Shown: one piece after another, positions 1-64,000 of the stretch
Numbering within the stretch: the stretch's first letter is position 1
How the letters are laid out: each line of letters starts with the position of its first letter
Source of the DNA: Rhodanobacter glycinis
GTDB taxonomy: Bacteria; Pseudomonadota; Gammaproteobacteria; Xanthomonadales; Rhodanobacteraceae
Direction: 5' to 3'
DNA length: 64,000 nucleotides
Assembly: GCF_900114325.1 (NCBI RefSeq)
Contig: NZ_FOSR01000004.1
Coordinates: 159,550 to 223,549, forward strand
Notes under the pieces: model-generated
The model's database searches: none
What the model was told of the DNA's origin: nothing
The model's input: the letters and a program-made list of their open reading frames with translations, nothing else
Made by a program: the position numbers and the translations under genes

Positions 1-829
1 ACAAGCCCAGCAGCAGGCCCTTGAACGGCTCGATATGCGATTCCAGGTCGTGCCGGTATTCCGAATCGGCCAGCAGCACGCCGGCGAGGAAGGCTCCCAG
101 CGTCACCGACACGCCGGTCAACTCCATCAGCAATGCCACGCCGGTCACCACCAGCAGCGCGGTGGCGGTGGAGACTTCCAGTGAGTCGGCTTTCGCCACG
201 AAACGGAACACCGGGCGCAGCAGATAGCGGCCTCCCACCATCACCGCCACGATCACACCGATGGTGCGCAGCGCCCCCACCAGATCAAAACCGTGATGCG
301 TCGACGGGCCACCGGCCAGCAGCGGCACCGCGGCAATCAGCGGGATTGCCGCCAGATCCTGGAACAGCAGGATCGCGAACGCCTGCCGCCCATAGGCCGA
401 GCCGGTCTCCTTGCGTTCGCCGAGGATCTGCAAGCCGAACGCAGTGGACGACAACGCCAGGCTGCCGCCGACGATCGCCGCCGTGCGCACAGGCAACCCG
501 AACAGCGCCCAGGCGATCACGCCGATCACCACGCTGCTGGCCAGCACCTGCAGCAGGCCGGTACCGAACACCGAGCGCCGCATCACCCACAGTCGTTGCG
601 GCGACAGCTCCAGGCCGATCACGAACAGCATCAGCACGATGCCGAACTCGGAAATCGTGGCGATGCCATCCACGTTGCCGACCAATCGCAGCACCGACGG
701 CCCGATCACCACGCCCGCCAGCAGATAGCCCAGCACCGAGCCCAACCGGAAACGCTTGGTCAACGGCACCGCGATCACGGCTGCCAGCAGCAGCACGACG
801 GCCGTCTCAAGGAAATGATGACTGTCCAT
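1..829 (-). CDS. KefB/KefC-type monovalent cation:proton antiporter (partial, runs off left edge)
   Basis: N-terminal 276 residues of a CPA2-family cation:proton antiporter, an inner-membrane exchanger that moves K+ or Na+ against H+. Reading leftward from ATG at 829 gives an almost unbroken series of hydrophobic helices. LGYLLAGVVIGPS lies at residues 33-45. Near the window edge come LGAFLAGVLLADSEY and then IEPFKGLLLGL, segments conserved in KefB, KefC and relatives. The C-terminal half, where Kef proteins carry a RCK/TrkA-N nucleotide-binding domain, lies outside the window, so glutathione-gated Kef cannot be told from ungated RosB/YbaL types. It is divergent from the cyclotransferase gene, with 96 bp between the two start codons. 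The family call is firm; the subtype is open. Confidence 0.88.
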   Translation of the reverse strand, partial: MDSHHFLETAVVLLLAAVIAVPLTKRFRLGSVLGYLLAGVVIGPSVLRLVGNVDGIATISEFGIVLMLFVIGLELSPQRLWVMRRSVFGTGLLQVLASSVVIGVIAWALFGLPVRTAAIVGGSLALSSTAFGLQILGERKETGSAYGRQAFAILLFQDLAAIPLIAAVPLLAGGPSTHHGFDLVGALRTIGVIVAVMVGGRYLLRPVFRFVAKADSLEVSTATALLVVTGVALLMELTGVSVTLGAFLAGVLLADSEYRHDLESHIEPFKGLLLGL

Positions 830-925
830 GGGCACACGCCTTGTCGGGGATGGCCCGATTATTCCACGCGCGGCCGGCATAAAGGGCCCTCACATCCGAG
901 CCCGGGACGTGGGATCATCCGAACC

Positions 926-1717
926 ATGAAACGTCTCATCTTCTGCGTTGCCGCACTCGCCCTGTCCTGCCTCGCCCTTCCGGCCTGCGCCGCCGGTGAC
1001 GGCATCCCGGTCTACGGCTACTCCGTGGTGCATGCCTATCCGCACGACACGGGTGCCTATACCGAAGGCCTGTTCTATCTGGACGGCTATCTGTACGAGA
1101 GCACCGGCCAGGTCGGCCAGTCCTCGGTGCGCAAGGTCGACCTGCACAGCGGCAAGGTGCTGCAGCAGACCAGCACGCCCTGGCCCGACTACGGCGAAGG
1201 CATCGTGGCGTGGAAGGACAAGCTGATCCAGCTCACCTGGCGCAGCCACCAGGGCTTCATCTACGACCTGGCCACGCTCAAGCCGCAGGCGCGCTTCCCC
1301 TATCCCGGCGAAGGCTGGGCGCTGACCACCGACGGCAAACAGTTGTACATGAGCGACGGCACGCCAACGATCCGCATACTCGATCCGGACACGCTGAAGC
1401 AGGTCGGCAAGATCGACGTCACCGCCGATGGCAAGCCGCTGGAATACATCAACGAACTGGAATGGGTGAAGGGCCAGATCTTCGCCAACGTGTGGCTGAC
1501 CCACCGCATCGCGCGGATCGATCCGACCAGCGGCAAGGTGGTGGGCTGGATCGACCTCGGCGGCCTGGTGCCCAAGCCCGAGACCCTCGCCGACCCGGTC
1601 AACGACGTGCTCAACGGCATCGCCTACGACGCCAGGCATGATCGCCTCTACGTCACCGGCAAATGCTGGCCGAAGCTTTACCAGATCCGCCTGACCGGGC
1701 CGAAGCGGAAACACTGA
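926..1717 (+). CDS. Glutaminyl-peptide cyclotransferase (plant/bacterial type)
   Basis: Predicted periplasmic enzyme that cyclises N-terminal glutamine of peptides or proteins to pyroglutamate, releasing ammonia. The start at 926 gives a classic signal peptide: MKR, a hydrophobic core, then cleavage near CAA-GDG at about residue 23. The in-frame extension upstream to 293 is antisense to the antiporter gene and is discarded. The mature chain is of the beta-propeller class. Conserved pieces are YTEGLF (45-50), YGEGI (89-93), EGWALTTDG (129-137) and NELEW (176-180); the acidic residues in these segments line the active-site pocket in this family. At 263 aa it is full length. A Xanthomonas homologue of this family has been studied structurally. 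It stands alone, with no obvious operon partner. Confidence 0.9.
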   Translation: MKRLIFCVAALALSCLALPACAAGDGIPVYGYSVVHAYPHDTGAYTEGLFYLDGYLYESTGQVGQSSVRKVDLHSGKVLQQTSTPWPDYGEGIVAWKDKLIQLTWRSHQGFIYDLATLKPQARFPYPGEGWALTTDGKQLYMSDGTPTIRILDPDTLKQVGKIDVTADGKPLEYINELEWVKGQIFANVWLTHRIARIDPTSGKVVGWIDLGGLVPKPETLADPVNDVLNGIAYDARHDRLYVTGKCWPKLYQIRLTGPKRKH

Positions 1718-1893
1718 TCTCGCCCACGCTCGCCGGCCGAAAAGCGGGCAGCCTGGTGCAGCAGCAAGCGTTTACTCCCGCATGACGGGAAAACTCGCCG
1801 CCCTGCGACCTGAAGACGCCTCCGTCCGCTTGCCGGAAAGGCGAGTCGCTGGGTAACGGCACGGCTCCATGCGCACGGTCTCGATTGCCGCGC

Positions 1894-2598
1894 TCAATCC
1901 ACCACTTGGTTTTCCAGTCGCGCCATCACCGCGTCGGTGACGCGCGCGCAGCGCTCGCCCATGAACGGGAAGGCTTCGCTCATGCTGGCGGCAAGCGAGC
2001 CCTGCAACGAGCTGCGCAGCAGGCGCCGTGCCCGATACAGGCGCGTCTTCACCGTTTCCGGCTTGATCTCCAGCGCGACCGCGGTTTCCTCCACGGTGCA
2101 CTCTTCGACTTCGCGCATCATGTAGACCGTGCGAAATGCGTCGGGCAAGGTGTCGATCGCGTCTTCAAGCAAATGGCGAACCTGCGCACGGGCGGCGGAC
2201 ACAGCGGGGTCCTCGCTGCCAAAACGGGAAGGAAACCGGATGACCTGATGGGTATCGTCCGGCGCGGCATCGACCTGCTCCAGATCGACCATGGTGTGTC
2301 GTTTGCGCAGGCGACCGCGCGCCTCGTTCAGCACGATGCTGGTCAGCCAGGTCAGCAGGGTCGAATCGCCACGAAACATGTCGAGTTTGCTGTAAGCGCG
2401 CATATACGATTCCTGCAACACGTCTTCCGCTTCCGAGTCTTCGCCGATCACGCTGCGCGCGATGCGGAACAAGCGCTGGTTGCAGCGTTGCATGATGTGG
2501 CGGAAGGCTTCGCGCTGGCCACCACGAACCAGTTCGACCAGGGCGTTGTCGTCCAACGCCGCGTAATCGACAGACGCTGCATGGGCATGTGCTGACAT
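1894..2598 (-). CDS. ECF-type RNA polymerase sigma factor
   Basis: Sigma-70 family factor of the extracytoplasmic-function class, 234 aa. Region 2 (about residues 20-100) includes AEDVLQESYMRAY and TWLTSIVLNEARGRLRK. Region 4 (about 140-195) includes DTLPDAFRTVYMMREVEECT and a helix-turn-helix ending in VKTRLYRARRLLR. The start at 2598 is chosen because AAGGAG sits just upstream of this ATG; the in-frame extension to 2664 lacks such a site. A tail of about 35 residues (MSEAFPFMGERCARVTDAVM and on) follows region 4, a little longer than a minimal ECF factor. No anti-sigma gene lies beside it. The exported 216-aa protein is divergently transcribed 354 bp away and may be a target, which is inference. 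Confidence 0.92.
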   Translation of the reverse strand: MSAHAHAASVDYAALDDNALVELVRGGQREAFRHIMQRCNQRLFRIARSVIGEDSEAEDVLQESYMRAYSKLDMFRGDSTLLTWLTSIVLNEARGRLRKRHTMVDLEQVDAAPDDTHQVIRFPSRFGSEDPAVSAARAQVRHLLEDAIDTLPDAFRTVYMMREVEECTVEETAVALEIKPETVKTRLYRARRLLRSSLQGSLAASMSEAFPFMGERCARVTDAVMARLENQVVD

Positions 2599-2952
2599 GA
2601 TTTCTCCTTGTACACCCCATCTGATGCGCTGACACGGGCCAAGGTTCCCGTTTGCCCGATTCACCTGCTAGCCACGACAGGTGCGCGCGACACAGGCCGG
2701 CGCTCTCCGCCGGCAGCAGCCAGCGGCGCTGGCCATCCCACCTACGGGAACCTGTGCGGCATGTGCTGCATCCCATGCACGCGCGGCAAGAGGCCCTGGC
2801 AGAGCGAACGCCTCGACGGCTTCCTGGCGACAGCGGTCTGGTGTCTTGCAGACGACTGGCGTCGAACCAGGGCCTCCCGCACACATGTACGCATCCGGTG
2901 GTGCGATCTGCCACCAAGGATACGTCGCACTTTCGCCCAAAGGAGATTCGAC
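2599..2952. other. Intergenic region between divergent sigma factor and exported protein
   Basis: 354 bp without a convincing gene. The open frames crossing it have no ribosome site and no recognisable motif. It must hold the promoters of both divergent genes. A good Shine-Dalgarno sequence (AAAGGAGA, 2938-2945) precedes the gene at 2953. I could not identify a reliable -35/-10 pair or a known RNA element here. Confidence 0.5.
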
Positions 2953-3603
2953 ATGATGAACATGCGGAAAAACGTACTGGTAGCCGCACTGACGGTGGCC
3001 GGCCTGGCGTTTGTCGGCGTCACCGCGGCCGCCGAAGCACCGGCCGCCGCGCCGATGACGCAGATGAATGCGTCGGCCATGAACTGGTTCGGCGGCGTGA
3101 CCTACAGCGGCGCGCCTGCACTGACTGTCACGGCGGCGCTGGTCAAGGCCGGCGGTGGGGCGCATGACTTCAGCTTCTCCAAGGCGCTGGTGTCGATGCT
3201 GGGCGAAAAAACCGTCAATGCCGAGGTCGCCAAGCTCACCAAGCAGTACGGCGAAAAAGATGCCACCAACTTCATCAACGGCATGACCTTCGCCGTCAAC
3301 GACGGCCTGAAGCGCGCCACCGAAGCCGGCGTCAAGCTGCCGGCCGCACCGGCCCACCTGAAGGGCGTCAAGCTGGCGCAGACCCTGGTGACGGCAGGAA
3401 CCACGCCCGATGGCACCTGGTGGTCCGGCTACCTGTTCGACAAGGCCTTGTCGCATGACCTCCACGTCAAGGTGATGCAGGACATCGACGCCAAATTCGG
3501 TCACGGCGCCGACGAAAATACCCACAAGATCCTCAACCAGGCGATGTACGACGTGGCCCAGGCACTGAAGGTGAAGGGTGTGAAGCTGGCCTCGCTGCAC
3601 TGA
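2953..3603 (+). CDS. Exported protein of unknown function
   Basis: 216-aa protein with an N-terminal signal peptide: MMNMRKN, a hydrophobic stretch, then AAAEAPAAA around residues 24-32, with cleavage likely after TAA or AAA. The mature part is soluble, rich in Lys and Ala, with no cysteine and no membrane segment. Visible landmarks are NWFGGVTYSGAP (about 40-51) and GTTPDGTWWSGYLFDKALSH in the C-terminal third. I do not recognise the family. AGGAG at 2941-2945 fixes the start at 2953; a second ATG follows immediately. The upstream extension to 2608 runs through the promoter region. It is divergent from the ECF sigma factor, so it may belong to its regulon. Periplasmic location is likely; function unknown. 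Confidence 0.78.
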   Translation: MMNMRKNVLVAALTVAGLAFVGVTAAAEAPAAAPMTQMNASAMNWFGGVTYSGAPALTVTAALVKAGGGAHDFSFSKALVSMLGEKTVNAEVAKLTKQYGEKDATNFINGMTFAVNDGLKRATEAGVKLPAAPAHLKGVKLAQTLVTAGTTPDGTWWSGYLFDKALSHDLHVKVMQDIDAKFGHGADENTHKILNQAMYDVAQALKVKGVKLASLH

Positions 3604-3712
3604 GGCCCGCGACGCGTCGAATCGGCCGAAGGTGACCGGAGCGCCGGCGGCCACACTGCACATGCAGTGCGACATGACATGACCGTGCAGGGACTCCGAA
3701 TCCGTTTCGGAG

Positions 3713-3745
3713 ATTGCGGCGCCGCGCCCCATGCGGCGCCGCAAT
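3713..3745. repeat. Perfect 13-bp inverted repeat between convergent genes
   Basis: Arms at 3713-3725 and 3733-3745, each reading ATTGCGGCGCCGC or its complement, with a 7-nt loop. It lies between the 3' ends of the exported-protein gene (+) and pyrC (-), the usual place for a bidirectional transcription stop. There is no T-run on either side, so it is not a canonical intrinsic terminator. Confidence 0.5.
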
Positions 3746-3874
3746 GCTGTCGGGGGAAGTGAAAACGCGGAACGACGCGACAAGCGCAAAGTTCAGGCCC
3801 GGCCGCCAGCCGCCTTCACCAAGAACCACGCGTTTCCGTGCGAGCGCAGGCCTTGCCCGATCAAACCCGCGCGA

Positions 3875-4918
3875 TCACGCCTCGACCAGCGACCACGCGA
3901 CCGACTCGCCCGCGCGCAGTGGCTTGCAAGTGGCACCAGCCAGCGGATAATCCTCCGGCACCGTCCACGGCGTGCGTTCGAGCACGATGCGCTCCGCGTT
4001 GCGCGGCAGGCGATAGAAGTCCGGGCCGTGGAAGCTGGCGAACGCTTCGAGTTGGTCCAGCCGGCCCGCCTGCTCGAACGCCTCGGCGTACAGCTCGATC
4101 GCCGCATGCGCGGTGTAGACCCCGGCGCAACCGCAATCGGATTCCTTGGCGGCGCGAATATGCGGCGCGCTGTCCGTGCCGAGGAAGAAATGCGTGTCGC
4201 CGCTGGTCGCTGCCTGCAACAGGGCCGCACGATGCGTCTCGCGCTTGAGGATGGGCGCGCAATAATTGTGCGGGCGGATGCCGCCCACGAACAGCGCATT
4301 GCGATTCAGCAACAGGTGATGCGCGGTGATCGTGGCGCCCACGTTGGCCGGCGCATTGCGGACGAAGTCCACCGCGTCACTGGTGGTGATGTGCTCCAGC
4401 ACCATGCGCAAGGCCGGGAAGCGCTCGCGCAGCGGCATCAGATGGCGTTCGATGAAAACCCGCTCGCGATCGAAGATATCGATCTCCGCGTCGGTGACCT
4501 CGCCATGCAGCAGCAATGGCAACCCGTGTTTCTCCATGGCCTCCAGCACATGATGCACCCGCGACAATTCACGCACCCCGGAGTCGGAGTTGGTGGTGGC
4601 GCCGGCCGGGTAGTACTTCACCGCGAAGACGCTGTCGCTCGCCTTGGCGCGGGCGATTTCCTCGGGCGACGTATTCTCGGTGAGATACAGTGTCATCAGC
4701 GGCTGGAAGTTCGAACCCGCCGGCAGGCAGGCCAGGATGCGGCGACGATAATCCTCCGCCTGCGCCACCGTGGTCACCGGCGGCTTCAGGTTGGGCATCA
4801 CGATGGCGCGCGCGAACTGCCTCGCACTGTGGCCAACCACCGAAGCCAATGCCTCGCCATCACGAAGATGCAGGTGCCAGTCGTCGGGGCGGGTGATTTC
4901 AAGGCGCGTGGGGGTCAT
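3875..4918 (-). CDS. pyrC: Dihydroorotase
   Basis: Catalyses reversible cyclisation of N-carbamoyl-aspartate to dihydroorotate, the third step of pyrimidine synthesis, in the cytoplasm. It is 347 aa, close to E. coli PyrC. Metal-site features are all visible: HLHL at residues 15-18, the lysine in [10 protein letters not shown] that becomes carboxylated, LLLHGEV, LEHITT, and the catalytic aspartate in LGTDSAPH. The substrate-binding segment [10 protein letters not shown] is present near residue 42. The start at 4918 (MTPTRLE) is preferred over an extension to 5029 because family proteins begin here and the extension has no motif. The gene is monocistronic and converges with the exported-protein gene. 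Confidence 0.97.
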
Positions 4919-5227
4919 GGTTGGCAGGCTCGTTGCGATCAGATGCGCCAATGATATCGCGCGAGCGCATTTCGATCGTTCAGCGTGATGGGGTGCCATC
5001 ACCCGCAGGGTTTTCGCTCTCCGCAACAAAACGAAAGCCCTTGCCTGTGCCAGGCGCGAGATGCCTGCCCATGCCCGCCATTACTGCAGAAAGCGGACCT
5101 GTCCCCGATAGCTGACAGCTCACGATGTAACCCATCCGCACGTGCGACGAAGAACAACCAGCGGCCGTGCGATGACCATCGGCCGCTGTCGACGGCCACC
5201 ACTTCGCACCCACACGAGGATTCCGAC
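4919..5227. other. Intergenic region between pyrC and the AhpD-like gene
   Basis: 309 bp between divergent genes. Frames that cross it lack motifs and ribosome sites. I see no repeat, RNA element or clear operator. It should carry the promoters for pyrC (leftward) and for the AhpD-like/DoxX pair (rightward). Confidence 0.45.
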
Positions 5228-5533
5228 ATGTTTGACATGAAGCATCTGAGCCGCCTGAAAAAACTCGACGAAAATGCCCCTGCCTCTATGAAGGCCTTCT
5301 GGGCCTTCGACAAGGCTGCCTTCGCAGAGGGCGCCCTCGACGTCCGCCAGAAACAGCTGATCGCCGTGGCCGTGGCGCTGACCACGCAGTGCCCGTATTG
5401 CATTGAAATCCACACCAAGGCGGCGCGTGATGCGGGAGCCGACGATGCGCAACTGAGCGAGACCGCCGTGGTTGCCGCTGCGATTCGCGCCGGTGGCGCC
5501 ATCACCCATGCCACCCATCTGTTGCACGACTGA
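5228..5533 (+). CDS. AhpD-like carboxymuconolactone decarboxylase family protein
   Basis: 101-aa all-helical protein of the AhpD/CMD superfamily. The redox motif CPYC is at residues 55-58, followed by EIHTKAARDAGA with a conserved histidine at 62. This is the typical EX(n)CXXCXXXH arrangement of alkylhydroperoxidase-type disulfide reductases. Many small members are annotated peroxidase-like without a proven substrate. The start at 5228 follows a purine-rich site (ACGAGGA). The next gene, DoxX-like, starts 69 bp downstream on the same strand, so the two are probably cotranscribed. This suggests a role in thiol or peroxide stress with a membrane redox partner. The superfamily is certain, the substrate unknown. 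Confidence 0.88.
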   Translation: MFDMKHLSRLKKLDENAPASMKAFWAFDKAAFAEGALDVRQKQLIAVAVALTTQCPYCIEIHTKAARDAGADDAQLSETAVVAAAIRAGGAITHATHLLHD

Positions 5534-5602
5534 CCTCCGCAGCGGCGGCGAGCCCGGTCCGCCGTCGCAACCTGCGCCATCGAACATCCCACACGAACGC
5601 GG

Positions 5603-6112
5603 ATGCACGCCATGACTGTTCCGTCACCCGAACCCTCGATGCCTCATCGTTTTGCCCGCTGGGCACCGATTCCAATACGCCTGATCGTGGGCTACGGATT
5701 CATGGAACACGGCTTTGCCAAACTCGGCCGCGGCGCTGGCGCTTTCGCCGCCATCCTGCATTCCATCGGCGTGCCGTTGCCCCATTTGATGGCATGGATG
5801 ACCATCCTGACGGAAGTGTTCGGCGGCCTGGCCATCCTGTTGGGCGCCTTCGTGACTCTCGCAACAGTACCGATGGCCATCGTGCTGCTGGTCGCCATCT
5901 TCACCGTACATCTGCCCTACGGCTTCAGCTCGATCAAGTTGATGAGCGTCACGGCCGCGGGTGCCCATTTCGGGCAACCAGGATATGAATGCGACCTGCT
6001 CTATCTGGCCGGCCTGGCCGCGCTTGTATTGGGTGGCGCGGGACCATGGGCACTGGATAATCTGCTGCTCCGACGCAAGGGAAAGCACTCATTGACCGCA
6101 AACGACCGCTGA
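5603..6112 (+). CDS. DoxX family membrane protein
   Basis: 169-aa inner-membrane protein with four predicted hydrophobic segments. The first contains PIRLIVGYGFMEHGFAKLGRG, the hallmark DoxX N-terminus; later segments include LTEVFGGLAILLGAFV and LLYLAGLAALVLGG. DoxX proteins are small quinone- or redox-associated membrane proteins of mostly unknown biochemical role. Two in-frame starts exist, 5603 and 5612; the difference is three residues and cannot be settled. It lies directly downstream of the AhpD-like gene and likely shares its transcript. Similarity to DoxD of thiosulfate:quinone oxidoreductase is only at superfamily level and should not be read as that function. Confidence 0.88.
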   Translation: MHAMTVPSPEPSMPHRFARWAPIPIRLIVGYGFMEHGFAKLGRGAGAFAAILHSIGVPLPHLMAWMTILTEVFGGLAILLGAFVTLATVPMAIVLLVAIFTVHLPYGFSSIKLMSVTAAGAHFGQPGYECDLLYLAGLAALVLGGAGPWALDNLLLRRKGKHSLTANDR

Positions 6113-6133
6113 AGCCTGCCCGGGACAACGGCA

Positions 6134-8846
<2,713 letters not shown>

Positions 8847-9228
8847 TCTCCTGGCGCGTTGATCGATGCCGGCCGCAAACCTCGTTGATCACGGCCATTC
8901 ATCGCAGCAACCTGCCGCGCATCCTTACGGCGGCGGGCGCGCTTGCGTAGCCGCGGGTTGCGCAAGGCGGTCCAGCCGCCGTGGGCGGGATGCAAACCCT
9001 TGCAGGAGAGCCTTCAGGCAATGAGTGACTGATCCGGGCGGTATCCATCGCCTCATCCGATCCGATCTCGGGAAGCCTTCAAATGGACGTCTATCCGGCT
9101 CTCCGGAAGGCTTCCGCGGCACTGGCAGCACTTCGACAACCTCTCCCATGCGCCCGCGCATGTTCGCCGGACTGGACGAACGCGCCGCCAAGCGGCAGGC
9201 TGTAGAGCTTTCCCCGTCAGGATCGTCG
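8847..9228. other. Intergenic region upstream of glk
   Basis: 382 bp between the S53 peptidase and glucokinase. It contains a 10-bp inverted repeat (9071-9080 with 9106-9115, GGAAGCCTTC/GAAGGCTTCC) separated by 25 nt, roughly 115-160 bp ahead of the glk start. This could be a leader hairpin or an operator. A weak alternative start for glk exists at 9160. No small gene with a ribosome site is evident. Confidence 0.4.
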
Positions 9229-10248
9229 ATGAGTTCCCCGAACGCCGCCCCCACCCTGCTTGCCGACCTGGGCGGCACCAACGTCCGCTTCGCACTGGCC
9301 GATACCGGCCGGGTGGATCCCCTGCTGATGGACAGCGTGCGACGTTACCGCGTGCGGGATTTCGACACGCTCGCCGACGCGATCCAGCAATATTTCGCCG
9401 ACACCGGCCACACCGCGCGCCGCGCCACCATTGCCGCCGCCGGCCGCATCGCCGATGGCGAGACGGTGCAGATCACCAACAACCCCTGGGCAGTGGTCGC
9501 GCATGCGCTGCAAGCCAAGCTGGGGCTGGACTCGGTATCGCTGGTCAACGACTTCGCCGCGCAGGGCATGGCGGTGCCGCTGTTGAGTGCGCCGTACCTG
9601 GCATCGGTCGGCTCGCAGTCGTTGCCGCAACTGAATGGCAACCCCACGCAGACCTACGTGGTGATGGGCCCGGGTACCGGCCTTGGCGTGGCCGGCCTGT
9701 TGCTGCGCGACGGCCGCTGGACCGTGCTGGAAACCGAAGGCGGCCACGCCGGCTTCGCCGCGCACACCAGCGAAGACGTGGAGATCCTGCATCGCCTCAA
9801 CGCGCGCTTCGGCCGCGTGTCCAACGAACGCATGATCTGCGGCAACGGCCTGGTGAACCTCTACTTGGCACTGGCCGACATCGCAGGACAGCCGCCCGAG
9901 GAATATTCGCCCGAAGACATCACCTCGCACGCAGTGGACGGCAGCGACCCGTTGTGCGTGCGCACGGTGGAAACGCTGGCCGGCATCTTCGGCAGCGTGG
10001 CCGGCGACCTGGTGCTGAGCCTGGGTGGCTGGAACGGCGTCTACCTCACCGGCGGCGTACTGCCAATCCTGTTGCCGTGGTTGCGCCATGGCGGCTTCCG
10101 CCAACGCTTCGAGGCCAAGGGCCGCTTCCGCGAGACGATGGAACAGGTGCCCACGGTCGCGGTCATCCATCCGGAACCCGGCCTGCTCGGCGCCGCCGCC
10201 CTGGCCCGCGTACAAGCCGGCCAGCCCTTGCTGCCCCCGCGCGGCTGA
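9229..10248 (+). CDS. glk: Glucokinase
   Basis: ATP-dependent phosphorylation of glucose to glucose 6-phosphate in the cytoplasm. 339 aa, of the E. coli Glk type (PF02685) rather than the ROK type, since the ROK cysteine-rich zinc motif is absent. The N-terminal phosphate loop is TLLADLGGTNVRFALA, the second nucleotide segment VMGPGTGLGVAGLL, and the sugar-binding part LVNDFAAQGMAVP plus the Glu/His in ETEGGHAGFA. The start at 9229 has AGGA eight bases upstream and matches the family; longer frames back to 9025 are not supported. The neighbouring HAD phosphatase is 217 bp downstream, beyond a palindromic repeat, and is probably transcribed separately. Confidence 0.96.
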   Translation: MSSPNAAPTLLADLGGTNVRFALADTGRVDPLLMDSVRRYRVRDFDTLADAIQQYFADTGHTARRATIAAAGRIADGETVQITNNPWAVVAHALQAKLGLDSVSLVNDFAAQGMAVPLLSAPYLASVGSQSLPQLNGNPTQTYVVMGPGTGLGVAGLLLRDGRWTVLETEGGHAGFAAHTSEDVEILHRLNARFGRVSNERMICGNGLVNLYLALADIAGQPPEEYSPEDITSHAVDGSDPLCVRTVETLAGIFGSVAGDLVLSLGGWNGVYLTGGVLPILLPWLRHGGFRQRFEAKGRFRETMEQVPTVAVIHPEPGLLGAAALARVQAGQPLLPPRG

Positions 10249-10276
10249 GCGTTCAGAACCCGAAGCGATCGAGTCG

Positions 10277-10351
10277 AGCCCGCTCGCGGGCGATGCTCCT
10301 GCCCTGGCGCTCATCGGGCGGAAAATCAGGAGCATCGCCCGCGAGCGGGCT
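10277..10351. repeat. Palindromic REP-like element (variant)
   Basis: Two perfectly complementary 24-nt arms, 10277-10300 and 10328-10351, separated by 27 nt. Each arm contains AGCCCGCTCGCGGGCGATGC or its complement, itself partly self-complementary. It lies between glk and the HAD gene. The arm sequence differs from the three GTAG elements elsewhere in the window but shares their twin-arm architecture and ends in the same AGGAG(C) word. Confidence 0.8.
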
Positions 10352-10465
10352 CCTGCAGCGGGCCATGGCAACACGTGAGGGTGGATTTTCACAGGCACTG
10401 AGCGCTCGCGCGTCGCTCACGGGTGCACGCGCATACTCACGTCCGCCCCATCCCAGGAGATCCGC

Positions 10466-11143
10466 ATGTCCCGCACCGCCCTGCTGTTCGACCTCGACGG
10501 TACCCTGATCGACAGCGTCTACCAGCACGTGCTGGCGTGGAAGGAAGCGCTGGACGCGGAAGGCGTGGAACTGTCGGTGTGGCGCATCCATCGCAAGGTG
10601 GGCATGAGCGGTGGCCTGTTCACCCACATCCTGTTGCGCGAGACCGGGCTGGAGATCACCGAGGAGCGGCTGGAGCGCCTTCGCATCCGCCACGCCGAGG
10701 CGTTCAACCGCTACCACGCGCAGCATGCGGTGCGCGCGTTGCCCGGCGCGCGCGAATTGCTGGCGCACCTCACCGCCCAGCGCATGCCGTGGGCCATCGC
10801 CACCAGCGGCCGCATGGAAACCGCTGCACACAATCTCGCGGCGCTCGGTGTGGACCCCGAAAAGGTGCCGGTGGTGACACGCGACATGGTCCGCCACGCC
10901 AAACCCGATCCCGACCTGTTCATTGCCGCCGCCGACCGGCTCGGCGTGGACATCCAGCACTCGCTGGTGATCGGCGACAGCGTCTGGGACATGCTGGCCG
11001 CGCAGCGAGCCCGCACACTCGGCGTCGGCCTGCTTTCCGGCGGCTATGGCCAGGACGAACTGGAACGCGCCGGTGCGTTCCGCGTGTATGAAGATCCGGC
11101 GGATTTGCTGCGGCATATCGACGAGATCGTGGCGCGCGAGTGA
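10466..11143 (+). CDS. HAD-superfamily phosphatase (phosphoglycolate phosphatase/beta-phosphoglucomutase-like)
   Basis: 225-aa HAD hydrolase, subclass IA. Motif I is LLFDLDGTLIDSV (7-19) with the nucleophile Asp, motif II is the Ser/Thr in AIATSGR (about 110-116), motif III the Lys in HAKPDPDLF, and motif IV IGDSVWDM near 172-179. A cap domain of about 65 residues lies between motifs I and II. The substrate cannot be read from the sequence; relatives act on phosphoglycolate, sugar phosphates or phosphoserine-like compounds. The start at 10466 follows AGGAG. The gene converges on the SNF2 helicase gene 43 bp away. The association with glk may reflect sugar-phosphate housekeeping, but this is speculation. 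Confidence 0.88.
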   Translation: MSRTALLFDLDGTLIDSVYQHVLAWKEALDAEGVELSVWRIHRKVGMSGGLFTHILLRETGLEITEERLERLRIRHAEAFNRYHAQHAVRALPGARELLAHLTAQRMPWAIATSGRMETAAHNLAALGVDPEKVPVVTRDMVRHAKPDPDLFIAAADRLGVDIQHSLVIGDSVWDMLAAQRARTLGVGLLSGGYGQDELERAGAFRVYEDPADLLRHIDEIVARE

Positions 11144-11186
11144 GATGGTGCATCACCAGCGCCCTCTCCACATCACATGATCCCGA

Positions 11187-14100
11187 TCAGCCTGGCGCCA
11201 GCAACGCTTCCAGATCACCCTCGTCGAAACTCAGCCGTTCGCGGCTGCCGCCGCCGTCGAGTACGGCTTCGGCCAGCTCGGCCTTGCGCGCCTTCATTTC
11301 CTCGATGCGCTCCTCCACCGTGCCGGCGGTGATCAGGCGGAACACGAACACCGGCTTGTCCTGGCCGATGCGGTGGGCGCGGTCCGAGGCCTGCGCTTCG
11401 GCGGCGGGGTTCCACCACGGGTCGTAGTGGATCACGGTGTCGGCGGCGGTGAGGTTGAGGCCGACACCACCGGCTTTCAGCGAGAGCAGGAACAGCGGCA
11501 CGTCGCCGTCCTGGAAGCGCTGCACGGGTTCGGCGCGATCGCGCGTTTCGCCGGTGAGGGTGACGTAGCGGATGCGGCGTCGGTCCAGTTCGCCGGCGAT
11601 CAGCCGCAGCATCTCGGTGAACTGCGAGAACAGCAGCACCTTGCGCCCTTCGGCCAGCAGCGCGGGCAGCATGTCCATCAGCAATTCGAACTTGGCCGAG
11701 TCGTGCACGCCGCGCGCGGCTTCGAGTTTCACCAGCCGCGGATCGCAACAGACCTGGCGCAGCTTGAGCAGGGCATCGAGCACGACGATGCCGGAATGCG
11801 CGATGCCACGTTGGGAAATCACCTCGCGCAGTTCGTCGGCCAGGGTCAGGCGTAGGCTTTCGTACAGCTCGCGCTGACGGCCGTCGAGTACCACGCGGCG
11901 CGTGATCTCGGTCTTCGGCGGCAATTCGGACGCCACCTGCGATTTGGTACGACGCAGGATGAACGGCGCGAGCCGGCGATTGAGCCGCGCCTGGCATTCC
12001 TCGTCGCGCTGCTTCTCGATCGGCACGCGGTAATGCCGGCGGAACGCCCCCTCGTCGCCCAGCAAACCGGGCACCGCCAGATCCACCTGCGACCACAATT
12101 CGCCCAGGTGATTTTCCAGCGGCGTGCCGGTGAGGCAGATGCAACGCGGCGCGCGCAGGCTGAGCGCGGCGCGGCGCGCCTGGGTGCGCGGATTCTTCAC
12201 CTGCTGGGCTTCGTCCAGCACGATCAACGCAAACGGTTGCTTGCGCAGCGTGACCACGTCGCGCGGCAGCAATGCGTAGCTGGTGAGCACGATGTCGTGC
12301 GCATCGAGCTGGCCGAAATCCTCGCTGCGCTGCGGGCCGTGCAAGGCCAGCACTTTCAGCATCGGCGCAAAGCGGGCAACCTCGGATTGCCAGTTCGGAA
12401 TCAGGCTGGTCGGCACCACGATCAGCGCGGGTTGTTCCAGCGCACCGCGCTGTTTCAGCGCGAGCAGATGGGTGATCAGTTGCAGCGTCTTGCCCAGGCC
12501 CATGTCGTCGGCCAGCACACCGCCCACGCCGGCCTCGGCCAGCGCATTGAGCCAGCGCAGGCCTTCGCGCTGGTAAGGGCGCAATTCGACGGTGAGTCCA
12601 TCGGGCACGACATCGCTGGCGCGTTCGGCGGCATCGCGCAGGCGCGTGGTGAATCCGCGCAAGGCCTCCGGCGCCTGCAGTTCGCCATCGCCGGGCAACG
12701 CCTCGGCCAGCTCTTCCAGCCGGCCGGCCTGCACGCGCGGCAGGTGCAGTTTCCTTTTCGGTTTTTCCAGGTATTCGGCCAGCGGCGCGAGCAGGCCGCG
12801 CAGCTCGCGCAGGCTGACCGGCACGCGGCGGCGATCATCCACCGGGGCATACCAGACGGCATCCTCGGGTTCGTTGGCGACCGGCCGCAGGTTGAGCTGA
12901 TGATCGGCCAGCGCCTGCGCTACCGCAGGCAGCAGGTTGTGGCGCTTGCCTTCGACCTCGATGCCGATTTCCAGGTCGAAGGCATGGTCGTCGGCATCTT
13001 CCACCGCGTTGCCGTACCAATGCACCGGGCCATCGAGCACTTCGAACGGGAAGCTGGGCGCGTAGTCGAGCTGGAAGTTCTCGCCCTCGAGCTTCGGCCG
13101 CAAGGCCAACCAACGCGCGGGCGTATTCACTTCCAGCGCGCCGGTATGGCCCTTGCCCGGAAACAGCCAGGCATCATCCGGCAAGGTGTCGGCCAGGTCC
13201 CACGGCAGGCCTTCGGTATCCACGGCGGGAGTCAGCCCGGCGCGTTCGAGTTGCTCCATCGCGGTCAATTCTTCGGCGCGACGCCGGGTGATCTCGACCA
13301 GCTGACCGTTGCGCACGCGTCGCACCAGCGGCTCGCCGCCGCGGCTGGGCAGGCGCTCGCCGGCATAGTCGAAGGCCAGCCGGGCGTAGGCCAGCGGCGG
13401 CGTGCCCGCAGCCAGGCGGGCGTGGCGGGTCAATGCGTGCAGGGTGAGCACGGGTTTCGGCGCCAGTTCCTCGCGCTGCAGTTCACCCAGCACTTGCGGC
13501 GCGGGTACGCGATGGGCGAGCCGGCTGTGCGGCAACGTGGCGCACAGCCCCGGCGCCTCGTCGTATTTCAGCGGCGGCAGGTCGAGCCAGTGGCTTTCTT
13601 CGGCCGGGGCCTCGAGGTGGCCCAGCTCGGCGCGCTCGGCGTCGAGATACCACAGCGTGTCCAGGCGCAGCGGGCGCTGGCTGTGTCCCAGCGCCGGCAG
13701 CAGGCGCTGGCTGCCATCCTGTTCCAGTTGCCAGTGCCAGTTGAGCTGATGCGAACGCCCGCGCGACAGGCGCAGGCCACCCAGGCCGCCAAGGAAGCAC
13801 GGCGCGGTATCCAGCATCTCGGCCAACAGTGCATCGCCGACATGGCCGGCCAGATGGGCGTAGCTGCGACCCTTGCGCAAGGCCTGCGGCAGTCCCAGCA
13901 CGGTGGTCGCCAGGCGTTGCTCGTGGGACGGCAAGGTGGTGCGTGCCAGCAGCTTGCTGTCCAGCGGCACCGGCCGCACGAAGCGGCCGTGCTCGGCCAC
14001 GCTGAGCGTCACCGGCGCCACGTCCAGCCGCCCGTACGGCGCGCCTTCGTCCGACAGCACCTCGAAGAAGAAACCGAGCACGCCCGGCTCGCGCGAAGCG

Positions 14101-14279
14101 GCGGCGACGGCCGGCGCGGCCAGCAGCTTGCGCCACGCCACGGGCAGCCTGTCGCTGCCGGCGCGGGGCGAGGCGGGCTCGCCGAGGTGTTTCTCGTCCG
14201 GTGGCTGCATGCGGATGCGATCCGTGGGCGATGAAACTTCCGAGCTTAGCAGGCCTGCGGGGTTTGCCCGCAAGCCCAT
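11187..14279 (-). CDS. SNF2-family DEAD/DEAH box helicase
   Basis: Large ATP-dependent DNA translocase, 1030 aa (1007 if translation begins at the second Met, 14210). The N-terminal 500 residues have no motif I can name. The C-terminal half is a Swi2/Snf2 motor: motif [12 protein letters not shown], motif Ia [10 protein letters not shown], motif [11 protein letters not shown] (a DEAQ box), motif [13 protein letters not shown], then motifs V and [17 protein letters not shown] and [11 protein letters not shown]. The closest general type is the HepA/RapA-like group without a SWIM finger. It is last in the leftward run secB-gpsA-helicase, with only 22 bp after gpsA. A role in transcription recycling, repair or defence is possible and cannot be decided from sequence. 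Confidence 0.9.
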
Positions 14280-14301
14280 CGTCAGGATCTCGAATCGGCG
14301 C

Positions 14302-15327
14302 TCAACGCGGCTCGAACAAACCCTTCGGGTACTCGGGCTTCTGCTCGCGCCCCATCAGCGCCTTCAACCCTTCGACGGGTGTCACTTCGCCATGCAGCAC
14401 GGCACGCACGCCGGCGGAAATCGGCAGGTCCAGGCCATGCTTGGTGGCCAGCCGCACCACTTCGTCGGCGGTCAGCACGCTTTCGACCACCTGGCCGATC
14501 TGGCGCACTGCCTCGTCGATGGCCACGCCCTTGCCCAAGGCCAGGCCAAGCCGGCGATTGCGCGAGAGATCGCCAGTGCAGGTGAGCACCAGGTCGCCCA
14601 GGCCCGACAGGCCCATCAGGGTTTCCGGTCGCGCACCCAATGCCACGCCCAGGCGCAGCATCTCGTTCATGCCGCGGGTGATCAGGCCGGCGCGGGCATT
14701 GAGCCCGAGCTCCATGCCATCGGCCACGCCAGTGGCCACCGCCAGCACGTTCTTCATTGCGCCGCCCAGCTCGGCGCCAAGCACGTCGTTGCCCGAATAG
14801 GCGCGGAAGTCGGGCGCGTGCAGCATCGAGGCAAGATGCTGGGCAAAGCTCGCATCTTCCGAATGCACGGTGACTGCACTGGGCATCCCGGCCGCCACTT
14901 CCTTGGCGAACGACGGCCCGGTGATGACCGCGGCGGGCCGCCCCGGCAGCTTCTCGGCCACCAGTTCATGCAGGAAGCGCCCGGTACCCGGCTCGAAGCC
15001 CTTGGTCGCCCAGGCGATCGCGGTATCGGCGTCGAGCAGTGGCGCGAGCTCGTCCAGGATGGACGCGAACGCGTGGCTGGGCACCACGATCAGCACCACG
15101 CCGGCACCGCGCACGGCGGCAGCGAGGTCGCTCTCGTAGACCAGCGATTCCGGCAACGCCAGACCAGGCAGGTAACGCTGGTTGCGCCGGCTGCTGGCCA
15201 TTTCGGCCAGCGCCCGCGCATCGCGGCCCCACAACCGTGTCGGCGTGCCATTGCGTGCGGCCAGCGCAGCCAGCGCCGTGCCCCACGAGCCGGCGCCGAG
15301 GACGGCCAGGGTCGATGCTTCAGCCAT
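14302..15327 (-). CDS. gpsA: Glycerol-3-phosphate dehydrogenase [NAD(P)+]
   Basis: Reduces dihydroxyacetone phosphate to sn-glycerol 3-phosphate for phospholipid synthesis. 341 aa, standard length. The Rossmann motif is [10 protein letters not shown] (11-20), the catalytic lysine is in [12 protein letters not shown], and further conserved segments are [17 protein letters not shown] and [14 protein letters not shown]. The gene begins 9 bp after secB ends, the common secB-gpsA order in gammaproteobacteria, and the two are surely cotranscribed. Its product feeds PlsB, encoded at 44-47 kb in this window. Confidence 0.97.
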
Positions 15328-15336
15328 GGTCCGGAC

Positions 15337-15843
15337 TCAGCTGTTGAGCGTCGGCGCCTCGCCGCCGCCCGCCGCCCGGCGCTGCTGCTCGGCGAACAGG
15401 GCGTCGAAATTGATCGGCTGCAGCAGGAACGGCGGGAAACCGCCTTCCAGCACCAGCGAGGAGATCACCTGGCGCGCGTACGGGAACAGCAGGTTCGGGC
15501 AGTAGCTGCCGATGACGCCGTCACGATCGGCCGCATCGAAGCCGGCAATGCCGAACACGCCGGCCTGCTGCACTTCGGCCAGGTAAGCGGTGCGCTCGCC
15601 CAGCGTGCAGGTCAGGGTGAGGCTGAGCACCACTTCGTACAGGTCGCCGCCGAGATCGGTGGCGCTCTGGCCCAGGTTCAGCTGTACCTGCGGCTGGGCC
15701 TGCTCGTTCTCGCCGATCTCCTGGAAGATCTGCGGCGCATTCGGCGCCTCGAAGGACACGTCCTTCACGTAGATCTTCTGCAGCACCAGCTGCGGCTGGC
15801 CGGCCTGGCCGTTGGCCTGGTCCAGGGTGGTGACTTCTGCCAT
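15337..15843 (-). CDS. secB: Protein-export chaperone SecB
   Basis: Cytoplasmic tetrameric chaperone that holds preproteins unfolded and delivers them to SecA. 168 aa. Conserved core segments are [14 protein letters not shown] (about 24-37), a beta region with VQLNLGQSA, and the C-terminal [20 protein letters not shown] followed by [10 protein letters not shown]. The start at 15843 is the family start; the longer frame to 15900 reaches into the promoter region. First gene of a leftward operon with gpsA and the SNF2 helicase. The genome encodes many large outer-membrane receptors (two in this window), typical SecB clients. Confidence 0.97.
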
Positions 15844-16134
15844 CGGAAAAACCCCTCGTCTTGTACGTTGCGGATACGCGAAAGAGGTCGATTGTTCCAT
15901 ACATCCCCCGCCACCGCCACGCTGCGGAACGGCAAAGATTGCGCAGCGCCCTGTTTTTGCGGGACAATAGGCGGCTCGACCTCTGCCAGCCCGGCCTTCC
16001 GGGTGTGTCCGCGACGCGATGCGGCTTCAGGTGATGGCGAATGCAACACCCACCAGCATCGCGTGGCGCAAGGCGCCGCTGGGCCGATGTCGCCCTGGCC
16101 AACGGGCGTTACACCACTCAATACGGAGGTCATC

Positions 16135-16371
16135 ATGGCCCGTGTATGCCAAGTCACCGGAAAGGGTGTGCAGACCGGCAACAACGTCTCGCATGCCAAC
16201 AACAAGACCCGTCGCCGCTGGTTGCCCAACCTGCACGAGCGTCGCTTCTGGGTCGCCAGCGAGAACCGCTGGATCAAGCTGCGCGTTTCCAACCACGCGC
16301 TGCGCACCATCGACAAGAAGGGCATCGAGGCCGTGATCGCCGACCTGCGTGCCCGCGGCGAAAAGGTCTGA
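16135..16371 (+). CDS. rpmB: 50S ribosomal protein L28
   Basis: 78-aa ribosomal protein. It begins [20 protein letters not shown] and contains [16 protein letters not shown], the signature of bacterial L28. The zinc-binding CXXC pairs of the C+ paralogue are absent, so this is the zinc-independent form. A strong GGAGGT at 16125-16130 fixes the start. rpmG follows 11 bp after the stop, the conserved rpmB-rpmG operon. It is divergent from secB. Confidence 0.98.
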
Positions 16372-16382
16372 GGAGCTAAGTC

Positions 16383-16550
16383 ATGGCCAACAGCAAGCAA
16401 GACAAGATCCGCCTGATCTCCTCGGCCGGTACCGGTCACTTCTACACCACGCAGAAGAACAAGAAGAACACGCCGGAAAAGTTCGAATTCAAGAAGTACG
16501 ATCCCGTCGTGCGCAAGCACGTGATCTACAAGGAAGGCAAGATCAAGTGA
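16383..16550 (+). CDS. rpmG: 50S ribosomal protein L33
   Basis: 55-aa ribosomal protein. Translation from 16383 begins [20 protein letters not shown], continues [20 protein letters not shown] and ends EGKIK. This is a complete L33 without the CXXC zinc ribbons (C- form, matching the L28 paralogue type). It lies 11 bp downstream of rpmB with GAGGAG just upstream, and is followed by a duplicated terminator unit. Confidence 0.97.
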
Positions 16551-16631
16551 CGTGACGGCGCGTTCGCGCATCGCGCGAACGCCTTTGCCGGAACGTCATC
16601 CCAGCGAAAGCTGGGATCCAGTAAAATATGC

Positions 16632-16660
16632 AAAACCCGTCTTTATGGCGGGTTTTTCTT
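16632..16660 (+). terminator. Intrinsic terminator of rpmB-rpmG
   Basis: Stem AAAACCCG with CGGGTTTT, extendable through a G-U pair, then a T-run (TTTTTCTT). It is 82 bp after the rpmG stop codon. Confidence 0.8.
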
Positions 16661-16747
16661 TACCCACGTTCTGACCCGCTCGCGCTACGCGCGGGCGGCT
16701 TTGCCGGAACGTCATCCCAGCGAAAGCCGGGATCCAGTAAAACATGC

Positions 16748-16776
16748 AAAACCCGTCTTTATGGCGGGTTTTTCTT
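16748..16776 (+). terminator. Second copy of the rpmB-rpmG terminator
   Basis: Same hairpin and T-run as the first terminator, carried in the second 80-bp repeat unit. It acts as a backup stop for the ribosomal operon and faces the 3' end of the small membrane-protein gene on the other strand. Confidence 0.78.
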
Positions 16777-16834
16777 TAGCCCGATCAACACGCCACCGAT
16801 TCTGGTGCGCGCAAGCCCCGGAACAACCTTCATC

Positions 16835-16996
16835 TCAGTGGGTGAAGTAGTACAGCGCCTTTCCCAGGCTCTCTCCAGCATCCATGGCCAGCATCGCCGT
16901 GACCGCCGTCGCGAGCACCACCAGGCAGACGCGCACAACAAGCGGGCTCTTCGCCAATGCAGTTTCGATACCGTTTTGAATCGATTCCATTGCCAT
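16835..16996 (-). CDS. Small single-pass membrane protein
   Basis: Predicted 53-aa protein: a polar amphipathic start (MAMESIQNGIETALAKS), one clear membrane segment (LVVRVCLVVLATAVTAML, about 19-36), and a short tail ending ALYYFTH. The start at 16996 is chosen because AAAAGGAA lies just upstream; a second Met two codons later is possible. No homologue is recognised. It sits alone, convergent with the duplicated terminators. Coding status is plausible, since it has a ribosome site and a clean transmembrane pattern, but unproven. Confidence 0.5.
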   Translation of the reverse strand: MAMESIQNGIETALAKSPLVVRVCLVVLATAVTAMLAMDAGESLGKALYYFTH

Positions 16997-17240
16997 TCCT
17001 TTTGTCCCAGGAGACTCTCGGGCATCCGCACGAGCGGGCATGCATTGAGTCAATTGCCCGCCCGCTTATTCAAACCAGCAAGTACTTTTACCAAATTCCG
17101 GTAACGCTTGCCGGACTATCTTGCGCCGGAATGACAGCCTGACCTGGATCACCCGCCGGCACTGCCACGGCGCAAACTCGCGCCACGTTAGCATTCCATC
17201 CTGTAACGTGGCACCCATACCCGGCATCCGGAAGCGCGCC

Positions 17241-17756
17241 ATGTCCATTCCCCGTATTCGCCCAGTCATTGCCCTGGCCCTGGTCGTATTCGCCGCCGCC
17301 GCCACCGCCGCCACCCACGGCACGGCCAGCGTGCGCTATGACCACCCGGAAAACTTCACCGAGACCAAGGAGGTGCAGGCCTTCGCGCCCATGCGGGCCG
17401 ACCCCGGCTACCTGGCCACCCTCAAGGCCTATATCGAAAAGCAGGCGGCGGCCATGTTGCCGGCAGGCGAGCGACTGGACATCGTCATCACCGACGTCGA
17501 CCGCGCCGGCTCCTACCTGCCTTCGGTCGGGCGGGCGAATCCGGTACGCATCGTCAAGGACACCTACCCGCCACGCATCAACCTGCATTTCCGGCTGATC
17601 GACAGCCAGGGACGGACGATCCGCGAAGGCGATCGCCGCCTGGTCGGCCTGGGCTTCATGTACGACAGCGCGGGCGGGCTCACCGACAGTGACCCGCTGC
17701 GCCATGAAAAGCGCCTGATCGATCGCTGGCTGAGAAAGGGACCGGCGAAACTCTGA
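17241..17756 (+). CDS. DUF3016 domain-containing exported protein
   Basis: 171-aa protein with a signal peptide (MSIPRIRPVIALALVVFAAA, cleavage near TAA-THG). The mature region starts ASVRYDHPENFTE and includes LDIVITDVDRAGSYLP and the segment PPRINLHFRLIDSQGRTIREG. This pattern matches the DUF3016 family of small periplasmic proteins from Xanthomonadales and other proteobacteria; their function is unknown. The start at 17241 gives the signal peptide; the upstream frame to 17121 does not. The C-terminus, HEKRLIDRWLRKGPAKL, is basic. Monocistronic. Confidence 0.8.
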   Translation: MSIPRIRPVIALALVVFAAAATAATHGTASVRYDHPENFTETKEVQAFAPMRADPGYLATLKAYIEKQAAAMLPAGERLDIVITDVDRAGSYLPSVGRANPVRIVKDTYPPRINLHFRLIDSQGRTIREGDRRLVGLGFMYDSAGGLTDSDPLRHEKRLIDRWLRKGPAKL

Positions 17757-17897
17757 GAGGCTGCCCACGGCCTCCGATGTTCCTGCTTGACCAGCCCTTT
17801 GGCTGTTGAAAAGCGCCTCGCAGGAATGACGGGAAAGAGGTACCGGGCCAACGAGAGGATCGTGAACAGGCTCCGAGAGGCCTTGGTCGCCGCCAAC

Positions 17898-17924
17898 AAA
17901 AAGGCCCGCCATGAAGGCGGGCCT
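17898..17924 (-). terminator. Intrinsic terminator of the desaturase gene
   Basis: Read on the minus strand: AGGCCCGCC, 5-nt loop, GGCGGGCCT, then TTTTT. A perfect 9-bp GC-rich stem, 22 bp past the desaturase stop codon. Confidence 0.9.
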
Positions 17925-17946
17925 CGTCGTTCCTGCCGCGACAGGA

Positions 17947-19140
17947 TCAGGCCGTGGCGACGCTGTAGCCCTTCAAGCGCTGCGCGAATTCCTGCAGCAC
18001 CCGTATGCCGCTTTCCTCGGCTTCGTGGATCCACTGCTGCAGGCCCTTCAGCGCCTGCTCGGCGCCACGCTGCTCCATCAGGGCGGCGAGGCGGTTGCGG
18101 AAGTCGCAGACGGTCTTCAGCGTGGGGCGCTTGGCCAGCACGGCCTGCAGCCGCGCACTGCCTTCGTTGTCCAGCCAGCGGCCGCCGTCGGCCAGTGCCA
18201 GGCGCATGCGTCGCGGCATCGACTTGATGCTTTCGCCGGCGTGCTGTGCCTCGTCGCCGATGGTCGGCAGGATCACGCCGCGATAGAAATCGGTCATCGC
18301 CTGGAAGCGATGGGTGAGCACCGCCTTCAAGGTGTCGGCGTCGGGCAGGCGCACATTCGGACGCACGTCCAGCGACGGCGCCACGCGCAGCACCTTGGCC
18401 AGGCCCACCGCGCGCAGACCGCAGATCACCGCCCAGCCGATGTCGAACTCCCACTTGCGCAGCGCGAACTTGGCCGAGCTGGGGAAGGCGTGGTGATTGT
18501 TGTGCAGCTCTTCACCTCCGATCCAGAAGCCCCACGGGATCAGGTTGCGCGCGGTGTCGGCGCTTTCGAAATTGCGGTAGCCGGCCCAGTGGCCGATGCC
18601 GTTGACGAAACCGGCGGCCCAGAACGGGATCCAGATCATCTGCACCGCCCACAGCGCCGCGCCGATCACGCCGAACAGCGCCAGATTGATCAGCAGCATC
18701 AGGGTCGGGCCCCAATACGGATGGCCGCCATAGACCTTGTGCTCGACCCAGTCGTCCGGGGTGCCGCGGCCGTACTGCTCCATGTCCTGCTTCGATTCGC
18801 AGGCGTCGCGGTACAGCGAAACGCCGTCCCAGAACACTTTCTTGATGCCGTAGATCATCGGGCTGTGCGGATCGTCCGCGGTCTCGACCTTGGCGTGGTG
18901 CTTGCGATGCACCGCCACCCACTCGCGCGTGACCATGCCGGTGGTGAGCCAGCCCCAGAAGCGGAAGAAATGCGCCAGCACCGGGTGGAAATCCACGCCG
19001 CGGTGGGTCTGGCTGCGATGCAGGTACAGCGTCACCGTGAAGATGGTGAGCTGGGTCATCACCAACAGGTAGACCAGCATGCTGATCCAACTCGCGTGGG
19101 TCACGCCGTTGGACAGGAAATTGAGTACGGCATCAAGCAT
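17947..19140 (-). CDS. Acyl desaturase (membrane fatty-acid desaturase, delta-9 type)
   Basis: 397-aa integral-membrane di-iron desaturase that introduces a double bond into acyl chains (acyl-CoA or phospholipid-bound), adjusting membrane fluidity. Three histidine boxes are present: HRSQTH (41-46), HRKHH (about 79-83) and HNNHH (about 214-218), between hydrophobic spans. The C-terminal 150 residues form a hydrophilic extension rich in Arg and Ala, longer than in minimal family members. The start at 19140 fits the family. It is monocistronic and ends in a strong terminator. Divergent from the ABC operon, with 170 bp between. Confidence 0.93.
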   Translation of the reverse strand: MLDAVLNFLSNGVTHASWISMLVYLLVMTQLTIFTVTLYLHRSQTHRGVDFHPVLAHFFRFWGWLTTGMVTREWVAVHRKHHAKVETADDPHSPMIYGIKKVFWDGVSLYRDACESKQDMEQYGRGTPDDWVEHKVYGGHPYWGPTLMLLINLALFGVIGAALWAVQMIWIPFWAAGFVNGIGHWAGYRNFESADTARNLIPWGFWIGGEELHNNHHAFPSSAKFALRKWEFDIGWAVICGLRAVGLAKVLRVAPSLDVRPNVRLPDADTLKAVLTHRFQAMTDFYRGVILPTIGDEAQHAGESIKSMPRRMRLALADGGRWLDNEGSARLQAVLAKRPTLKTVCDFRNRLAALMEQRGAEQALKGLQQWIHEAEESGIRVLQEFAQRLKGYSVATA

Positions 19141-19310
19141 TTGGAAATCACTCGGGTGCGGTGAGAAGGCAGTCTAAAGCGAGGGTTTCCGTACCCGCCA
19201 GCATGGATTGACATTCCATGGTAAGGCACACGCACTTGCTCTTTCGTTAAATGCGTGCCCTGTGACCGTTGACTGTTGTTAAACCATGGGGTCGCCATGA
19301 CAATCAGGCA

Positions 19311-20063
19311 ATGATCGCGCCAACCCCTGATTCATCTCCCGTATTGCAGCTTGAACACGTCTCGCGCCGGCGTGGCGGGCGGCCCGCCGTGCGTGAACTC
19401 GACCTTTCGCTGGCAGGCGGCCAGGTGCTTGGTCTGCTGGGCGTCAACGGTGCCGGCAAGTCCACCACGCTGTCGATGATTGCCGGTGCATTGCGGCCTG
19501 ACGGCGGCACGATCCGCCTGGACAGCCGGGATTTCGCCGAATATCCCGAACTGGCCCGGCAACGCCTGGGTTGGCTGCCCGAACGTGCCCCGTTGTGGCC
19601 GGAACTGACCTCGAGCGAACACCTGGATGCCCATGGCCGCCTGCGTGGCCTGCGTGGCACGGCCCTGCGGCAGGCGCGCGAGCGCATCATCGAACGGCTG
19701 GAGCTGCAACCGCTGCTGCGCCGGCTGGCCGGCGCCCTGTCGCAGGGCCAGCGCCAGCGTTTGGGCCTGGCCTGCGCGCTGCTGCACGAACCGGCCCTGC
19801 TGGTGCTCGATGAACCCGGCAATGCGCTCGATCCGGTGCAGACAGCGACACTGCGGACCTTGATCCGTGAACAGGCCGCCGCCGGGACCGCGGTGATCCT
19901 GTCCACCCATCTGCTGGCCGAAGTAATCGCGGTATGCAGCCGCGTGGCGATCCTGCATGAAGGCGTGCTGCACCACGACGGTCCGGTGGCCGCGGATGAC
20001 CACGCCACACTGGAGCGCCGTTTCTTCGACATCGCGATGGCCGGCGGAGCGCAAGCCGCATGA
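19311..20063 (+). CDS. ABC transporter ATP-binding protein
   Basis: 250-aa ATPase, first gene of a five-gene rightward operon. Walker A is GVNGAGKST (about 44-52), the signature LSQGQRQRLGLA, and Walker B LLVLDEPGNALD, followed by the switch histidine in STHLL. This is the ABC-2/GldA-like type that pairs with the permease and GldG-like protein downstream. The ATG at 19311 is preferred; an in-frame TTG at 19269 would add 14 residues unlike the family N-terminus. The stop overlaps the permease start (ATGA). The complex may export a lipid, polysaccharide or peptide; the substrate is unknown. Confidence 0.93.
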   Translation: MIAPTPDSSPVLQLEHVSRRRGGRPAVRELDLSLAGGQVLGLLGVNGAGKSTTLSMIAGALRPDGGTIRLDSRDFAEYPELARQRLGWLPERAPLWPELTSSEHLDAHGRLRGLRGTALRQARERIIERLELQPLLRRLAGALSQGQRQRLGLACALLHEPALLVLDEPGNALDPVQTATLRTLIREQAAAGTAVILSTHLLAEVIAVCSRVAILHEGVLHHDGPVAADDHATLERRFFDIAMAGGAQAA

Positions 20064-20845
20064 GTACATTTGCCGTGATGCGGCTGGAATTGCGCCGCCT
20101 GTTCGTGCGCCCGTTGGGCTGGGTGCTGGGCGCGCTGACACTGGCCGAGCTGGCCTGGCGCTTCATATTGCTGCTGGGCAATTTCCTGGCCATGCAGGTG
20201 CGGCTGGCCGCGTTGCCCAGCGCGCCCGGCTTCACCGACATGGCCGGGGTACCGCTGCTCAGCAGCCTGCTCACCGGCGGCTTCATCCCGTTCGGCTTCA
20301 CCGAGTTGGCGTTGATCGTGGTGCCGCTGCTGGCGATGTCCACGCTGGCCGGCGAGCGCGGCAACGGCACCTTGCCGCTGCTGTTCGGTACCGGGCAATC
20401 GGCCACGGCCATCGTGCTCGGCAAATACCTTGCGTTGATGGCCTGGCTGCTGCTGTGGCTGGCATTGACCCTGGCCATGCCGTTGTCGCTGGCGCATGCC
20501 ACCCATATCGACTGGGGCAAACTGGCCGCCGCCACCTTGGGCATGGTGCTGTTGCTGGCCGCGCTGGCCGCCATCGGCGTGGCCTGCTCGGCCTTCGCCT
20601 CGCATCCGGCCATTGCCGCCACCGCCGGCATCCTGCTGGTGCTGGCGCTGTGCTCGATCCAGCTTGGCGCGCAGAGCGCGGGCGTGAACAACGGCCTGAT
20701 CAACTGGCTGGCCCTGCCGACCCACCTTGAGCCGCTGTTGCGCGGACTGGTATCGACCGCCGACATCGTCTGGTTCGTGTTGCTCACCGCGCTGGCACTG
20801 GCGTTGGCCGTGCGCCGCGTGGCGGCCGAAAAGGAGCGCGGCTGA
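20060..20845 (+). CDS. ABC-2 type transporter permease
   Basis: 261-aa inner-membrane protein with six hydrophobic spans, including VLGALTLAELAWRFILLL, LLAALAAIGVACSAF and a last span near the C-terminus. A cytoplasmic segment, STLAGERGNGTLPLLFGTG, holds the ER-GTL motif shared by ABC-2 permeases (compare the GldF and NosY type). It overlaps the ATPase gene by 4 bp and the GldG-like gene by 1 bp, so the three are translationally coupled. In gliding bacteria the same trio (A, F, G) is needed for surface-protein function. This organism has no evidence of Bacteroidetes-type gliding, so that role should not be transferred. Confidence 0.9.
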   Translation: MSTFAVMRLELRRLFVRPLGWVLGALTLAELAWRFILLLGNFLAMQVRLAALPSAPGFTDMAGVPLLSSLLTGGFIPFGFTELALIVVPLLAMSTLAGERGNGTLPLLFGTGQSATAIVLGKYLALMAWLLLWLALTLAMPLSLAHATHIDWGKLAAATLGMVLLLAALAAIGVACSAFASHPAIAATAGILLVLALCSIQLGAQSAGVNNGLINWLALPTHLEPLLRGLVSTADIVWFVLLTALALALAVRRVAAEKERG

Positions 20846-22203
20846 TGCGCAACGACTTGTTTCGACGGCTCGACGGCTGGCTGTTCGCGTTGCTGCTGCT
20901 GATCGGCGTGGGCGCACTGGGCTTCCTGGGCACACATTACCAGCACACCGCGGATTGGACCGCCGGTGGCCGCGCCAGCCTGTCGGCGGAAAGCCGCGCG
21001 GTACTGGGCAAGCTCAAGGGCCCGGTGGAAATCGTCAGCTACGCCAACCCGCAAGGCGACCTGCGCCAGACCATCGCCGCCTTCGTCCAGCGCTATCAGT
21101 TGGCGAAGCCCGATCTCACGCTGCGCTTCGTCGATCCGGAGCAGGACCCGGCGAAGATGCGCCAGCTCGGCATCACCGTGAACGGCGCACTGATCGTGCA
21201 CTACCACGGCCGCGAGGAACGCCTGGACGAGCTGTCCGAAGACAGTCTCACCAACGCGCTGGAACGACTCACGCGCAGCGGCGAGCACCTGGTCGCCTTC
21301 GTCACCGGTGATGGCGAACGGCTCGCCGACGGCAAGGGCAACACCGACCTCGGCACATTCATGGGGCAGTTGGAGCAGCGCGGCATGCGCGCGGTGCCGC
21401 TGAACTTCTCGCAGGTCACCGCGGTGCCGCAGGGCACCAGCCTGGTGGTGCTGGCCAGCCCGGCGCTGCCATTGCCCGGCGGCGCGGTGAAGGCCCTCAC
21501 CGACTACCTCGCCAACGGCGGCAACCTGCTCTGGCTGACCGAGCCCAACTCCGCGGATCCGACGCTGAAACCGCTGGCCGACGCGCTTGGCATTCACGTG
21601 CTGCCCGGCGTGCTGGTCGACGGCGCGGGCGCCGCACTGGGCCTCAAGGACCCGCGCATGATCGCGGTAGGCCTCTATCCGCCGCAGGCGATCACCCGTG
21701 GCTTCGCGCTGACCACGCTGTTCCCGCAGGTGGCCGCGCTGGCCGAAACCAGCGACAGCCAGTGGAAGATCCAGCCGCTGCTGCGCTCGGGCCCACAGAG
21801 CTGGACCGAGCTCAAGCCGATCGACGACGCCCATCCCTCCACCATCCGTTACGACGCGGCAAGCGGCGACCTGAAGGGCCCGCTGGACTTCGGTTTCAGC
21901 ATGAGCCGGCTGTCGCCCAACCCGGACAAGACGCAGCAACGCGCGGTGGTGATCGGCGATGGCGACTTCCTGTCCAACACCTTCCTCGGCAACGGCGGCA
22001 ATCGCGCGCTGGGCGAACGCATCTTCGACTGGCTGCTGGGCGATGACGTGCTGGTCGACCTGCCACCACGCGGCGCACCCGATCGCGTATTGAACGTGTC
22101 GCAGACCGGCCTGGATGCCCTGAGCATCGGCTGCATCGTCGGCGTGCCGCTGTTGTTGCTGGTGATCGGCGGTCTCGTCGCCTGGCGCCGACGCCGGCGA
22201 TGA
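20845..22203 (+). CDS. GldG-like ABC-associated auxiliary protein
   Basis: 452-aa protein with an N-terminal membrane span ([18 protein letters not shown]), a large periplasmic region and a C-terminal span ending in RRRR. The periplasmic part resembles the ABC_transp_aux (GldG, IFT52-like) domain: [11 protein letters not shown] near 54-64, [35 protein letters not shown] and [19 protein letters not shown]. Such proteins are always found beside an ABC-2 ATPase and permease, as here. The final 4 bp overlap the next gene. The biochemical role is unknown; a substrate-handling or assembly function is inferred. Confidence 0.82.
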
Positions 22204-22691
22204 CGCGCGCCGCCCGCCAACGTCTGTGGCTGCTGCTTGGCGTGGCCGCCCTGCTGGCACTGGCGCTTTGGCAGTGGCGCAGCGATCGCGCCCACGCACC
22301 GGGTACTTTGCTCGGCCTCGACCCGGCCAGCATCACGCAGATCCAACTGCAATTCGGCCACGCAGCCGCGATGAACTACCGGCGCAACCATGGCCACTGG
22401 CAAGCCGCCGATGGCACACCGGCCCAGATCGACGATGCCCGCCTGGACGCACTGGCCGCGATTGCCGCCGCGCCGGTCGAGCACTGGCGCCCGTTGACGG
22501 ATTTCGATCCGGCGAAGATCGGCCTGGCCGCGCCGCGCGCCGTGCTGCAACTGGACGGTCACACGCTGCGCTTCGGCGCCGTCGCCGCGATCGGTCATCG
22601 CTGCTACGTGCAACGCGGCACGCAGGTGGCGCTGGTCTCGCTGCGCTACATGCCGCAGGCGCCGACAAGCCAGACCGTCGAGCTGCCCTGA
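22200..22691 (+). CDS. Small membrane-anchored DUF4340-like protein of the ABC operon
   Basis: 163-aa protein with one N-terminal membrane segment ([18 protein letters not shown]) and a periplasmic domain. The domain begins [17 protein letters not shown] and includes [17 protein letters not shown] and GHRCYVQRG. In GldG-type operons this slot usually holds a DUF4340 protein; this one is shorter than typical members and the match is by position and pattern only. The ATGA overlap with the GldG-like gene and the one-base overlap with mutM indicate tight coupling. Confidence 0.7.
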
Positions 22692-23518
22692 TGCCCGAGC
22701 TGCCCGAAGTCGAAACCACCCGGCGCGGCATCGCCCCGCACGTGATCGGTCGCCGCGTGACAGCCGTGACGCTGCGCCGCGCCGACCTGCGCTGGCCGAT
22801 CCCGCCCGAAATCAGCGAGCTGTTGCCCGGCCAGCGCATCGACGCGGTGGAACGTCGCGCGAAATACCTGCTGCTGCACACCGCCGTCGGCAGCGCGCTA
22901 CTGCATCTGGGCATGAGCGGCATGCTGCGCGTGCTGCCGCCCGATGCGCCGCTGGGCAAGCACGATCATGTCGACATCGCACTGGAACGCCGTGCCGGCG
23001 AAGGCCCGCGCGTGCTGCGCTTCACCGACCCGCGTCGCTTCGGCTGCCTGCTGTGGCAACCGCCCGGCGAAACCCACGAACTGCTCGCCCGCCTCGGCCC
23101 CGAGCCACTCACGGACGCCTTCGACGGCGACCGCCTGTGGCAGCTCTCGCGTGGCCGCAGTGCCGCGGTGAAGTTGTTCCTGATGGACAACGCCATCGTC
23201 GTCGGCGTGGGCAACATCTACGCCAGCGAAGCACTGTTCGCCGCCGGCATCGATCCACGCCGCCCCGCCGGCAGCGTGTCGCGCGCCCGCTACGCGCGCC
23301 TGGCCAGCGAGGTGAAACGCATCCTCGCCTGGGCCATCGAACGCGGCGGCACCACGCTGCGCGACTTCCTCAACCCGGATGGCGCACCGGGCTATTTCTT
23401 CCGTGAGCTGATGGTCTACGGACGCGTCGGCGAGCCGTGCAAGACCTGCGGTACGGCCATCCGCCAGGTCGTGCTGGGACAACGCTCGACGTTCTGGTGC
23501 CCGCGCTGCCAGCGCTGA
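22691..23518 (+). CDS. mutM: Formamidopyrimidine-DNA glycosylase
   Basis: Bifunctional base-excision enzyme that removes 8-oxoguanine and FaPy lesions and cleaves the abasic site. 275 aa. The N-terminus [13 protein letters not shown] carries the catalytic Pro and Glu. The beta-F lysine is in ERRAKYLLL, the helix-two-turn-helix segment includes [14 protein letters not shown], and the C-terminal zinc finger is CKTCG...CPRCQR. The start overlaps the previous stop (TGATG), so it is the last gene of the ABC operon, an unusual location for a DNA-repair gene but common in related genomes. Confidence 0.97.
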
Positions 23519-23912
23519 AAATCGCGAAAGGTCCAGAGTGGCGCTGCAGGAGCGCACCCTGTGCGCGAGGCTCTTTGTCACGTGACGGAAAACCTCGCGC
23601 ACAGGGTGCGCTCCTACAGTGGACGTCATGCGGCCATGGCAGCGGGAGAGTGGATTTTCCACGGCCCCGAAGCTTCACGCCAATCGTTTCCAAAACGAAA
23701 CGGTGTAACCACGGATCAGCGGCTACCCAAGCCCGTTTTCGCGCCTAACATATTCCCGTGAATCGCCATGGCACGGGATTTGACGACAGGTCATCAGACT
23801 CTGTCCGTACCACCGGACAGGAACCAGCCTGATAAAGACTGTTTCCCGGATGGGTTTATTTCCGTGCCGAGGCTCCCATGCACTGATCTTTCACCATGCC
23901 CGAGGAATCTCC
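23519..23912. other. Intergenic region between mutM and nitroreductase
   Basis: 394 bp. It holds a GTAG-type palindromic repeat near its left end (listed separately). The remainder, 23620-23912, has no supported gene. TTTGACG near 23779 resembles a -35 element but no matching -10 was found. Confidence 0.45.
23548..23615. repeat. GTAG-type REP element (copy 1)
   Basis: Perfect 23-bp arms at 23548-23570 and 23593-23615 with a 22-nt loop. The arm core is AGGAGCGCACCCTGTGCGCG; the right arm ends CTCCTAC while the left has CAGGAG rather than TAGGAG. Same family as the elements at 53854 and 63414. It lies 29 bp after the mutM stop. Confidence 0.88.
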
Positions 23913-24512
23913 ATGAACAGCAGCCTGATCGAATCGCTCAAGAAGCGCCGTACCCAGTACGCGCTGGGCAAGAACGTGTCGCTGGGCAAGGATGCCCTCA
24001 CCACCCTGATAAAGGACGCGATCAAGCACACCCCGTCGTCATTCAACTCGCAGAGCTCGCGCGCCGTGATCCTGTTTGGCGCGCAGAGCGAGAAGTTCTG
24101 GTCGCTGACCAAACAGGAGTTGAGCAAGATCGTGCCGGCGGAAGCCTTCGCCCCGACCGCCGCCAAGCTGGACAGCTTCGCCGCCGGCATCGGTACCGTG
24201 CTGTTCTACGAGGACCAGTCGGTGGTGGCGGGCCTGCAGGAGAAGTTCGCGCTGTATGCGGACAACTTCCCGGTGTGGTCCGAGCAGGCCGGGGGCATGG
24301 CCCAGTTTGCTGTGTGGCTGACCCTGACCGAAGCCGGCCTCGGCGCCAGCCTGCAGCATTACAACCCGGTGGCCGACGAGGCGACCCGGCAGGAATGGAA
24401 CGTGCCGGCCTCGTGGAAACTGCGCGCACAGATGCCGTTCGGTTCGCACGAAGGCGGCTTCGGCGAAAAGGCTTTCATGGACGACGAGCAGCGCTTTATC
24501 GCCGTAGGCTGA
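23913..24512 (+). CDS. Nitroreductase family protein
   Basis: 199-aa flavin-dependent oxidoreductase of the nitroreductase superfamily, in the Frm2/HBN1-like group. The N-terminal KKRRTQYALGK binds the FMN phosphate. TPSSFNSQSSRAVILFG (about 41-57) is the conserved flavin segment, and GLGASLQHYNP lies in the second half. Physiological substrates of the group are unclear; redox stress or lipid-related signalling is suggested in yeast relatives. The start at 23913 follows GAGGAA. Single gene ended by a strong terminator. Confidence 0.88.
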   Translation: MNSSLIESLKKRRTQYALGKNVSLGKDALTTLIKDAIKHTPSSFNSQSSRAVILFGAQSEKFWSLTKQELSKIVPAEAFAPTAAKLDSFAAGIGTVLFYEDQSVVAGLQEKFALYADNFPVWSEQAGGMAQFAVWLTLTEAGLGASLQHYNPVADEATRQEWNVPASWKLRAQMPFGSHEGGFGEKAFMDDEQRFIAVG

Positions 24513-24556
24513 TCAGCAGCCTGGGCCAAACGCATCACGCGTTCCGGTCACGCATG

Positions 24557-24585
24557 AGGGCGACACCGCGGTGTCGCCCTTTTTT
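24557..24585 (+). terminator. Intrinsic terminator after the nitroreductase gene
   Basis: Perfect palindrome AGGGCGACACCG/CGGTGTCGCCCT (24557-24580) running into TTTTTT. It is 45 bp after the stop codon. Confidence 0.93.
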
Positions 24586-24591
24586 GCGTCG

Positions 24592-25359
24592 TCAGGCAGG
24601 CCAGTTGAACTCGACCCAGCTGTTGTTGAACTGCGGATCGCCGATACCGCCACCCAGTTTGGCGACGAGCCCCGGCGGAATGCCATCACCCTCGAGCGGC
24701 TGGCCATCGGTGAAGTGCGCGCCCAGGGCCTCCAGCTCGGCCAGTCGCTGGCACAACGCGCCGGCGCGGTCGACATCGCGCTCGGGTACGTGACGCAGGC
24801 TGATGTCTGGCCGACCGAACTTGCGCAGGCCGCGGGTATGCACCCAATGCCGGCCCTGCGCTTCTTCGTCGTCGCGCAGGATCAACAGATGATTGCGGAT
24901 CGGCGCGCCGTCCTTCACCAGGTAACGCTGGCGCCAGTCGTCGGCATCGAACAGGCCGAGGATCTGCGGATCGAGCACCGCGACGCCACCGATGTTGAGC
25001 AGACCCGCGATCACACCCAGCGTGTCACGCAGATAGCCGGTGTCGGCGCTGTCCTTCAGCGTGCCGCGCAACACCAGCACTTCGGGCGCATCGACCGCAC
25101 GCTTGTAGGCCTCCGGCGCATCCTCGCGAAACATCCGGCCCAGCGCGCCCTTCAGCGGATAGCCTTCCCACTGGCGCAACGCGGCGTGGTGGTGACTGGT
25201 CAGTTCGATGCCCTGCGGCAAGCCCGGGCTGCCGTAGCCATCGGACGGCACGCGCACCGTGTCGAACTTGCCGAACACGTAAAACTGCAGAACGATCTCC
25301 TCGTCACTGGCATGCCAGTGCGGGCGTTGCCAGGCAGGAATGGCGATGGGAGTGGTCAT
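24592..25359 (-). CDS. Conserved-looking protein of unknown function
   Basis: 255-aa soluble protein, no signal peptide and no membrane span. I do not recognise the family. Visible features are an N-terminal HWHASDEEIVLQFYVFGKFD, an internal ELTSHHHAALRQWEGYPL, a hydrophobic GVIAGLLNIGGVAVLDP and a C-terminal half with GLRKFGRPDISLRHVPE. The second half mentions residues compatible with a compact alpha/beta fold, but no catalytic motif is evident. It is a convincing gene: codon use matches its neighbours, and a GGAACGAATCCCC stretch precedes the start. It lies downstream of tdk on the same strand (134 bp gap) but is probably separate. Confidence 0.75.
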   Translation of the reverse strand: MTTPIAIPAWQRPHWHASDEEIVLQFYVFGKFDTVRVPSDGYGSPGLPQGIELTSHHHAALRQWEGYPLKGALGRMFREDAPEAYKRAVDAPEVLVLRGTLKDSADTGYLRDTLGVIAGLLNIGGVAVLDPQILGLFDADDWRQRYLVKDGAPIRNHLLILRDDEEAQGRHWVHTRGLRKFGRPDISLRHVPERDVDRAGALCQRLAELEALGAHFTDGQPLEGDGIPPGLVAKLGGGIGDPQFNNSWVEFNWPA

Positions 25360-25493
25360 GGGGATTCGTTCCTTGGTGATGGGGAGGCGTCGTTGCAGGC
25401 AACCGCGAATCGTTCGGCCCAGGCGCCACGCCGCATATGCATCGTCGACGCCGGCACAGGCATGGCCTCAACTATGCCGCGGCACGGCTGGGC

Positions 25494-26144
25494 TCAGGAT
25501 GAACGGGCCGTGGAATCGCCTTCACCCAGTGGCAGCACCGACTGCTGCAACTCGATGCGGCCACGTCCCTCGGTGATGTTCTTGAACTCGGCGCGACTCA
25601 CCGAGACATAACGGTCGTTGCCGCCAATCTCAACCTGCGGCCCCTCGGTGACGGCACGCCCCTGTTCATCCACGCGCACCACCATGGTGGCCTTGCGCCC
25701 GGTATGGCAGATCGTCTTGATCTCCTCCAGGTTGTCGGCCCAGGCCAGCAGGTGGCGGCTGCCCTCGAACAGCTCGCCGCGAAAATCGGTGCGCAGGCCG
25801 TAGGCCAGCACCGGGATGTTCAACCGGTCGACCACATCGCTGATCTGCCACACCTGCGCCTTGCTCAGGAATTGCGCCTCGTCGACGAATACGCAGTGCA
25901 GCGCACCGCGTGCGGCGATATCGGCCTCGACCAGGGCGAACAGGTTCTCGTCGCCACGGAAGCGGCGCGCGTTCGCCTTCAGACCGATGCGCGAGGCCAC
26001 CACGCCTTCGCCATAGCGGTTGTCCAGCGCCGGCGTGAGGATCAGCGTGCGCATGCCGCGCTCGTGATAGTTGTACGCGCTCTGCAGCAGCGTGGTGGTC
26101 TTGCCGGCGTTCATCGCCGAATAATAGAAATAGAGCTTGGCCAT
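25494..26144 (-). CDS. tdk: Thymidine kinase
   Basis: Phosphorylates thymidine to dTMP in pyrimidine salvage; type II tetrameric kinase. 216 aa. The P-loop is [15 protein letters not shown] (7-21), the DE box VFVDEAQFL with the general-base Glu region, and the lasso-domain segment [14 protein letters not shown]. As in E. coli Tdk, part of the zinc-binding cysteine set of other type II enzymes is not evident; only the single Cys in TICHT is seen there. Divergent from rep. Confidence 0.96.
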
Positions 26145-26371
26145 CGTGTGTTCCCGTCGAGGCCGACGATAGTACCGCGCCGGCCTTCATCCACTGCCAT
26201 GCCCCCGAAGCGATGCCCGACCGCGCCACCCGCTCGCGCACCCGAGGCGGTGGTCGAAAGCGGCATGGCCGCGCTACTGCCATCGCCGATCGCCGCATGC
26301 CGCTGTCCCCGGCCGGGCATACCCGGGCGCTCTGCTACCATCGAGCGCCGCCTCATCCATCGCATCGATCC

Positions 26372-28354
26372 ATGCTCAACCCGCAACAATTGGCCGCCGT
26401 CGAACACTGCGACACCCCCTTGCTGGTGCTCGCTGGCGCCGGCTCCGGCAAGACCAGCGTCATCACGCAGAAAATCGCCTACCTGATCCAGCGCAAGAAG
26501 CTGGCGGCCTCGAAGATCGCCGCGATCACCTTCACCAACAAGGCGGCGCGCGAAATGCGCGAGCGCGTGGGCAAGCTCATCAGCGCCGAGGACGCCGCCG
26601 CGCTCACCGTGAGCACCTTCCATGCGCTGGGCCTGAAGTTCCTGCAGATCGAACACGAGCGCGCCGGCCTGCGTCGCGGCTTCTCGGTACTGGATGCGGA
26701 CGACAGCGGCGGCATCGTCAAGGAACTGGCGCCGAAGGGCGTCAAGAACGACGTGCTTTTCAATTTGCGCAACCTGCTCAGCCGCGCCAAGAACTCGGGG
26801 CTGTCGCCCGAGGAAGCCATGGCTGCCGCGCGCAGCCCGCGCGAGATCGAGGCAGCCACCATTTATGACCTTTACCAGCAGCGCCTGGCCGCCTTCAATG
26901 CGGTGGACTTCGACGATCTGATCCGCCTGCCGCTGCGCATCCTGGAGTCCGACGCCGAATGCCGCGACGCCTGGCGCGAACGCCTGCGCTACCTGCTGGT
27001 GGACGAATACCAGGACACCAACGACGCGCAGTACCGTCTGCTTCGCGCGCTGTCCGGCGAGCGCGGCCGCATCACCTGCGTGGGCGACGACGACCAGTCG
27101 ATCTACGCCTGGCGCGGTGCCAATCCGGAGAACATCGACCAGCTCGGCCGCGACTGGCCGAATCTGCGCGTGATCAAGCTGGAACAGAACTACCGCTGCG
27201 GCAAGCGCATCCTGCGTGCGGCGAACAAGCTGATCGCGAACAACCCGCACCTGCACGAAAAGAAGCTGTGGAGCGAACACCCCGAAGGGATGCCAATCCG
27301 CGTTCTGGAATGCAAGGAAGCCGAGCACGAGGCCGAAAAAGTCGCCTCCATCGCCACCACGCTGGCCGAGAAACACAAGGCGCGCTGGGACGAGATGGCG
27401 ATCCTCTACCGCGGCAACTTCCAGGCCCGCCCGCTGGAAAAGGCGCTGCGGCTGGCGCGCGTGCCCTACCACCTCACCGGCGCGCTGAGCTTCCTTGACC
27501 GCGAGGAAGTGAAGGACGTGCTGTGTTATCTGCGCCTGCTGACCAACCCCAGCGATGACGCCGCCTTCCTGCGCGTGGTGAACAAGCCCAAACGCGAGAT
27601 CGGCGCCACCACGCTGGAAAAGCTCGGCCAGTTCGCCCAATCACACCACACCTCACTGCTCGACGTCACCCGCAGTGACAGCGCGCTGCGCCAGCTCAGC
27701 CCGCGCCCGGCCGCCGCGCTGGCCGGCTTCTCCAGCCTGATCGACGAACTGCGCAGCGCCTCGCTGCACGAAAGCGCGGCCGACCTGGTCGAACGCATCC
27801 TGAAGCGCACCGGCTACGCCGCACAAATCGCCGCCAGCACGCCCGACGCCAGCGTTCGCGAACGCAAGCTGGGCAACCTGAAGGAACTGGCCGACTGGTT
27901 CCGCGCCATGCAGAAAGGCAACAACAGCGCCGGCGACCTCGCATCGCAACTCGCCCTGCTCAGCCACGCCGACCGCGACGAACCCGGCAACGCCGTGCGC
28001 ATGATGACCCTGCACGCCGCCAAGGGCCTGGAATTCCGCTTCGTCTTCATCGTCGGCTGCGAGGATGGCACCCTGCCCCACGAGGGCGCCATCGACGAGG
28101 GCCGCATCGACGAGGAACGCCGCCTGATGTACGTCGGCATCACCCGCGCAAAGGAGCTGCTCACCCTGTCGTGGTCGGCTCGCACCAAGCGCTACGGCGA
28201 AGTCCACACCAACCAACCCAGCCGCTTCCTGCACGAACTGCCGCAAGACGACCTGCACTGGCAAGGCAAGGACCCGGAAGCTGACAAGGAAGTGGTGCGG
28301 GAGACAGCGGAGTCGCACATGGCGAAGATTGCGGCGATGCTGGCGGGAGGGTGA
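26372..28354 (+). CDS. rep: ATP-dependent DNA helicase Rep
   Basis: 660-aa superfamily 1A 3'-5' helicase that clears proteins ahead of replication forks. Motif I is AGAGSGKTSV (21-30), Ia FTNKAAREM, II VDEYQDTN, III GDDDQSIYAWRGA, IV LEQNYR, V MTLHAAKGLEF and VI YVGITRAKELL. Length and the opening MLNPQQLAAVEH favour Rep over UvrD or PcrA. The start at 26372 is the family start; the longer frame to 26213 overlaps the tdk promoter. Confidence 0.95.
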   Translation: MLNPQQLAAVEHCDTPLLVLAGAGSGKTSVITQKIAYLIQRKKLAASKIAAITFTNKAAREMRERVGKLISAEDAAALTVSTFHALGLKFLQIEHERAGLRRGFSVLDADDSGGIVKELAPKGVKNDVLFNLRNLLSRAKNSGLSPEEAMAAARSPREIEAATIYDLYQQRLAAFNAVDFDDLIRLPLRILESDAECRDAWRERLRYLLVDEYQDTNDAQYRLLRALSGERGRITCVGDDDQSIYAWRGANPENIDQLGRDWPNLRVIKLEQNYRCGKRILRAANKLIANNPHLHEKKLWSEHPEGMPIRVLECKEAEHEAEKVASIATTLAEKHKARWDEMAILYRGNFQARPLEKALRLARVPYHLTGALSFLDREEVKDVLCYLRLLTNPSDDAAFLRVVNKPKREIGATTLEKLGQFAQSHHTSLLDVTRSDSALRQLSPRPAAALAGFSSLIDELRSASLHESAADLVERILKRTGYAAQIAASTPDASVRERKLGNLKELADWFRAMQKGNNSAGDLASQLALLSHADRDEPGNAVRMMTLHAAKGLEFRFVFIVGCEDGTLPHEGAIDEGRIDEERRLMYVGITRAKELLTLSWSARTKRYGEVHTNQPSRFLHELPQDDLHWQGKDPEADKEVVRETAESHMAKIAAMLAGG

Positions 28355-28477
28355 AGCCACGCCAGTCGCGCTCGTCCGGGGGCACATGTGCATCACTCTG
28401 GGCGCATCCCGCAAAATGCTATGGTCGGGCTTCACCGGAACACTGCTGACCGCCGCTGCGACTGCGGAATCGCATTC

Positions 28478-30055
28478 ATGACCGACTTCGCCCAACTCCA
28501 CGCACAGGCTATCGGTGCGTTCAATCGCCACGATTGGCCGCACGTGCTGGCATTGGCGCCCTATGTGCTCTCGATGGCACCGAGCCACGCCGCCACCCAT
28601 TACATGACGGGCGTCGCGTATTTGGAACAATGCAACCTGTCGCGCGCATTGCCACACCTCCAACGCGCCACGGAATTGGAACCCGCAAATATCGAATTTG
28701 CAGCGCGCCTGGCGCGAGCGCTCGCCAATGCCAGGCTCGGAAACGCGGCAAAGGCCGTAGCCGAACGCGTCATGGCGCTCGAACCACAGGATGCGGCCAC
28801 GCTGGACCTTGTCGGCACCGTCTACGCTGAAACCGGCGCTCCCGATCAAGCCGTTCTGGCATTCCGCCGCGCAGCGACACTCGCGCCGAACCAACCCGTG
28901 TTTCGCTACAACCTGGCAACGGCTCTGATAACTATCGGGCAATTCGACGTAGCAGAACGCGAGATCGAAACCTGCCTCACGCAGAATCCGTTGTTCTGGC
29001 GCGCGCACCTGGCCATGGCACACCTGCACCGACAATCGCCAACCCGTCAGCATCTGGCACGGCTGCAAACGCTGCTGGAGCAGCATGATGATGACCGCGA
29101 CGCACGCCTGTGCCTGAACCTTGCGCTGGCCAAGGGACATGAGGACCTCGGGGATTACCCGCAGGCCTTCAGGCACCTTGCGCAGGGCAAGCAAGCCGCC
29201 AAGGAAATGATCGATTACTCGAGCGCGCAAGACGAGGCAATCTTCGCCGCGCTGTTACGCACCTTTCCGGATGTGCAGGCACCCGGCAGTGGCTCTCCCA
29301 GTACAGAGCCGATCTTCGTGTTCGGCATGCCTCGCAGTGGCACCACTCTGGTGGAGCGCATCCTCACCAGTCATCCGGACGTGCATGGAGCGGGAGAGCT
29401 GCAGAACTTTGGCATGACGGTTGGACGTGCCTGGAACAGCCCAACACCATTCTGGCTTGACCCTGCCCCCTCCGCCCGAGTGCGCAACATTGACTGGCCA
29501 CGTCTCGGCACAAACTACCTCGCCAGTACGCGACCCGACACCGGCCATACGCCACACTTCGTCGACAAGTTTCCGTTCAACTTCCTCTACGCCGGATTCA
29601 TCGCCCGCGCGTTGCCGAACGCAAAAATGATCTGCTTGCGGCGTCACCCAATGGATACCTGCCTGGGTAATTTCCGTCAGATGTTCGGAGAGAAGCTGCC
29701 TTACTACCATTTTTCCTTCGACCTGCTTGATATCGGTCGTTATTACATCTTGTTCGACCGCCTGATGGCGCATTGGCGCAAGGTGCTTCCTGGGCGCATT
29801 CTGGAAGTGGACTACGAATCATTGGTCGCCACCCCGGAGTCCACCATTCGCCAGTTGCTTGCGCACTGCAATCTCCCATGGCACGACGACTGTCTGCACT
29901 TCGAGCACAACCCGGCACCGGTGATAACCGCCAGCGCGCTGCAGGTGCGCAAGCCAATGTTCCACTCCTCGGTCGGCCGCTGGAAGCGCTATGCCTCCGA
30001 GCTGGAAGGGCTGCGCAGCCTGCTGCATGACGCGGGCATCGACACCATCGATTGA
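28478..30055 (+). CDS. TPR-containing sulfotransferase family protein (copy 1)
   Basis: 525-aa protein: tetratricopeptide-like helical repeats over residues 1-245, then a PAPS-dependent sulfotransferase domain. The 5'-phosphosulfate loop is FGMPRSGTTLVERIL (282-296) and the 3'-phosphate segment ICLRRHPMDTCLGNF; a later CLHFEHNPAPV is typical of the Sulfotransfer_3 group. No signal peptide, so cytoplasmic. The start at 28478 (MTDFAQL) matches the start of the tandem paralogue. Bacterial members with TPR domains are thought to sulfate peptides, proteins or glycans; the substrate is unknown. It is followed 64 bp later by a paralogue of identical length. Confidence 0.88.
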   Translation: MTDFAQLHAQAIGAFNRHDWPHVLALAPYVLSMAPSHAATHYMTGVAYLEQCNLSRALPHLQRATELEPANIEFAARLARALANARLGNAAKAVAERVMALEPQDAATLDLVGTVYAETGAPDQAVLAFRRAATLAPNQPVFRYNLATALITIGQFDVAEREIETCLTQNPLFWRAHLAMAHLHRQSPTRQHLARLQTLLEQHDDDRDARLCLNLALAKGHEDLGDYPQAFRHLAQGKQAAKEMIDYSSAQDEAIFAALLRTFPDVQAPGSGSPSTEPIFVFGMPRSGTTLVERILTSHPDVHGAGELQNFGMTVGRAWNSPTPFWLDPAPSARVRNIDWPRLGTNYLASTRPDTGHTPHFVDKFPFNFLYAGFIARALPNAKMICLRRHPMDTCLGNFRQMFGEKLPYYHFSFDLLDIGRYYILFDRLMAHWRKVLPGRILEVDYESLVATPESTIRQLLAHCNLPWHDDCLHFEHNPAPVITASALQVRKPMFHSSVGRWKRYASELEGLRSLLHDAGIDTID

Positions 30056-30119
30056 ACAACCCGCTGTATTGAGTTGAAACGCGGTACCGTTATCCGTCAT
30101 CCACTCACATCACACAACC

Positions 30120-31697
30120 ATGACCGACTCCTCTGCGCTATTCCTCGAACTCACTCGCGCCTTCAATCAGCGAGCATGGTCAAAGGCGCAGGCTCTGGCT
30201 GAGCGGTTGTTGCCGCTGGCGCCGCAACATGCCACCACGCACTACATCGCGGGCGTGGCCGCGCTCGAATTGCAGCAGATGCCACAAGCGCTCACCCACC
30301 TGCATGTCGCCGCCGAACTCGCCCCTGCGCGAGGTGACTTTGTCACCCAGTTTGCCAAGGCGCTGTCCCTGGTCAAGATGACGCGCGAGGCACGCGAGGC
30401 GGCCGACAAGGCCATGGCACTGAATCCGGGTGACCCCATCACACTGGACACACTGGGCGTGGTCTACACGCAAACGCACGATCATGACAAGGCGGCCGAA
30501 GCATTTCGCCGCGCAGCTGCGCTGAAGCCAGCGCACGCACCGTACCGCTTCAATCTCGCCACTGCACTGATCGCCACAGGTGCGATCAACGATGCCGAAA
30601 CCGAATTGGAAGCCTGCATCCATATCGATCCATGCTGGTGGAAGGCCCATCTCACCCTGGCCCAGCTGCGCCGACAGACACCAACCCTCAATCACCTCGC
30701 ACGACTGCAGTCCCTGCTTTCCGGACAAGACGACAATCTCGATGCGCAGACCTGGCTGCACATGGCGCTGGCCAAGGAGTGCGAGGACTGCGCCGATTAC
30801 CCCGCTGCATTCGAGCATTACACCCGCGGCAAGACCGCAGCTGGCGCGGGCCGCGGCTACGACATCGCGCAGGATGAGGCGCTGTTCGCCGCCATCGCAG
30901 CGACATTTCCGGTGCCACAAGCTGCCACGACAGGCTGCCTGTCAGACGAGCCGATCTTCGTGATCGGCATGCCGCGCAGTGGCACCACACTGGTGGAACG
31001 TATCATCAGCAGCCATCCGGACGTCCATTCCGCTGGTGAGCTGATGCACTTCGGCCTGGCACTGAAGCGTTCCTCCGGCAGCAGTACGCCGCTGGTGATC
31101 GACCCGGATACCATCGCCCGCGCGCAAACGCCGGACTGGGGCCGCCTTGGCGCCGACTATCTGGCCAGTACCCGCCCCGCTACTGGCCATACGCCACGCT
31201 TCATCGACAAGCTGCCGCACAATTTTCTCTACGTTGGCTGGATTGCTCACGCTCTGCCAAACGCAAAGATCATCTGCCTGCGCCGCGACCCGCTGGATAC
31301 CTGCCTCAGTAATTTCCGCCAACTGTTCGCGGCACAATCACCGTATTACAGCTACTCCTTCGACCTGCTCGATACCGGACGCTACTATGCGCTGTTCGAT
31401 CGACTGATGGCACACTGGCAGCGCGCATTCCCCGACCGGATACTTGAAGTGCAGTATGAAAAGCTGGTCGACTCACAGGAGGCCCGCACGCGCGATTTGC
31501 TCGCGTTCTGCGGGCTGTCCTGGCATGACGACTGTCTGCATTTCGAGCACAACGCCGCGCCGGTGAACACCGCCAGCGCCGTGCAGGTACGCGCTCCCGT
31601 GTATCGCAGTGCATTGCAGCGCTGGCGGAAGTACGAGCCACAGCTGGCCGGCCTCAAGCAGGTGCTGACCGATGCAGGCATTGCGATCGACGCCTGA
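30120..31697 (+). CDS. TPR-containing sulfotransferase family protein (copy 2)
   Basis: 525-aa tandem paralogue of the preceding gene with the same domain order. TPR-like repeats fill residues 1-250; the sulfotransferase P-loop is IGMPRSGTTLVERII, the 3'-phosphate segment ICLRRDPLDTCLSNF, and CLHFEHNAAPV is shared. The two proteins align end to end without gaps in the C-terminal half, by eye at roughly two-thirds identity there, which indicates an old tandem duplication with functional retention. Both are read toward a strong terminator that separates them from the leftward TonB-receptor genes. Confidence 0.88.
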   Translation: MTDSSALFLELTRAFNQRAWSKAQALAERLLPLAPQHATTHYIAGVAALELQQMPQALTHLHVAAELAPARGDFVTQFAKALSLVKMTREAREAADKAMALNPGDPITLDTLGVVYTQTHDHDKAAEAFRRAAALKPAHAPYRFNLATALIATGAINDAETELEACIHIDPCWWKAHLTLAQLRRQTPTLNHLARLQSLLSGQDDNLDAQTWLHMALAKECEDCADYPAAFEHYTRGKTAAGAGRGYDIAQDEALFAAIAATFPVPQAATTGCLSDEPIFVIGMPRSGTTLVERIISSHPDVHSAGELMHFGLALKRSSGSSTPLVIDPDTIARAQTPDWGRLGADYLASTRPATGHTPRFIDKLPHNFLYVGWIAHALPNAKIICLRRDPLDTCLSNFRQLFAAQSPYYSYSFDLLDTGRYYALFDRLMAHWQRAFPDRILEVQYEKLVDSQEARTRDLLAFCGLSWHDDCLHFEHNAAPVNTASAVQVRAPVYRSALQRWRKYEPQLAGLKQVLTDAGIAIDA

Positions 31698-31720
31698 CAT
31701 TCCGTCGTCGCACAAACGAA

Positions 31721-31750
31721 AGCGGCCCCGCACGCGGGGCCGCTTTTTTT
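31721..31750 (+). terminator. Intrinsic terminator after the sulfotransferase pair
   Basis: Perfect 10-bp stem AGCGGCCCCG/CGGGGCCGCT with a 4-nt loop and seven Ts. It is 23 bp after the stop codon and just ahead of the 3' end of the convergent receptor gene. Confidence 0.94.
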
Positions 31751-31773
31751 GATTTACGCAAAGAACGCGACGA

Positions 31774-34680
31774 TCAGCCGCCCTTTCCGAACTTGTAGTT
31801 CGCCTCCAGATAAATCGCACGACCGAACACGTCGTAATTGTCGGTGTTGTACGGCGTCCCTGTGGTTCCGGGATAGCTGTGATCCACTGGCGGCATCTTG
31901 TCGAACAAGTTGTTCACCAGCAGCGACAGACCAAGGTTCTCCATCGGGTTGTAGGTCACGCTGGCATTCCACTTGACCCACGGAGCCAGCTTGCCGGTAC
32001 CCGGCTTGGTGTAACTATCCAGTTGCGAGGCCAGATAGTTTGGCGTGCTGCCATAACGGTTCACGTACAGCGTGGTGCTCCACTTGTCCTTCATCCAGGT
32101 AAGTGACGCATTGCCCTTGGTCTTGAAGTCCGTGCTGTAGCCCGGATGACGCAACTCATCGACCGGCTTGTCCTGCGGATAATCCTGATAGGTATGCTTC
32201 AATTCGTCCGAGTACGAAGCATTCAGCGTCAAGTTGCCAAAACGACCAATGTCGAAGATGTAGGCGAAATGCGCCGTGATGGCATTGACCTGCTCCTTGC
32301 TCACGTTCACCTTCGGCGTGGTGATGTTCGTGATCTGGCCAAGCAAGCCGCCACTGCCCGGACCACGCGTGATCAGGCTAAACGCCGTCGTGCACTTCGT
32401 CGACGTGGCGTCATAAGTGCCGATATCGCACAGGTACTCGTCATTCGACAGACCATCCGAGCTCAACTGGTTGACCTCGTTGCTGATATCCCAATGCAGA
32501 TAATCCACGCTGACCGACATGCGCTCGAGTGGCGCCCATACCACGCCATAACTCCACACCTTGGCTGTGATCGGCTTCAACGCCGGATTGCCATAAGTGG
32601 TACCGCTGAATTGCTCACCGTTGAACGGTGCCGGACACTTCGATGCATTGGCGCCACTGAAGCCCAACCTGCCGCAATTCAGATAGTCAAACACTGAGTT
32701 GTAGTATCCGCTGGGGCGCTGGTACTCATCGGACAGCGTAGGCACCTTGAACGCGGTGCCGTAGCGACCACGCAGCAGCAACGAATCAAACGGGCGGTAT
32801 TCGATGCCCAGATTGTAGGTGCCGTGGCTGACATCCTTGCCGGATACCTTGTAGCTGTCGTAGCGACCGGAAACATCCATCGTGACCTGCTTGAGCAGCG
32901 GCAGCCTGACTTCGGTAGTCGCGGCGTAGCGTGAACGATGACCCGCGCCCGGAGTAGCACTGGTGCCCCACACGTACGGGGTCTGGTTACCATTGATGGT
33001 CACGGTCTGCAGCAGCCGTGAGTCGGGCGTGGAATCCCAGCCCTCGTTGCCGCCTTCCAGCACCACAGCGATGCCCGCATCGCCGCCAGGAAGGCTGAAC
33101 AACGACGTATTGGTCAACTGGCCGCGGATCAGGTTATCCCAAGTCTTGGAGTATGAATCGGTATAACCCGTGAAGCTGCGGAAATCAGAGTTTGAAACCG
33201 GCTCGTAAAGTCCTGCGTAATTGGGCTCGAATACTGGATAGCCGGAATAGGTGCCCTGTTGCGGGCCCAGCACATGAGTTGAGAAGTATTTTTCCATTGG
33301 CAACGCAAATCGCTGGAAAGTGTGATCCAGCAGCTTGTCATCCGAATGGGTGAAACCGAGATCGTAATCCCAATTCGACTGGCCAAACGTACCCTTGGCA
33401 CCAAAGGTCAGCATGTAGGAGTTTTCAACCTCCTTGTTCATGATGTGCTGGTAGCCACCCACCTCTTCAGGCGAAAAGGCGTGCTGGGCGAGCATGAGCC
33501 GTTGCAAGCCCGGGTCATAGTAATAACCACCGCCGGCGGCAGCGGCGACAACATTGCTGCCCCAGAACATGGTGCTGCTGCCGTTGGTGAAACGCTTGTC
33601 CGAATAGCTGTAAAGCAGATCCCCGTAAAGCTCCACGTTGTCACTGATATCAACCGTGTTGTGCGTATAGAAGCTGGCGCTGTGCTTGCCAGACTGGACC
33701 GTCCCGGCACCCGGCGTGTATTGCGAGCCACAGTAGTAGCCGCTGCCTTGGCGGTACTGCTTGCCTTCCGTGCCGCCCCACTGACTGGAGACATTGGCGC
33801 AATTGTCCGGATCCAGGAACTGATAGCCCGTACTTCCGGGAATCAGGTTATGCGGATCCGCAAAATTGTAGGCACTGGTAAACAGATAGTCGCGCGATGC
33901 CGTCGCCGGCGTAGTGCCTTGGGTGTAGAACTGCTTGGTCAGGTCGCGGTCCCGGGTCCAGATCGGTGAGGTGTTCTCAACCTGCACGCCCACCAGCGAG
34001 TTCCATGCGCCTACGCTGAAGCTGTCGGCAAAGCTGATGCGCCGATCGGCACCACCACCCCCCGTGTGCCAGCCGTAGCGAGCATCCACAACCGGTGCGT
34101 CGATATGCTTCTTGAGGACGATATTGATGACACCGGCAATGGCATCGGAGCCATACAGCGAAGATTGGCCACCCGGCAGAATGTCGATGTGATCGACCAT
34201 GTCCATCGGGATGCCGCTGATGCTGTTGAAGGTGTCGCTGCCGTTATACAGGCCAGGGAAGTTGCCCATCGGGCGACCATCGATGAGATACTTTGTGAAG
34301 CCCACTGGCAATCCGAACATGCTCAATGTTTCGGCACCAGTCGTGAAAGAATTGGTGTCTTGCATGCCCTGCACGCTGCCCGTGGCGAACGAAGCCTGTT
34401 GCAGCGCTTGCGCCACCGTAGTGAAACCGCGAGCCTTCATGTCCGCCGCAGTGATCGTGATGATCGGTGTGGCCGTCTCGACCTGTGTCTGCGGGATCAG
34501 CGAGCCCGTCACCGTGATCGTTTGCAGCTTCTTGGCCTTGTTGGCGTCGACCTGCTGCGCAGACGCCGCATCCTGTTGCGAGCCGGTCGCCGCTTGAGCA
34601 GAAAGATCTCCTGCGTATGCCGACGAGTAACCGAACGCCAAGGCCGCCACGACGGCAACCGCAAGTTTGGATTTCAACAT
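31774..34680 (-). CDS. TonB-dependent receptor (1)
   Basis: 968-aa outer-membrane active transporter. Signal peptide MLKSKLAVAVVAALAFGYSS with cleavage near AYA-GDL. The plug begins LQTITVTGSLIPQTQ, contains ADMKARGFTTVAQALQQ and DHIDILPGGQSSLYGSDAIA (the conserved plug segment), and leads into a 22-strand-type barrel rich in aromatic strands. The barrel ends YLEANYKFGKGG: the expected C-terminal aromatic is followed by four extra residues, a slight departure from the usual terminal Phe. Size and style match xanthomonad receptors for peptides or oligosaccharides; the ligand is unknown. AGGGGA precedes the start. Confidence 0.93.
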   Translation of the reverse strand: MLKSKLAVAVVAALAFGYSSAYAGDLSAQAATGSQQDAASAQQVDANKAKKLQTITVTGSLIPQTQVETATPIITITAADMKARGFTTVAQALQQASFATGSVQGMQDTNSFTTGAETLSMFGLPVGFTKYLIDGRPMGNFPGLYNGSDTFNSISGIPMDMVDHIDILPGGQSSLYGSDAIAGVINIVLKKHIDAPVVDARYGWHTGGGGADRRISFADSFSVGAWNSLVGVQVENTSPIWTRDRDLTKQFYTQGTTPATASRDYLFTSAYNFADPHNLIPGSTGYQFLDPDNCANVSSQWGGTEGKQYRQGSGYYCGSQYTPGAGTVQSGKHSASFYTHNTVDISDNVELYGDLLYSYSDKRFTNGSSTMFWGSNVVAAAAGGGYYYDPGLQRLMLAQHAFSPEEVGGYQHIMNKEVENSYMLTFGAKGTFGQSNWDYDLGFTHSDDKLLDHTFQRFALPMEKYFSTHVLGPQQGTYSGYPVFEPNYAGLYEPVSNSDFRSFTGYTDSYSKTWDNLIRGQLTNTSLFSLPGGDAGIAVVLEGGNEGWDSTPDSRLLQTVTINGNQTPYVWGTSATPGAGHRSRYAATTEVRLPLLKQVTMDVSGRYDSYKVSGKDVSHGTYNLGIEYRPFDSLLLRGRYGTAFKVPTLSDEYQRPSGYYNSVFDYLNCGRLGFSGANASKCPAPFNGEQFSGTTYGNPALKPITAKVWSYGVVWAPLERMSVSVDYLHWDISNEVNQLSSDGLSNDEYLCDIGTYDATSTKCTTAFSLITRGPGSGGLLGQITNITTPKVNVSKEQVNAITAHFAYIFDIGRFGNLTLNASYSDELKHTYQDYPQDKPVDELRHPGYSTDFKTKGNASLTWMKDKWSTTLYVNRYGSTPNYLASQLDSYTKPGTGKLAPWVKWNASVTYNPMENLGLSLLVNNLFDKMPPVDHSYPGTTGTPYNTDNYDVFGRAIYLEANYKFGKGG

Positions 34681-34894
34681 ATTGTTCCCCTACCCTGAAT
34701 TTACTGTATCCAAATTGGCGCGCCCCCCGGCGACCCACTCCCGCCAACATCTATTCGAGTCGAGCACCCACCTCTGCGGATATGACGTTGACCCGATCCC
34801 TGGCAGGAGATCTGTTACTTCCTGCCCCTCGGCGATTTAACACGTTCGTCACCAAATCCGCAATCTAAAGCATGTCGATATTACAAGCTTGGAA

Positions 34895-34939
34895 TCAAAT
34901 CGAATTAATTTACGATTTCCGTAAATTAATTCGATTTGA
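34895..34939. promoter_or_regulatory. AT-rich 19-bp perfect inverted repeat upstream of receptor 1
   Basis: Left arm 34895-34913 and right arm 34921-34939, exact complements, 7-nt spacer. Each arm includes GAATTAATTTAC or its complement. It lies 215 bp upstream of the receptor 1 start codon. No T-run follows, so a regulator-binding site or a cruciform is more likely than a terminator. The AATTAATT core recurs in the palindrome upstream of the S9 peptidase gene. Confidence 0.6.
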
Positions 34940-35407
34940 AGTTAATTCACGCCTCCCTCGCGGCTAGCAGCCATACGCGACAACCTGAAACTATCGTGCC
35001 AGTCTGCGAGAGAAACCAAGTCATGGCCGTCTGTGCTCGGCCACTTACCGGAACGGCCTCACGCAACAGATGCCAGCATGACCCAGTCCTCGAGATCGAC
35101 CAGCACGCGGTGGCCCCTGATTGATGGTGGCGCATCCGTCTGTACGCCATGGCTGCACAGACATGCTCGCGTTCGACATGCAGAGGCCGTCTGCCAGGTA
35201 GCCAGCCAATACCTTCAGCAGTACGCGGATGTATTGCCCATCCAGCCATGCTCGCGTCTGGCCGAACGTCGCCCGGCAATCACGATATCCCTTGCATCCG
35301 CTGATCGTCGCGCGCCATTCACGTCCCGACCCAATCGACACCATAGGCCTGCACGTTGGTCGAGCACCCGAAATGCGTAGCCAAGATCATTGGGTCCCAT
35401 CCACAAC

Positions 35408-35439
35408 AAAAAAGGAGGCGACATATGTCGCCTCCTTTT
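35408..35439 (-). terminator. Intrinsic terminator of receptor 2
   Basis: Perfect 15-bp palindrome (AAAAGGAGGCGACAT and its complement, 35410-35439), giving GGAGGCGAC stems followed by TTTTTT on the minus strand. It starts 22 bp past the stop codon of the receptor gene. Confidence 0.9.
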
Positions 35440-35460
35440 CATGGTCATCGTTTCCCCGGA

Positions 35461-38358
35461 TCAGAACTTGTAGTTCAGACGACCGAAGAACGTACGGCCA
35501 TACCAGTCATACTGTGAGGCATACAGCGGCGTGTTGCCGATGGTGCTGCCTGAGGATGGCGAGATCAGGTCCGGTGCCTTGTCGAACAAGTTGCGGACAC
35601 CGAACATCAGGCCCCAGTTGCCTCTTTCCCAGGTTGCCGACACGTTGTGCAGGAACTGCCAACCCGCCTTGATATCGCGCGTGGCATCGTCGTAACCCGA
35701 GTAGGTGAAGTTGCGGGTGTAGTCGTTCTGGGTGCTGCTGACGTAACGACCCTGCCAGGCATAGGTCCAGTCACCGCGCTTCAAACTGAGATCGGCAACG
35801 CCCACCGTCTTGGGACGACCGATATAGCCCACCTGATTCTCCTTGGTGAAACCACTGGCCTCTGCGCTGCTGAACAGCAGCGTGGTGTCTTCGATGGTGT
35901 ACGTCACCTGCGCATCGGCCGACAACTTGCCAAACGAAAAATCATTGTCGTAGTTGATCTGCAGGTCGTAACCACGGGTACGCTCGCGGTTGATGTTGAT
36001 GTACGAACCGTAGACATCCGTGATCATGTAGGGGTTGCCCGGGTCATTACCCGGTTTGCGCTTGATCTGATCGCAGAAGGCATTCGGGTACGTCGCGCTT
36101 CCATAGCAACCGGCAATCACGTCACCTGCACTGAGGTTGGTGATCTCGCCATGCACGTTATAGTCGAAGTAATCCACCGCCACGTTGAGGTTGGCGAAGC
36201 TCGGCGTCCAGACAAAACCCAAACTCTTGGCCCTGGAAGTTTCAGGCATCAAGTGACCCTTGCCGCCACCGGAATGAATCAGGGCCGAGGACCCGGCACC
36301 ATTGTAATCGGCGGGAATGCCTGCTGCCGCGCAATTGGTGCGAATGCGATCATTCGTGCTGTCTCCCCACAGGATGCATGGGTCGATCGTCGTCTGCGCC
36401 TGGAACCCGGTCTGGTCGCCAAGGTATAGCTCATACAGGCCGGGTGCACGATACGAGGTGCCGATCGTGCCGCGAATACGGAACGTGGGCGTGATCTGCC
36501 AATTGAGCCCGGCCTTCCAGACTTGGTCGTGGCCATCCACGGTGCCGTATTTGAACACGCGACCGGACACATCTGCCGTCAGCGATTCAATGGCCGGGAT
36601 TCCCTTGAGCAACGGCACGCTGATCTCGGCGAAGGCTTCCTTGACGTTGTCGGTACCGTAGGTCCGGTTCGCCGACGTATAGCCCCATTGCATCTTGTCC
36701 AGCGCGAGCTGACTGGGCTGGTCATCGATCTTGTAATGGCGGTATTCGACACCGAACGCAGAAGCGACGTCGCCCGCTGGCAGGGTGAACAGGTTGCCGG
36801 TAGCGATGGCGTTGACGGTAGCCTGCGTGTACACCGTGTTGCCGGTGTCCAACACGCCGATGGTGTTGACCAGCTCCTTCATGCGCGCCCCGCTCAGGAA
36901 ACCCGGGTCGAAGTAGTTGACCAGGGCGTCACCGGAACCGTCGAGACTGAGGTCACCGGTCTTCGAGGTATCGATATCCAGGTGACGGTAATCACCGTCG
37001 GAACGGCTATAACCGGCGTTGACTTCCCAACCCCAGCTGTCGGTAGAGGTGAACAGACCTTCGAGCTTGGTCGTGCCGTAAATGTAGTTCACCGACTCCG
37101 TGCCGTTGTCAGGGAACGGCATGATGGGCTCATACACATTCGACAGATCGGGCGCCATCGGACCATCGGAAACGAGCGGGAAGAACTGGCGATAGGAATG
37201 GGTCTTGCTGGTGCGGTGATTGACCAACCACTGCGTCTTCCAGTTCACGCTGCCGAAGCTGAAATCGGTAGCCAGGTAGGCGCTGACGCGTTGACGCGCG
37301 CTGATGGCATCACTGTCGCCGTAAAACGGATAGTTCAGCACATCCTCGTAATAAGCCTTGCCGCCATTCGCATAGGACGGCGTGGGATACGGACGCGGGT
37401 GGTAACCCGGGAACGGCCCGATCGTGCTGCCATCCTTGGAGGGTACGTAACGGACTCGGGAATTGACGTACTTGATGATCGTGTTTGCGTACAGATTGTT
37501 GCACCCGGCCAGGCCAGACCCTTCCAGAATGGAGTGGTCTGCGCGGTCGATGCGCTGTCCGTCCTTGCCCCAGACGCGGTCCTGGTTGCAGTTGAGGAAG
37601 TCGCGGTCGCCCACTTGCAGTGCCTTGAGCTTGTCAAACTGCACGGCGGCGACGATGCTGCCGTTGCTGAAGTTCCAGCCATCGCCAAACGAGAACGTGT
37701 ACTGCTCGCCGCCGCCATGTTCCGGCACGCTGGCGGCAAGGGAAAGTTCCGGGCGGTCCATGCTCTTCTTGGTAATCAGGTTGACTGCGCCGGCCAGCGC
37801 ATCCGAGCCGTAGATTGAAGAGGAGCCATCCTTGACGATTTCGATACGCGAAAGGATGACCTGTGGAATCACGTTGAGGTCGAATGCTCCCACCTGGCCA
37901 CGAGTTCCGGCAGGGCCGGGACGCTGACCATCAAGCAGTACCAGCGTGCGATTGGCGCCCAGGCCGCGCAGGTTGACCGTCTGCACGCCGGTGCCGCCTT
38001 CCACGACGTAGCCACCGAACTGGCCATTGATCTGCGTGGAGCCAGCCGCCGCTGTGGTGGTCTGCAGGATGCTTGCGGTGTCGAATTGACCGGCAGCAAG
38101 ACTGGTCTTGATTTCGATCACCTGCACCGGCGAGGTCGTCTCGTATTCCGGGCGCTTCAGCAGCGAACCGGTGACGGTAACCGTCTCCAGGCTCTTGGCC
38201 TTGGCATTTTCCTTGGTGTTGTCGCTATTGCTGCTCGACTGACTGGTCGCCGCCGTGGACGACTGCTCCTGCGCGAAAGCAGGCATGACCTGAAGCGCCG
38301 CCACGACAGCGATGGCCAGCGGCAGGCGGCGAAGCCCGCGTTGCACGTACTTGTTCAT
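35461..38358 (-). CDS. TonB-dependent receptor (2)
   Basis: 965-aa outer-membrane receptor. Signal peptide MNKYVQRGLRRLPLAIAVVA, cleaved near AFA-QEQ, then a low-complexity Ser/Thr/Asn linker. The plug is LETVTVTGSLLKRPEYE, with VNLRGLGANRTLVLLDGQRP and VKDGSSSIYGSDALAGAVN. The barrel ends FFGRLNYKF, the canonical terminal Phe. The start at 38358 has GGGAGGGAGAG upstream; an in-frame ATG at 38376 is unlikely. It lies 119 bp downstream of the S9 peptidase on the same strand, so the two may share a transcript. Ligand unknown; the N-terminal GSLLKR...SPVQVI plug style is common in xanthomonad peptide or glycan receptors. Confidence 0.93.
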   Translation of the reverse strand: MNKYVQRGLRRLPLAIAVVAALQVMPAFAQEQSSTAATSQSSSNSDNTKENAKAKSLETVTVTGSLLKRPEYETTSPVQVIEIKTSLAAGQFDTASILQTTTAAAGSTQINGQFGGYVVEGGTGVQTVNLRGLGANRTLVLLDGQRPGPAGTRGQVGAFDLNVIPQVILSRIEIVKDGSSSIYGSDALAGAVNLITKKSMDRPELSLAASVPEHGGGEQYTFSFGDGWNFSNGSIVAAVQFDKLKALQVGDRDFLNCNQDRVWGKDGQRIDRADHSILEGSGLAGCNNLYANTIIKYVNSRVRYVPSKDGSTIGPFPGYHPRPYPTPSYANGGKAYYEDVLNYPFYGDSDAISARQRVSAYLATDFSFGSVNWKTQWLVNHRTSKTHSYRQFFPLVSDGPMAPDLSNVYEPIMPFPDNGTESVNYIYGTTKLEGLFTSTDSWGWEVNAGYSRSDGDYRHLDIDTSKTGDLSLDGSGDALVNYFDPGFLSGARMKELVNTIGVLDTGNTVYTQATVNAIATGNLFTLPAGDVASAFGVEYRHYKIDDQPSQLALDKMQWGYTSANRTYGTDNVKEAFAEISVPLLKGIPAIESLTADVSGRVFKYGTVDGHDQVWKAGLNWQITPTFRIRGTIGTSYRAPGLYELYLGDQTGFQAQTTIDPCILWGDSTNDRIRTNCAAAGIPADYNGAGSSALIHSGGGKGHLMPETSRAKSLGFVWTPSFANLNVAVDYFDYNVHGEITNLSAGDVIAGCYGSATYPNAFCDQIKRKPGNDPGNPYMITDVYGSYININRERTRGYDLQINYDNDFSFGKLSADAQVTYTIEDTTLLFSSAEASGFTKENQVGYIGRPKTVGVADLSLKRGDWTYAWQGRYVSSTQNDYTRNFTYSGYDDATRDIKAGWQFLHNVSATWERGNWGLMFGVRNLFDKAPDLISPSSGSTIGNTPLYASQYDWYGRTFFGRLNYKF

Positions 38359-38380
38359 GGATCTCTCCCTCCCCAAATGA

Positions 38381-38398
38381 TGCGCAAGAAATTACGCA
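38381..38398. promoter_or_regulatory. Imperfect palindrome upstream of receptor 2
   Basis: TGCGCAAGAAATTACGCA, a partly symmetric site 22 bp before the receptor 2 start. It resembles the S9-gene palindrome (TCGCAATTAATTGCGA). Possible operator; weak on its own. Confidence 0.3.
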
Positions 38399-38477
38399 TT
38401 CGTTACACAAACGTTCAGCGAATGTAGCCACATTGTGACTTGAAACGCAATATCACACGATTTACGCAGAAATATTC

Positions 38478-40502
38478 TTACAAGCCACCGGGGCCGCAAT
38501 CATTTGCGAGATAGTCGGCGATCAGCTTCAGCGTTTCGCGCTGTTGTCGTGGGTACCACGGCATGCTGTGGGGCATGTCGGCTATCACGTGGTACTGCGC
38601 AGGGACCGTACCCTTGACGGCCTTGTAGAAATCGCGCGGATGGAATGGCGGCACGCGCACGTCGCGATCGCCGCCGAACAGCATGATCGGCAGGTGCGCC
38701 TTGGCCGTGTTCTGCATGGGATCCATGCCCTTGACCGTTCGCCCCTGCAGAATGCGTTGCAGGCGGTTGTCGCTCCAGGATGTGCCGAGCCGGCCGAGGT
38801 TGGCCACCGGCGCGCCGGCAATTGCGCACTGGAATGGCGAAGGCGCGCGCACATCGGCAGCAATCGCGGCAAAGCCTCCGTAGGAGTAGCCGAAGATGGC
38901 GATCCGGTCCTTTGCAGCAAAGTGTTGCGACACCAACCAGGCAGCACCGTCGTCCAGGTCATCGGACATCTTCAGGCCCCATTGCTTGTCGCCGGCCAGC
39001 CACAGACTGCGCCCCAGCCCCTCGGAGCCACGGTACTGCGGGCGAAGCACGGCATAGCCGCGTGAAACCAGCAGCGGCACCCAGCCCGAGACGTCCCAAC
39101 CGGTATAGTCACGGGCCCATGGGCCGCCGTGGGGCAACACGATGGCCGGTGCCGGCGCATCGCCCTGCTTCCAGCCGATCGGCAAGTCCAGGATCGCGGG
39201 AATCTCGCGCCCGTCACGCGCCGTGTAGGTCACCCAGCGCTCGTCCACGTCCAGGCCCTTGCCCAGCCACGGGCGCTGACTCCCCAGGTTCGCGACTTCC
39301 TTGTTCCGTATCAGGTGATAGGCAATGGGCGTACCCGGGCCTTGCGTGCTGAACAGCACCGTGGAAAAGTCGTCCGTGTAGTCGGATATCGCGACCTGCT
39401 GGTTCGGGAATGCCTTGCGGATGCTTGCCTGGATCGCCTTCAGCGTGGGATCGACGTACACCGTCTGCCGATACGGTCCATCCACCACGAAACCGACGAT
39501 CTGATTGAAATTGGCGCGCCGGGCGCTGAACAACAACCCGCCGATGGAATAGTCCTTGTCGGCAACCACCGGTTCCGTGTCGTAAGCATGCAGCGCGGGG
39601 TCGTACAGGCGCGCCTGGATCTTGTCCGAGAACTGGTCGGTCAGGATGTAGTACTTGCCGGTCGTGTCGTCGATGCCTGCAACGTTCACTGAATGCCGAT
39701 CCGAAAGCTTCGTTGTCAGTGGCGCCTGCAGCTCGAATTGTCCGGTCTTGGCATTCAGCAAGAGCACGTGCTGCTCATAATCGCCACTGATCGGGACGAT
39801 CTCGGTCTTGGCCAGCACCTTGCCCGTGCGCGAATCGAACAGCGATGGCGTAGCACGCGTGCCACCCCGGAACAGCAACTCCATCTCCCGCGTTTTCAGG
39901 TTGTAGAGGTAGTAACTGGACGTCAGGCTGATTTCGCTGAGCTGGCGGATGATTACCCGATCAGGATCCAGCGGCAGCATGTTGACCAGCGACGCGGTAC
40001 CACCCAATTCCAGACAGCGTTGGGTTCTCTGGCTGATGCCAAGCTTGTGCGTATCGCTGGCGAAAGCCTCGTCGAATGTCTTTTGATCGTTCCCGGTGAG
40101 GTAAGGCTTGGTCATGAAAGTGCGAGTCGCGCCGGTGACCTTGCCCTCGCCGCAGCCACCCAGCTCGCCGGTCCATTCCTGACGACCCACCGCAAGAATC
40201 TTGCCTGCCTTCAATGCGACCGCGGCAATGAATTTCATGTGGTCACCGGAAGGCGTTACCACCTTGGGTCCGGAGGACAGCGAGTCCGTGTCCCAAGTGG
40301 CCAGCGCCGTCTCGTCAGGGTTCTTCGGCGAGGGAATGAGACCTACCAGGCGCTTGCCGTCGGGACTGAGTGTTACCGACTGCAGCGCCGGCAAGCGTGC
40401 CAAGTCCTCGATTGCCACGGGCTTGGACGGCAATGCCTGGACTTGCGTCGTGGCAGCCGTCAGGACACCCGCGAGCAGGGCTCGCAAGAACGTGTGTTGC
40501 AT
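38478..40502 (-). CDS. Secreted S9 family (prolyl-oligopeptidase-like) serine peptidase
   Basis: 674-aa exported peptidase. Signal peptide MQHTFLRALLAGVLTAATTQ, cleavage near VQA-LPS. The N-terminal 400 residues form a beta-propeller-type domain (starts LARLPALQSVTLSPDGKRLV). The C-terminal alpha/beta-hydrolase domain has nucleophile Ser540 in GYSYGG, Asp614 in GGDRDVRVP and His645 in DMPHSM, a complete triad. The HGGPWARD oxyanion region is present. Relatives cleave short peptides, acyl-peptides or, in lasso-peptide loci, isopeptide bonds. The start at 40502 has AGGGGAG upstream. It lies upstream of receptor 2 on the same strand. Confidence 0.92.
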   Translation of the reverse strand: MQHTFLRALLAGVLTAATTQVQALPSKPVAIEDLARLPALQSVTLSPDGKRLVGLIPSPKNPDETALATWDTDSLSSGPKVVTPSGDHMKFIAAVALKAGKILAVGRQEWTGELGGCGEGKVTGATRTFMTKPYLTGNDQKTFDEAFASDTHKLGISQRTQRCLELGGTASLVNMLPLDPDRVIIRQLSEISLTSSYYLYNLKTREMELLFRGGTRATPSLFDSRTGKVLAKTEIVPISGDYEQHVLLLNAKTGQFELQAPLTTKLSDRHSVNVAGIDDTTGKYYILTDQFSDKIQARLYDPALHAYDTEPVVADKDYSIGGLLFSARRANFNQIVGFVVDGPYRQTVYVDPTLKAIQASIRKAFPNQQVAISDYTDDFSTVLFSTQGPGTPIAYHLIRNKEVANLGSQRPWLGKGLDVDERWVTYTARDGREIPAILDLPIGWKQGDAPAPAIVLPHGGPWARDYTGWDVSGWVPLLVSRGYAVLRPQYRGSEGLGRSLWLAGDKQWGLKMSDDLDDGAAWLVSQHFAAKDRIAIFGYSYGGFAAIAADVRAPSPFQCAIAGAPVANLGRLGTSWSDNRLQRILQGRTVKGMDPMQNTAKAHLPIMLFGGDRDVRVPPFHPRDFYKAVKGTVPAQYHVIADMPHSMPWYPRQQRETLKLIADYLANDCGPGGL

Positions 40503-40563
40503 ATCGATTTTCTCCCCTTGAATTCGTGGCCCCCGCCACAGTGCTGGAACTTGCTATCGCAAA

Positions 40564-40579
40564 TCGCAATTAATTGCGA
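40564..40579. promoter_or_regulatory. Perfect 16-bp palindrome upstream of the S9 peptidase
   Basis: TCGCAATTAATTGCGA, perfectly symmetric, 62 bp upstream of the peptidase start codon, in an AT-rich patch. Position and symmetry suit a dimeric regulator. Shares AATTAATT with the receptor 1 inverted repeat. Confidence 0.55.
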
Positions 40580-40760
40580 CGATAACAGAATCGAGGGCGC
40601 CAGGAAGAGTTGGCAGCAGACGGGCCCATTGCCTCGAACTACCGCAGGACAGGTGGGGACGGGATCGCATGTTTGTACGGGGTAACCGCGCAGATGCGCC
40701 CGTGAAGTCGAGGCGAGGCTTGCTCCAGCCCGGCGAACCGAGCGGTGGAGTAATGCCGCC

Positions 40761-41786
40761 TCAGATCAAGCGCGCTGCCTCCAACTCCCGCTTCAAATAC
40801 GCGTAGTAGATCGGTGCGGCGACTACGCCGGCCAGGCCGAAGGCGGCTTCCATCACCAGCATCGCCACCAGCAATTCCCAGGCGCGGGCGTGGATGCGGC
40901 TGCCGACGATGCGGGCGTTGAGGAAGTATTCCAGCTTGTGGATCACCACCAGGAAGACCAGCGCTGCCACGCCCACCCACAGCGACACCGACAGCGCGGC
41001 GATGGTCACCGCGGTATTGGAGATGAGGTTGCCGATCACCGGCAGCAGGCCGACCACGAAGGTCAGCGCCACCAGGGTCTTGGACAGCGGCACGTGGATG
41101 CCCAGCAGCGGCAGCACGCCGAGCAGGAACACGGCGGTGAACACGGCATTGATCAGGGCAATCTTGATCTGCGCGAACACGATGTCGTGGAACGCCTCGG
41201 CCAATCGCCGGCAACGTTCCGCCAGCGCGTTGGCCAGCGGACCGGAACGATGCGCCGGGCGCGCATGACTCAGCGCCACGATCGCGCCCAGCACCAGCCC
41301 GATGATGATGTGCACCAGCGCCCGCGCGGTTTCCTTGCCGGCCAGTTGCAGCCGGCCGGCATGCTTGTGGGTCAGTTCCATCGCCATCAGGCGCAGCTCG
41401 TCCACGCTGTCGGGCAGGCGCGCGGTGATCGCTGCGGGCAACTGCTGGCGCGCCTTTTCCACCAGCGGCATCAACTGTTCGCGCCAGAGCAGTTCGGGGT
41501 CGCCGATCTCGTTGCGGAAAAAGCTGACCAACCCCAGCACCAGCAGCACCAGCAAGCCCACCAGCACCACACCCAGCACCGCCACCACCAGCATCCGTGC
41601 GCGCTCGCCCGAGATGCGTCGCCCCAGCAACGGTGTGGCTGCCTGCACCAGCTCGTACACCAGGAGGCCCGCCAGCAAGGCGGGCAGCAGGCGCAACCAC
41701 AGCACCAGCAGCAACGCGATACCGGCCAGCACCATGCTGGCGATGCGGGTACCGGAAAAAATGGACGAAGTGGGCTCCATGCGCAC
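40761..41786 (-). CDS. AI-2E family (PerM-like) transporter
   Basis: 341-aa inner-membrane protein with about eight hydrophobic spans. The family layout is clear: paired N-terminal helices (MVLAGIALLLVLWLRLLPAL), a hydrophilic segment (residues 85-150), then LINAVFTAVFLLGVLPLLGI, VALTFVVGLLPVIGNLIS, and the C-terminal ALVFLVVIHKLEYFLNARIVG with PIYYAYLKREL. Some members export autoinducer-2, others act as Na+/H+ antiporters, so no substrate is assigned. Starts at 41786 and 41780 are both possible. Divergent from the acid phosphatase gene. Confidence 0.9.
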   Translation of the reverse strand: MRMEPTSSIFSGTRIASMVLAGIALLLVLWLRLLPALLAGLLVYELVQAATPLLGRRISGERARMLVVAVLGVVLVGLLVLLVLGLVSFFRNEIGDPELLWREQLMPLVEKARQQLPAAITARLPDSVDELRLMAMELTHKHAGRLQLAGKETARALVHIIIGLVLGAIVALSHARPAHRSGPLANALAERCRRLAEAFHDIVFAQIKIALINAVFTAVFLLGVLPLLGIHVPLSKTLVALTFVVGLLPVIGNLISNTAVTIAALSVSLWVGVAALVFLVVIHKLEYFLNARIVGSRIHARAWELLVAMLVMEAAFGLAGVVAAPIYYAYLKRELEAARLI

Positions 41787-41958
41787 CGCCGATCATGAGG
41801 GACCATCGCAGTCTGTCAGCCCGACGCGGTGGCCGCCAGCCCGCCGGGACCCATGCCGGGCCCCTCGTTCATGCGGGGGCCGGCGGCACGTTTGCATCCG
41901 GCTGTCACGTTAAACTTTGATGATGTGCGCTTTCCGCCCTACGTCACCAAGGTCGACC

Positions 41959-42852
41959 ATGTCCCGTTTCCTGCCGGCGCTGCTGTGCGCCTCGCTGCTG
42001 GCCGGCTGCGCCAGCGCGCCCGCCCTCCAACCCGCTGCGCCGACCACGCCTTCCGTGCCAGCACCGGCAACTGCCGCCACGCCGCCCAACGACAATCTCG
42101 ACGCCGTGGCCTGGACGCAAACCGCGATCGAGCACGACCTGATCTACCTGCAAACGTATCGCGACGCCGAATCACGCCTGCTCGCCGCCTTGCACGACCC
42201 ACACTGGGACGCACTGCCCAAGGACGACCGCGTCGCCCCGCTGAAAGGCCTCAAGCCCGCCGTGGTGCTGGATATCGACGAGACCGCGCTGGACAACTCG
42301 CCCTACCAGGCTCGCCTGGTCAAGAACGGCGGCGAATACAACGAAGCCAGCTGGGCCGCCTGGTGCAAGGAAGAGCGCGCCCGCGCGCTACCCGGCGCCG
42401 TGGCATTCACCCGGTTTGCCGCGAAACACGGCATCGCGGTGATCTTCATCTCCAATCGCGACAAGAGCCTGGACAACGTCACCGTGGCCAACCTGCGCAA
42501 GGTGGGCTTTCCGGTGCAGGGGCCGGACGCGTTCCTCGGCCTGGGTACCTTCGTGCCCGGCTGCGAGCAGATCGGCACCCAGAAGAGCTGCCGGCGCCAG
42601 CTCATCAGTCGCAAATACCGCGTGCTGATGCAATTCGGCGACCAGCTCGGCGACTTCGTCACCGTGATCGCCAACAGCGACGCCGGGCGTGCCAAGGCCG
42701 TGGCGCCTTACATGCAGTGGATCGGCCGGCGCTGGTTCGTGTTGCCCAACCCCACCTATGGCGACTGGCAGCCGGCCCTGTTCGGCAACAATTGGAGCGC
42801 GCCACCACAGGAACGCCGGCGCGACATGATTCACGCACTTCGCGAACAATGA
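41959..42852 (+). CDS. Acid phosphatase, class B/C lipoprotein e(P4) family
   Basis: 297-aa exported lipoprotein, HAD-type phosphatase. Lipobox LLAGC at residues 11-15 gives an acylated mature N-terminus, followed by a Pro/Ala linker. The catalytic motif is AVVLDIDETALDN, with both Asp residues; later come IFISNRD (motif II) and MQFGDQLGDF (motif IV). Relatives include Haemophilus e(P4) (NAD/nucleotide 5'-nucleotidase) and plant-like acid phosphatases; salvage of phosphate or nucleosides from outside the cell is likely. The start at 41959 gives the lipobox; upstream in-frame Met codons lack a signal sequence. Confidence 0.9.
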   Translation: MSRFLPALLCASLLAGCASAPALQPAAPTTPSVPAPATAATPPNDNLDAVAWTQTAIEHDLIYLQTYRDAESRLLAALHDPHWDALPKDDRVAPLKGLKPAVVLDIDETALDNSPYQARLVKNGGEYNEASWAAWCKEERARALPGAVAFTRFAAKHGIAVIFISNRDKSLDNVTVANLRKVGFPVQGPDAFLGLGTFVPGCEQIGTQKSCRRQLISRKYRVLMQFGDQLGDFVTVIANSDAGRAKAVAPYMQWIGRRWFVLPNPTYGDWQPALFGNNWSAPPQERRRDMIHALREQ

Positions 42853-43223
42853 TTTCCTTTCAAATCAATACATTTCTGCATGATATGCAAAGTATTGCCT
42901 TAAGTTTCACAACTGGGTAACATTTGCCTTGCCCGACCCTGTTGGTCGCCATCCGGCGTCGCAGGCAAGGCCATTTCCCTTCCGGCTCTGCCGGCACGAG
43001 CCCCGCGAGACCTCAACGTCCGTGGGGTTTTTCTTGGCCGATCACTTCGTTCGCCGACCTCGTGCCGGGCGCTCCCCATGGAATGGTCGCGCGGAGTGCG
43101 ACGGGCATCCGGAGACCGTGGGCGGGCTCTCGGCTATCATCCCTCCCCTTGCATTTGTCACGGCATCCGACCGGATGCCCCATCCCGCCGGCGCCTCAGG
43201 CGCCCTCAGCCGCGAGATATTCC
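42853..43223. other. 371-bp intergenic region with multiple hairpins
   Basis: No gene supported. An AT-rich stretch follows the phosphatase stop. Inverted repeats then accumulate: GCCTTGCC/GGCAAGGC (42926-42933 with 42964-42971) enclosing CGACC/GGTCG, a hairpin with T-run at 43001-43036, GGCATCCG/CGGATGCC (43162-43179) and GGCGCCTCAGGCGCC (43189-43203) near the next start. The density of hairpins suggests either an RNA or a structured leader of the lipoprotein gene. Confidence 0.4.
43001..43036 (+). terminator. Possible intrinsic terminator
   Basis: CCCCGCG pairs with CGTGGGG (one G-U pair) across a 13-nt loop, followed by TTTTTCTT. It lies about 150 bp after the acid phosphatase stop and could end that mRNA or a separate small RNA. 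Confidence 0.45.
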
Positions 43224-44207
43224 ATGCGCTTTCCTGCCTTGCACCGCCTTTTCCTGCCGCTTGTCGCCACCGTGGCGCTGGCTGCCTGCCATCACCAGAA
43301 CGCTGCCGACGTCTCCGGTGGCAGCACCCCTGAAGCGGCCGTGCAGGAATCGGTACAGCTGATCAAGGACGGCGACTTCGGCGGCTTCTGGAAGCACGCA
43401 CTGCCGCCGGCCGACTACACCCAGATGCGCGCCGACTGGAGCCAGCTGCATCTTGACCAGCGACCGATCACGGCCGCCCAGCGCGCCCGCTTCACCGAAG
43501 CCATGCAGAAGCTCACCGCGCCCAACGCCGAAACCGAGCTGTATACGGAGCTGCAGCCCAAGCTGACGCAGATGCAGAAGCAGTACCAGGACCAGATCCC
43601 GGTGCTGATCGGCGTGGGCCAGGCCATTGCCAGCACCGGCATTGCCCAGTCCAAGACCCTCACCGAGGCGCAGAAGAAGCAGGCCAATGACGTGCTCGCC
43701 GCGATGCTGCCGTGGGCCCAGAAGGCACCCTGGTTCGACCAGGCCAAGGCCAAGCAGGCCGTGGGTGTGGTCGTGGCCACCGCCCGCCAGCTCGACCTGA
43801 AGAGTCCGGACGAACTGCGCACGCTGGATTTCGACACCGCCATGAAGAAGTACGCCGAGGTGTTCGGCGGCTTCAAGCAGTTGCTGGCGATCTACGGGCT
43901 GTCCATCGACGACACCCTGAACTCGGTCAAGGCCACCACCGTGAACATCACCCACGGCCACGCCCACGTGCAGGTCAGCTACACCCTGCTGGGCAAGCCG
44001 TTGAGCACCGATACCCAGATGATGCTGGTCAACGGCCGCTGGTACAACGAAGCCCTGGTGGACAGCGTGCGCAAGGCCCACCAGCAAGTGGTGGAGCGCA
44101 AGGCCGCCGCTGCAGCCAGCGCTGCCGCCCCGGCAAAGGCCGCCAGCGTGCCCCCGGCGCCAGCAGCCACCGCGGCGCGCGCCCCCAGCGCGCCAACAAA
44201 GCCTTAA
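43224..44207 (+). CDS. Predicted lipoprotein of unknown function
   Basis: 327-aa lipoprotein. The signal ends in LAAC at about residue 19-22. The mature domain opens GGSTPEAAVQESVQLIKDGD, is mostly helical and ends with VSYTLLGKPLSTDTQMMLVN and GRWYNEALVDSVRK, a cystatin/NTF2-like end pattern. The last 45 residues are a low-complexity Ala/Pro/Lys tail. I do not recognise a named family; similar proteins appear to be confined to Xanthomonadales-like genomes, which is inference. The start at 43224 sets the signal peptide. It lies 36 bp ahead of plsB on the same strand. Confidence 0.8.
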   Translation: MRFPALHRLFLPLVATVALAACHHQNAADVSGGSTPEAAVQESVQLIKDGDFGGFWKHALPPADYTQMRADWSQLHLDQRPITAAQRARFTEAMQKLTAPNAETELYTELQPKLTQMQKQYQDQIPVLIGVGQAIASTGIAQSKTLTEAQKKQANDVLAAMLPWAQKAPWFDQAKAKQAVGVVVATARQLDLKSPDELRTLDFDTAMKKYAEVFGGFKQLLAIYGLSIDDTLNSVKATTVNITHGHAHVQVSYTLLGKPLSTDTQMMLVNGRWYNEALVDSVRKAHQQVVERKAAAAASAAAPAKAASVPPAPAATAARAPSAPTKP

Positions 44208-44243
44208 CCCCGGCCAGTACGGTCCACCCGGTACAATTCACCG

Positions 44244-46892
44244 ATGCCGATGCCGAACATGATGACCGCGGACAGCCCCGCGCGTAGCCGCACGCCCTGG
44301 TGGTTCCGGGTCGGCGGCCAACTGCTCGAACCCTGGGTGCGCATTCGCCGCGAACCAGCCGAACCGACCAGCTTGCTGCAGGCCGGCACGCCGGTCTGCT
44401 ACGTGATCGAGCGCGACGGTTTCTCCGACATGCAAATCCTGGAGCGGGCCTGCCGCGAGGCCGGCTTGCCCAGCCCGATGCAGCCGCTGGCCGGCACGCG
44501 TCGGCGGCGCTCGGTATTCGCGCTGGCCCATCGCGACGGGCGTCTGCTCGGCCGCAATCGCCACCGTTCGCCGAACGAACCGCTGGGCCAGCTCACCCGT
44601 GCGCTGGAGGCCGATCCCGAACGCGACATCCAGATCGTGCCGGTGTCGATCTACGTGGGTCGCGCACCAACCCGCGAATCGGGCTGGTTCAGCGTGCTGT
44701 TCTCGGAGAACTGGGTGGTGGTGGGCCGCTTCCGCCGCCTGCTTGCCCTGCTGCTCAACGGTCGCGACACGGTGGTGCAATTCTCCGCGCCGGTGTCGAT
44801 GCGGGCGGTACTGAACGAAGGCGGCGACGTCCGCCCGGAACGCTTCGCGCGCAAGATCGCCCGTGTGCTGCGCACGCACTTCCGACGCATCCGTGCGGCG
44901 GTGATCGGGCCGGATCTCTCGCACAAGCGCACCGTGGTCGACGCGGTGCTCAATGCCGAACCGGTACGCGCGGCGATCGCCGCCACCGCGGCCAAGGAAA
45001 AGATCAGCCAGGCCAAGGCGTGGCGGCGTGCCCAGAAGATCATGCTGGAGATCGCCGCCGACTATTCGCACCCGGTGGTGCGCTCGGCCTCGCTGCTGCT
45101 CAGCAACTTCTGGAACAAGCTGTACGACGGCATCACCATGCACCACTTCGACAAGGCCCGCGCCGCCGCGCCCGGCCACGAAGTGATCTACGTGCCCAGC
45201 CATCGCAGCCACGCCGACTACCTGCTGATGAGCTACCAACTGCACATGTCCGGCGTGGTGGTGCCGCACATCGCCGCGGGCGTGAACCTGAACCTGCCGG
45301 TGATCGGGCCGATCCTGCGCCGCGGCGGCGCGTTCTTCCTGCGCCGCACGTTCAAGGGCAACGCGCTGTACTCGGTGATCTTCAACGAATACGTGGCGCA
45401 GCTGATCGACCGCGGCGTGCCGATGGAATACTTCATCGAAGGCGGCCGCTCGCGCACCGGGCGCCTGCTGGCCCCGCGCGCCGGCATGCTGGTGATGACG
45501 GTGCGCGCCTTCCTGCGTGCGCCGCGCCGACCGGTGCTGTTCCAGCCGGTCTACATCGGCTACGAGAAGCTGATGGAGGGCAAGTCCTACGCTGGCGAAC
45601 TGTCGGGCAAGCCGAAGGAAAAGGAATCCCTGCTCGGCCTGCTCAAGGGCCTGAAGGTGCTGCGCCAGCGCTACGGTCATGTGGCACTGAATTTCGGCGA
45701 GCCGATCGAACTGAACCCGCTGCTGGATGCGATCAGTCCCGACTGGCGCAAAAGCGTCGACGATCCGGAGACCAAGCCGGAGTGGATCAACGGCGTGGTG
45801 GACAAGCTCGCCGAGCAGATCCACATCAACATCAACCGCGCCGCCGACGTCAATCCGATCAACCTGCTGGCCCTGGCGCTGCTGTCCACGCCCAAGCACG
45901 CGATGGCCGAGAACGACCTGCTCGCCCAGCTGGAGCTGATGAAGGCGTTGCTGGAAGAGCTGCCCTACTCCGACCGCATCACGCTGACCTCGCTGGCGCC
46001 AGCCGCGATCATCGCCTACGGCGAGCAGATGGGCTGGATCCGTCGCATCGCGCATCCGCTCGGCGACGTGCTCACCGCCGACGACGAGCAGGCGGTGCTG
46101 CTGAGCTATTTCCGCAACAACGTGCTGCATCTGGTGGCCACAGCCGCGTGGGTGTCGTGCTGCTTCCTCAACAACCGCCGCATGACGCGCAATTCGATCC
46201 TGCGCCTGGGCAAGATCATCTACCCGTTCATCCAGGGCGAACTGTTCCTGCCCTGGGACGAGGACGGCTTCGCCGCGCAATTGCAGGCCACCATCGACTT
46301 CTTCGTGCGCCGAGGTCTGCTCGAAACCACCAGCGACGGCCGCGTGCTCGAGCGCGGCCCGGGCCAGGACGATGCCGCGTTCCAGCTCAAGACCATCGCG
46401 CGCAGCCTGATCCAGGCGTTCGAACGCTACTACATCGCCATCGCCGCGCTGGCCAAGCACGGCCCGCACGCGATTTCCGCGGCGGAGCTGGAAAAAGCCT
46501 GCACGCTGGCCGCGCAGCGCCTCAGCCTGCTCAACGAATTGTCCGCGCCGGAGTTCTTCGACAAGGCGTTGTTCCGCGGCTTCATCCAGAAGCTGCGCGA
46601 ACGCCGCGTGGTGTGGACCGACGACGACGGCAAGCTGGATTACAACAGCGCGCTGGAAGACATGGTGCGCGACGCACGCGTGATCCTGGCGCGCGAGATG
46701 CGCCACTCGATCCTGAAGATCACCGGCGGCGACGACAAGGAAAGTCCGCGCGCCGCCGCCGTGCCGAATGATCCCGTCGCCCCCCCCGCTGCACCGGATA
46801 TTTCGCCCACAGACATCGGCGCCGAGTTGCACGAACGCCACGTGGAAAGCGAGCAACAGGAACACGCGGCCGACGCCACCGACAAGCGTTGA
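44244..46892 (+). CDS. plsB: Glycerol-3-phosphate 1-O-acyltransferase
   Basis: First acylation of sn-glycerol 3-phosphate in phospholipid synthesis, at the inner membrane. 882 aa, a little longer than E. coli PlsB (807). Acyltransferase block I is VPSHRSHADYLL (catalytic His and Asp), block II FFLRRTFKGN, block III IEGGRSRTGRLL, and block IV VLFQPVYIGYEKLMEG. The C-terminal 30 residues are a polar tail (HERHVESEQQEHAADATDKR). The start at 44244 is one of three nearby Met codons (44244, 44250, 44259). It pairs functionally with GpsA, which makes its substrate. Confidence 0.95.
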   Translation: MPMPNMMTADSPARSRTPWWFRVGGQLLEPWVRIRREPAEPTSLLQAGTPVCYVIERDGFSDMQILERACREAGLPSPMQPLAGTRRRRSVFALAHRDGRLLGRNRHRSPNEPLGQLTRALEADPERDIQIVPVSIYVGRAPTRESGWFSVLFSENWVVVGRFRRLLALLLNGRDTVVQFSAPVSMRAVLNEGGDVRPERFARKIARVLRTHFRRIRAAVIGPDLSHKRTVVDAVLNAEPVRAAIAATAAKEKISQAKAWRRAQKIMLEIAADYSHPVVRSASLLLSNFWNKLYDGITMHHFDKARAAAPGHEVIYVPSHRSHADYLLMSYQLHMSGVVVPHIAAGVNLNLPVIGPILRRGGAFFLRRTFKGNALYSVIFNEYVAQLIDRGVPMEYFIEGGRSRTGRLLAPRAGMLVMTVRAFLRAPRRPVLFQPVYIGYEKLMEGKSYAGELSGKPKEKESLLGLLKGLKVLRQRYGHVALNFGEPIELNPLLDAISPDWRKSVDDPETKPEWINGVVDKLAEQIHININRAADVNPINLLALALLSTPKHAMAENDLLAQLELMKALLEELPYSDRITLTSLAPAAIIAYGEQMGWIRRIAHPLGDVLTADDEQAVLLSYFRNNVLHLVATAAWVSCCFLNNRRMTRNSILRLGKIIYPFIQGELFLPWDEDGFAAQLQATIDFFVRRGLLETTSDGRVLERGPGQDDAAFQLKTIARSLIQAFERYYIAIAALAKHGPHAISAAELEKACTLAAQRLSLLNELSAPEFFDKALFRGFIQKLRERRVVWTDDDGKLDYNSALEDMVRDARVILAREMRHSILKITGGDDKESPRAAAVPNDPVAPPAAPDISPTDIGAELHERHVESEQQEHAADATDKR

Positions 46893-46907
46893 TGCCGATC
46901 AGGCTAG

Positions 46908-47015
46908 CCCCTCTCCCCGCGGGAGAGGGGTTGGGGTGAGGGTTCGTGAAGCCTCACGCCTCGCTCCGCCCGTACCCTCTCCCGACTGCCGCCACCCTCT
47001 CCCGAAGGGAGAGGG
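46908..47015. repeat. Pair of CCCTCTCCC hairpins between plsB and tsdA
   Basis: Two short palindromes: 46908-46930 (CCCCTCTCCC/GGGAGAGGGG) and 46995-47015 (CCCTCTCCC/GGGAGAGGG), in opposite context across 65 bp. Together the outer words face each other, so the block resembles a pair of intergenic repeats of the kind common in xanthomonads. It lies between the converging plsB and tsdA genes. No T-run, so terminator function is uncertain. Confidence 0.6.
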
Positions 47016-47055
47016 ATTCACTCGACCATGTTTGCGCGACATGAGAGCGCCAGCT

Positions 47056-48006
47056 TCAGTGCGCCGTGCCCCGCCCCAGTAGCTTGCCGTTGACCACGGT
47101 GCCGTACAGCGACTGCGGCGTGTCGTGGTACTTGGCCCGCGTGGCCTGGATCGAACCGGCATAACGCGGGTCCTGCGGGCGTTCGTGGGCGTCCATGAAA
47201 TAGGCCACGTCCCACGCATCCTGATCGCTCAGAGTGTTGCCGCGACCCAACGGCATGTTCGCCTTGATGAAACCCGAGGCGTTGTTCAACTGATGCATGC
47301 CCGCGCCCCAGTTGAACGATTGCGGCCCCCACAGCGGCGGGAACACCACGTGTCCGGCCACTTGCTGGCCCTGGCCGTCGTCGCCGTGACAGAACGCGCA
47401 ATCGCGCTTGAACACCGTCTCGCCGCGTGCGTAGTCAGGCGCCTGCGCGGGCTTGGGCAGTTTCGGATAGCCCCGCCCCGGCAAGGCCTTGCCCACCGGC
47501 GCGCCTTCCGACAACCAGTAGGCATAGCTTTCCAGCGCCACCAGCACCGGATCGCCGCCCGGCGGCGCCTTGCCATTCATGCTGAAGCGGAAGCAGCCTT
47601 GCAGCCGCTCGGCGAAGGTGTTCACGTGGTGGTTCTTGCTGCGATAGGCCGGATACATCGGCCACGCGCCCCACAGCGGCGCGGCATTCGCCAGCCTGCC
47701 CGCGTCGAGATGACAGTTGGCGCAGCTGAGGTGGTTGCCCACATACGCGGCGGCGTATTTGTCCGGCTGCAGGAAAATCTGCCGCCCCAGCGCCACTTCC
47801 TTGCCAAAGTCGTTGTCGGGGATCGCGTTGTCCGCGGGCGGCACGAAGGCAGCGGGTGAAGCCTTGGCCACCGTCGTCATGGCATGTGCCGGTGGCGTGG
47901 CCGTAGCGGCCGTGGAAACGGCAGCGTGCTCGTGCTGCCCGTTGCCATGGCCGCAGCCCGCCAGCAACAAGGCCAGCCCCAGAACCGGATATCGAAGCGT
48001 GCTCAT
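47056..48006 (-). CDS. tsdA: Thiosulfate dehydrogenase (tetrathionate-forming), diheme cytochrome c
   Basis: Periplasmic enzyme that joins two thiosulfates into tetrathionate with release of two electrons. 316 aa. Two heme sites: CANCH (95-99) and CAFCH (203-207). Family-specific residues are present: Cys138 in LQGCFRFSMNG, the position of the unusual cysteine ligand of heme 1 in characterised TsdA, and KANMPLG (Met251) as heme 2 ligand. Extensive TsdA-like segments include AAPLWGAWPMYPAYR, FNWGAGMHQL and DAWDVAYFMDAHERPQDPR. Lipobox LLAGC at 14-18 predicts an anchored lipoprotein, a departure from soluble TsdA. The start at 48006 overlaps the tsdB-like gene by 4 bp; the longer frame to 48552 is antisense noise. 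Confidence 0.88.
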   Translation of the reverse strand: MSTLRYPVLGLALLLAGCGHGNGQHEHAAVSTAATATPPAHAMTTVAKASPAAFVPPADNAIPDNDFGKEVALGRQIFLQPDKYAAAYVGNHLSCANCHLDAGRLANAAPLWGAWPMYPAYRSKNHHVNTFAERLQGCFRFSMNGKAPPGGDPVLVALESYAYWLSEGAPVGKALPGRGYPKLPKPAQAPDYARGETVFKRDCAFCHGDDGQGQQVAGHVVFPPLWGPQSFNWGAGMHQLNNASGFIKANMPLGRGNTLSDQDAWDVAYFMDAHERPQDPRYAGSIQATRAKYHDTPQSLYGTVVNGKLLGRGTAH

Positions 48007-48686
48007 GGCTGCTGTGCTCCTGCTGGCGTCGCGGCCGGTTGCGCGGCATACCATGCGCTGACCGCCGCGATGTCCGACTCGCTCAATTTGCCGGCGACCG
48101 TCTGCATCAACTGCAGGGGATCGTTGTGCCGCGTACCCTTCTGCCACGCGTGCAACTGGTTGCTGATGTAGACGGACGATTGCCCGATCAGCGGTGGAAA
48201 GTGATCGCCCACACCCACGCCGTCCGGACCATGGCACTGCGCGCAGCCCGGCAGCCCCTTCGACCAGCGGCCGCGCGTGGCCAGCGTTTCGCCAAGCGCT
48301 TTCTGCTGCGCGTCCAGCGGCGCGGCCGGTGCCGCTGCCGGCGGTATCGGCAACCGGCTGTAGTACGCGGCCAGTGCCACGCGCTCGGCTTCGCTCAGAC
48401 CTGCCGCCACCGGTTGCATGGTGGCATTGCTGCGTGCACCACTGGCGAAGTCGTCGAGCTGCTTGTGCAGGTAGGCGGCCGGCAAGCCGGCCAGACGCGG
48501 AAAACCCGCCGCCGGCTGACCGCCACCATTGGCGTTGTGGCAGGCCGCACACGGCGCGACGCCACGGCCGTTGCCCTGTTGCGCGATGGCGGCCGCATCC
48601 GGCTTGGTGGCCGGCGGTGTGGCCGCCAGCGCGGCACCAGCCAGCAACAGGCCAACGGCCGTGGCGAGAACCGGCACCGCTCTCAT
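48003..48686 (-). CDS. tsdB: TsdB-like diheme cytochrome c (c4 type)
   Basis: 227-aa periplasmic diheme cytochrome, the likely electron acceptor of TsdA. Signal peptide MRAVPVLATAVGLLLAGAAL, cleaved near LAA-TPP. Heme sites CAACH (46-50) and CAQCH (148-152); distal methionines fit Met90 (SNATMQPVA) and Met194 (LQLMQTVAGKLS). The two halves are homologous, as in cytochrome c4. Position directly upstream of tsdA with a 4-bp overlap matches the tsdBA arrangement known in other thiosulfate oxidisers. The start at 48686 gives the signal peptide and overlaps the preceding gene by 4 bp. The c4-like fold is clear; the TsdB name rests on context. Confidence 0.82.
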   Translation of the reverse strand: MRAVPVLATAVGLLLAGAALAATPPATKPDAAAIAQQGNGRGVAPCAACHNANGGGQPAAGFPRLAGLPAAYLHKQLDDFASGARSNATMQPVAAGLSEAERVALAAYYSRLPIPPAAAPAAPLDAQQKALGETLATRGRWSKGLPGCAQCHGPDGVGVGDHFPPLIGQSSVYISNQLHAWQKGTRHNDPLQLMQTVAGKLSESDIAAVSAWYAAQPAATPAGAQQP

Positions 48687-49630
48687 GGCTGCGGCGGCTG
48701 GAAGCCGTACTTGTGATACACCGCCTGCGCCGCCGGCGACTGCATGAAGGCGAAGAAGTCCTTCGCCGCCTGCGGATGCGGTGCCGCCTTCATGCGCGCA
48801 GCGGTATAGGTGGCGGTGGCGTTCTGTGCCGCCGGAATCGCGATGGTCTCCACCGGGTGATGCAGGATCTGCTGCTGGAAATACGCCTCGGTCGACCACA
48901 CCGGCGCCGCATCGGACTCGCCCTGCAGCACGCGCAGCGGCGACTGCCGATGGTGGATGTGGGTGAGGAAGGTGCTGCCATCCTTCACCTTGGTCACCAT
49001 CACGGCGTGGTCCAGCGCCTCACCACCGGCCTTGCGGTAACTCACCTCGATCTGTTTGGCGATGCCTTCCCACGCCGGGTTCGGCATGCTGACACGCACG
49101 TCCGGACGCGCCAGATCCTTCAAGCCTTCGATGTGCTTGGGATTGCCCTTGGCCACCAGGATCGCCAGCGGATTGCGCGCGTAGTCGGCAGTGGCGGCAA
49201 ACCAGTGATGCTCTTTCTGCCGTGCCTCGATGGCGCCCTTGCCGGCGGTGTAGATGTCCGGCTTCAGCGCGATACGCAGGTTGCCCATCACCAGCGAACC
49301 GGTCTCGATCTGCTTGGCCAGGATGCCCGGCGGCAGCGTTTCCACGTAGATGCGCTGGTATTTCGGATAGGCCTTCTTGAAGGCCGCCATCAGGTCATGC
49401 ACCACCATGAACTGGTTGCCGGCGAAGAACACCGTGAGCTGCGGGTCGACCACGTCGCCATGCAAGTCGGCGATGGCGTCCACCGGCGGCACGCTGAAGT
49501 GCTCGCCACCGGCCGGCGGCGGATTCCACGGCGGCAGGAAATCGGTCTGGCTGGCGAACGCGCCGGTGCAGGCCAGCGCCAGTGCGCCGGCCAGCAGTGC
49601 GCGAGTCCAGCGGGCAGGATGCAAGCTCAT
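48683..49630 (-). CDS. Periplasmic oxyanion-type substrate-binding protein
   Basis: 315-aa secreted binding protein of the periplasmic-binding-protein-like II fold (ModA/PstS-like group). Signal peptide (MSLHPARWTRALLAGALALA, cleavage near AFA-SQT). Segments: LTVFFAGNQFMVVHDLMAAF opens the mature fold, LARPDVRVSMPNPAWEGIA is the typical ligand-loop segment, and KDFFAFMQSPAAQAVYHKYGF is the family C-terminus. No ABC permease or ATPase gene is nearby. It overlaps the downstream cytochrome gene by 4 bp, so it is part of the tsd operon. A sulfur-oxyanion ligand is the simplest guess, unproven. Confidence 0.85.
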   Translation of the reverse strand: MSLHPARWTRALLAGALALACTGAFASQTDFLPPWNPPPAGGEHFSVPPVDAIADLHGDVVDPQLTVFFAGNQFMVVHDLMAAFKKAYPKYQRIYVETLPPGILAKQIETGSLVMGNLRIALKPDIYTAGKGAIEARQKEHHWFAATADYARNPLAILVAKGNPKHIEGLKDLARPDVRVSMPNPAWEGIAKQIEVSYRKAGGEALDHAVMVTKVKDGSTFLTHIHHRQSPLRVLQGESDAAPVWSTEAYFQQQILHHPVETIAIPAAQNATATYTAARMKAAPHPQAAKDFFAFMQSPAAQAVYHKYGFQPPQP

Positions 49631-49640
49631 CGCGGCCTCC

Positions 49641-50177
49641 TTACAGCGGCATCAGGGCATAGCCCTGCTGCTGCAGTTCGGTGATCGTGGTCAGTGCCGA
49701 CAGCGCCACTTCGGCATCCTTCGCCACCCAGGCGTTCTGGTAGTGGTGCTCGGCCACCGCCTGCCCGCACACCGCCACCGTGATGCCGGCCTTGTGCAGC
49801 TGCGCGATCACCGGCAGGTTGGGATTGTCCACGCCGAACTGTGCGTGATAGTGCGCGTTGTCCAGCACCAGCGCGGTGGCCGGGCCATAAGCAATGGCCA
49901 CGAACTTCAGATGATCGAGCGGCACACCCGCCGAGACGTACAGGTTGACCGTGCGCGCCACGCGCTCCAGCGCGGGATTCACCTGGTCGGGCTTGGCGCT
50001 GGCCTTGGTCATGCCGAACACCACCTTGTAGGTGGCCGTCTTGCTGGGCTGGAACGCGGCGTGCGGCAGCGGATGGAAGTTGCCGGAGGCGGTGATCGCC
50101 TGGGACGGTGCAGCAGCAGCGCCAACGCTCAACAGCAGGCCGAGCGTGCCGGCGAGGATCAGATGGGAACGATTCAT
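49641..50177 (-). CDS. Exported DsrE-family-like protein
   Basis: 178-aa protein with a signal peptide ([20 protein letters not shown], cleavage near AAA-PSQ) and a DsrE/DsrF-like domain. Landmarks: [20 protein letters not shown] opens the fold, [17 protein letters not shown] (91-107), and the single cysteine Cys137 in [11 protein letters not shown], at the position used as persulfide carrier in DsrE-type proteins. First gene of the operon, with a 10-bp gap to the binding-protein gene. GAGGAAG precedes the start at 50177. Exported DsrE-like proteins next to sulfur-oxidation genes may bind or carry sulfane sulfur; the role here is inferred. Confidence 0.8.
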
Positions 50178-50311
50178 GGCAACTTCCTCCGGTGAAGATT
50201 CGGGATGTAGCCGCAACGCTACGCCCGATCGGTCGATCAGGCCATTTCATGTTCCCTATGGAGCACATAAGCCACTCTTATGCCCTTTGTGAATCCTGTA
50301 GCATTTGCCCC

Positions 50312-51061
50312 ATGAGCGAACAGCAAACCACCCATTTCGGCTTCCGTGACGTCCCGGTTGGCGAGAAGCAGAAGCTGGTCGGCCAGGTCTTCACCTCGGT
50401 CGCCCGCAGCTACGACCTGATGAACGACCTGATGTCGTTCGGCACCCATCGACTGTGGAAGCGCCACTTCGTTGCCACCAGCGGCGTGCGTCGCGGCGAC
50501 CGCGTGCTCGACCTGGCCGGCGGCACCGGCGACATCGCCGCGCTGCTCAAACCCGTCGTGGGCACGGACGGCGAAGTGGTGGTGGGCGACATCAACGCCG
50601 CCATGCTCGGCGTGGGGCGTGACCGCATGACCGACCGCGGCCTGGTCAGCGGCCTGCGCTGGGCCCAGCTCAACGCCGAATGCCTGCCCTTCCCCGACGC
50701 CAGTTTCGACGCCGTGACCATGGCCTTCGGCCTGCGCAACGTCACCGACAAGGACAAGGCGCTGGCCGATATCTGCCGCGTGCTCAAGCCCGGCGGCCGC
50801 CTGCTGGTGCTGGAGTTTTCCAAGGTGCAGAGCGAGCTGTTCGGCAAGCTCTACGACTTCCACTCGTTCAAGGTGCTGCCCAAGCTCGGCCAGCTGTTCG
50901 CCGGCGACGCCGACAGCTACCAGTACCTGGCCGAATCCATCCGCAAGCACCCGGACCAGCAAACGCTGAAAGGCATGATGGAACGCGCCGGCTTTGGCCG
51001 GGTGGAAGTGCGCAACCTGACCAACGGCGTCGTGGCGATCCATAGGGCCTACAAGCTCTAA
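50312..51061 (+). CDS. ubiE: Ubiquinone/menaquinone C-methyltransferase
   Basis: SAM-dependent methyltransferase that methylates the ring carbon in ubiquinone synthesis (and menaquinone if made). 249 aa. The N-terminal [20 protein letters not shown] is the UbiE signature, motif I is [12 protein letters not shown], and [16 protein letters not shown] carries the second PROSITE-type signature. The C-terminus ends [11 protein letters not shown]. The start at 50312 is standard; the longer frame to 50108 overlaps the tsd-operon promoter. Divergent from the DsrE gene with 134 bp between, leaving room for two promoters. Confidence 0.97.
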
Positions 51062-51168
51062 GCCATCAGGCACCGGCCTGCGCCCATCCGGGGATGGACG
51101 TGGCCGACACGCCCGTGCGGCGTGGAACAACCCCGATCCCAAGATACACAGCAGGAAACAAAAACCGC

Positions 51169-52617
51169 ATGTTCGAGAACGCGTTCAACAACATGGACCG
51201 CGTCATGCGGAACGACGAAGGCCTGGCTTCCGAGCTGGACTATGCCGAACAGACCTCGTGGCTGCTGTTCCTGAAGTACCTCGACGACATGGAGAAGGAG
51301 TGGGAAGACGAGGCCGGACTGGAAGGCCGCGGCTACACCCCCATCCTGGACGAGCCCTATCGCTGGCAAGCCTGGGCCGCACCAAAGGCGACCGACGGCA
51401 CGCCCGACCTCAACGCCCGCACCGGCAAGGACCTGATCGACTTCGTCAACGGCGAGCTGTTCCCCTACCTGCAGACCTTCCGCGACACCGCGGATGATCC
51501 GGACACGCTGGAATACAAGATCGGCGAGATCTTCGCCGAGATCGCCAACCGCTTCCGCTCCGGCTACTCGCTGCGCGACGCACTGGAGATCGTCGACGGC
51601 CTCAACTTCGGCAGCCAGCAGGCCAAGTACGAGCTGTCCGACCTGTACGAGACGCGCATCAAGCGCATGGGCAACGCCGGCCGCAACGGCGGCGAGTACT
51701 ACACGCCGCGGCCGCTGATCCGCGCCATGATCAAAGTGGTGAAGCCCGAGATCGGCGAAACCATCTACGACGGCGCCTGCGGCTCGGCAGGCTTCCTGTG
51801 CGAGGCCTGGAGCAGCCTGCGGCGTGACGACCTGTCCGCCGCCGACTGGGACACCTTGCAGCGCAAGACGTTTTACGGCCAGGAGAAGAAATCGCTGGCC
51901 TACGTGCTCGGCGTGATGAACCTGATCCTGCACGGCATCGACGCGCCCAATATCCGCCACGCCAACACGCTCAGCGAAAACGTGATGGACATCCAGCAGA
52001 AGGATCGTCACGACATCGTGCTGGCCAACCCGCCGTTCGGCGGCGGCGAGCGCAAGGAAGTGCAGCAGAACTTCCCGATCAAGTCCGGCGAAACCGCCTA
52101 CCTGTTCCTGCAGCACTTCATCCGCAAGCTCAAGGCCGGCGGGCGCGGCGCCGTGGTGATCAAGAACACCTTCCTCAGCAACACCGACAACGCCAGCGTC
52201 GCCCTGCGCAAGGAGCTGCTGGAAAGCTGCAACCTGCACACCGTGCTCGACTGCCCCAGCGGCACCTTCCAGGGCGCGGGCGTGAAGACCGTGGTGCTGT
52301 TCTTCGACAAGGGCGCGCCGACAAGAAAGGTCTGGTACTACCAGCTCGATCCGGGCCGCAGCCTGGGTAAGACCAATCCGATCAACGACGACGATCTGGC
52401 CGAGTTCGTGGCCTTGCAGGCGAGTAAGGCCGACAGCGACAAGAGCTGGTCGGTAGCGGTCGCCGATGTAGACAAGGCGACGTGGGATTTGTCGGTGAAA
52501 AATCCGAACGCGCCGCAAGCGGAGGCGTTGCGCAGTCCTGAGCAGATCATTGCGGACATGCTGGCTCGGGATGAAGGGACGGCGCAGATTCTGGAAGAGA
52601 TTCGGGGGATGTTGTGA
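51169..52617 (+). CDS. hsdM: Type I restriction-modification methyltransferase subunit HsdM
   Basis: 482-aa adenine-N6 methyltransferase that joins HsdS to form the modification enzyme and HsdR to make the restriction complex. N-terminal HsdM_N domain (MFENAFNNMDRVMRND...LKYLDDME), then the SAM loop DGACGSAGFL (201-210) and the catalytic NPPF (287-290). A long helical C-terminus ends ILEEIRGML. The start at 51169 follows AGGA; the frame to 51094 has no support. hsdS overlaps it by 4 bp. hsdR is 4.2 kb away, beyond unrelated genes. Confidence 0.96.
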   Translation: MFENAFNNMDRVMRNDEGLASELDYAEQTSWLLFLKYLDDMEKEWEDEAGLEGRGYTPILDEPYRWQAWAAPKATDGTPDLNARTGKDLIDFVNGELFPYLQTFRDTADDPDTLEYKIGEIFAEIANRFRSGYSLRDALEIVDGLNFGSQQAKYELSDLYETRIKRMGNAGRNGGEYYTPRPLIRAMIKVVKPEIGETIYDGACGSAGFLCEAWSSLRRDDLSAADWDTLQRKTFYGQEKKSLAYVLGVMNLILHGIDAPNIRHANTLSENVMDIQQKDRHDIVLANPPFGGGERKEVQQNFPIKSGETAYLFLQHFIRKLKAGGRGAVVIKNTFLSNTDNASVALRKELLESCNLHTVLDCPSGTFQGAGVKTVVLFFDKGAPTRKVWYYQLDPGRSLGKTNPINDDDLAEFVALQASKADSDKSWSVAVADVDKATWDLSVKNPNAPQAEALRSPEQIIADMLARDEGTAQILEEIRGML

Positions 52618-53822
52618 GCGTTGACTGGGATCGTGTATCCATTTCCTCCATAGCGGAAGTTGCCAGAGGCGGATCGCCACGCCCAATCAAGAATTTCATC
52701 ACCGATAGCCCCGATGGAGTGAGCTGGATCAAGATCGGTGATACGGAAAAGGGTGGACGATACATAGATTCCACCAGCGAGAAAATTCGGCGCGAAGGCA
52801 TAAAAGGGTCACGATGGGTGGAAGAAGGCGACTTTCTTCTTTCAAACTCAATGAGCTTTGGACGTCCGTATATTCTCAGAATATCCGGGTGCATTCACGA
52901 TGGTTGGTTGGTCCTGAAGCCAGATTATTCTCGCCTTGACCAGGCTTTCCTGTACTACGTCCTAAGCTCCCCGAATACGTTTCGGCAGTTCGATAGTCTT
53001 GCGGCGGGATCGACCGTTCGGAATCTTAATATCGATCTCGTGTCCGGCGTGATGATCCCACTTCCGCCGCTGGACGAGCAGAAGCGGATCGTTGCGGTGC
53101 TCGATCAGGCCTTCGCCGCCCTCGACCGCGCCCGCGCCCATGTCGAGGCCAATCTGGCGGATGCGGAGGGGCTGCTGGAGAATGCGTTGGACGAAGTTTT
53201 TCGAGACCTTGCGTCAAGCAGCCCCGTGGTTAGGCTCGAAGATGCGGTCCACCCCGAGTGCAAACTTTCTTACGGCATCGTTCAACCTGGCGATCTTGTT
53301 CAAGGCGGCCTGCCGATTGTTCGACCCGTTGACCTGAAACAACGGGTCATAACCTTGGCCGGTTTGAAGTCAATCGCGCCGGAGTTGGCGGACGGCTACG
53401 CGCGAACAAAACTCTTCGGCGGCGAGCTTCTGCTGTGTGTTCGTGGAAGCACCGGCGAGATATCCATAGCCGCACCGGAACTGGCCGGAGGAAACGTCAC
53501 TCGCGGCATCGTTCCGATTCGGTTTGAGATGGACAAGGTGCTTCCCGAGTTCGCGTATTTCCAGTTTCTGTCTCGGTACGCGCGTGATCAGATTGCTGCG
53601 AAGACATACGGCGCCGCGCTCATGCAGATCAACATCAAAGATCTCCGGCAACTCAACTTTGTTTTGCCGCATATTTCCCTGCAAAGCGATATCGTCGTTC
53701 GAGCAGAGGAGCTGTATGAGCGCGCAAAGAAATTGAAGGCTGCGTATGTCCAAAAGCTCGCCGACCTCGCCAACCTCCGCCAATCCCTCCTGCAAAAAGC
53801 CTTCTCCGGAGAGCTGACATGA
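52614..53822 (+). CDS. hsdS: Type I restriction-modification specificity subunit HsdS
   Basis: 402-aa specificity subunit with two target-recognition domains, each about 150 aa, separated by conserved helical regions: the central LPPLDEQKRIVAVLDQAF and a C-terminal end with RQSLLQKAFSGELT, the hallmark of HsdS. GTG start at 52614 in the overlap GTGA with hsdM. The first recognition domain is visibly AT-richer than hsdM, and parts of the second are too, consistent with domain exchange. The recognised DNA site cannot be inferred. A GTAG repeat begins 32 bp downstream. Confidence 0.95.
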   Translation: MSVDWDRVSISSIAEVARGGSPRPIKNFITDSPDGVSWIKIGDTEKGGRYIDSTSEKIRREGIKGSRWVEEGDFLLSNSMSFGRPYILRISGCIHDGWLVLKPDYSRLDQAFLYYVLSSPNTFRQFDSLAAGSTVRNLNIDLVSGVMIPLPPLDEQKRIVAVLDQAFAALDRARAHVEANLADAEGLLENALDEVFRDLASSSPVVRLEDAVHPECKLSYGIVQPGDLVQGGLPIVRPVDLKQRVITLAGLKSIAPELADGYARTKLFGGELLLCVRGSTGEISIAAPELAGGNVTRGIVPIRFEMDKVLPEFAYFQFLSRYARDQIAAKTYGAALMQINIKDLRQLNFVLPHISLQSDIVVRAEELYERAKKLKAAYVQKLADLANLRQSLLQKAFSGELT

Positions 53823-53853
53823 AGCAAACTGGAAAAATCTCGACGGCGTCATC

Positions 53854-53926
53854 GGTAGGAGCGCACCCTGTGCGCGAAATTCCTTTGCGACGTCATAGGC
53901 CATTCGCGCACAGGGTGCGCTCCTAC
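53854..53926. repeat. GTAG-type REP element (copy 2)
   Basis: Perfect 24-bp arms: 53854-53877 (starts GTAGGAGCGCACCC, ends GCGCGAA) and 53903-53926, 25-nt loop. Same sequence family as the elements at 23548 and 63414. Placed between hsdS and the UPF0158 gene. Confidence 0.92.
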
Positions 53927-53952
53927 AGAAAGCCGGGTTATTCGAACTTCCC

Positions 53953-54384
53953 ATGAGCGAGCAAACTCCCGTCAAGCTGGGTGACCTCGAAGACGCGCTG
54001 ATGTTCGTGGATGCGGGGAGCGGCTTTGACACTGCCGCCTGGGTATGTCGGGAAACGGGCGCCGTGCTGTGGCACAGCGACGACTCCGACGAGCTCGAAC
54101 CGTTGCCGGAGGATATCGACGACACAGAGCGCTATGTGCCGGTGCCGGACAAGCGCGAATTCGGGCTGGGCAAGCCGCTGGCGCTGGAGTTTGCCCGCAC
54201 GCAGCTGCCGGCATGCTACGAGCAGGTTTGCGGGATCTTCGCGCACCGCGGCGCCTATGCCCGCTTCAAGGATCTGCTGGAGCGCCACCAGAGCCTCGAC
54301 GCCTGGCATCAGTGGGAGTCGGAGCAGACCCGCCAGGCGCTGCGCGCATGGTGCGCGGACAACGGCCTCACCCCGGCCGACTGA
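53953..54384 (+). CDS. UPF0158 family protein
   Basis: 143-aa acidic cytoplasmic protein resembling UPF0158: VKLGDLEDALMFVDAG at the start, then the signature-like AAWVCRETGAVLWHS, ELEPLPEDIDDTERYVPVPD, FGLGKPLALEFA, and FAHRGAYARFKDLLER with a downstream AWHQWESEQTRQALRAW. Function of the family is unknown. It starts 26 bp after the GTAG repeat and ends 125 bp before hipA (convergent). It stands apart from the restriction genes in strand and spacing. Family call is by pattern. Confidence 0.75.
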   Translation: MSEQTPVKLGDLEDALMFVDAGSGFDTAAWVCRETGAVLWHSDDSDELEPLPEDIDDTERYVPVPDKREFGLGKPLALEFARTQLPACYEQVCGIFAHRGAYARFKDLLERHQSLDAWHQWESEQTRQALRAWCADNGLTPAD

Positions 54385-54509
54385 TTTGGCTCGCGCAGAC
54401 GAAGCCGCATCGCTGCCGGGTCCGGGCTTGATCAGTCGTTCGGCGGTTGAACGCCATCAGGTTGACGAGCACGAAGCGCGATGATTCAGCTGGTTTCGAG
54501 GGGCCGGCG

Positions 54510-55736
54510 TCACATGGGTGCCCGAGGTGGGCTGATCGACTCGCGACCACGGTCCCATTCGTCCTGAAGTCGCCGGAAGAAAGTGTCATCCACCCGGTCC
54601 CGGTTGGCCGAGAGCGAATCCGTCATGGCCTCGCAGACGCGATCAATCACTTTTTCAGGCGAGCGCACAAGACAAAACGTTTTCCCGAATTCGACCAGCT
54701 GCTCTCGGTTGGGGTAGCGCGTGCTCTTGTTGAGTTTCAATGCCAGCGTGCGGTCCGTCTGCATTTGTCCCGTCCTGACGTTGATGTCGTCGTAGGCTGC
54801 CGTGGTCACCACGTCATAGAGGGGTGACAGGCGCGGCGCGGCGGCGGCCGGGTGTTCGTACAAGAGTCCGAAGTTTTTCAGGTGTGCGTCGCCGTTTCGA
54901 ACAGCGACACAGAGCACGAAGCACGCATAGAATCGCTGCAGGCTTTCAAGGGCATTCTCGCGGCAGAAGGCTCGAATGAAGCGCGTAACCGCCTCATAAC
55001 TCTGGGTGTACTTGTAGTGGCCGGTCGGCTCGCGAGGCAGGTTCATGAGCACGGTCATGTCTTCGAAACCCATGGGCTTGTCGCCATCGAGATCGAAGCG
55101 CTTCATGACGAAGAGCGAGCTGTCGTCGGACAGCCAGAATTCCGGGACACTGATGCCGGCGCGCCGCGCGGCATCCATGCACAGGAATTCGTTGGCCGAC
55201 AGGTGGGGGTAGTCCTCGCCACCGGACTTCACGATCAGATCGGAATGCAGCATGGTGGCCCGATCGCTCATCGGCTTGTCGGCGTCCGGCAGCATGACTT
55301 TGGGCTGCGCGCCCGAGATGCCCGAGTCGAAATACATGTCCACCAGGTGCTCGAACATCTCGTTGCTCGCCCGTTCGGACAGGAGGCGCCTGAGTCCGAT
55401 TTCCGCCGGTTTTCCGGTGCTGGTCTGCCCCGGGATGGTGTACGTCAGCCGACCAATGGTTTGCTGCCCGGTGATGCCCAGCAGGCGCATGTCGTCGATC
55501 TTCTCGAACTTGGCCAGGCGCCGAATGATCCGCTCATGCAGGAACCCTTCGGGGAGCGACATCGAAAACACGGGGGGCAGCTGGTTGCCGCTGTAGCTCG
55601 CGGCCCGCAGCGGCATCAGCAAGGAGACCGCGGCCGAAGGATCCTTGGTGCTGTAATTGAAGGCGTACTGCGACTGGCGATAGATGTCGCCGGCCTCGCC
55701 TTGGGGGGTGGCGACGCTGAGCTGCTTAATCTTCAT
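54510..55736 (-). CDS. hipA: HipA-family serine/threonine kinase toxin
   Basis: 408-aa HipA-like kinase, toxin of a HipBA module; E. coli HipA phosphorylates glutamyl-tRNA synthetase and causes persistence. N-terminal HipA_N subdomain (residues 1-120), then GAQPK (142-146) as the ATP-phosphate segment, the lysine in HSDLIVKSGGE (170), catalytic Asp in NGDAHLKN (281-288), and the magnesium Asp in LSPLYDVVTT (308). All key residues are present, so it should be active. The start at 55736 overlaps hipB by 11 bp. Actual target here is unknown. Confidence 0.9.
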   Translation of the reverse strand: MKIKQLSVATPQGEAGDIYRQSQYAFNYSTKDPSAAVSLLMPLRAASYSGNQLPPVFSMSLPEGFLHERIIRRLAKFEKIDDMRLLGITGQQTIGRLTYTIPGQTSTGKPAEIGLRRLLSERASNEMFEHLVDMYFDSGISGAQPKVMLPDADKPMSDRATMLHSDLIVKSGGEDYPHLSANEFLCMDAARRAGISVPEFWLSDDSSLFVMKRFDLDGDKPMGFEDMTVLMNLPREPTGHYKYTQSYEAVTRFIRAFCRENALESLQRFYACFVLCVAVRNGDAHLKNFGLLYEHPAAAAPRLSPLYDVVTTAAYDDINVRTGQMQTDRTLALKLNKSTRYPNREQLVEFGKTFCLVRSPEKVIDRVCEAMTDSLSANRDRVDDTFFRRLQDEWDRGRESISPPRAPM

Positions 55737-55989
55737 CGGCTGGATCCAGCAGAGAGCTGATCTGATCGATATCCGGACGGGCGTCGATGATGGCAAGACC
55801 CTTTCCAAGCGCGGCCAGGGTGGCCATCAGGGTGTTGAGCGAAACGTTTTTGCCCGCCTCCAGGTCCAGGATGGTCTGACGACGGCAGTCCGCGCCGAGA
55901 GCCAGATCATGCTGACTCCGACCCAACGCCTTGCGCTCTGCCCGAAGGGCCTGACCAAGCTCGCGTGCATTCAAAATGATGGCAGTCAT
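55726..55989 (-). CDS. hipB: HipB-like antitoxin and autorepressor
   Basis: 87-aa XRE-type DNA-binding protein. A helix-turn-helix is seen in RKALGRSQHDLALGADCRRQ and TILDLEAGKNVSLNTLMATL. It should bind HipA and repress the operon. The first gene of the leftward pair, overlapping hipA by 11 bp. An AT-rich upstream region with an inverted repeat (56004-56021) begins 15 bp before the start codon and is the likely operator. Confidence 0.88.
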   Translation of the reverse strand: MTAIILNARELGQALRAERKALGRSQHDLALGADCRRQTILDLEAGKNVSLNTLMATLAALGKGLAIIDARPDIDQISSLLDPADED

Positions 55990-56003
55990 GTTCGTTCAAT
56001 CGC

Positions 56004-56021
56004 ACATATATGAATTTATGT
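56004..56021. promoter_or_regulatory. Putative HipB operator
   Basis: Inverted repeat ACATA-N8-TATGT, AT-rich, in the 5' region of hipB. Half-site spacing of eight bases matches the TATCC-N8-GGATA architecture of the E. coli hip operators, though the half-sites differ. Confidence 0.5.
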
Positions 56022-56217
56022 TATAAAATGTACGCTTTAACGAACTTCAAATCAATAGAGCTGATCATGCCTCGTTGACCAACGAGTGCGGCGAAACTGT
56101 CGCCGCCGTGAGCTTCGGCCCCGGAAATATCAAGGCGGTTGCGACCAGTGGCGTTGCCGGCATCCTGTGACACAGACGTGCTACATTTGCGCAAGATACC
56201 TCCGCCTGAGCGTTTCC

Positions 56218-56508
56218 ATGAGCACCACGACCATCCGCCTGCCCGATGAGCTGAAGGCCCGCGTTGCCGAGGCGGCAGCGCAGGCGGGCACGACGTCGCA
56301 CAATTTCATCCTGGAGGCGATCGCGGAAAAGGCGGACGCGGCTGAGCGCCGAGCCGACTTCCACACCGAAGCGGACCGACGCTATGCGGAATTCCTGAAA
56401 ACCGGCGAAAGCATCCCGTGGGACGACATGCGCCGGTATCTGGAGGATCGCCTTGCCGGCAAGCCGGCCACGCGCCCTTCGGCACGCAAGCTGGATCGAC
56501 ACGGGTGA
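56218..56508 (+). CDS. RHH (CopG/ParD-like) antitoxin
   Basis: 96-aa antitoxin. The N-terminal ribbon-helix-helix MSTTTIRLPDELKARVAEAA with the AAQAGTTSHNFILEAI helix fits CopG/ParD-type DNA binding; the charged C-terminal half (AERRADFHTEADRRY, DDMRRYLEDRLAG) would wrap the toxin. The start at 56218 gives the ribbon at the N-terminus. Its stop overlaps the GTG start of the RelE-like gene. Divergent from hipB across 228 bp. Confidence 0.85.
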   Translation: MSTTTIRLPDELKARVAEAAAQAGTTSHNFILEAIAEKADAAERRADFHTEADRRYAEFLKTGESIPWDDMRRYLEDRLAGKPATRPSARKLDRHG

Positions 56509-56804
56509 CACGCATCGAGCTGCTGCCCGGCGTGTTCGACGACCTGAAGCGCATCGTCGACCAACTGCTGCAGCACGACGTCGAGCAGGCGCTAGCACGG
56601 GGCCACGAAATCGTCAGCGCGATTCAGGTGTTGGCGAACAATCCACTGATCGGTCGCCCGATGGGCAGCGACAAATGCGAATTGGTGGTGGGCCGGGGTT
56701 TGAACGGTTACGTGGCGCTGTACCGCTACGTGCCGCCGATCGATACTGTATTTGTACTGGCCATACGTGCGCAACGCGAAGGGGGCTACGCACGGCATGA
56801 ATGA
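56505..56804 (+). CDS. RelE/ParE-family toxin
   Basis: 99-aa toxin starting at GTG 56505 (VTRIELLPGVFDDLKRIVDQ), which overlaps the antitoxin stop by 4 bp. The RelE/ParE fold is indicated by ALARGHEIVSAIQVLANNPL, IGRPMG, a beta segment GLNGYVALYRYVP, and the end VFVLAIRAQREGGYARHE. The final catalytic-type residues (Arg, His) suit either ribosome-dependent mRNA cleavage or gyrase inhibition; subtype not decidable. The end overlaps the hsdR start by 8 bp, so toxin and restriction subunit are coupled. Confidence 0.85.
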   Translation: MTRIELLPGVFDDLKRIVDQLLQHDVEQALARGHEIVSAIQVLANNPLIGRPMGSDKCELVVGRGLNGYVALYRYVPPIDTVFVLAIRAQREGGYARHE

Positions 56805-59112
56805 AACCGAAGCCGATACCCGCGCCAACCGCATCGACCCGGTGCTGCGTGACGCCGGCTGGGGCGTGGTCGAGGGATCGAAGGTCAATCGCGAGATGAT
56901 CTGCCCAGGCCGGATTACCGGTGGCGGCGGGCGCGCCAACCCGCTCTCGGCCGACTACGTGCTGAGTTACCGCGACCGCAAGCTGGCGGTGATCGAGGCG
57001 AAGCGTGCCGGCCTTGGCCATACCGCGGGCGTGGGTCAGGCCAAGGATTACGCCACGCGGCTGCAGGCGCGCTTTGCCTACGCCAGCAACGGCGTCGGCT
57101 GGTACGGCATCGACATGCAGACCGGCAAGGAAGGCGATATCGCCTTGCCGTTTCCCACGCCGCAGGAGCTGTGGGCGCGCTGTTTCCCCGAAGGCAACGA
57201 CTGGCGCGACCGCTTCGGCGCGGTGCCGTTCGAGACCGGCGGCGGCAAGTGGCAGCCGCGCTACTACCAGCACAACGCGATCACCGCGGTGCTGGAGGCG
57301 ATCGCCAAGGGCGAGCAGCGCATCCTGCTGACGCTGGCGACGGGCACCGGCAAGACTTCCATCGCGTTCCAGATCGCGTGGAAGCTGTTCGAATCCAGCT
57401 GGAACCTGAGTCGCGATCCGGTACGGCGTCCGCGCATCCTGTTCCTGGCCGACCGCAACATCCTGGCCGACCAGGCCTATAACGCGTTCAGCGCGTTTGC
57501 GCCCGATGCGCTGTGCCGCATCAGCCCGGACGAGATCCGCAAGCAGGGCCGGATTCCGAAGAACGCCAGCGTGTTCTTCACCATCTTCCAGACCTTCATG
57601 ACCGGCACGGACCAGGACGGCGAACCGCAGTTCACCTTCGAAGGCTATCCGCCGGACTTCTTCGACTTCATCGTCATCGACGAATGCCATCGCGGCGGCG
57701 CCCGGGACGAAAGCAGCTGGCGCGGCATCCTCGAATACTTCGCGCCCGCCGTGCAACTGGGCATGACCGCCACGCCCAAGCGCGACGCCAATACCGACAC
57801 GTACCGCTATTTCGGCGACCCGGTCTACAGCTACGCGCTGAAGGAAGGTATCGGCGACGGCTTCCTCACCCCGTTCAAGGTGCGCCAGACGGCCAGCACG
57901 CTGGACAGCTACACGTACTCCGATGAGGACGAGGTGATCGGCGGCGAAATCGACCCGGACAAGGAATACACCGAGGCCGACTTCAACACGAAGATCATCA
58001 TCGACGCACGCGAGGAAAGCCGCGTGCACGAGTTCATGGACCAGATCGACCAGCGCCAGAAGACCCTGGTGTTCTGCGCCACGCAGGACCACGCCGCGCG
58101 CGTGCGCAATGCCATCAACCAGATCAAGGACAACCCCGACCCGCACTACTGCGAACGGGTGACCGCCGACGACGGCAAGCTGGGCGAACTGCACCTGCGC
58201 GAGTTCCAGGACAACGAGAAGACGCTGCCGACGATCCTCACCACGTCGAAGAAGCTCTCCACCGGCGTCGATGCGCGCAACGTGCGCAACATCGTGCTGC
58301 TGCGCCCGATCAAGTCGATGATCGAGTTCAAGCAGATCATCGGCCGTGGCACGCGCACCTTCGACGGCAAGGACTTCTTCACCATCTACGATTTCGTGAA
58401 GGGCTACGAGCACTTCAACGATCCGGAGTGGGATGGCGAGCCGTTGCCGCCGGACGAACCGCGCCGTCCGAAGGATTCCGGGAGTACCGGTGAAGTCCCG
58501 CCGCAGCCCGGCGAGGTAAAGGAAACGCCAGAGCCCGTGGCGAAGATCGTGGTGAAGCTGGCCGACGGCAAGGAACGCTCGATCCGCTACCTCGCCGCCA
58601 CCACCTACTGGCACGAGGGCCGGCAGATCACCGCGCAGGAATTCATGCAGCAACTGTTCGGCGACCTTGGCAACCTGGTCGCCTCGGAAGATGAGCTGCG
58701 CGCCGTATGGAGCGACCCCGACCGGCGCGAGGCCTTCCGGCAGCGCCTGGCGGAACTCGGCTACGACGCCGACCGGCTGGACGACATGCGGCGACTGATC
58801 GACGCGCCCGACAGCGACATCTTCGACGTGCTGGCCTATGTCCGCTTCACGCTGGCGCCGCTGTCGCGCACCGAGCGTGCCGGTGCCGCACGCGCGACCG
58901 GGCTGGGCGGCTACCAACGCGAGATGCGGGCGTTCCTCGACTACGTGCTCGACGCCTACGAAAGGCATGGTGCGGACGAACTGGCCTCACGCAAGATCGC
59001 CGACTTCCTGCGCATCCGCTATGGCGGCACCAATGACGCAAAACGCGCGCTGGGCCCGGTACCCGCGATACGCGAGGCCTTCGTCGCGATCCAGGCACAT
59101 CTTTATCGATAA
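56797..59112 (+). CDS. hsdR: Type I restriction endonuclease subunit HsdR
   Basis: 771-aa ATP-dependent translocase and nuclease. The N-terminal PD-(D/E)xK nuclease includes Asp53 and EAK (67-69) in LAVIEAKRAG. Helicase motifs: Walker A ATGTGKTS (181-188), DECH box (295-298), motif III GMTATPKRD, and motif VI IIGRGTRTF near 550. The C-terminal 200 residues resemble the EcoEI_R_C domain and likely contact HsdM. The start at 56797 (ATGAATGAAACC) lies inside the toxin gene; it is separated from hsdMS by the inserted genes yet complete. The right stop is followed by a GST gene on the other strand. Confidence 0.94.
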   Translation: MNETEADTRANRIDPVLRDAGWGVVEGSKVNREMICPGRITGGGGRANPLSADYVLSYRDRKLAVIEAKRAGLGHTAGVGQAKDYATRLQARFAYASNGVGWYGIDMQTGKEGDIALPFPTPQELWARCFPEGNDWRDRFGAVPFETGGGKWQPRYYQHNAITAVLEAIAKGEQRILLTLATGTGKTSIAFQIAWKLFESSWNLSRDPVRRPRILFLADRNILADQAYNAFSAFAPDALCRISPDEIRKQGRIPKNASVFFTIFQTFMTGTDQDGEPQFTFEGYPPDFFDFIVIDECHRGGARDESSWRGILEYFAPAVQLGMTATPKRDANTDTYRYFGDPVYSYALKEGIGDGFLTPFKVRQTASTLDSYTYSDEDEVIGGEIDPDKEYTEADFNTKIIIDAREESRVHEFMDQIDQRQKTLVFCATQDHAARVRNAINQIKDNPDPHYCERVTADDGKLGELHLREFQDNEKTLPTILTTSKKLSTGVDARNVRNIVLLRPIKSMIEFKQIIGRGTRTFDGKDFFTIYDFVKGYEHFNDPEWDGEPLPPDEPRRPKDSGSTGEVPPQPGEVKETPEPVAKIVVKLADGKERSIRYLAATTYWHEGRQITAQEFMQQLFGDLGNLVASEDELRAVWSDPDRREAFRQRLAELGYDADRLDDMRRLIDAPDSDIFDVLAYVRFTLAPLSRTERAGAARATGLGGYQREMRAFLDYVLDAYERHGADELASRKIADFLRIRYGGTNDAKRALGPVPAIREAFVAIQAHLYR

Positions 59113-59253
59113 GGGGCCGAAGATCCCGGGTGTACGCGGCGGTTCCGCCAGAACAAGTGGGCGCGGTGCACTGGCGCGCGCCTGCCCTGTCCACGGCGGC
59201 CACCACGGCGACGCTGGCCGCCATCGGGCGTCGTCGCCGCGCGCTGCGGCGCC

Positions 59254-59943
59254 TCAGGCCGTGCGCAGGTCCTGCAGCCAGGTACCGACTCGGCGCGCCT
59301 CGTCCTCGTGGTCCGGATCGCGCCAGGTTTCGGCCAGTGCCGCGGCGTACCAGTCGCGCATCGCGGGCCGTTCGAGCAGGCGTTGCGCGTAAGCCATCGA
59401 GTCCGCATCCAGCGACAAGCCGTAGCTCTGGATGCGAAACGCCACGGGTGCGTAGAACGCATCGACCGCACCGAACGTGGCGCCAGCAAGGAACGGACCG
59501 CCGAAACGCGTCAGCCCCTCGTTCCACAACTCGCCAAGCCGCGCGATGTCCTTGCGCAGCGCTTCGTCCGGTGCATCGATGCGCACGCGGATGCCGCAAT
59601 TCATCGTGCACACAGTGCGCAACGCGGGAAACCCGGAGTGCATCTCGGCCGTGGTCGAGCGCGCCCACGCCCGCGCCACCGGATCGGCCGGCCACACGTC
59701 CGGATGCCGCTCGGCCAGGTATTCGGCGATGGCCAGCGAATCCCATACCGTGGTGTCGGCGTCACGCAGGCACGGCACCTTGCCGGTGGGCGAAAATGCC
59801 CGGAACGCACTCCAGCTCGACGAGGTGCCGGGCGCGAACGGCACCAATTCCTCCTCGAACGGAATGTCCAGCTCGCGCATCAGCACCCACGGCCGCAGCG
59901 ACCACGAGGAGTAATTCTTGTTGGCGATGTAAAGCGTGTACAT
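59254..59943 (-). CDS. Glutathione S-transferase family protein
   Basis: 229-aa cytosolic GST. The thioredoxin-like N-domain opens YTLYIANKNYSSWSLRPWVL, carries the GSH-site segment SPTGKVPCL (about 51-59) and DSLAIAEYLAERHP; the C-terminal all-helical domain follows. Substrate unknown; a role in detoxification or thiol chemistry is typical. Probably transcribed from near 59960. The EamA gene lies upstream on the same strand with a 26-bp gap, so the two may form an operon. Confidence 0.92.
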   Translation of the reverse strand: MYTLYIANKNYSSWSLRPWVLMRELDIPFEEELVPFAPGTSSSWSAFRAFSPTGKVPCLRDADTTVWDSLAIAEYLAERHPDVWPADPVARAWARSTTAEMHSGFPALRTVCTMNCGIRVRIDAPDEALRKDIARLGELWNEGLTRFGGPFLAGATFGAVDAFYAPVAFRIQSYGLSLDADSMAYAQRLLERPAMRDWYAAALAETWRDPDHEDEARRVGTWLQDLRTA

Positions 59944-59969
59944 GGCATGCTCCAGTGCAGGAAACGATG

Positions 59970-60884
59970 TCAGGCTTGTTCGCAGACCTCGACGGCAGGT
60001 GCCGGCACGACTCGCCGCCGCGCATTCGCCAGCACCACACCGGCGATGACGATGACGCCGCCGACCAGCACCATCGGCCCCGGAATCTCATGCAGCCACA
60101 GCCAGCCGATGACGATGGCAATCGGTGGCGACAGGTAGATGAAGCTGGACACGCGCGAGGCACTGGCGCGGTGTATCGCGAAACTCCACGCCAGGTAACC
60201 AAGGAAGCTGGGCGCGATGCCCAGCCACAGCAGCGAAGCCATGTGCGGCCACGGTGCCGCGGCCAGCGCCCACGGCAGGTGCCAGCCAAATGGCAGCGCG
60301 CCCAGCGTGCCGGCGAAGAAAGTGGACGCGGTGACGCTGAGCGTGCCGTGGCGCGCGAACAGCGGCTTTTGCCCCACGAAGAAGATCGCCGACACCAGCA
60401 CGCAGACCAGCACCAGCAACGCCTTCGGATCGGCCTCCACGCGCTGCCCGCTGGCCAGCACCACCAGCACCGTCCCCACCAGCGCCACGGCCAGACCCAG
60501 CCAGGTGCGCAAGCTCAAACGCTCGCGTAGCCAGAAGGCCGAGACCACGGCCGTCGCCGCCGGCACCAGCGAAATGATGATCGACGCGGTACCGCTGGCA
60601 ATGCGTGTTTCCGCGTAGTTGAGGCAGACGTGGTAGGTGGTCAGGCCGATCACGCCCAGCAGCGCCAGTTGCGGCCAGTCGCGCACGGGCGGCAGCGGCT
60701 GGCGCCGGATCACCAGCAATGCTGCAAAGCACAGCGAGGCGATCAGCAACCGCGCCAGCGCCACCTCGCCAGGTGTGAACGAAGGCAAGGCATAGGCGAT
60801 CGCGGCATACGCCGACGACCAGGTGAACAAGGCAACGGCAATCGCGAACAGCGCGCCGCCACCGAGACGTTCGGAGGTACTCAT
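59970..60884 (-). CDS. EamA/DMT-superfamily permease
   Basis: 304-aa inner-membrane protein with ten hydrophobic spans in two EamA repeats (AIAVALFTWSSAYAAIAYAL in the first; SLLWLGIAPSFLGYLAWSF in the second). Conserved RxPxP-type and GxxxxxxRP elements of drug/metabolite exporters are seen as YAETRIASGTASIIISLVP. Likely exports an amino acid or metabolite; substrate unknown. The start at 60884 (MSTSERLGG) is used; a METGF extension to 60899 is possible. The AsnC-type gene is divergent and may regulate it, which is typical of DMT exporter/AsnC pairs. Confidence 0.88.
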   Translation of the reverse strand: MSTSERLGGGALFAIAVALFTWSSAYAAIAYALPSFTPGEVALARLLIASLCFAALLVIRRQPLPPVRDWPQLALLGVIGLTTYHVCLNYAETRIASGTASIIISLVPAATAVVSAFWLRERLSLRTWLGLAVALVGTVLVVLASGQRVEADPKALLVLVCVLVSAIFFVGQKPLFARHGTLSVTASTFFAGTLGALPFGWHLPWALAAAPWPHMASLLWLGIAPSFLGYLAWSFAIHRASASRVSSFIYLSPPIAIVIGWLWLHEIPGPMVLVGGVIVIAGVVLANARRRVVPAPAVEVCEQA

Positions 60885-61010
60885 GAATCCGGTTTCCACA
60901 GGGGTGGGGAAGTGCGCATCCTAGTCCTGCCGCGGCCACTGCGGAATAATGGATCGATACGTCGACGCCTTGTTTCACCGTCGATCGAAACATCATCGAG
61001 GATTCCGACC

Positions 61011-61505
61011 TTGGCTTCGAAACCCGAACTCGACCACAAGGACTGGCAACTGCTGGAAGCGCTGCAACGCGATGCCCGGCAGGGCTATGCCGAACTGGGC
61101 CGCGCGGTGCGACTGTCCGCGCCGGCGGTGGCCGAGCGCGTGAAACGGCTGGAGGAAGCCGGCGTGATCAGCGGCTATCGCGCGGTGGTCGTGCCGAAGC
61201 GATTGGGCTACAGCATCGACGCGATGATCCGGCTGCGCTGCGACGGCGGCATCTGCGCGCGCATCGGCCAGCACGTGGCGGACATCCACGAAGTGCTCGA
61301 CTGCCGCCGCCTTGCCGGCGAGGACTCGGCCCTGCTGCACGTGGTGGCGATGTCCGTGGCGCATCTGGAAACCGTGCTTGATCGCTTGCTGAAGATCCAT
61401 CCCAGCGTCAGCACCACCACGCTGGTGGTGTTGCAGACGCCACATGCCGACCGCCCCATCACGCGCGCGATGTGGGATGCGGCGTGTGCGTTGTCGCATG
61501 ACTGA
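61011..61505 (+). CDS. AsnC/Lrp family transcriptional regulator
   Basis: 164-aa Lrp/AsnC regulator beginning at TTG 61011 (LASKPELDHKDWQLLEALQR), chosen because GAGGA lies about 8 bases upstream and no ATG is available at the family start. The N-terminal HTH is GYAELGRAVRLSAPAVAERV; the C-terminal RAM domain holds the effector-binding region (DIHEVLDCRRLAGEDSALLH). Divergent from the EamA exporter with 126 bp between, fitting control of that gene by an amino acid. TTG start reduces translation rate. The longer frame upstream crosses the exporter promoter. Confidence 0.9.
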   Translation: MASKPELDHKDWQLLEALQRDARQGYAELGRAVRLSAPAVAERVKRLEEAGVISGYRAVVVPKRLGYSIDAMIRLRCDGGICARIGQHVADIHEVLDCRRLAGEDSALLHVVAMSVAHLETVLDRLLKIHPSVSTTTLVVLQTPHADRPITRAMWDAACALSHD

Positions 61506-61611
61506 ATGCATGCCGAAACGACATGCGTGACCTTTGCCGGGCACGCCATTCGCCCTTGCGGCGCATACTCGTTCACTGACTGTCTCCTACCGCCATCGCC
61601 AACGGTTCGCC

Positions 61612-63393
61612 ATGACTCACAAGAACACACCTGACAAGAGCAGGCCCGACAAAAGCAGGCCTGACAAGAGCACGATCGACAAGCAACCGTCCGTTCCCAC
61701 CGTCGAATCCGCCGACGCCCCCGCCGATCCCGGCCGCCGACGCCTGCTGGGTGGCATGGCGCTGGCTGGTGCGGCGCTGGCCGCCACCGGCTGCCAGCCA
61801 CAAAGCAGCACGAAGCCCGCTGCCGGCAAGCCAGCCGCGGTGGCAGGCTCCGGCCCGCGCGATGCCGCCGCCCTTGACGCCGCGCTGCGCGAACACATCC
61901 GGCACGTGGTGGTGATCTACGCCGAGAATCGCGCCTTCAACAATCTGTTTGCTGACTTCCCCGGATTACAGAATCCACTCGCCGCACTGAAGCCCGAGCA
62001 GTACCGCCAGCGCGACCGCGACGGCAGTGAGCTGGCCACGCTGCCGCCGATCTGGCACGGTCTGGTCAAGCACGAGCAGGTGGTGAACCACCGCACGTGG
62101 AAGATCGACGAGGACGCCATCACCGGCTTGCCCAACGCGCCGTTCGCACTGGCTGCGCCCGATGGCACGCCGCTGCCGCATGGCGTGGTCACGCGTGATC
62201 TGATCCACGCCTTTTACCAGAACCAGCAGCAGATCAACGGCGGCAAGAACGACGGCTTCGTGGCCTGGGGCGACAGCGGCGCACTGGTAATGGGCCACTA
62301 CGCCGACAGCGCCAGCAACCTGCGCCTGTGGCGGCTGGCCGAGCAGTACACCTTGTGCGACAACTTCTTCATGGGCGCCTTTGGCGGCTCCTTCCTCAAC
62401 CACCAGTACCTGGTCGCCGCCCAACCGCCCTACTACCCGCACGCCGACACCAGCCCGGCGAAGCTGCAGATCGCGCGCATCGAAGGCGACGACCCCACGG
62501 GCCTGGTGCTGAAGCTCACGCCCGATTCTCCCGCCAGCGCCATGCAGGGCCGCGCCAAGCCGCTGGGACCCAACGCGCTCACGCCTGACTTCTGGGCGGT
62601 GAACACCATGGGCCCACCCTACCAGCCGGCATGGACGAAAGACCCGGCCCATCCGCTGCTGGCCGATCCGAATGACTACGGCACCCTGCCACCGCAAGTA
62701 CACGCGAACATCGGCGACCGGCTCAGCGCCGGCGGCGTGGACTGGGCCTGGTATGCCGGCGCATGGCAGATGGCGCTGGACGGCAACGGCGACCACGGCA
62801 TCCGCGCCAGCTTCCCGGAAAGTCCCAACTTCCAGAACCACCACCAGCCGCTGAACTACTTCAAGAACCTCGCCCCCGGCACCGCCGCGCGTGGCGAACA
62901 CCTGCGCGACGGCGGCACCGGCGAAACACCGAAAACCAACCGCCTGCTCGCTGCCATCGAAGCCGGCGAACTGCCCACGGTCACCTTCTACAAGCCGCAG
63001 GGCAACCTCAACATGCACGCCGGCTATTCCGACGTGGAAGCCGGCGATCGCCACATCACGCAGGTCGTCGCCGCGCTGCAGAAAAGCCCGCTATGGCAGC
63101 ACGCCATGGTGATCATCACCGTCGACGAAAACGGCGGCTGGTGGGATCACGTGGCCCCGCCCAAGGGCGACCGCTGGGGACCGGGCACGCGCATCCCCGC
63201 CCTGGTCGTCTCGCCACACGCGAAGAAGGGCCACGTCGAGCACACCATTTACGACACCGGTTCGATCCAGCGCTTCCTCAACCGCCGCTTCAACCTGGAA
63301 CCGCTGCCCGGCATCGTGATGCGCGACAAGGCGATGATCGCCGCCGGCGGCAAGGCCCCCGGCGACCTGACCGAAACATTGCAGTTCGGCTGA
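61612..63393 (+). CDS. Tat-exported phosphoesterase family protein (AcpA/phospholipase C-like)
   Basis: 593-aa enzyme of the phosphoesterase family PF04185. N-terminal twin-arginine motif RRRLLGGMALAG, followed by a lipobox-like AATGC, at about residues 42-60, so a Tat-exported lipoprotein. Before it lies a short repeat of DKSRP units (residues 8-24). Catalytic core: HIRHVVVIYAENRAFNNLF, NDGFVAWGDSGALVMGHYA, DNFFMGAFGGSFLNHQYLV and VDENGGWWDHVAPP. Members include acid phosphatases and phospholipases; phosphate scavenging is likely. The start at 61612 gives the Tat signal; upstream ATGs do not. Codon usage matches neighbours. Confidence 0.88.
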   Translation: MTHKNTPDKSRPDKSRPDKSTIDKQPSVPTVESADAPADPGRRRLLGGMALAGAALAATGCQPQSSTKPAAGKPAAVAGSGPRDAAALDAALREHIRHVVVIYAENRAFNNLFADFPGLQNPLAALKPEQYRQRDRDGSELATLPPIWHGLVKHEQVVNHRTWKIDEDAITGLPNAPFALAAPDGTPLPHGVVTRDLIHAFYQNQQQINGGKNDGFVAWGDSGALVMGHYADSASNLRLWRLAEQYTLCDNFFMGAFGGSFLNHQYLVAAQPPYYPHADTSPAKLQIARIEGDDPTGLVLKLTPDSPASAMQGRAKPLGPNALTPDFWAVNTMGPPYQPAWTKDPAHPLLADPNDYGTLPPQVHANIGDRLSAGGVDWAWYAGAWQMALDGNGDHGIRASFPESPNFQNHHQPLNYFKNLAPGTAARGEHLRDGGTGETPKTNRLLAAIEAGELPTVTFYKPQGNLNMHAGYSDVEAGDRHITQVVAALQKSPLWQHAMVIITVDENGGWWDHVAPPKGDRWGPGTRIPALVVSPHAKKGHVEHTIYDTGSIQRFLNRRFNLEPLPGIVMRDKAMIAAGGKAPGDLTETLQFG

Positions 63394-63413
63394 CCACCCG
63401 TCCATCAAAACCC

Positions 63414-63479
63414 GTAGGAGCGCACCCTGTGCGCGATGGCATCACGCCCAGAGCGTTCGCGCACAGGGTGCGCTCCTAC
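63414..63479. repeat. GTAG-type REP element (copy 3)
   Basis: Perfect 23-bp arms, 63414-63436 and 63457-63479, 20-nt loop. Begins GTAGGAGCGCACCCTGTGCG and ends CTCCTAC. Located between the phosphoesterase and proline iminopeptidase genes, 19 bp ahead of the latter's start. Confidence 0.93.
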
Positions 63480-63498
63480 AAGAATCCGTGGAGTTCCC

Positions 63499-64000
63499 AT
63501 GCGCGAGCTGTACCCCGAGATCGAACCCTTTCGCACCCACCGCCTCGCCGTGAGCGACCGCCACACGCTCTACATCGAGGAATGCGGCAACCCGGCCGGC
63601 GTGCCGGTGGTGTTCCTGCATGGCGGGCCGGGCGCGGGCATATCGCCGAATTACCGGCGCTACTTCGATCCGGCGCGCTACCACATCGTGCTGTTCGACC
63701 AGCGTGGCGCGGGCCAGTCCACGCCCTTCGCCGACCTCACCGACAACACCACCGCGCACCTGGTCGCCGATATCGAGGCCATTCGCGAATTGGTGCAGGT
63801 CGAACGCTGGGTGGTGTTCGGTGGTTCGTGGGGATCGACGCTGGCGCTGGCCTACGCCGAGGCCCATCCCGAGCGCACACTCGGCCTGGTGTTGCGCGGC
63901 ATCTTCCTCGCCCGCGACGAAGAACTGCGCTGGTTCAACGAGATGGACGGCGGCGCGCAGTACATCTTCCCCGAACGCTGGGCACGCTTTCGCGATTTCA
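63499..64000 (+). CDS. pip: Proline iminopeptidase (partial, runs off right edge)
   Basis: First 167 residues of an alpha/beta-hydrolase that removes N-terminal proline from peptides (peptidase family S33). MRELYPEIEPFRTHRLAVSD is the family N-terminus; the HGGPGAG oxyanion motif is at 40-46; DQRGAGQS follows, and the nucleophile Ser lies in FGGSWGSTLALAYAE. The Asp/His of the triad and C-terminus lie outside the window. The start at 63499 follows a GTGGAG site. Cytoplasmic, no signal peptide. The GTAG repeat sits directly upstream. Confidence 0.94.
   Translation, partial: MRELYPEIEPFRTHRLAVSDRHTLYIEECGNPAGVPVVFLHGGPGAGISPNYRRYFDPARYHIVLFDQRGAGQSTPFADLTDNTTAHLVADIEAIRELVQVERWVVFGGSWGSTLALAYAEAHPERTLGLVLRGIFLARDEELRWFNEMDGGAQYIFPERWARFRDF

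Follow-up and report, generated by a model that had tools for sequence, protein, structure and literature searches.

The window analysed here, a 64,000-nucleotide stretch of the Rhodanobacter glycinis genome, carries a compact four-gene operon on the minus strand, flanked by plsB and ubiE. The first gene (49641..50177) encodes a 178-aa protein with a Pfam DsrE domain and, by eye, an apparent Sec signal peptide, and the second (48683..49630) a 315-aa substrate-binding protein (SBP; SBP_bac_11), also with an apparent signal peptide by eye. These are followed by genes for a TsdB-like, c4-type diheme cytochrome (48003..48686; 227 aa) and for TsdA (47056..48006; 316 aa), a diheme thiosulfate dehydrogenase/tetrathionate reductase with a lipobox-like LAGC motif. 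A gap of 10 bp separates the dsrE-like and SBP genes, and SBP/tsdB and tsdB/tsdA overlap by 4 bp each (the SBP stop shares ATGA with the tsdB start), reproducing the spacing from which a sequence-only reading of this DNA had proposed one leftward transcript. The operon is real, and its layout goes beyond chance because the identical four genes occur in identical order in 36 of 80 SBP-centred loci (i.e. the best 80 of 384 relatives).

The assignment of the last two genes to a c4-type TsdB and to TsdA, made in the same reading, is borne out by structural matches and conserved heme, Cys, and Met residues. TsdA carries a SoxA/TsdA domain (35.3 bits, cut-off 27) and aligns with solved thiosulfate dehydrogenases and with the TsdA half of 5lo9 (E = 1.8e-89), a structure listed in the PDB as "Cytochrome C" that we take to be the Marichromatium TsdBA fusion. 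TsdB, which adjoins TsdA as expected for this type of diheme cytochrome, has two CxxCH motifs and aligns with 5lo9 over the N-terminal half of that structure (E = 3.5e-42), as well as with cytochrome c4 6q2u (E = 3.5e-31). The predicted Cys ligand of TsdA heme 1 is C138 (codon 47595-47593), and K248, N250, and M251 are placed near heme 2, these roles being assigned by analogy with residues described in PMC5146829. C95/C98/H99, C138, C203/C206/H207, and M251 are invariant in 12/12 and 14/14 aligned rows, N250 is conserved in all 12 and all 14 rows of the two alignments, and K248 in 11/12. Two CxxCH motifs, the heme 1 Cys, and a Met near heme 2 place the protein, on sequence grounds, among the TsdA enzymes. 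It shares these features with the TsdA and TsdBA proteins of Allochromatium, Marichromatium, and Campylobacter (TsdB being as in 5lo9), but, unlike those enzymes, it is a predicted lipoprotein encoded with DsrE-like and SBP genes; the lipobox pattern recurs in 33/36 TsdA relatives. Its reaction may run in either direction, since the residue before the heme-2 Met is Asn, which the TsdA of C. jejuni, a tetrathionate reducer, also has there.

The DsrE-like protein belongs to the DsrE/DsrF superfamily (Pfam DsrE, 39.2 bits, cut-off 22.7, E = 9e-10), and the 5 PDB entries that its structure model (pLDDT 90.4) matches at E ≤ 0.001 are all DsrE-type folds. C137 (codon 49769-49767) is its sole cysteine past residue 28, and this column is Cys in 32/32 and 110/110 aligned rows, near-duplicates counted in. 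With an SBP and two cytochromes as partners, and plsB and ubiE as neighbours, the protein does not belong to a DsrEFH/TusBCD or Hdr-linked relay. Metallosphaera cuprina DsrE3A is a cytoplasmic member of the DsrE family that likewise has reactive Cys chemistry; it carries two reactive Cys and has TusA and an Hdr-like cluster as its setting, whereas the window protein has one Cys, TsdA as partner, and is apparently exported. DsrE3A forms a Cys-S-thiosulfonate from tetrathionate and, as described in the same source, does not react with thiosulfate (PMC4175335).

The SBP scores 150.7 bits against SBP_bac_11 (cut-off 25), and its fold resembles those of ModA, PEB3, and sulfate-binding proteins. Its likeness to ModA, sulfate-binding protein/CysP, and PEB3/AcfC is one of fold and weak sequence similarity; it differs from ModA and CysP in scoring below both models (33.5 vs 62.5 bits and 32 vs 308 bits, respectively), and a motif test requiring Walker A and LSGG together in an open frame longer than 150 aa finds no ABC-type ATPase in the window. 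The protein is thus not placed among ModA/CysP/Sbp transport receptors, in agreement with the earlier view of an SBP lacking an ABC partner. Its fold is nonetheless that of ABC-type oxyanion receptors, and on one Paraburkholderia plasmid the SBP has two genes of the YeeE/YedE family nearby, so the SBP might serve an importer encoded elsewhere, passing on thiosulfate or tetrathionate to be assimilated or oxidized in the cytoplasm. We consider such uptake quite unlikely: by the same test, 69 of the best 80 of 384 SBP loci also lack an ABC-type ATPase gene in the 4 kb around the SBP, and the conserved tie of the SBP is to TsdA or DoxDA. Among the other 11 loci, 10 are from Sphingobacterium, with the ATPase ~0.8 kb downstream. 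A scan for YeiH-type exporters matched only 2/95 SBP loci, and we draw no link from it.

The accessory DsrE-like and SBP pair is no local accident. Our SBP scan covers the best 80 of 384 relatives by SBP sequence, which are concentrated in two lineages. In this set, tsdA lies within 2.5 kb of the SBP gene at 75 loci, chiefly in Rhodanobacteraceae and Bacteroidota, and a DsrE gene is adjacent at 76. Where tsdA is not adjacent (4 loci), the genome has it elsewhere, one such copy (L137 genome) containing one internal stop; at the remaining locus the contig end is too near to judge. SBP homologues lying mostly away from tsdA would have counted against the link, and the reverse is found. Titled SBP loci include 34 from Bacteroidota, where gene order differs from that of Pseudomonadota while the SBP/DsrE/TsdA association holds. 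In Bacteroidota, the DsrE gene sits between tsdA and sbp, where our first DsrE profile did not detect it and it was recovered by reading the gap; two of three tested copies exceed the Pfam DsrE cut-off (the third has 20.4 vs 22.7 bits), and hhalign gives a clear match to the DsrE profile (99.8%). The scan was seeded by an alignment that includes a 569-aa ORF (L037), and both patterns used are SBP motifs. We rejected this ORF as a natural SBP-TsdB fusion, as the conserved C-terminus of the SBP is out of frame with it and the TsdB part retains a signal-like start of its own, pointing to a frame change.

The expected tie of DsrE to tsdA holds for close homologues, with a DsrE neighbour at each of the 11 strong TsdA copies of an order-level sample, and fails for distant matches (37-105 bits), 48/50 of which lie away from any strong TsdA. 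By contrast with the SBP-centred view, 0/40 inspected class-level TsdA loci outside the family of the window carry the SBP, so TsdA catalysis in itself does not depend on it. Several copies of the genes are on plasmids, some predicted conjugative (plasmids, 15/22 matching records inspected; TsdA in 12 and DoxDA in 3), and flanks vary between genomes, as they would if a mobile island held these genes together by chance. Such neutral hitch-hiking is very improbable given the association in Pseudomonadota and Bacteroidota with differing gene orders and a repeated exchange of partners.

This exchange involves both sides of the SBP. SBP homologues also adjoin DoxDA (thiosulfate:quinone oxidoreductase), which catalyses the same reaction as TsdA but is unrelated to it, and the DsrE slot can be filled by an Acidithiobacillus-type thiosulfate dehydrogenase (TSD). 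All four pairings of DsrE or TSD with TsdA or DoxDA are found: in addition to the arrangement of the window, we find DsrE-SBP-DoxDA (L054, L056, and L057), TSD-SBP-DoxDA (L154, L164, L203, and L208), and TSD-SBP with TsdA (L155, L156, L158, L159, L204, L205, and L207). The distribution of DoxDA on the SBP tree requires 3 label changes, of which at least 2 are forced by starred branches. The converse tie is looser, as only 3/8 strong DoxD loci carry the SBP, and TSD is rare (1/180 genomes of a phylum sample). The identity of TSD is given by NCBIfam NF052225 "thiosulfate dehydrogenase" (L156, 394.8 bits; L164, 356.9 bits; cut-off 300), to which the DsrE-like protein of the window has no match at E 0.1. 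At the level of profiles, TSD and the DsrE-like protein prove remotely homologous (hhalign score 56, probability 95%; 60 column shuffles, maximum 30.3; reversed, 11.3; SBP, TsdA, and c4 alignments, at most 22.7), and a smaller comparison of 14 and 5 sequences is weak (24%). A single aligned Cys occupies the C137 position in 110/110 DsrE and 11/11 TSD rows. We define here a family of SBPs from TSD/TsdA/DoxDA clusters whose genes have two kinds of neighbour, one for a DsrE- or TSD-type Cys protein and one for an enzyme converting thiosulfate to tetrathionate, and the window SBP belongs to it. The pair is very probably a dedicated accessory of thiosulfate/tetrathionate chemistry. Assistance by the pair in heme enzyme maturation would fit the apparent cotranscription of the pair with tsdBA in the window, but such cofactor delivery is highly unlikely: the pair also stands beside DoxDA proteins in which we find no CxxCH (L054, L056, and L057) and no heme domain (L054 and L056), which leaves TsdA and DoxDA with no cofactor evidently in common.

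A TSD-SBP-DoxDA cluster is known from Acidithiobacillus (PMC6335251, PMC2621215). Going by its published description, A. ferrooxidans AFE_0042-0043-0044, with a second copy in AFE_0047-0050, places an exported protein, a periplasmic SBP, and a thiosulfate-oxidizing enzyme side by side as in the window, where, by contrast, a short DsrE-type protein provides the Cys and TsdB-TsdA stands in place of DoxDA. The window does not contain such a cluster, and its genome has no DoxD match at E 1e-5. A homologous SBP is present in Gluconobacter, with an organisation described as similar to that of Acidithiobacillus (PMC2621215). Of the earlier claims for the accessory genes, the DsrE family with C137 and the oxyanion-type binding fold stand, and the novelty of placing an SBP next to a thiosulfate-oxidizing enzyme is withdrawn. 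Our literature searches brought up no account of DsrE and SBP together with TsdA.

We propose a periplasmic module of DsrE-like protein and SBP that handles thiosulfate or tetrathionate, with C137 as carrier and TsdB-TsdA as its outlet here; as a full mechanism this is tentative, with slightly less than an even chance. Judging from its fold, the SBP would bind thiosulfate or tetrathionate in the periplasm. C137 would then hold one thiosulfate unit as Cys-S-thiosulfonate, as suggested by the invariant Cys, the homology with TSD, and the chemistry of DsrE3A. TSD homology and DsrE3A chemistry favour this cargo over the sulfane sulfur proposed before. The unit might be exchanged between the DsrE-like protein and the Cys138-heme of TsdA, a contact we propose because A. 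vinosum TsdA works through a Cys-S-thiosulfonate (PMC4423706). Electrons would exit via TsdA heme 2 and then TsdB towards an oxidase, and in other bacteria the module would have DoxDA and the quinone pool as its outlet. As DsrE3A took tetrathionate and not thiosulfate, the carrier may also act in reverse or on the product.

The same chemistry can be read as protection or repair, with the DsrE-like Cys and the SBP clearing by-products (sulfite, polythionates) or resetting over-oxidised or thiosulfonated TsdA/DoxDA. In A. vinosum TsdA, the thiosulfonate on the Cys decays to leave an S-sulfane (PMC4423706), and M. cuprina DsrE3A can cleave thiosulfonate from TusA (PMC4175335). This function predicts a broader presence among TsdA genomes than the class-level TsdA loci reveal, and we regard it as unlikely.

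The DsrE-like protein could itself belong to the TSD superfamily and act as a thiosulfate dehydrogenase, combining DsrE-fold sulfur chemistry with SBP supply and an exchangeable redox protein, a reading we consider possible though rather doubtful. TsdA-TsdB or DoxDA would fill the redox role, which in distant relatives might fall to Sox. If true, this three-part machine would name the missing electron acceptor of Acidithiobacillus TSD. The interchange predicts that TSD and DsrE-like proteins operate with the SBP and either DoxDA or TsdA. The presence of the pair in very different bacteria suggests a shared helper module for a common sulfur-cycle step, and in the many Bacteroidota that have it the module would point to TsdA-type thiosulfate metabolism and provide a genome marker.

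Alternatively, the SBP and DsrE-like protein might detect thiosulfate or tetrathionate and signal to a regulator, with no part in the reaction. LysR-type genes resembling that of L116 occur in 30/95 SBP loci searched, nearly all Bacteroidota, and in H. denitrificans a membrane protein apart from the oxidizing enzymes transduces a sulfur signal (PMC11582611). Sensing is quite improbable, however, as there is no regulator among the four operon genes and the two flanking genes, the L116-type LysR query has no match in L074-L111, and the replacement of the DsrE-like protein by a thiosulfate dehydrogenase family member is left unexplained.

Of four distant SBPs (34-38% identity), three were inspected: L051 and L052 lie convergently beside soxA and soxB, and L050 lies beside pilus and cell-wall genes, surroundings that we take as no more than suggestive.

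The window operon (50177-47056, minus strand) encodes a DsrE-like protein (178 aa), a substrate-binding protein (SBP, 315 aa), a c4-type diheme cytochrome (227 aa), and TsdA (316 aa). Spaced by +10, -4, and -4 bp, the genes form a tight unit. Pfam and solved-structure searches bear out the names that the sequence-only reading had given these genes. The unit lies between plsB (44244-46892, plus strand) and ubiE (50327-51061, plus strand), the latter followed by type I restriction-modification hsdM and hsdS genes (51094-53822). This genome has a single TsdA, two more matches being weak, and a single DsrE of the operon type; it shows no SoxB over cut-off and no DoxD at E 1e-5. The DsrE model (pLDDT 90.4) matches MTH1491, ST0148, and S. 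solfataricus DsrE/DsrF-like proteins, and DsrEFH more weakly. The SBP model (pLDDT 88.0) matches ModA, PEB3, AcfC, and sulfate-binding proteins, and 60 SBP positions are invariant across 37 rows, including N72, P183-N184-P185, H226-H227-R228, and W245.

Among 200 genomes of the order, 10 carry strong TsdA (above 400 bits), 11 copies in total, and the kinship code places all of these genomes in the window's family. A DsrE-like neighbor is present at every one of the 11, an SBP at 9; the two SBP-less loci are arranged TsdB-TsdA-DsrE, and their DsrE is divergent (33% identity). Six weaker TsdA copies (127-235 bits) occur in genomes without any DsrE match (surroundings read for three, L047-L049). 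DsrE matches in this sample form two classes, i.e. nine at 195 bits or more, all within tsd operons, and 50 at 37-105 bits, 48 of which do not adjoin a strong TsdA.

Scanning the SBP alignment against 84,980 species, one genome each, reveals 384 relatives, and 75 of the best 80 have an adjacent TsdA, i.e. one on the same strand and no more than 2.5 kb away. For comparison, any TsdA at E 1e-15 occurs in 46 of 369 class-sample genomes. Two layouts dominate the best 80 of 384 loci, DsrE-SBP-c4-TsdA (36) and TsdA-DsrE-SBP (35), with single cases of SBP-c4-TsdA (at a contig end), TsdA-SBP (TsdA at a contig start), DsrE-TsdA-SBP, SBP-TsdA-DsrE, and DsrE-SBP-c4 (L083, at a contig end), as well as two of DsrE-SBP and two of SBP alone. 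The genomes of four loci with no adjacent TsdA (L120, L137, L142, and L150) each have TsdA elsewhere (E <= 1.9e-90), with an internal stop in that of L137. In one genome a single open reading frame spans SBP and TsdB (L037:6080-7789), owing to an apparent frame change near the SBP end.

Judged by record title, thirty-four of the 35 TsdA-DsrE-SBP loci belong to Bacteroidota (Hymenobacter, Spirosoma, Chitinophaga, Sphingobacterium, Mucilaginibacter, Niabella, Flavihumibacter, and others), the remaining one being labelled just "bacterium". Their TsdA retains all heme residues checked in 12 of 12 aligned rows, and their DsrE is divergent (13-21% identity, alignment A7) and clearly homologous to the window type (hhalign 99.8%, E 3.8e-28). 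LysR-type genes resembling that of one Bacteroidota locus (L116:6637-7536) are present in 30 of 95 loci searched, and 10 Sphingobacterium loci carry an ABC-type ATPase gene about 0.8 kb downstream of SBP. Where flanks are long enough (34 Rhodanobacteraceae-type loci), the DNA upstream sorts into 7 groups and that downstream into 11; the unit is thus retained while its surroundings change.

The class sample contains 53 TsdA places, and SBP is present in none of the 40 whose surroundings were inspected, some of them on short contigs. By comparison, SBP is found in 3 of 8 strong DoxD places, with one SBP-less place on a 5.5-kb contig; the module therefore serves a subset. The proposed co-occurrence of the accessory genes with tsdA stands for the SBP within its best relatives and for close DsrE proteins, but not for distant DsrE proteins or for TsdA across the class. 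Weak DsrE matches do occur near TsdA in L192, L194, and L195 (51-72 bits), and weaker ones in L198 and L169; in the first three, a short DsrE-like gene (near 8400-8970; Pfam in L192) is found downstream of TsdA, at a distance of about 1.7-1.9 kb. Sox is another thiosulfate-oxidizing system, and at two loci distant SBP homologues (34-36% identity) face soxA and soxB convergently, both sox genes scoring above the NCBIfam cut-offs (L051:62-3545 and 3567-4520; L052:2773-6289 and 6326-7279); a third adjoins pilus genes (L050). A Desulfarculaceae MAG has a row of TsdA-like, two long cytochrome-c-motif proteins (one under Pfam cut-off), DsrE, a four-CxxCH TsdA-like protein, and SBP (L147:507-7864).

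In three class-sample genomes, the gene after DsrE-SBP encodes a DoxD-DoxA fusion, thiosulfate:quinone oxidoreductase (L054 and L056 by Pfam, L057 by position). A plasmid protein search with the window SBP matched 22 records, of which 15 were examined with families located by profile; the other seven (H7, H10, H11, H13, H14, H19, and H21) are apparent near-copies by identity. TsdA is in the stretch (at most about 3 kb from SBP) in 12 of the 15 and DoxDA in 3, all from acetic acid bacteria. In 5 the SBP neighbor is DsrE; in the other 10 it is a roughly 262-residue protein that gene tables mostly call "hypothetical protein" or "transcriptional initiation protein Tat", or omit. This neighbor is the TSD family (Acidithiobacillus-type thiosulfate dehydrogenase). 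Specifically, one of the ten (L156) matches NF052225 thiosulfate dehydrogenase at 394.8 bits, as does a chromosomal copy also with DoxDA (L164, 356.9 bits; cut-off 300), and a profile made from five of these proteins located the remainder. AFE_0042, identified as TSD in A. ferrooxidans, adjoins sbp and doxDA (PMC6335251; PMC2754497; PMC2621215). Either DsrE or TSD stands beside SBP, with either TsdA or DoxDA, so all four combinations occur. On the SBP tree of 102 rows, built by a quick search and with several flagged long branches, the DoxDA label requires 3 changes, of which starred branches force at least 2; the acetic acid bacteria are nested among TSD-SBP-TsdA plasmids. Two Bradyrhizobium plasmids have a SoxB-like metallophosphatase between TSD-SBP and tsdBA (L158:7778-9148 and L205:7185-8630; 339 and 326 bits, under the SoxB cut-off of 550). 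Hymenobacter and Komagataeibacter plasmids carry a second SBP gene after the first (L160:5863-6636 and L206:6922-7692 by Pfam, L209:4422-5138 by gene table), and in Spirosoma linguale plasmid pSLIN02 the SBP is split over two frames with no gene listed (L202:5899-6821).

Profile comparison indicates that the DsrE-like and TSD families are related. The hhalign alignment of 11 TSD with 110 DsrE rows, near-duplicates among them, spans 107-108 columns with a probability of 94.7-95% (E 6e-8 to 4e-8). The score of 55-56 compares with 11.3 for a reversed control, a maximum of 30.3 (mean 14.2) for 60 column shuffles, and at most 22.7 for SBP, TsdA, and c4 alignments. The conserved TSD cysteine (11/11) aligns with C137 of the window DsrE-like protein (110/110), and, except in L154, a similar LQxxG[YF] stretch closes the proteins of both families. 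The accessible literature describes Tat/tsd-sbp-doxDA clusters in Acidithiobacillus, Sulfobacillus, and Gluconobacter. Among the matches listed, open-licence papers contain neither a description of DsrE and SBP with TsdA nor a statement of the DsrE-TSD link. Compared with the known clusters, both the set with TsdA and the unifying link are apparently new.

A. vinosum TsdA forms a Cys-S-thiosulfonate intermediate on its heme cysteine (PMC4423706), and M. cuprina DsrE3A binds thiosulfate from tetrathionate as Cys-S-thiosulfonate, then hands it to TusA (PMC4175335). In the simplest model, the SBP would gather the oxyanion, the exported DsrE-like cysteine would hold a Cys-S-thiosulfonate adduct, and TsdA-TsdB or DoxDA would take away the electrons. 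A role of the pair in cofactor maturation is unlikely, because TsdA and DoxDA have no visible cofactor in common; their common element is the substrate. The window TsdA may work in either direction, oxidation or tetrathionate reduction. It has Asn-Met near heme 2, like the tetrathionate-reducing C. jejuni enzyme and unlike A. vinosum TsdA, which has Lys-Met (PMC5146829). Dyella thiooxydans is a thiosulfate oxidizer, an activity that the accessible sections of the paper attribute to sulfite oxidase and rhodanese genes, not to tsdA (PMC4919399); this oxidation would fit the oxidative direction.
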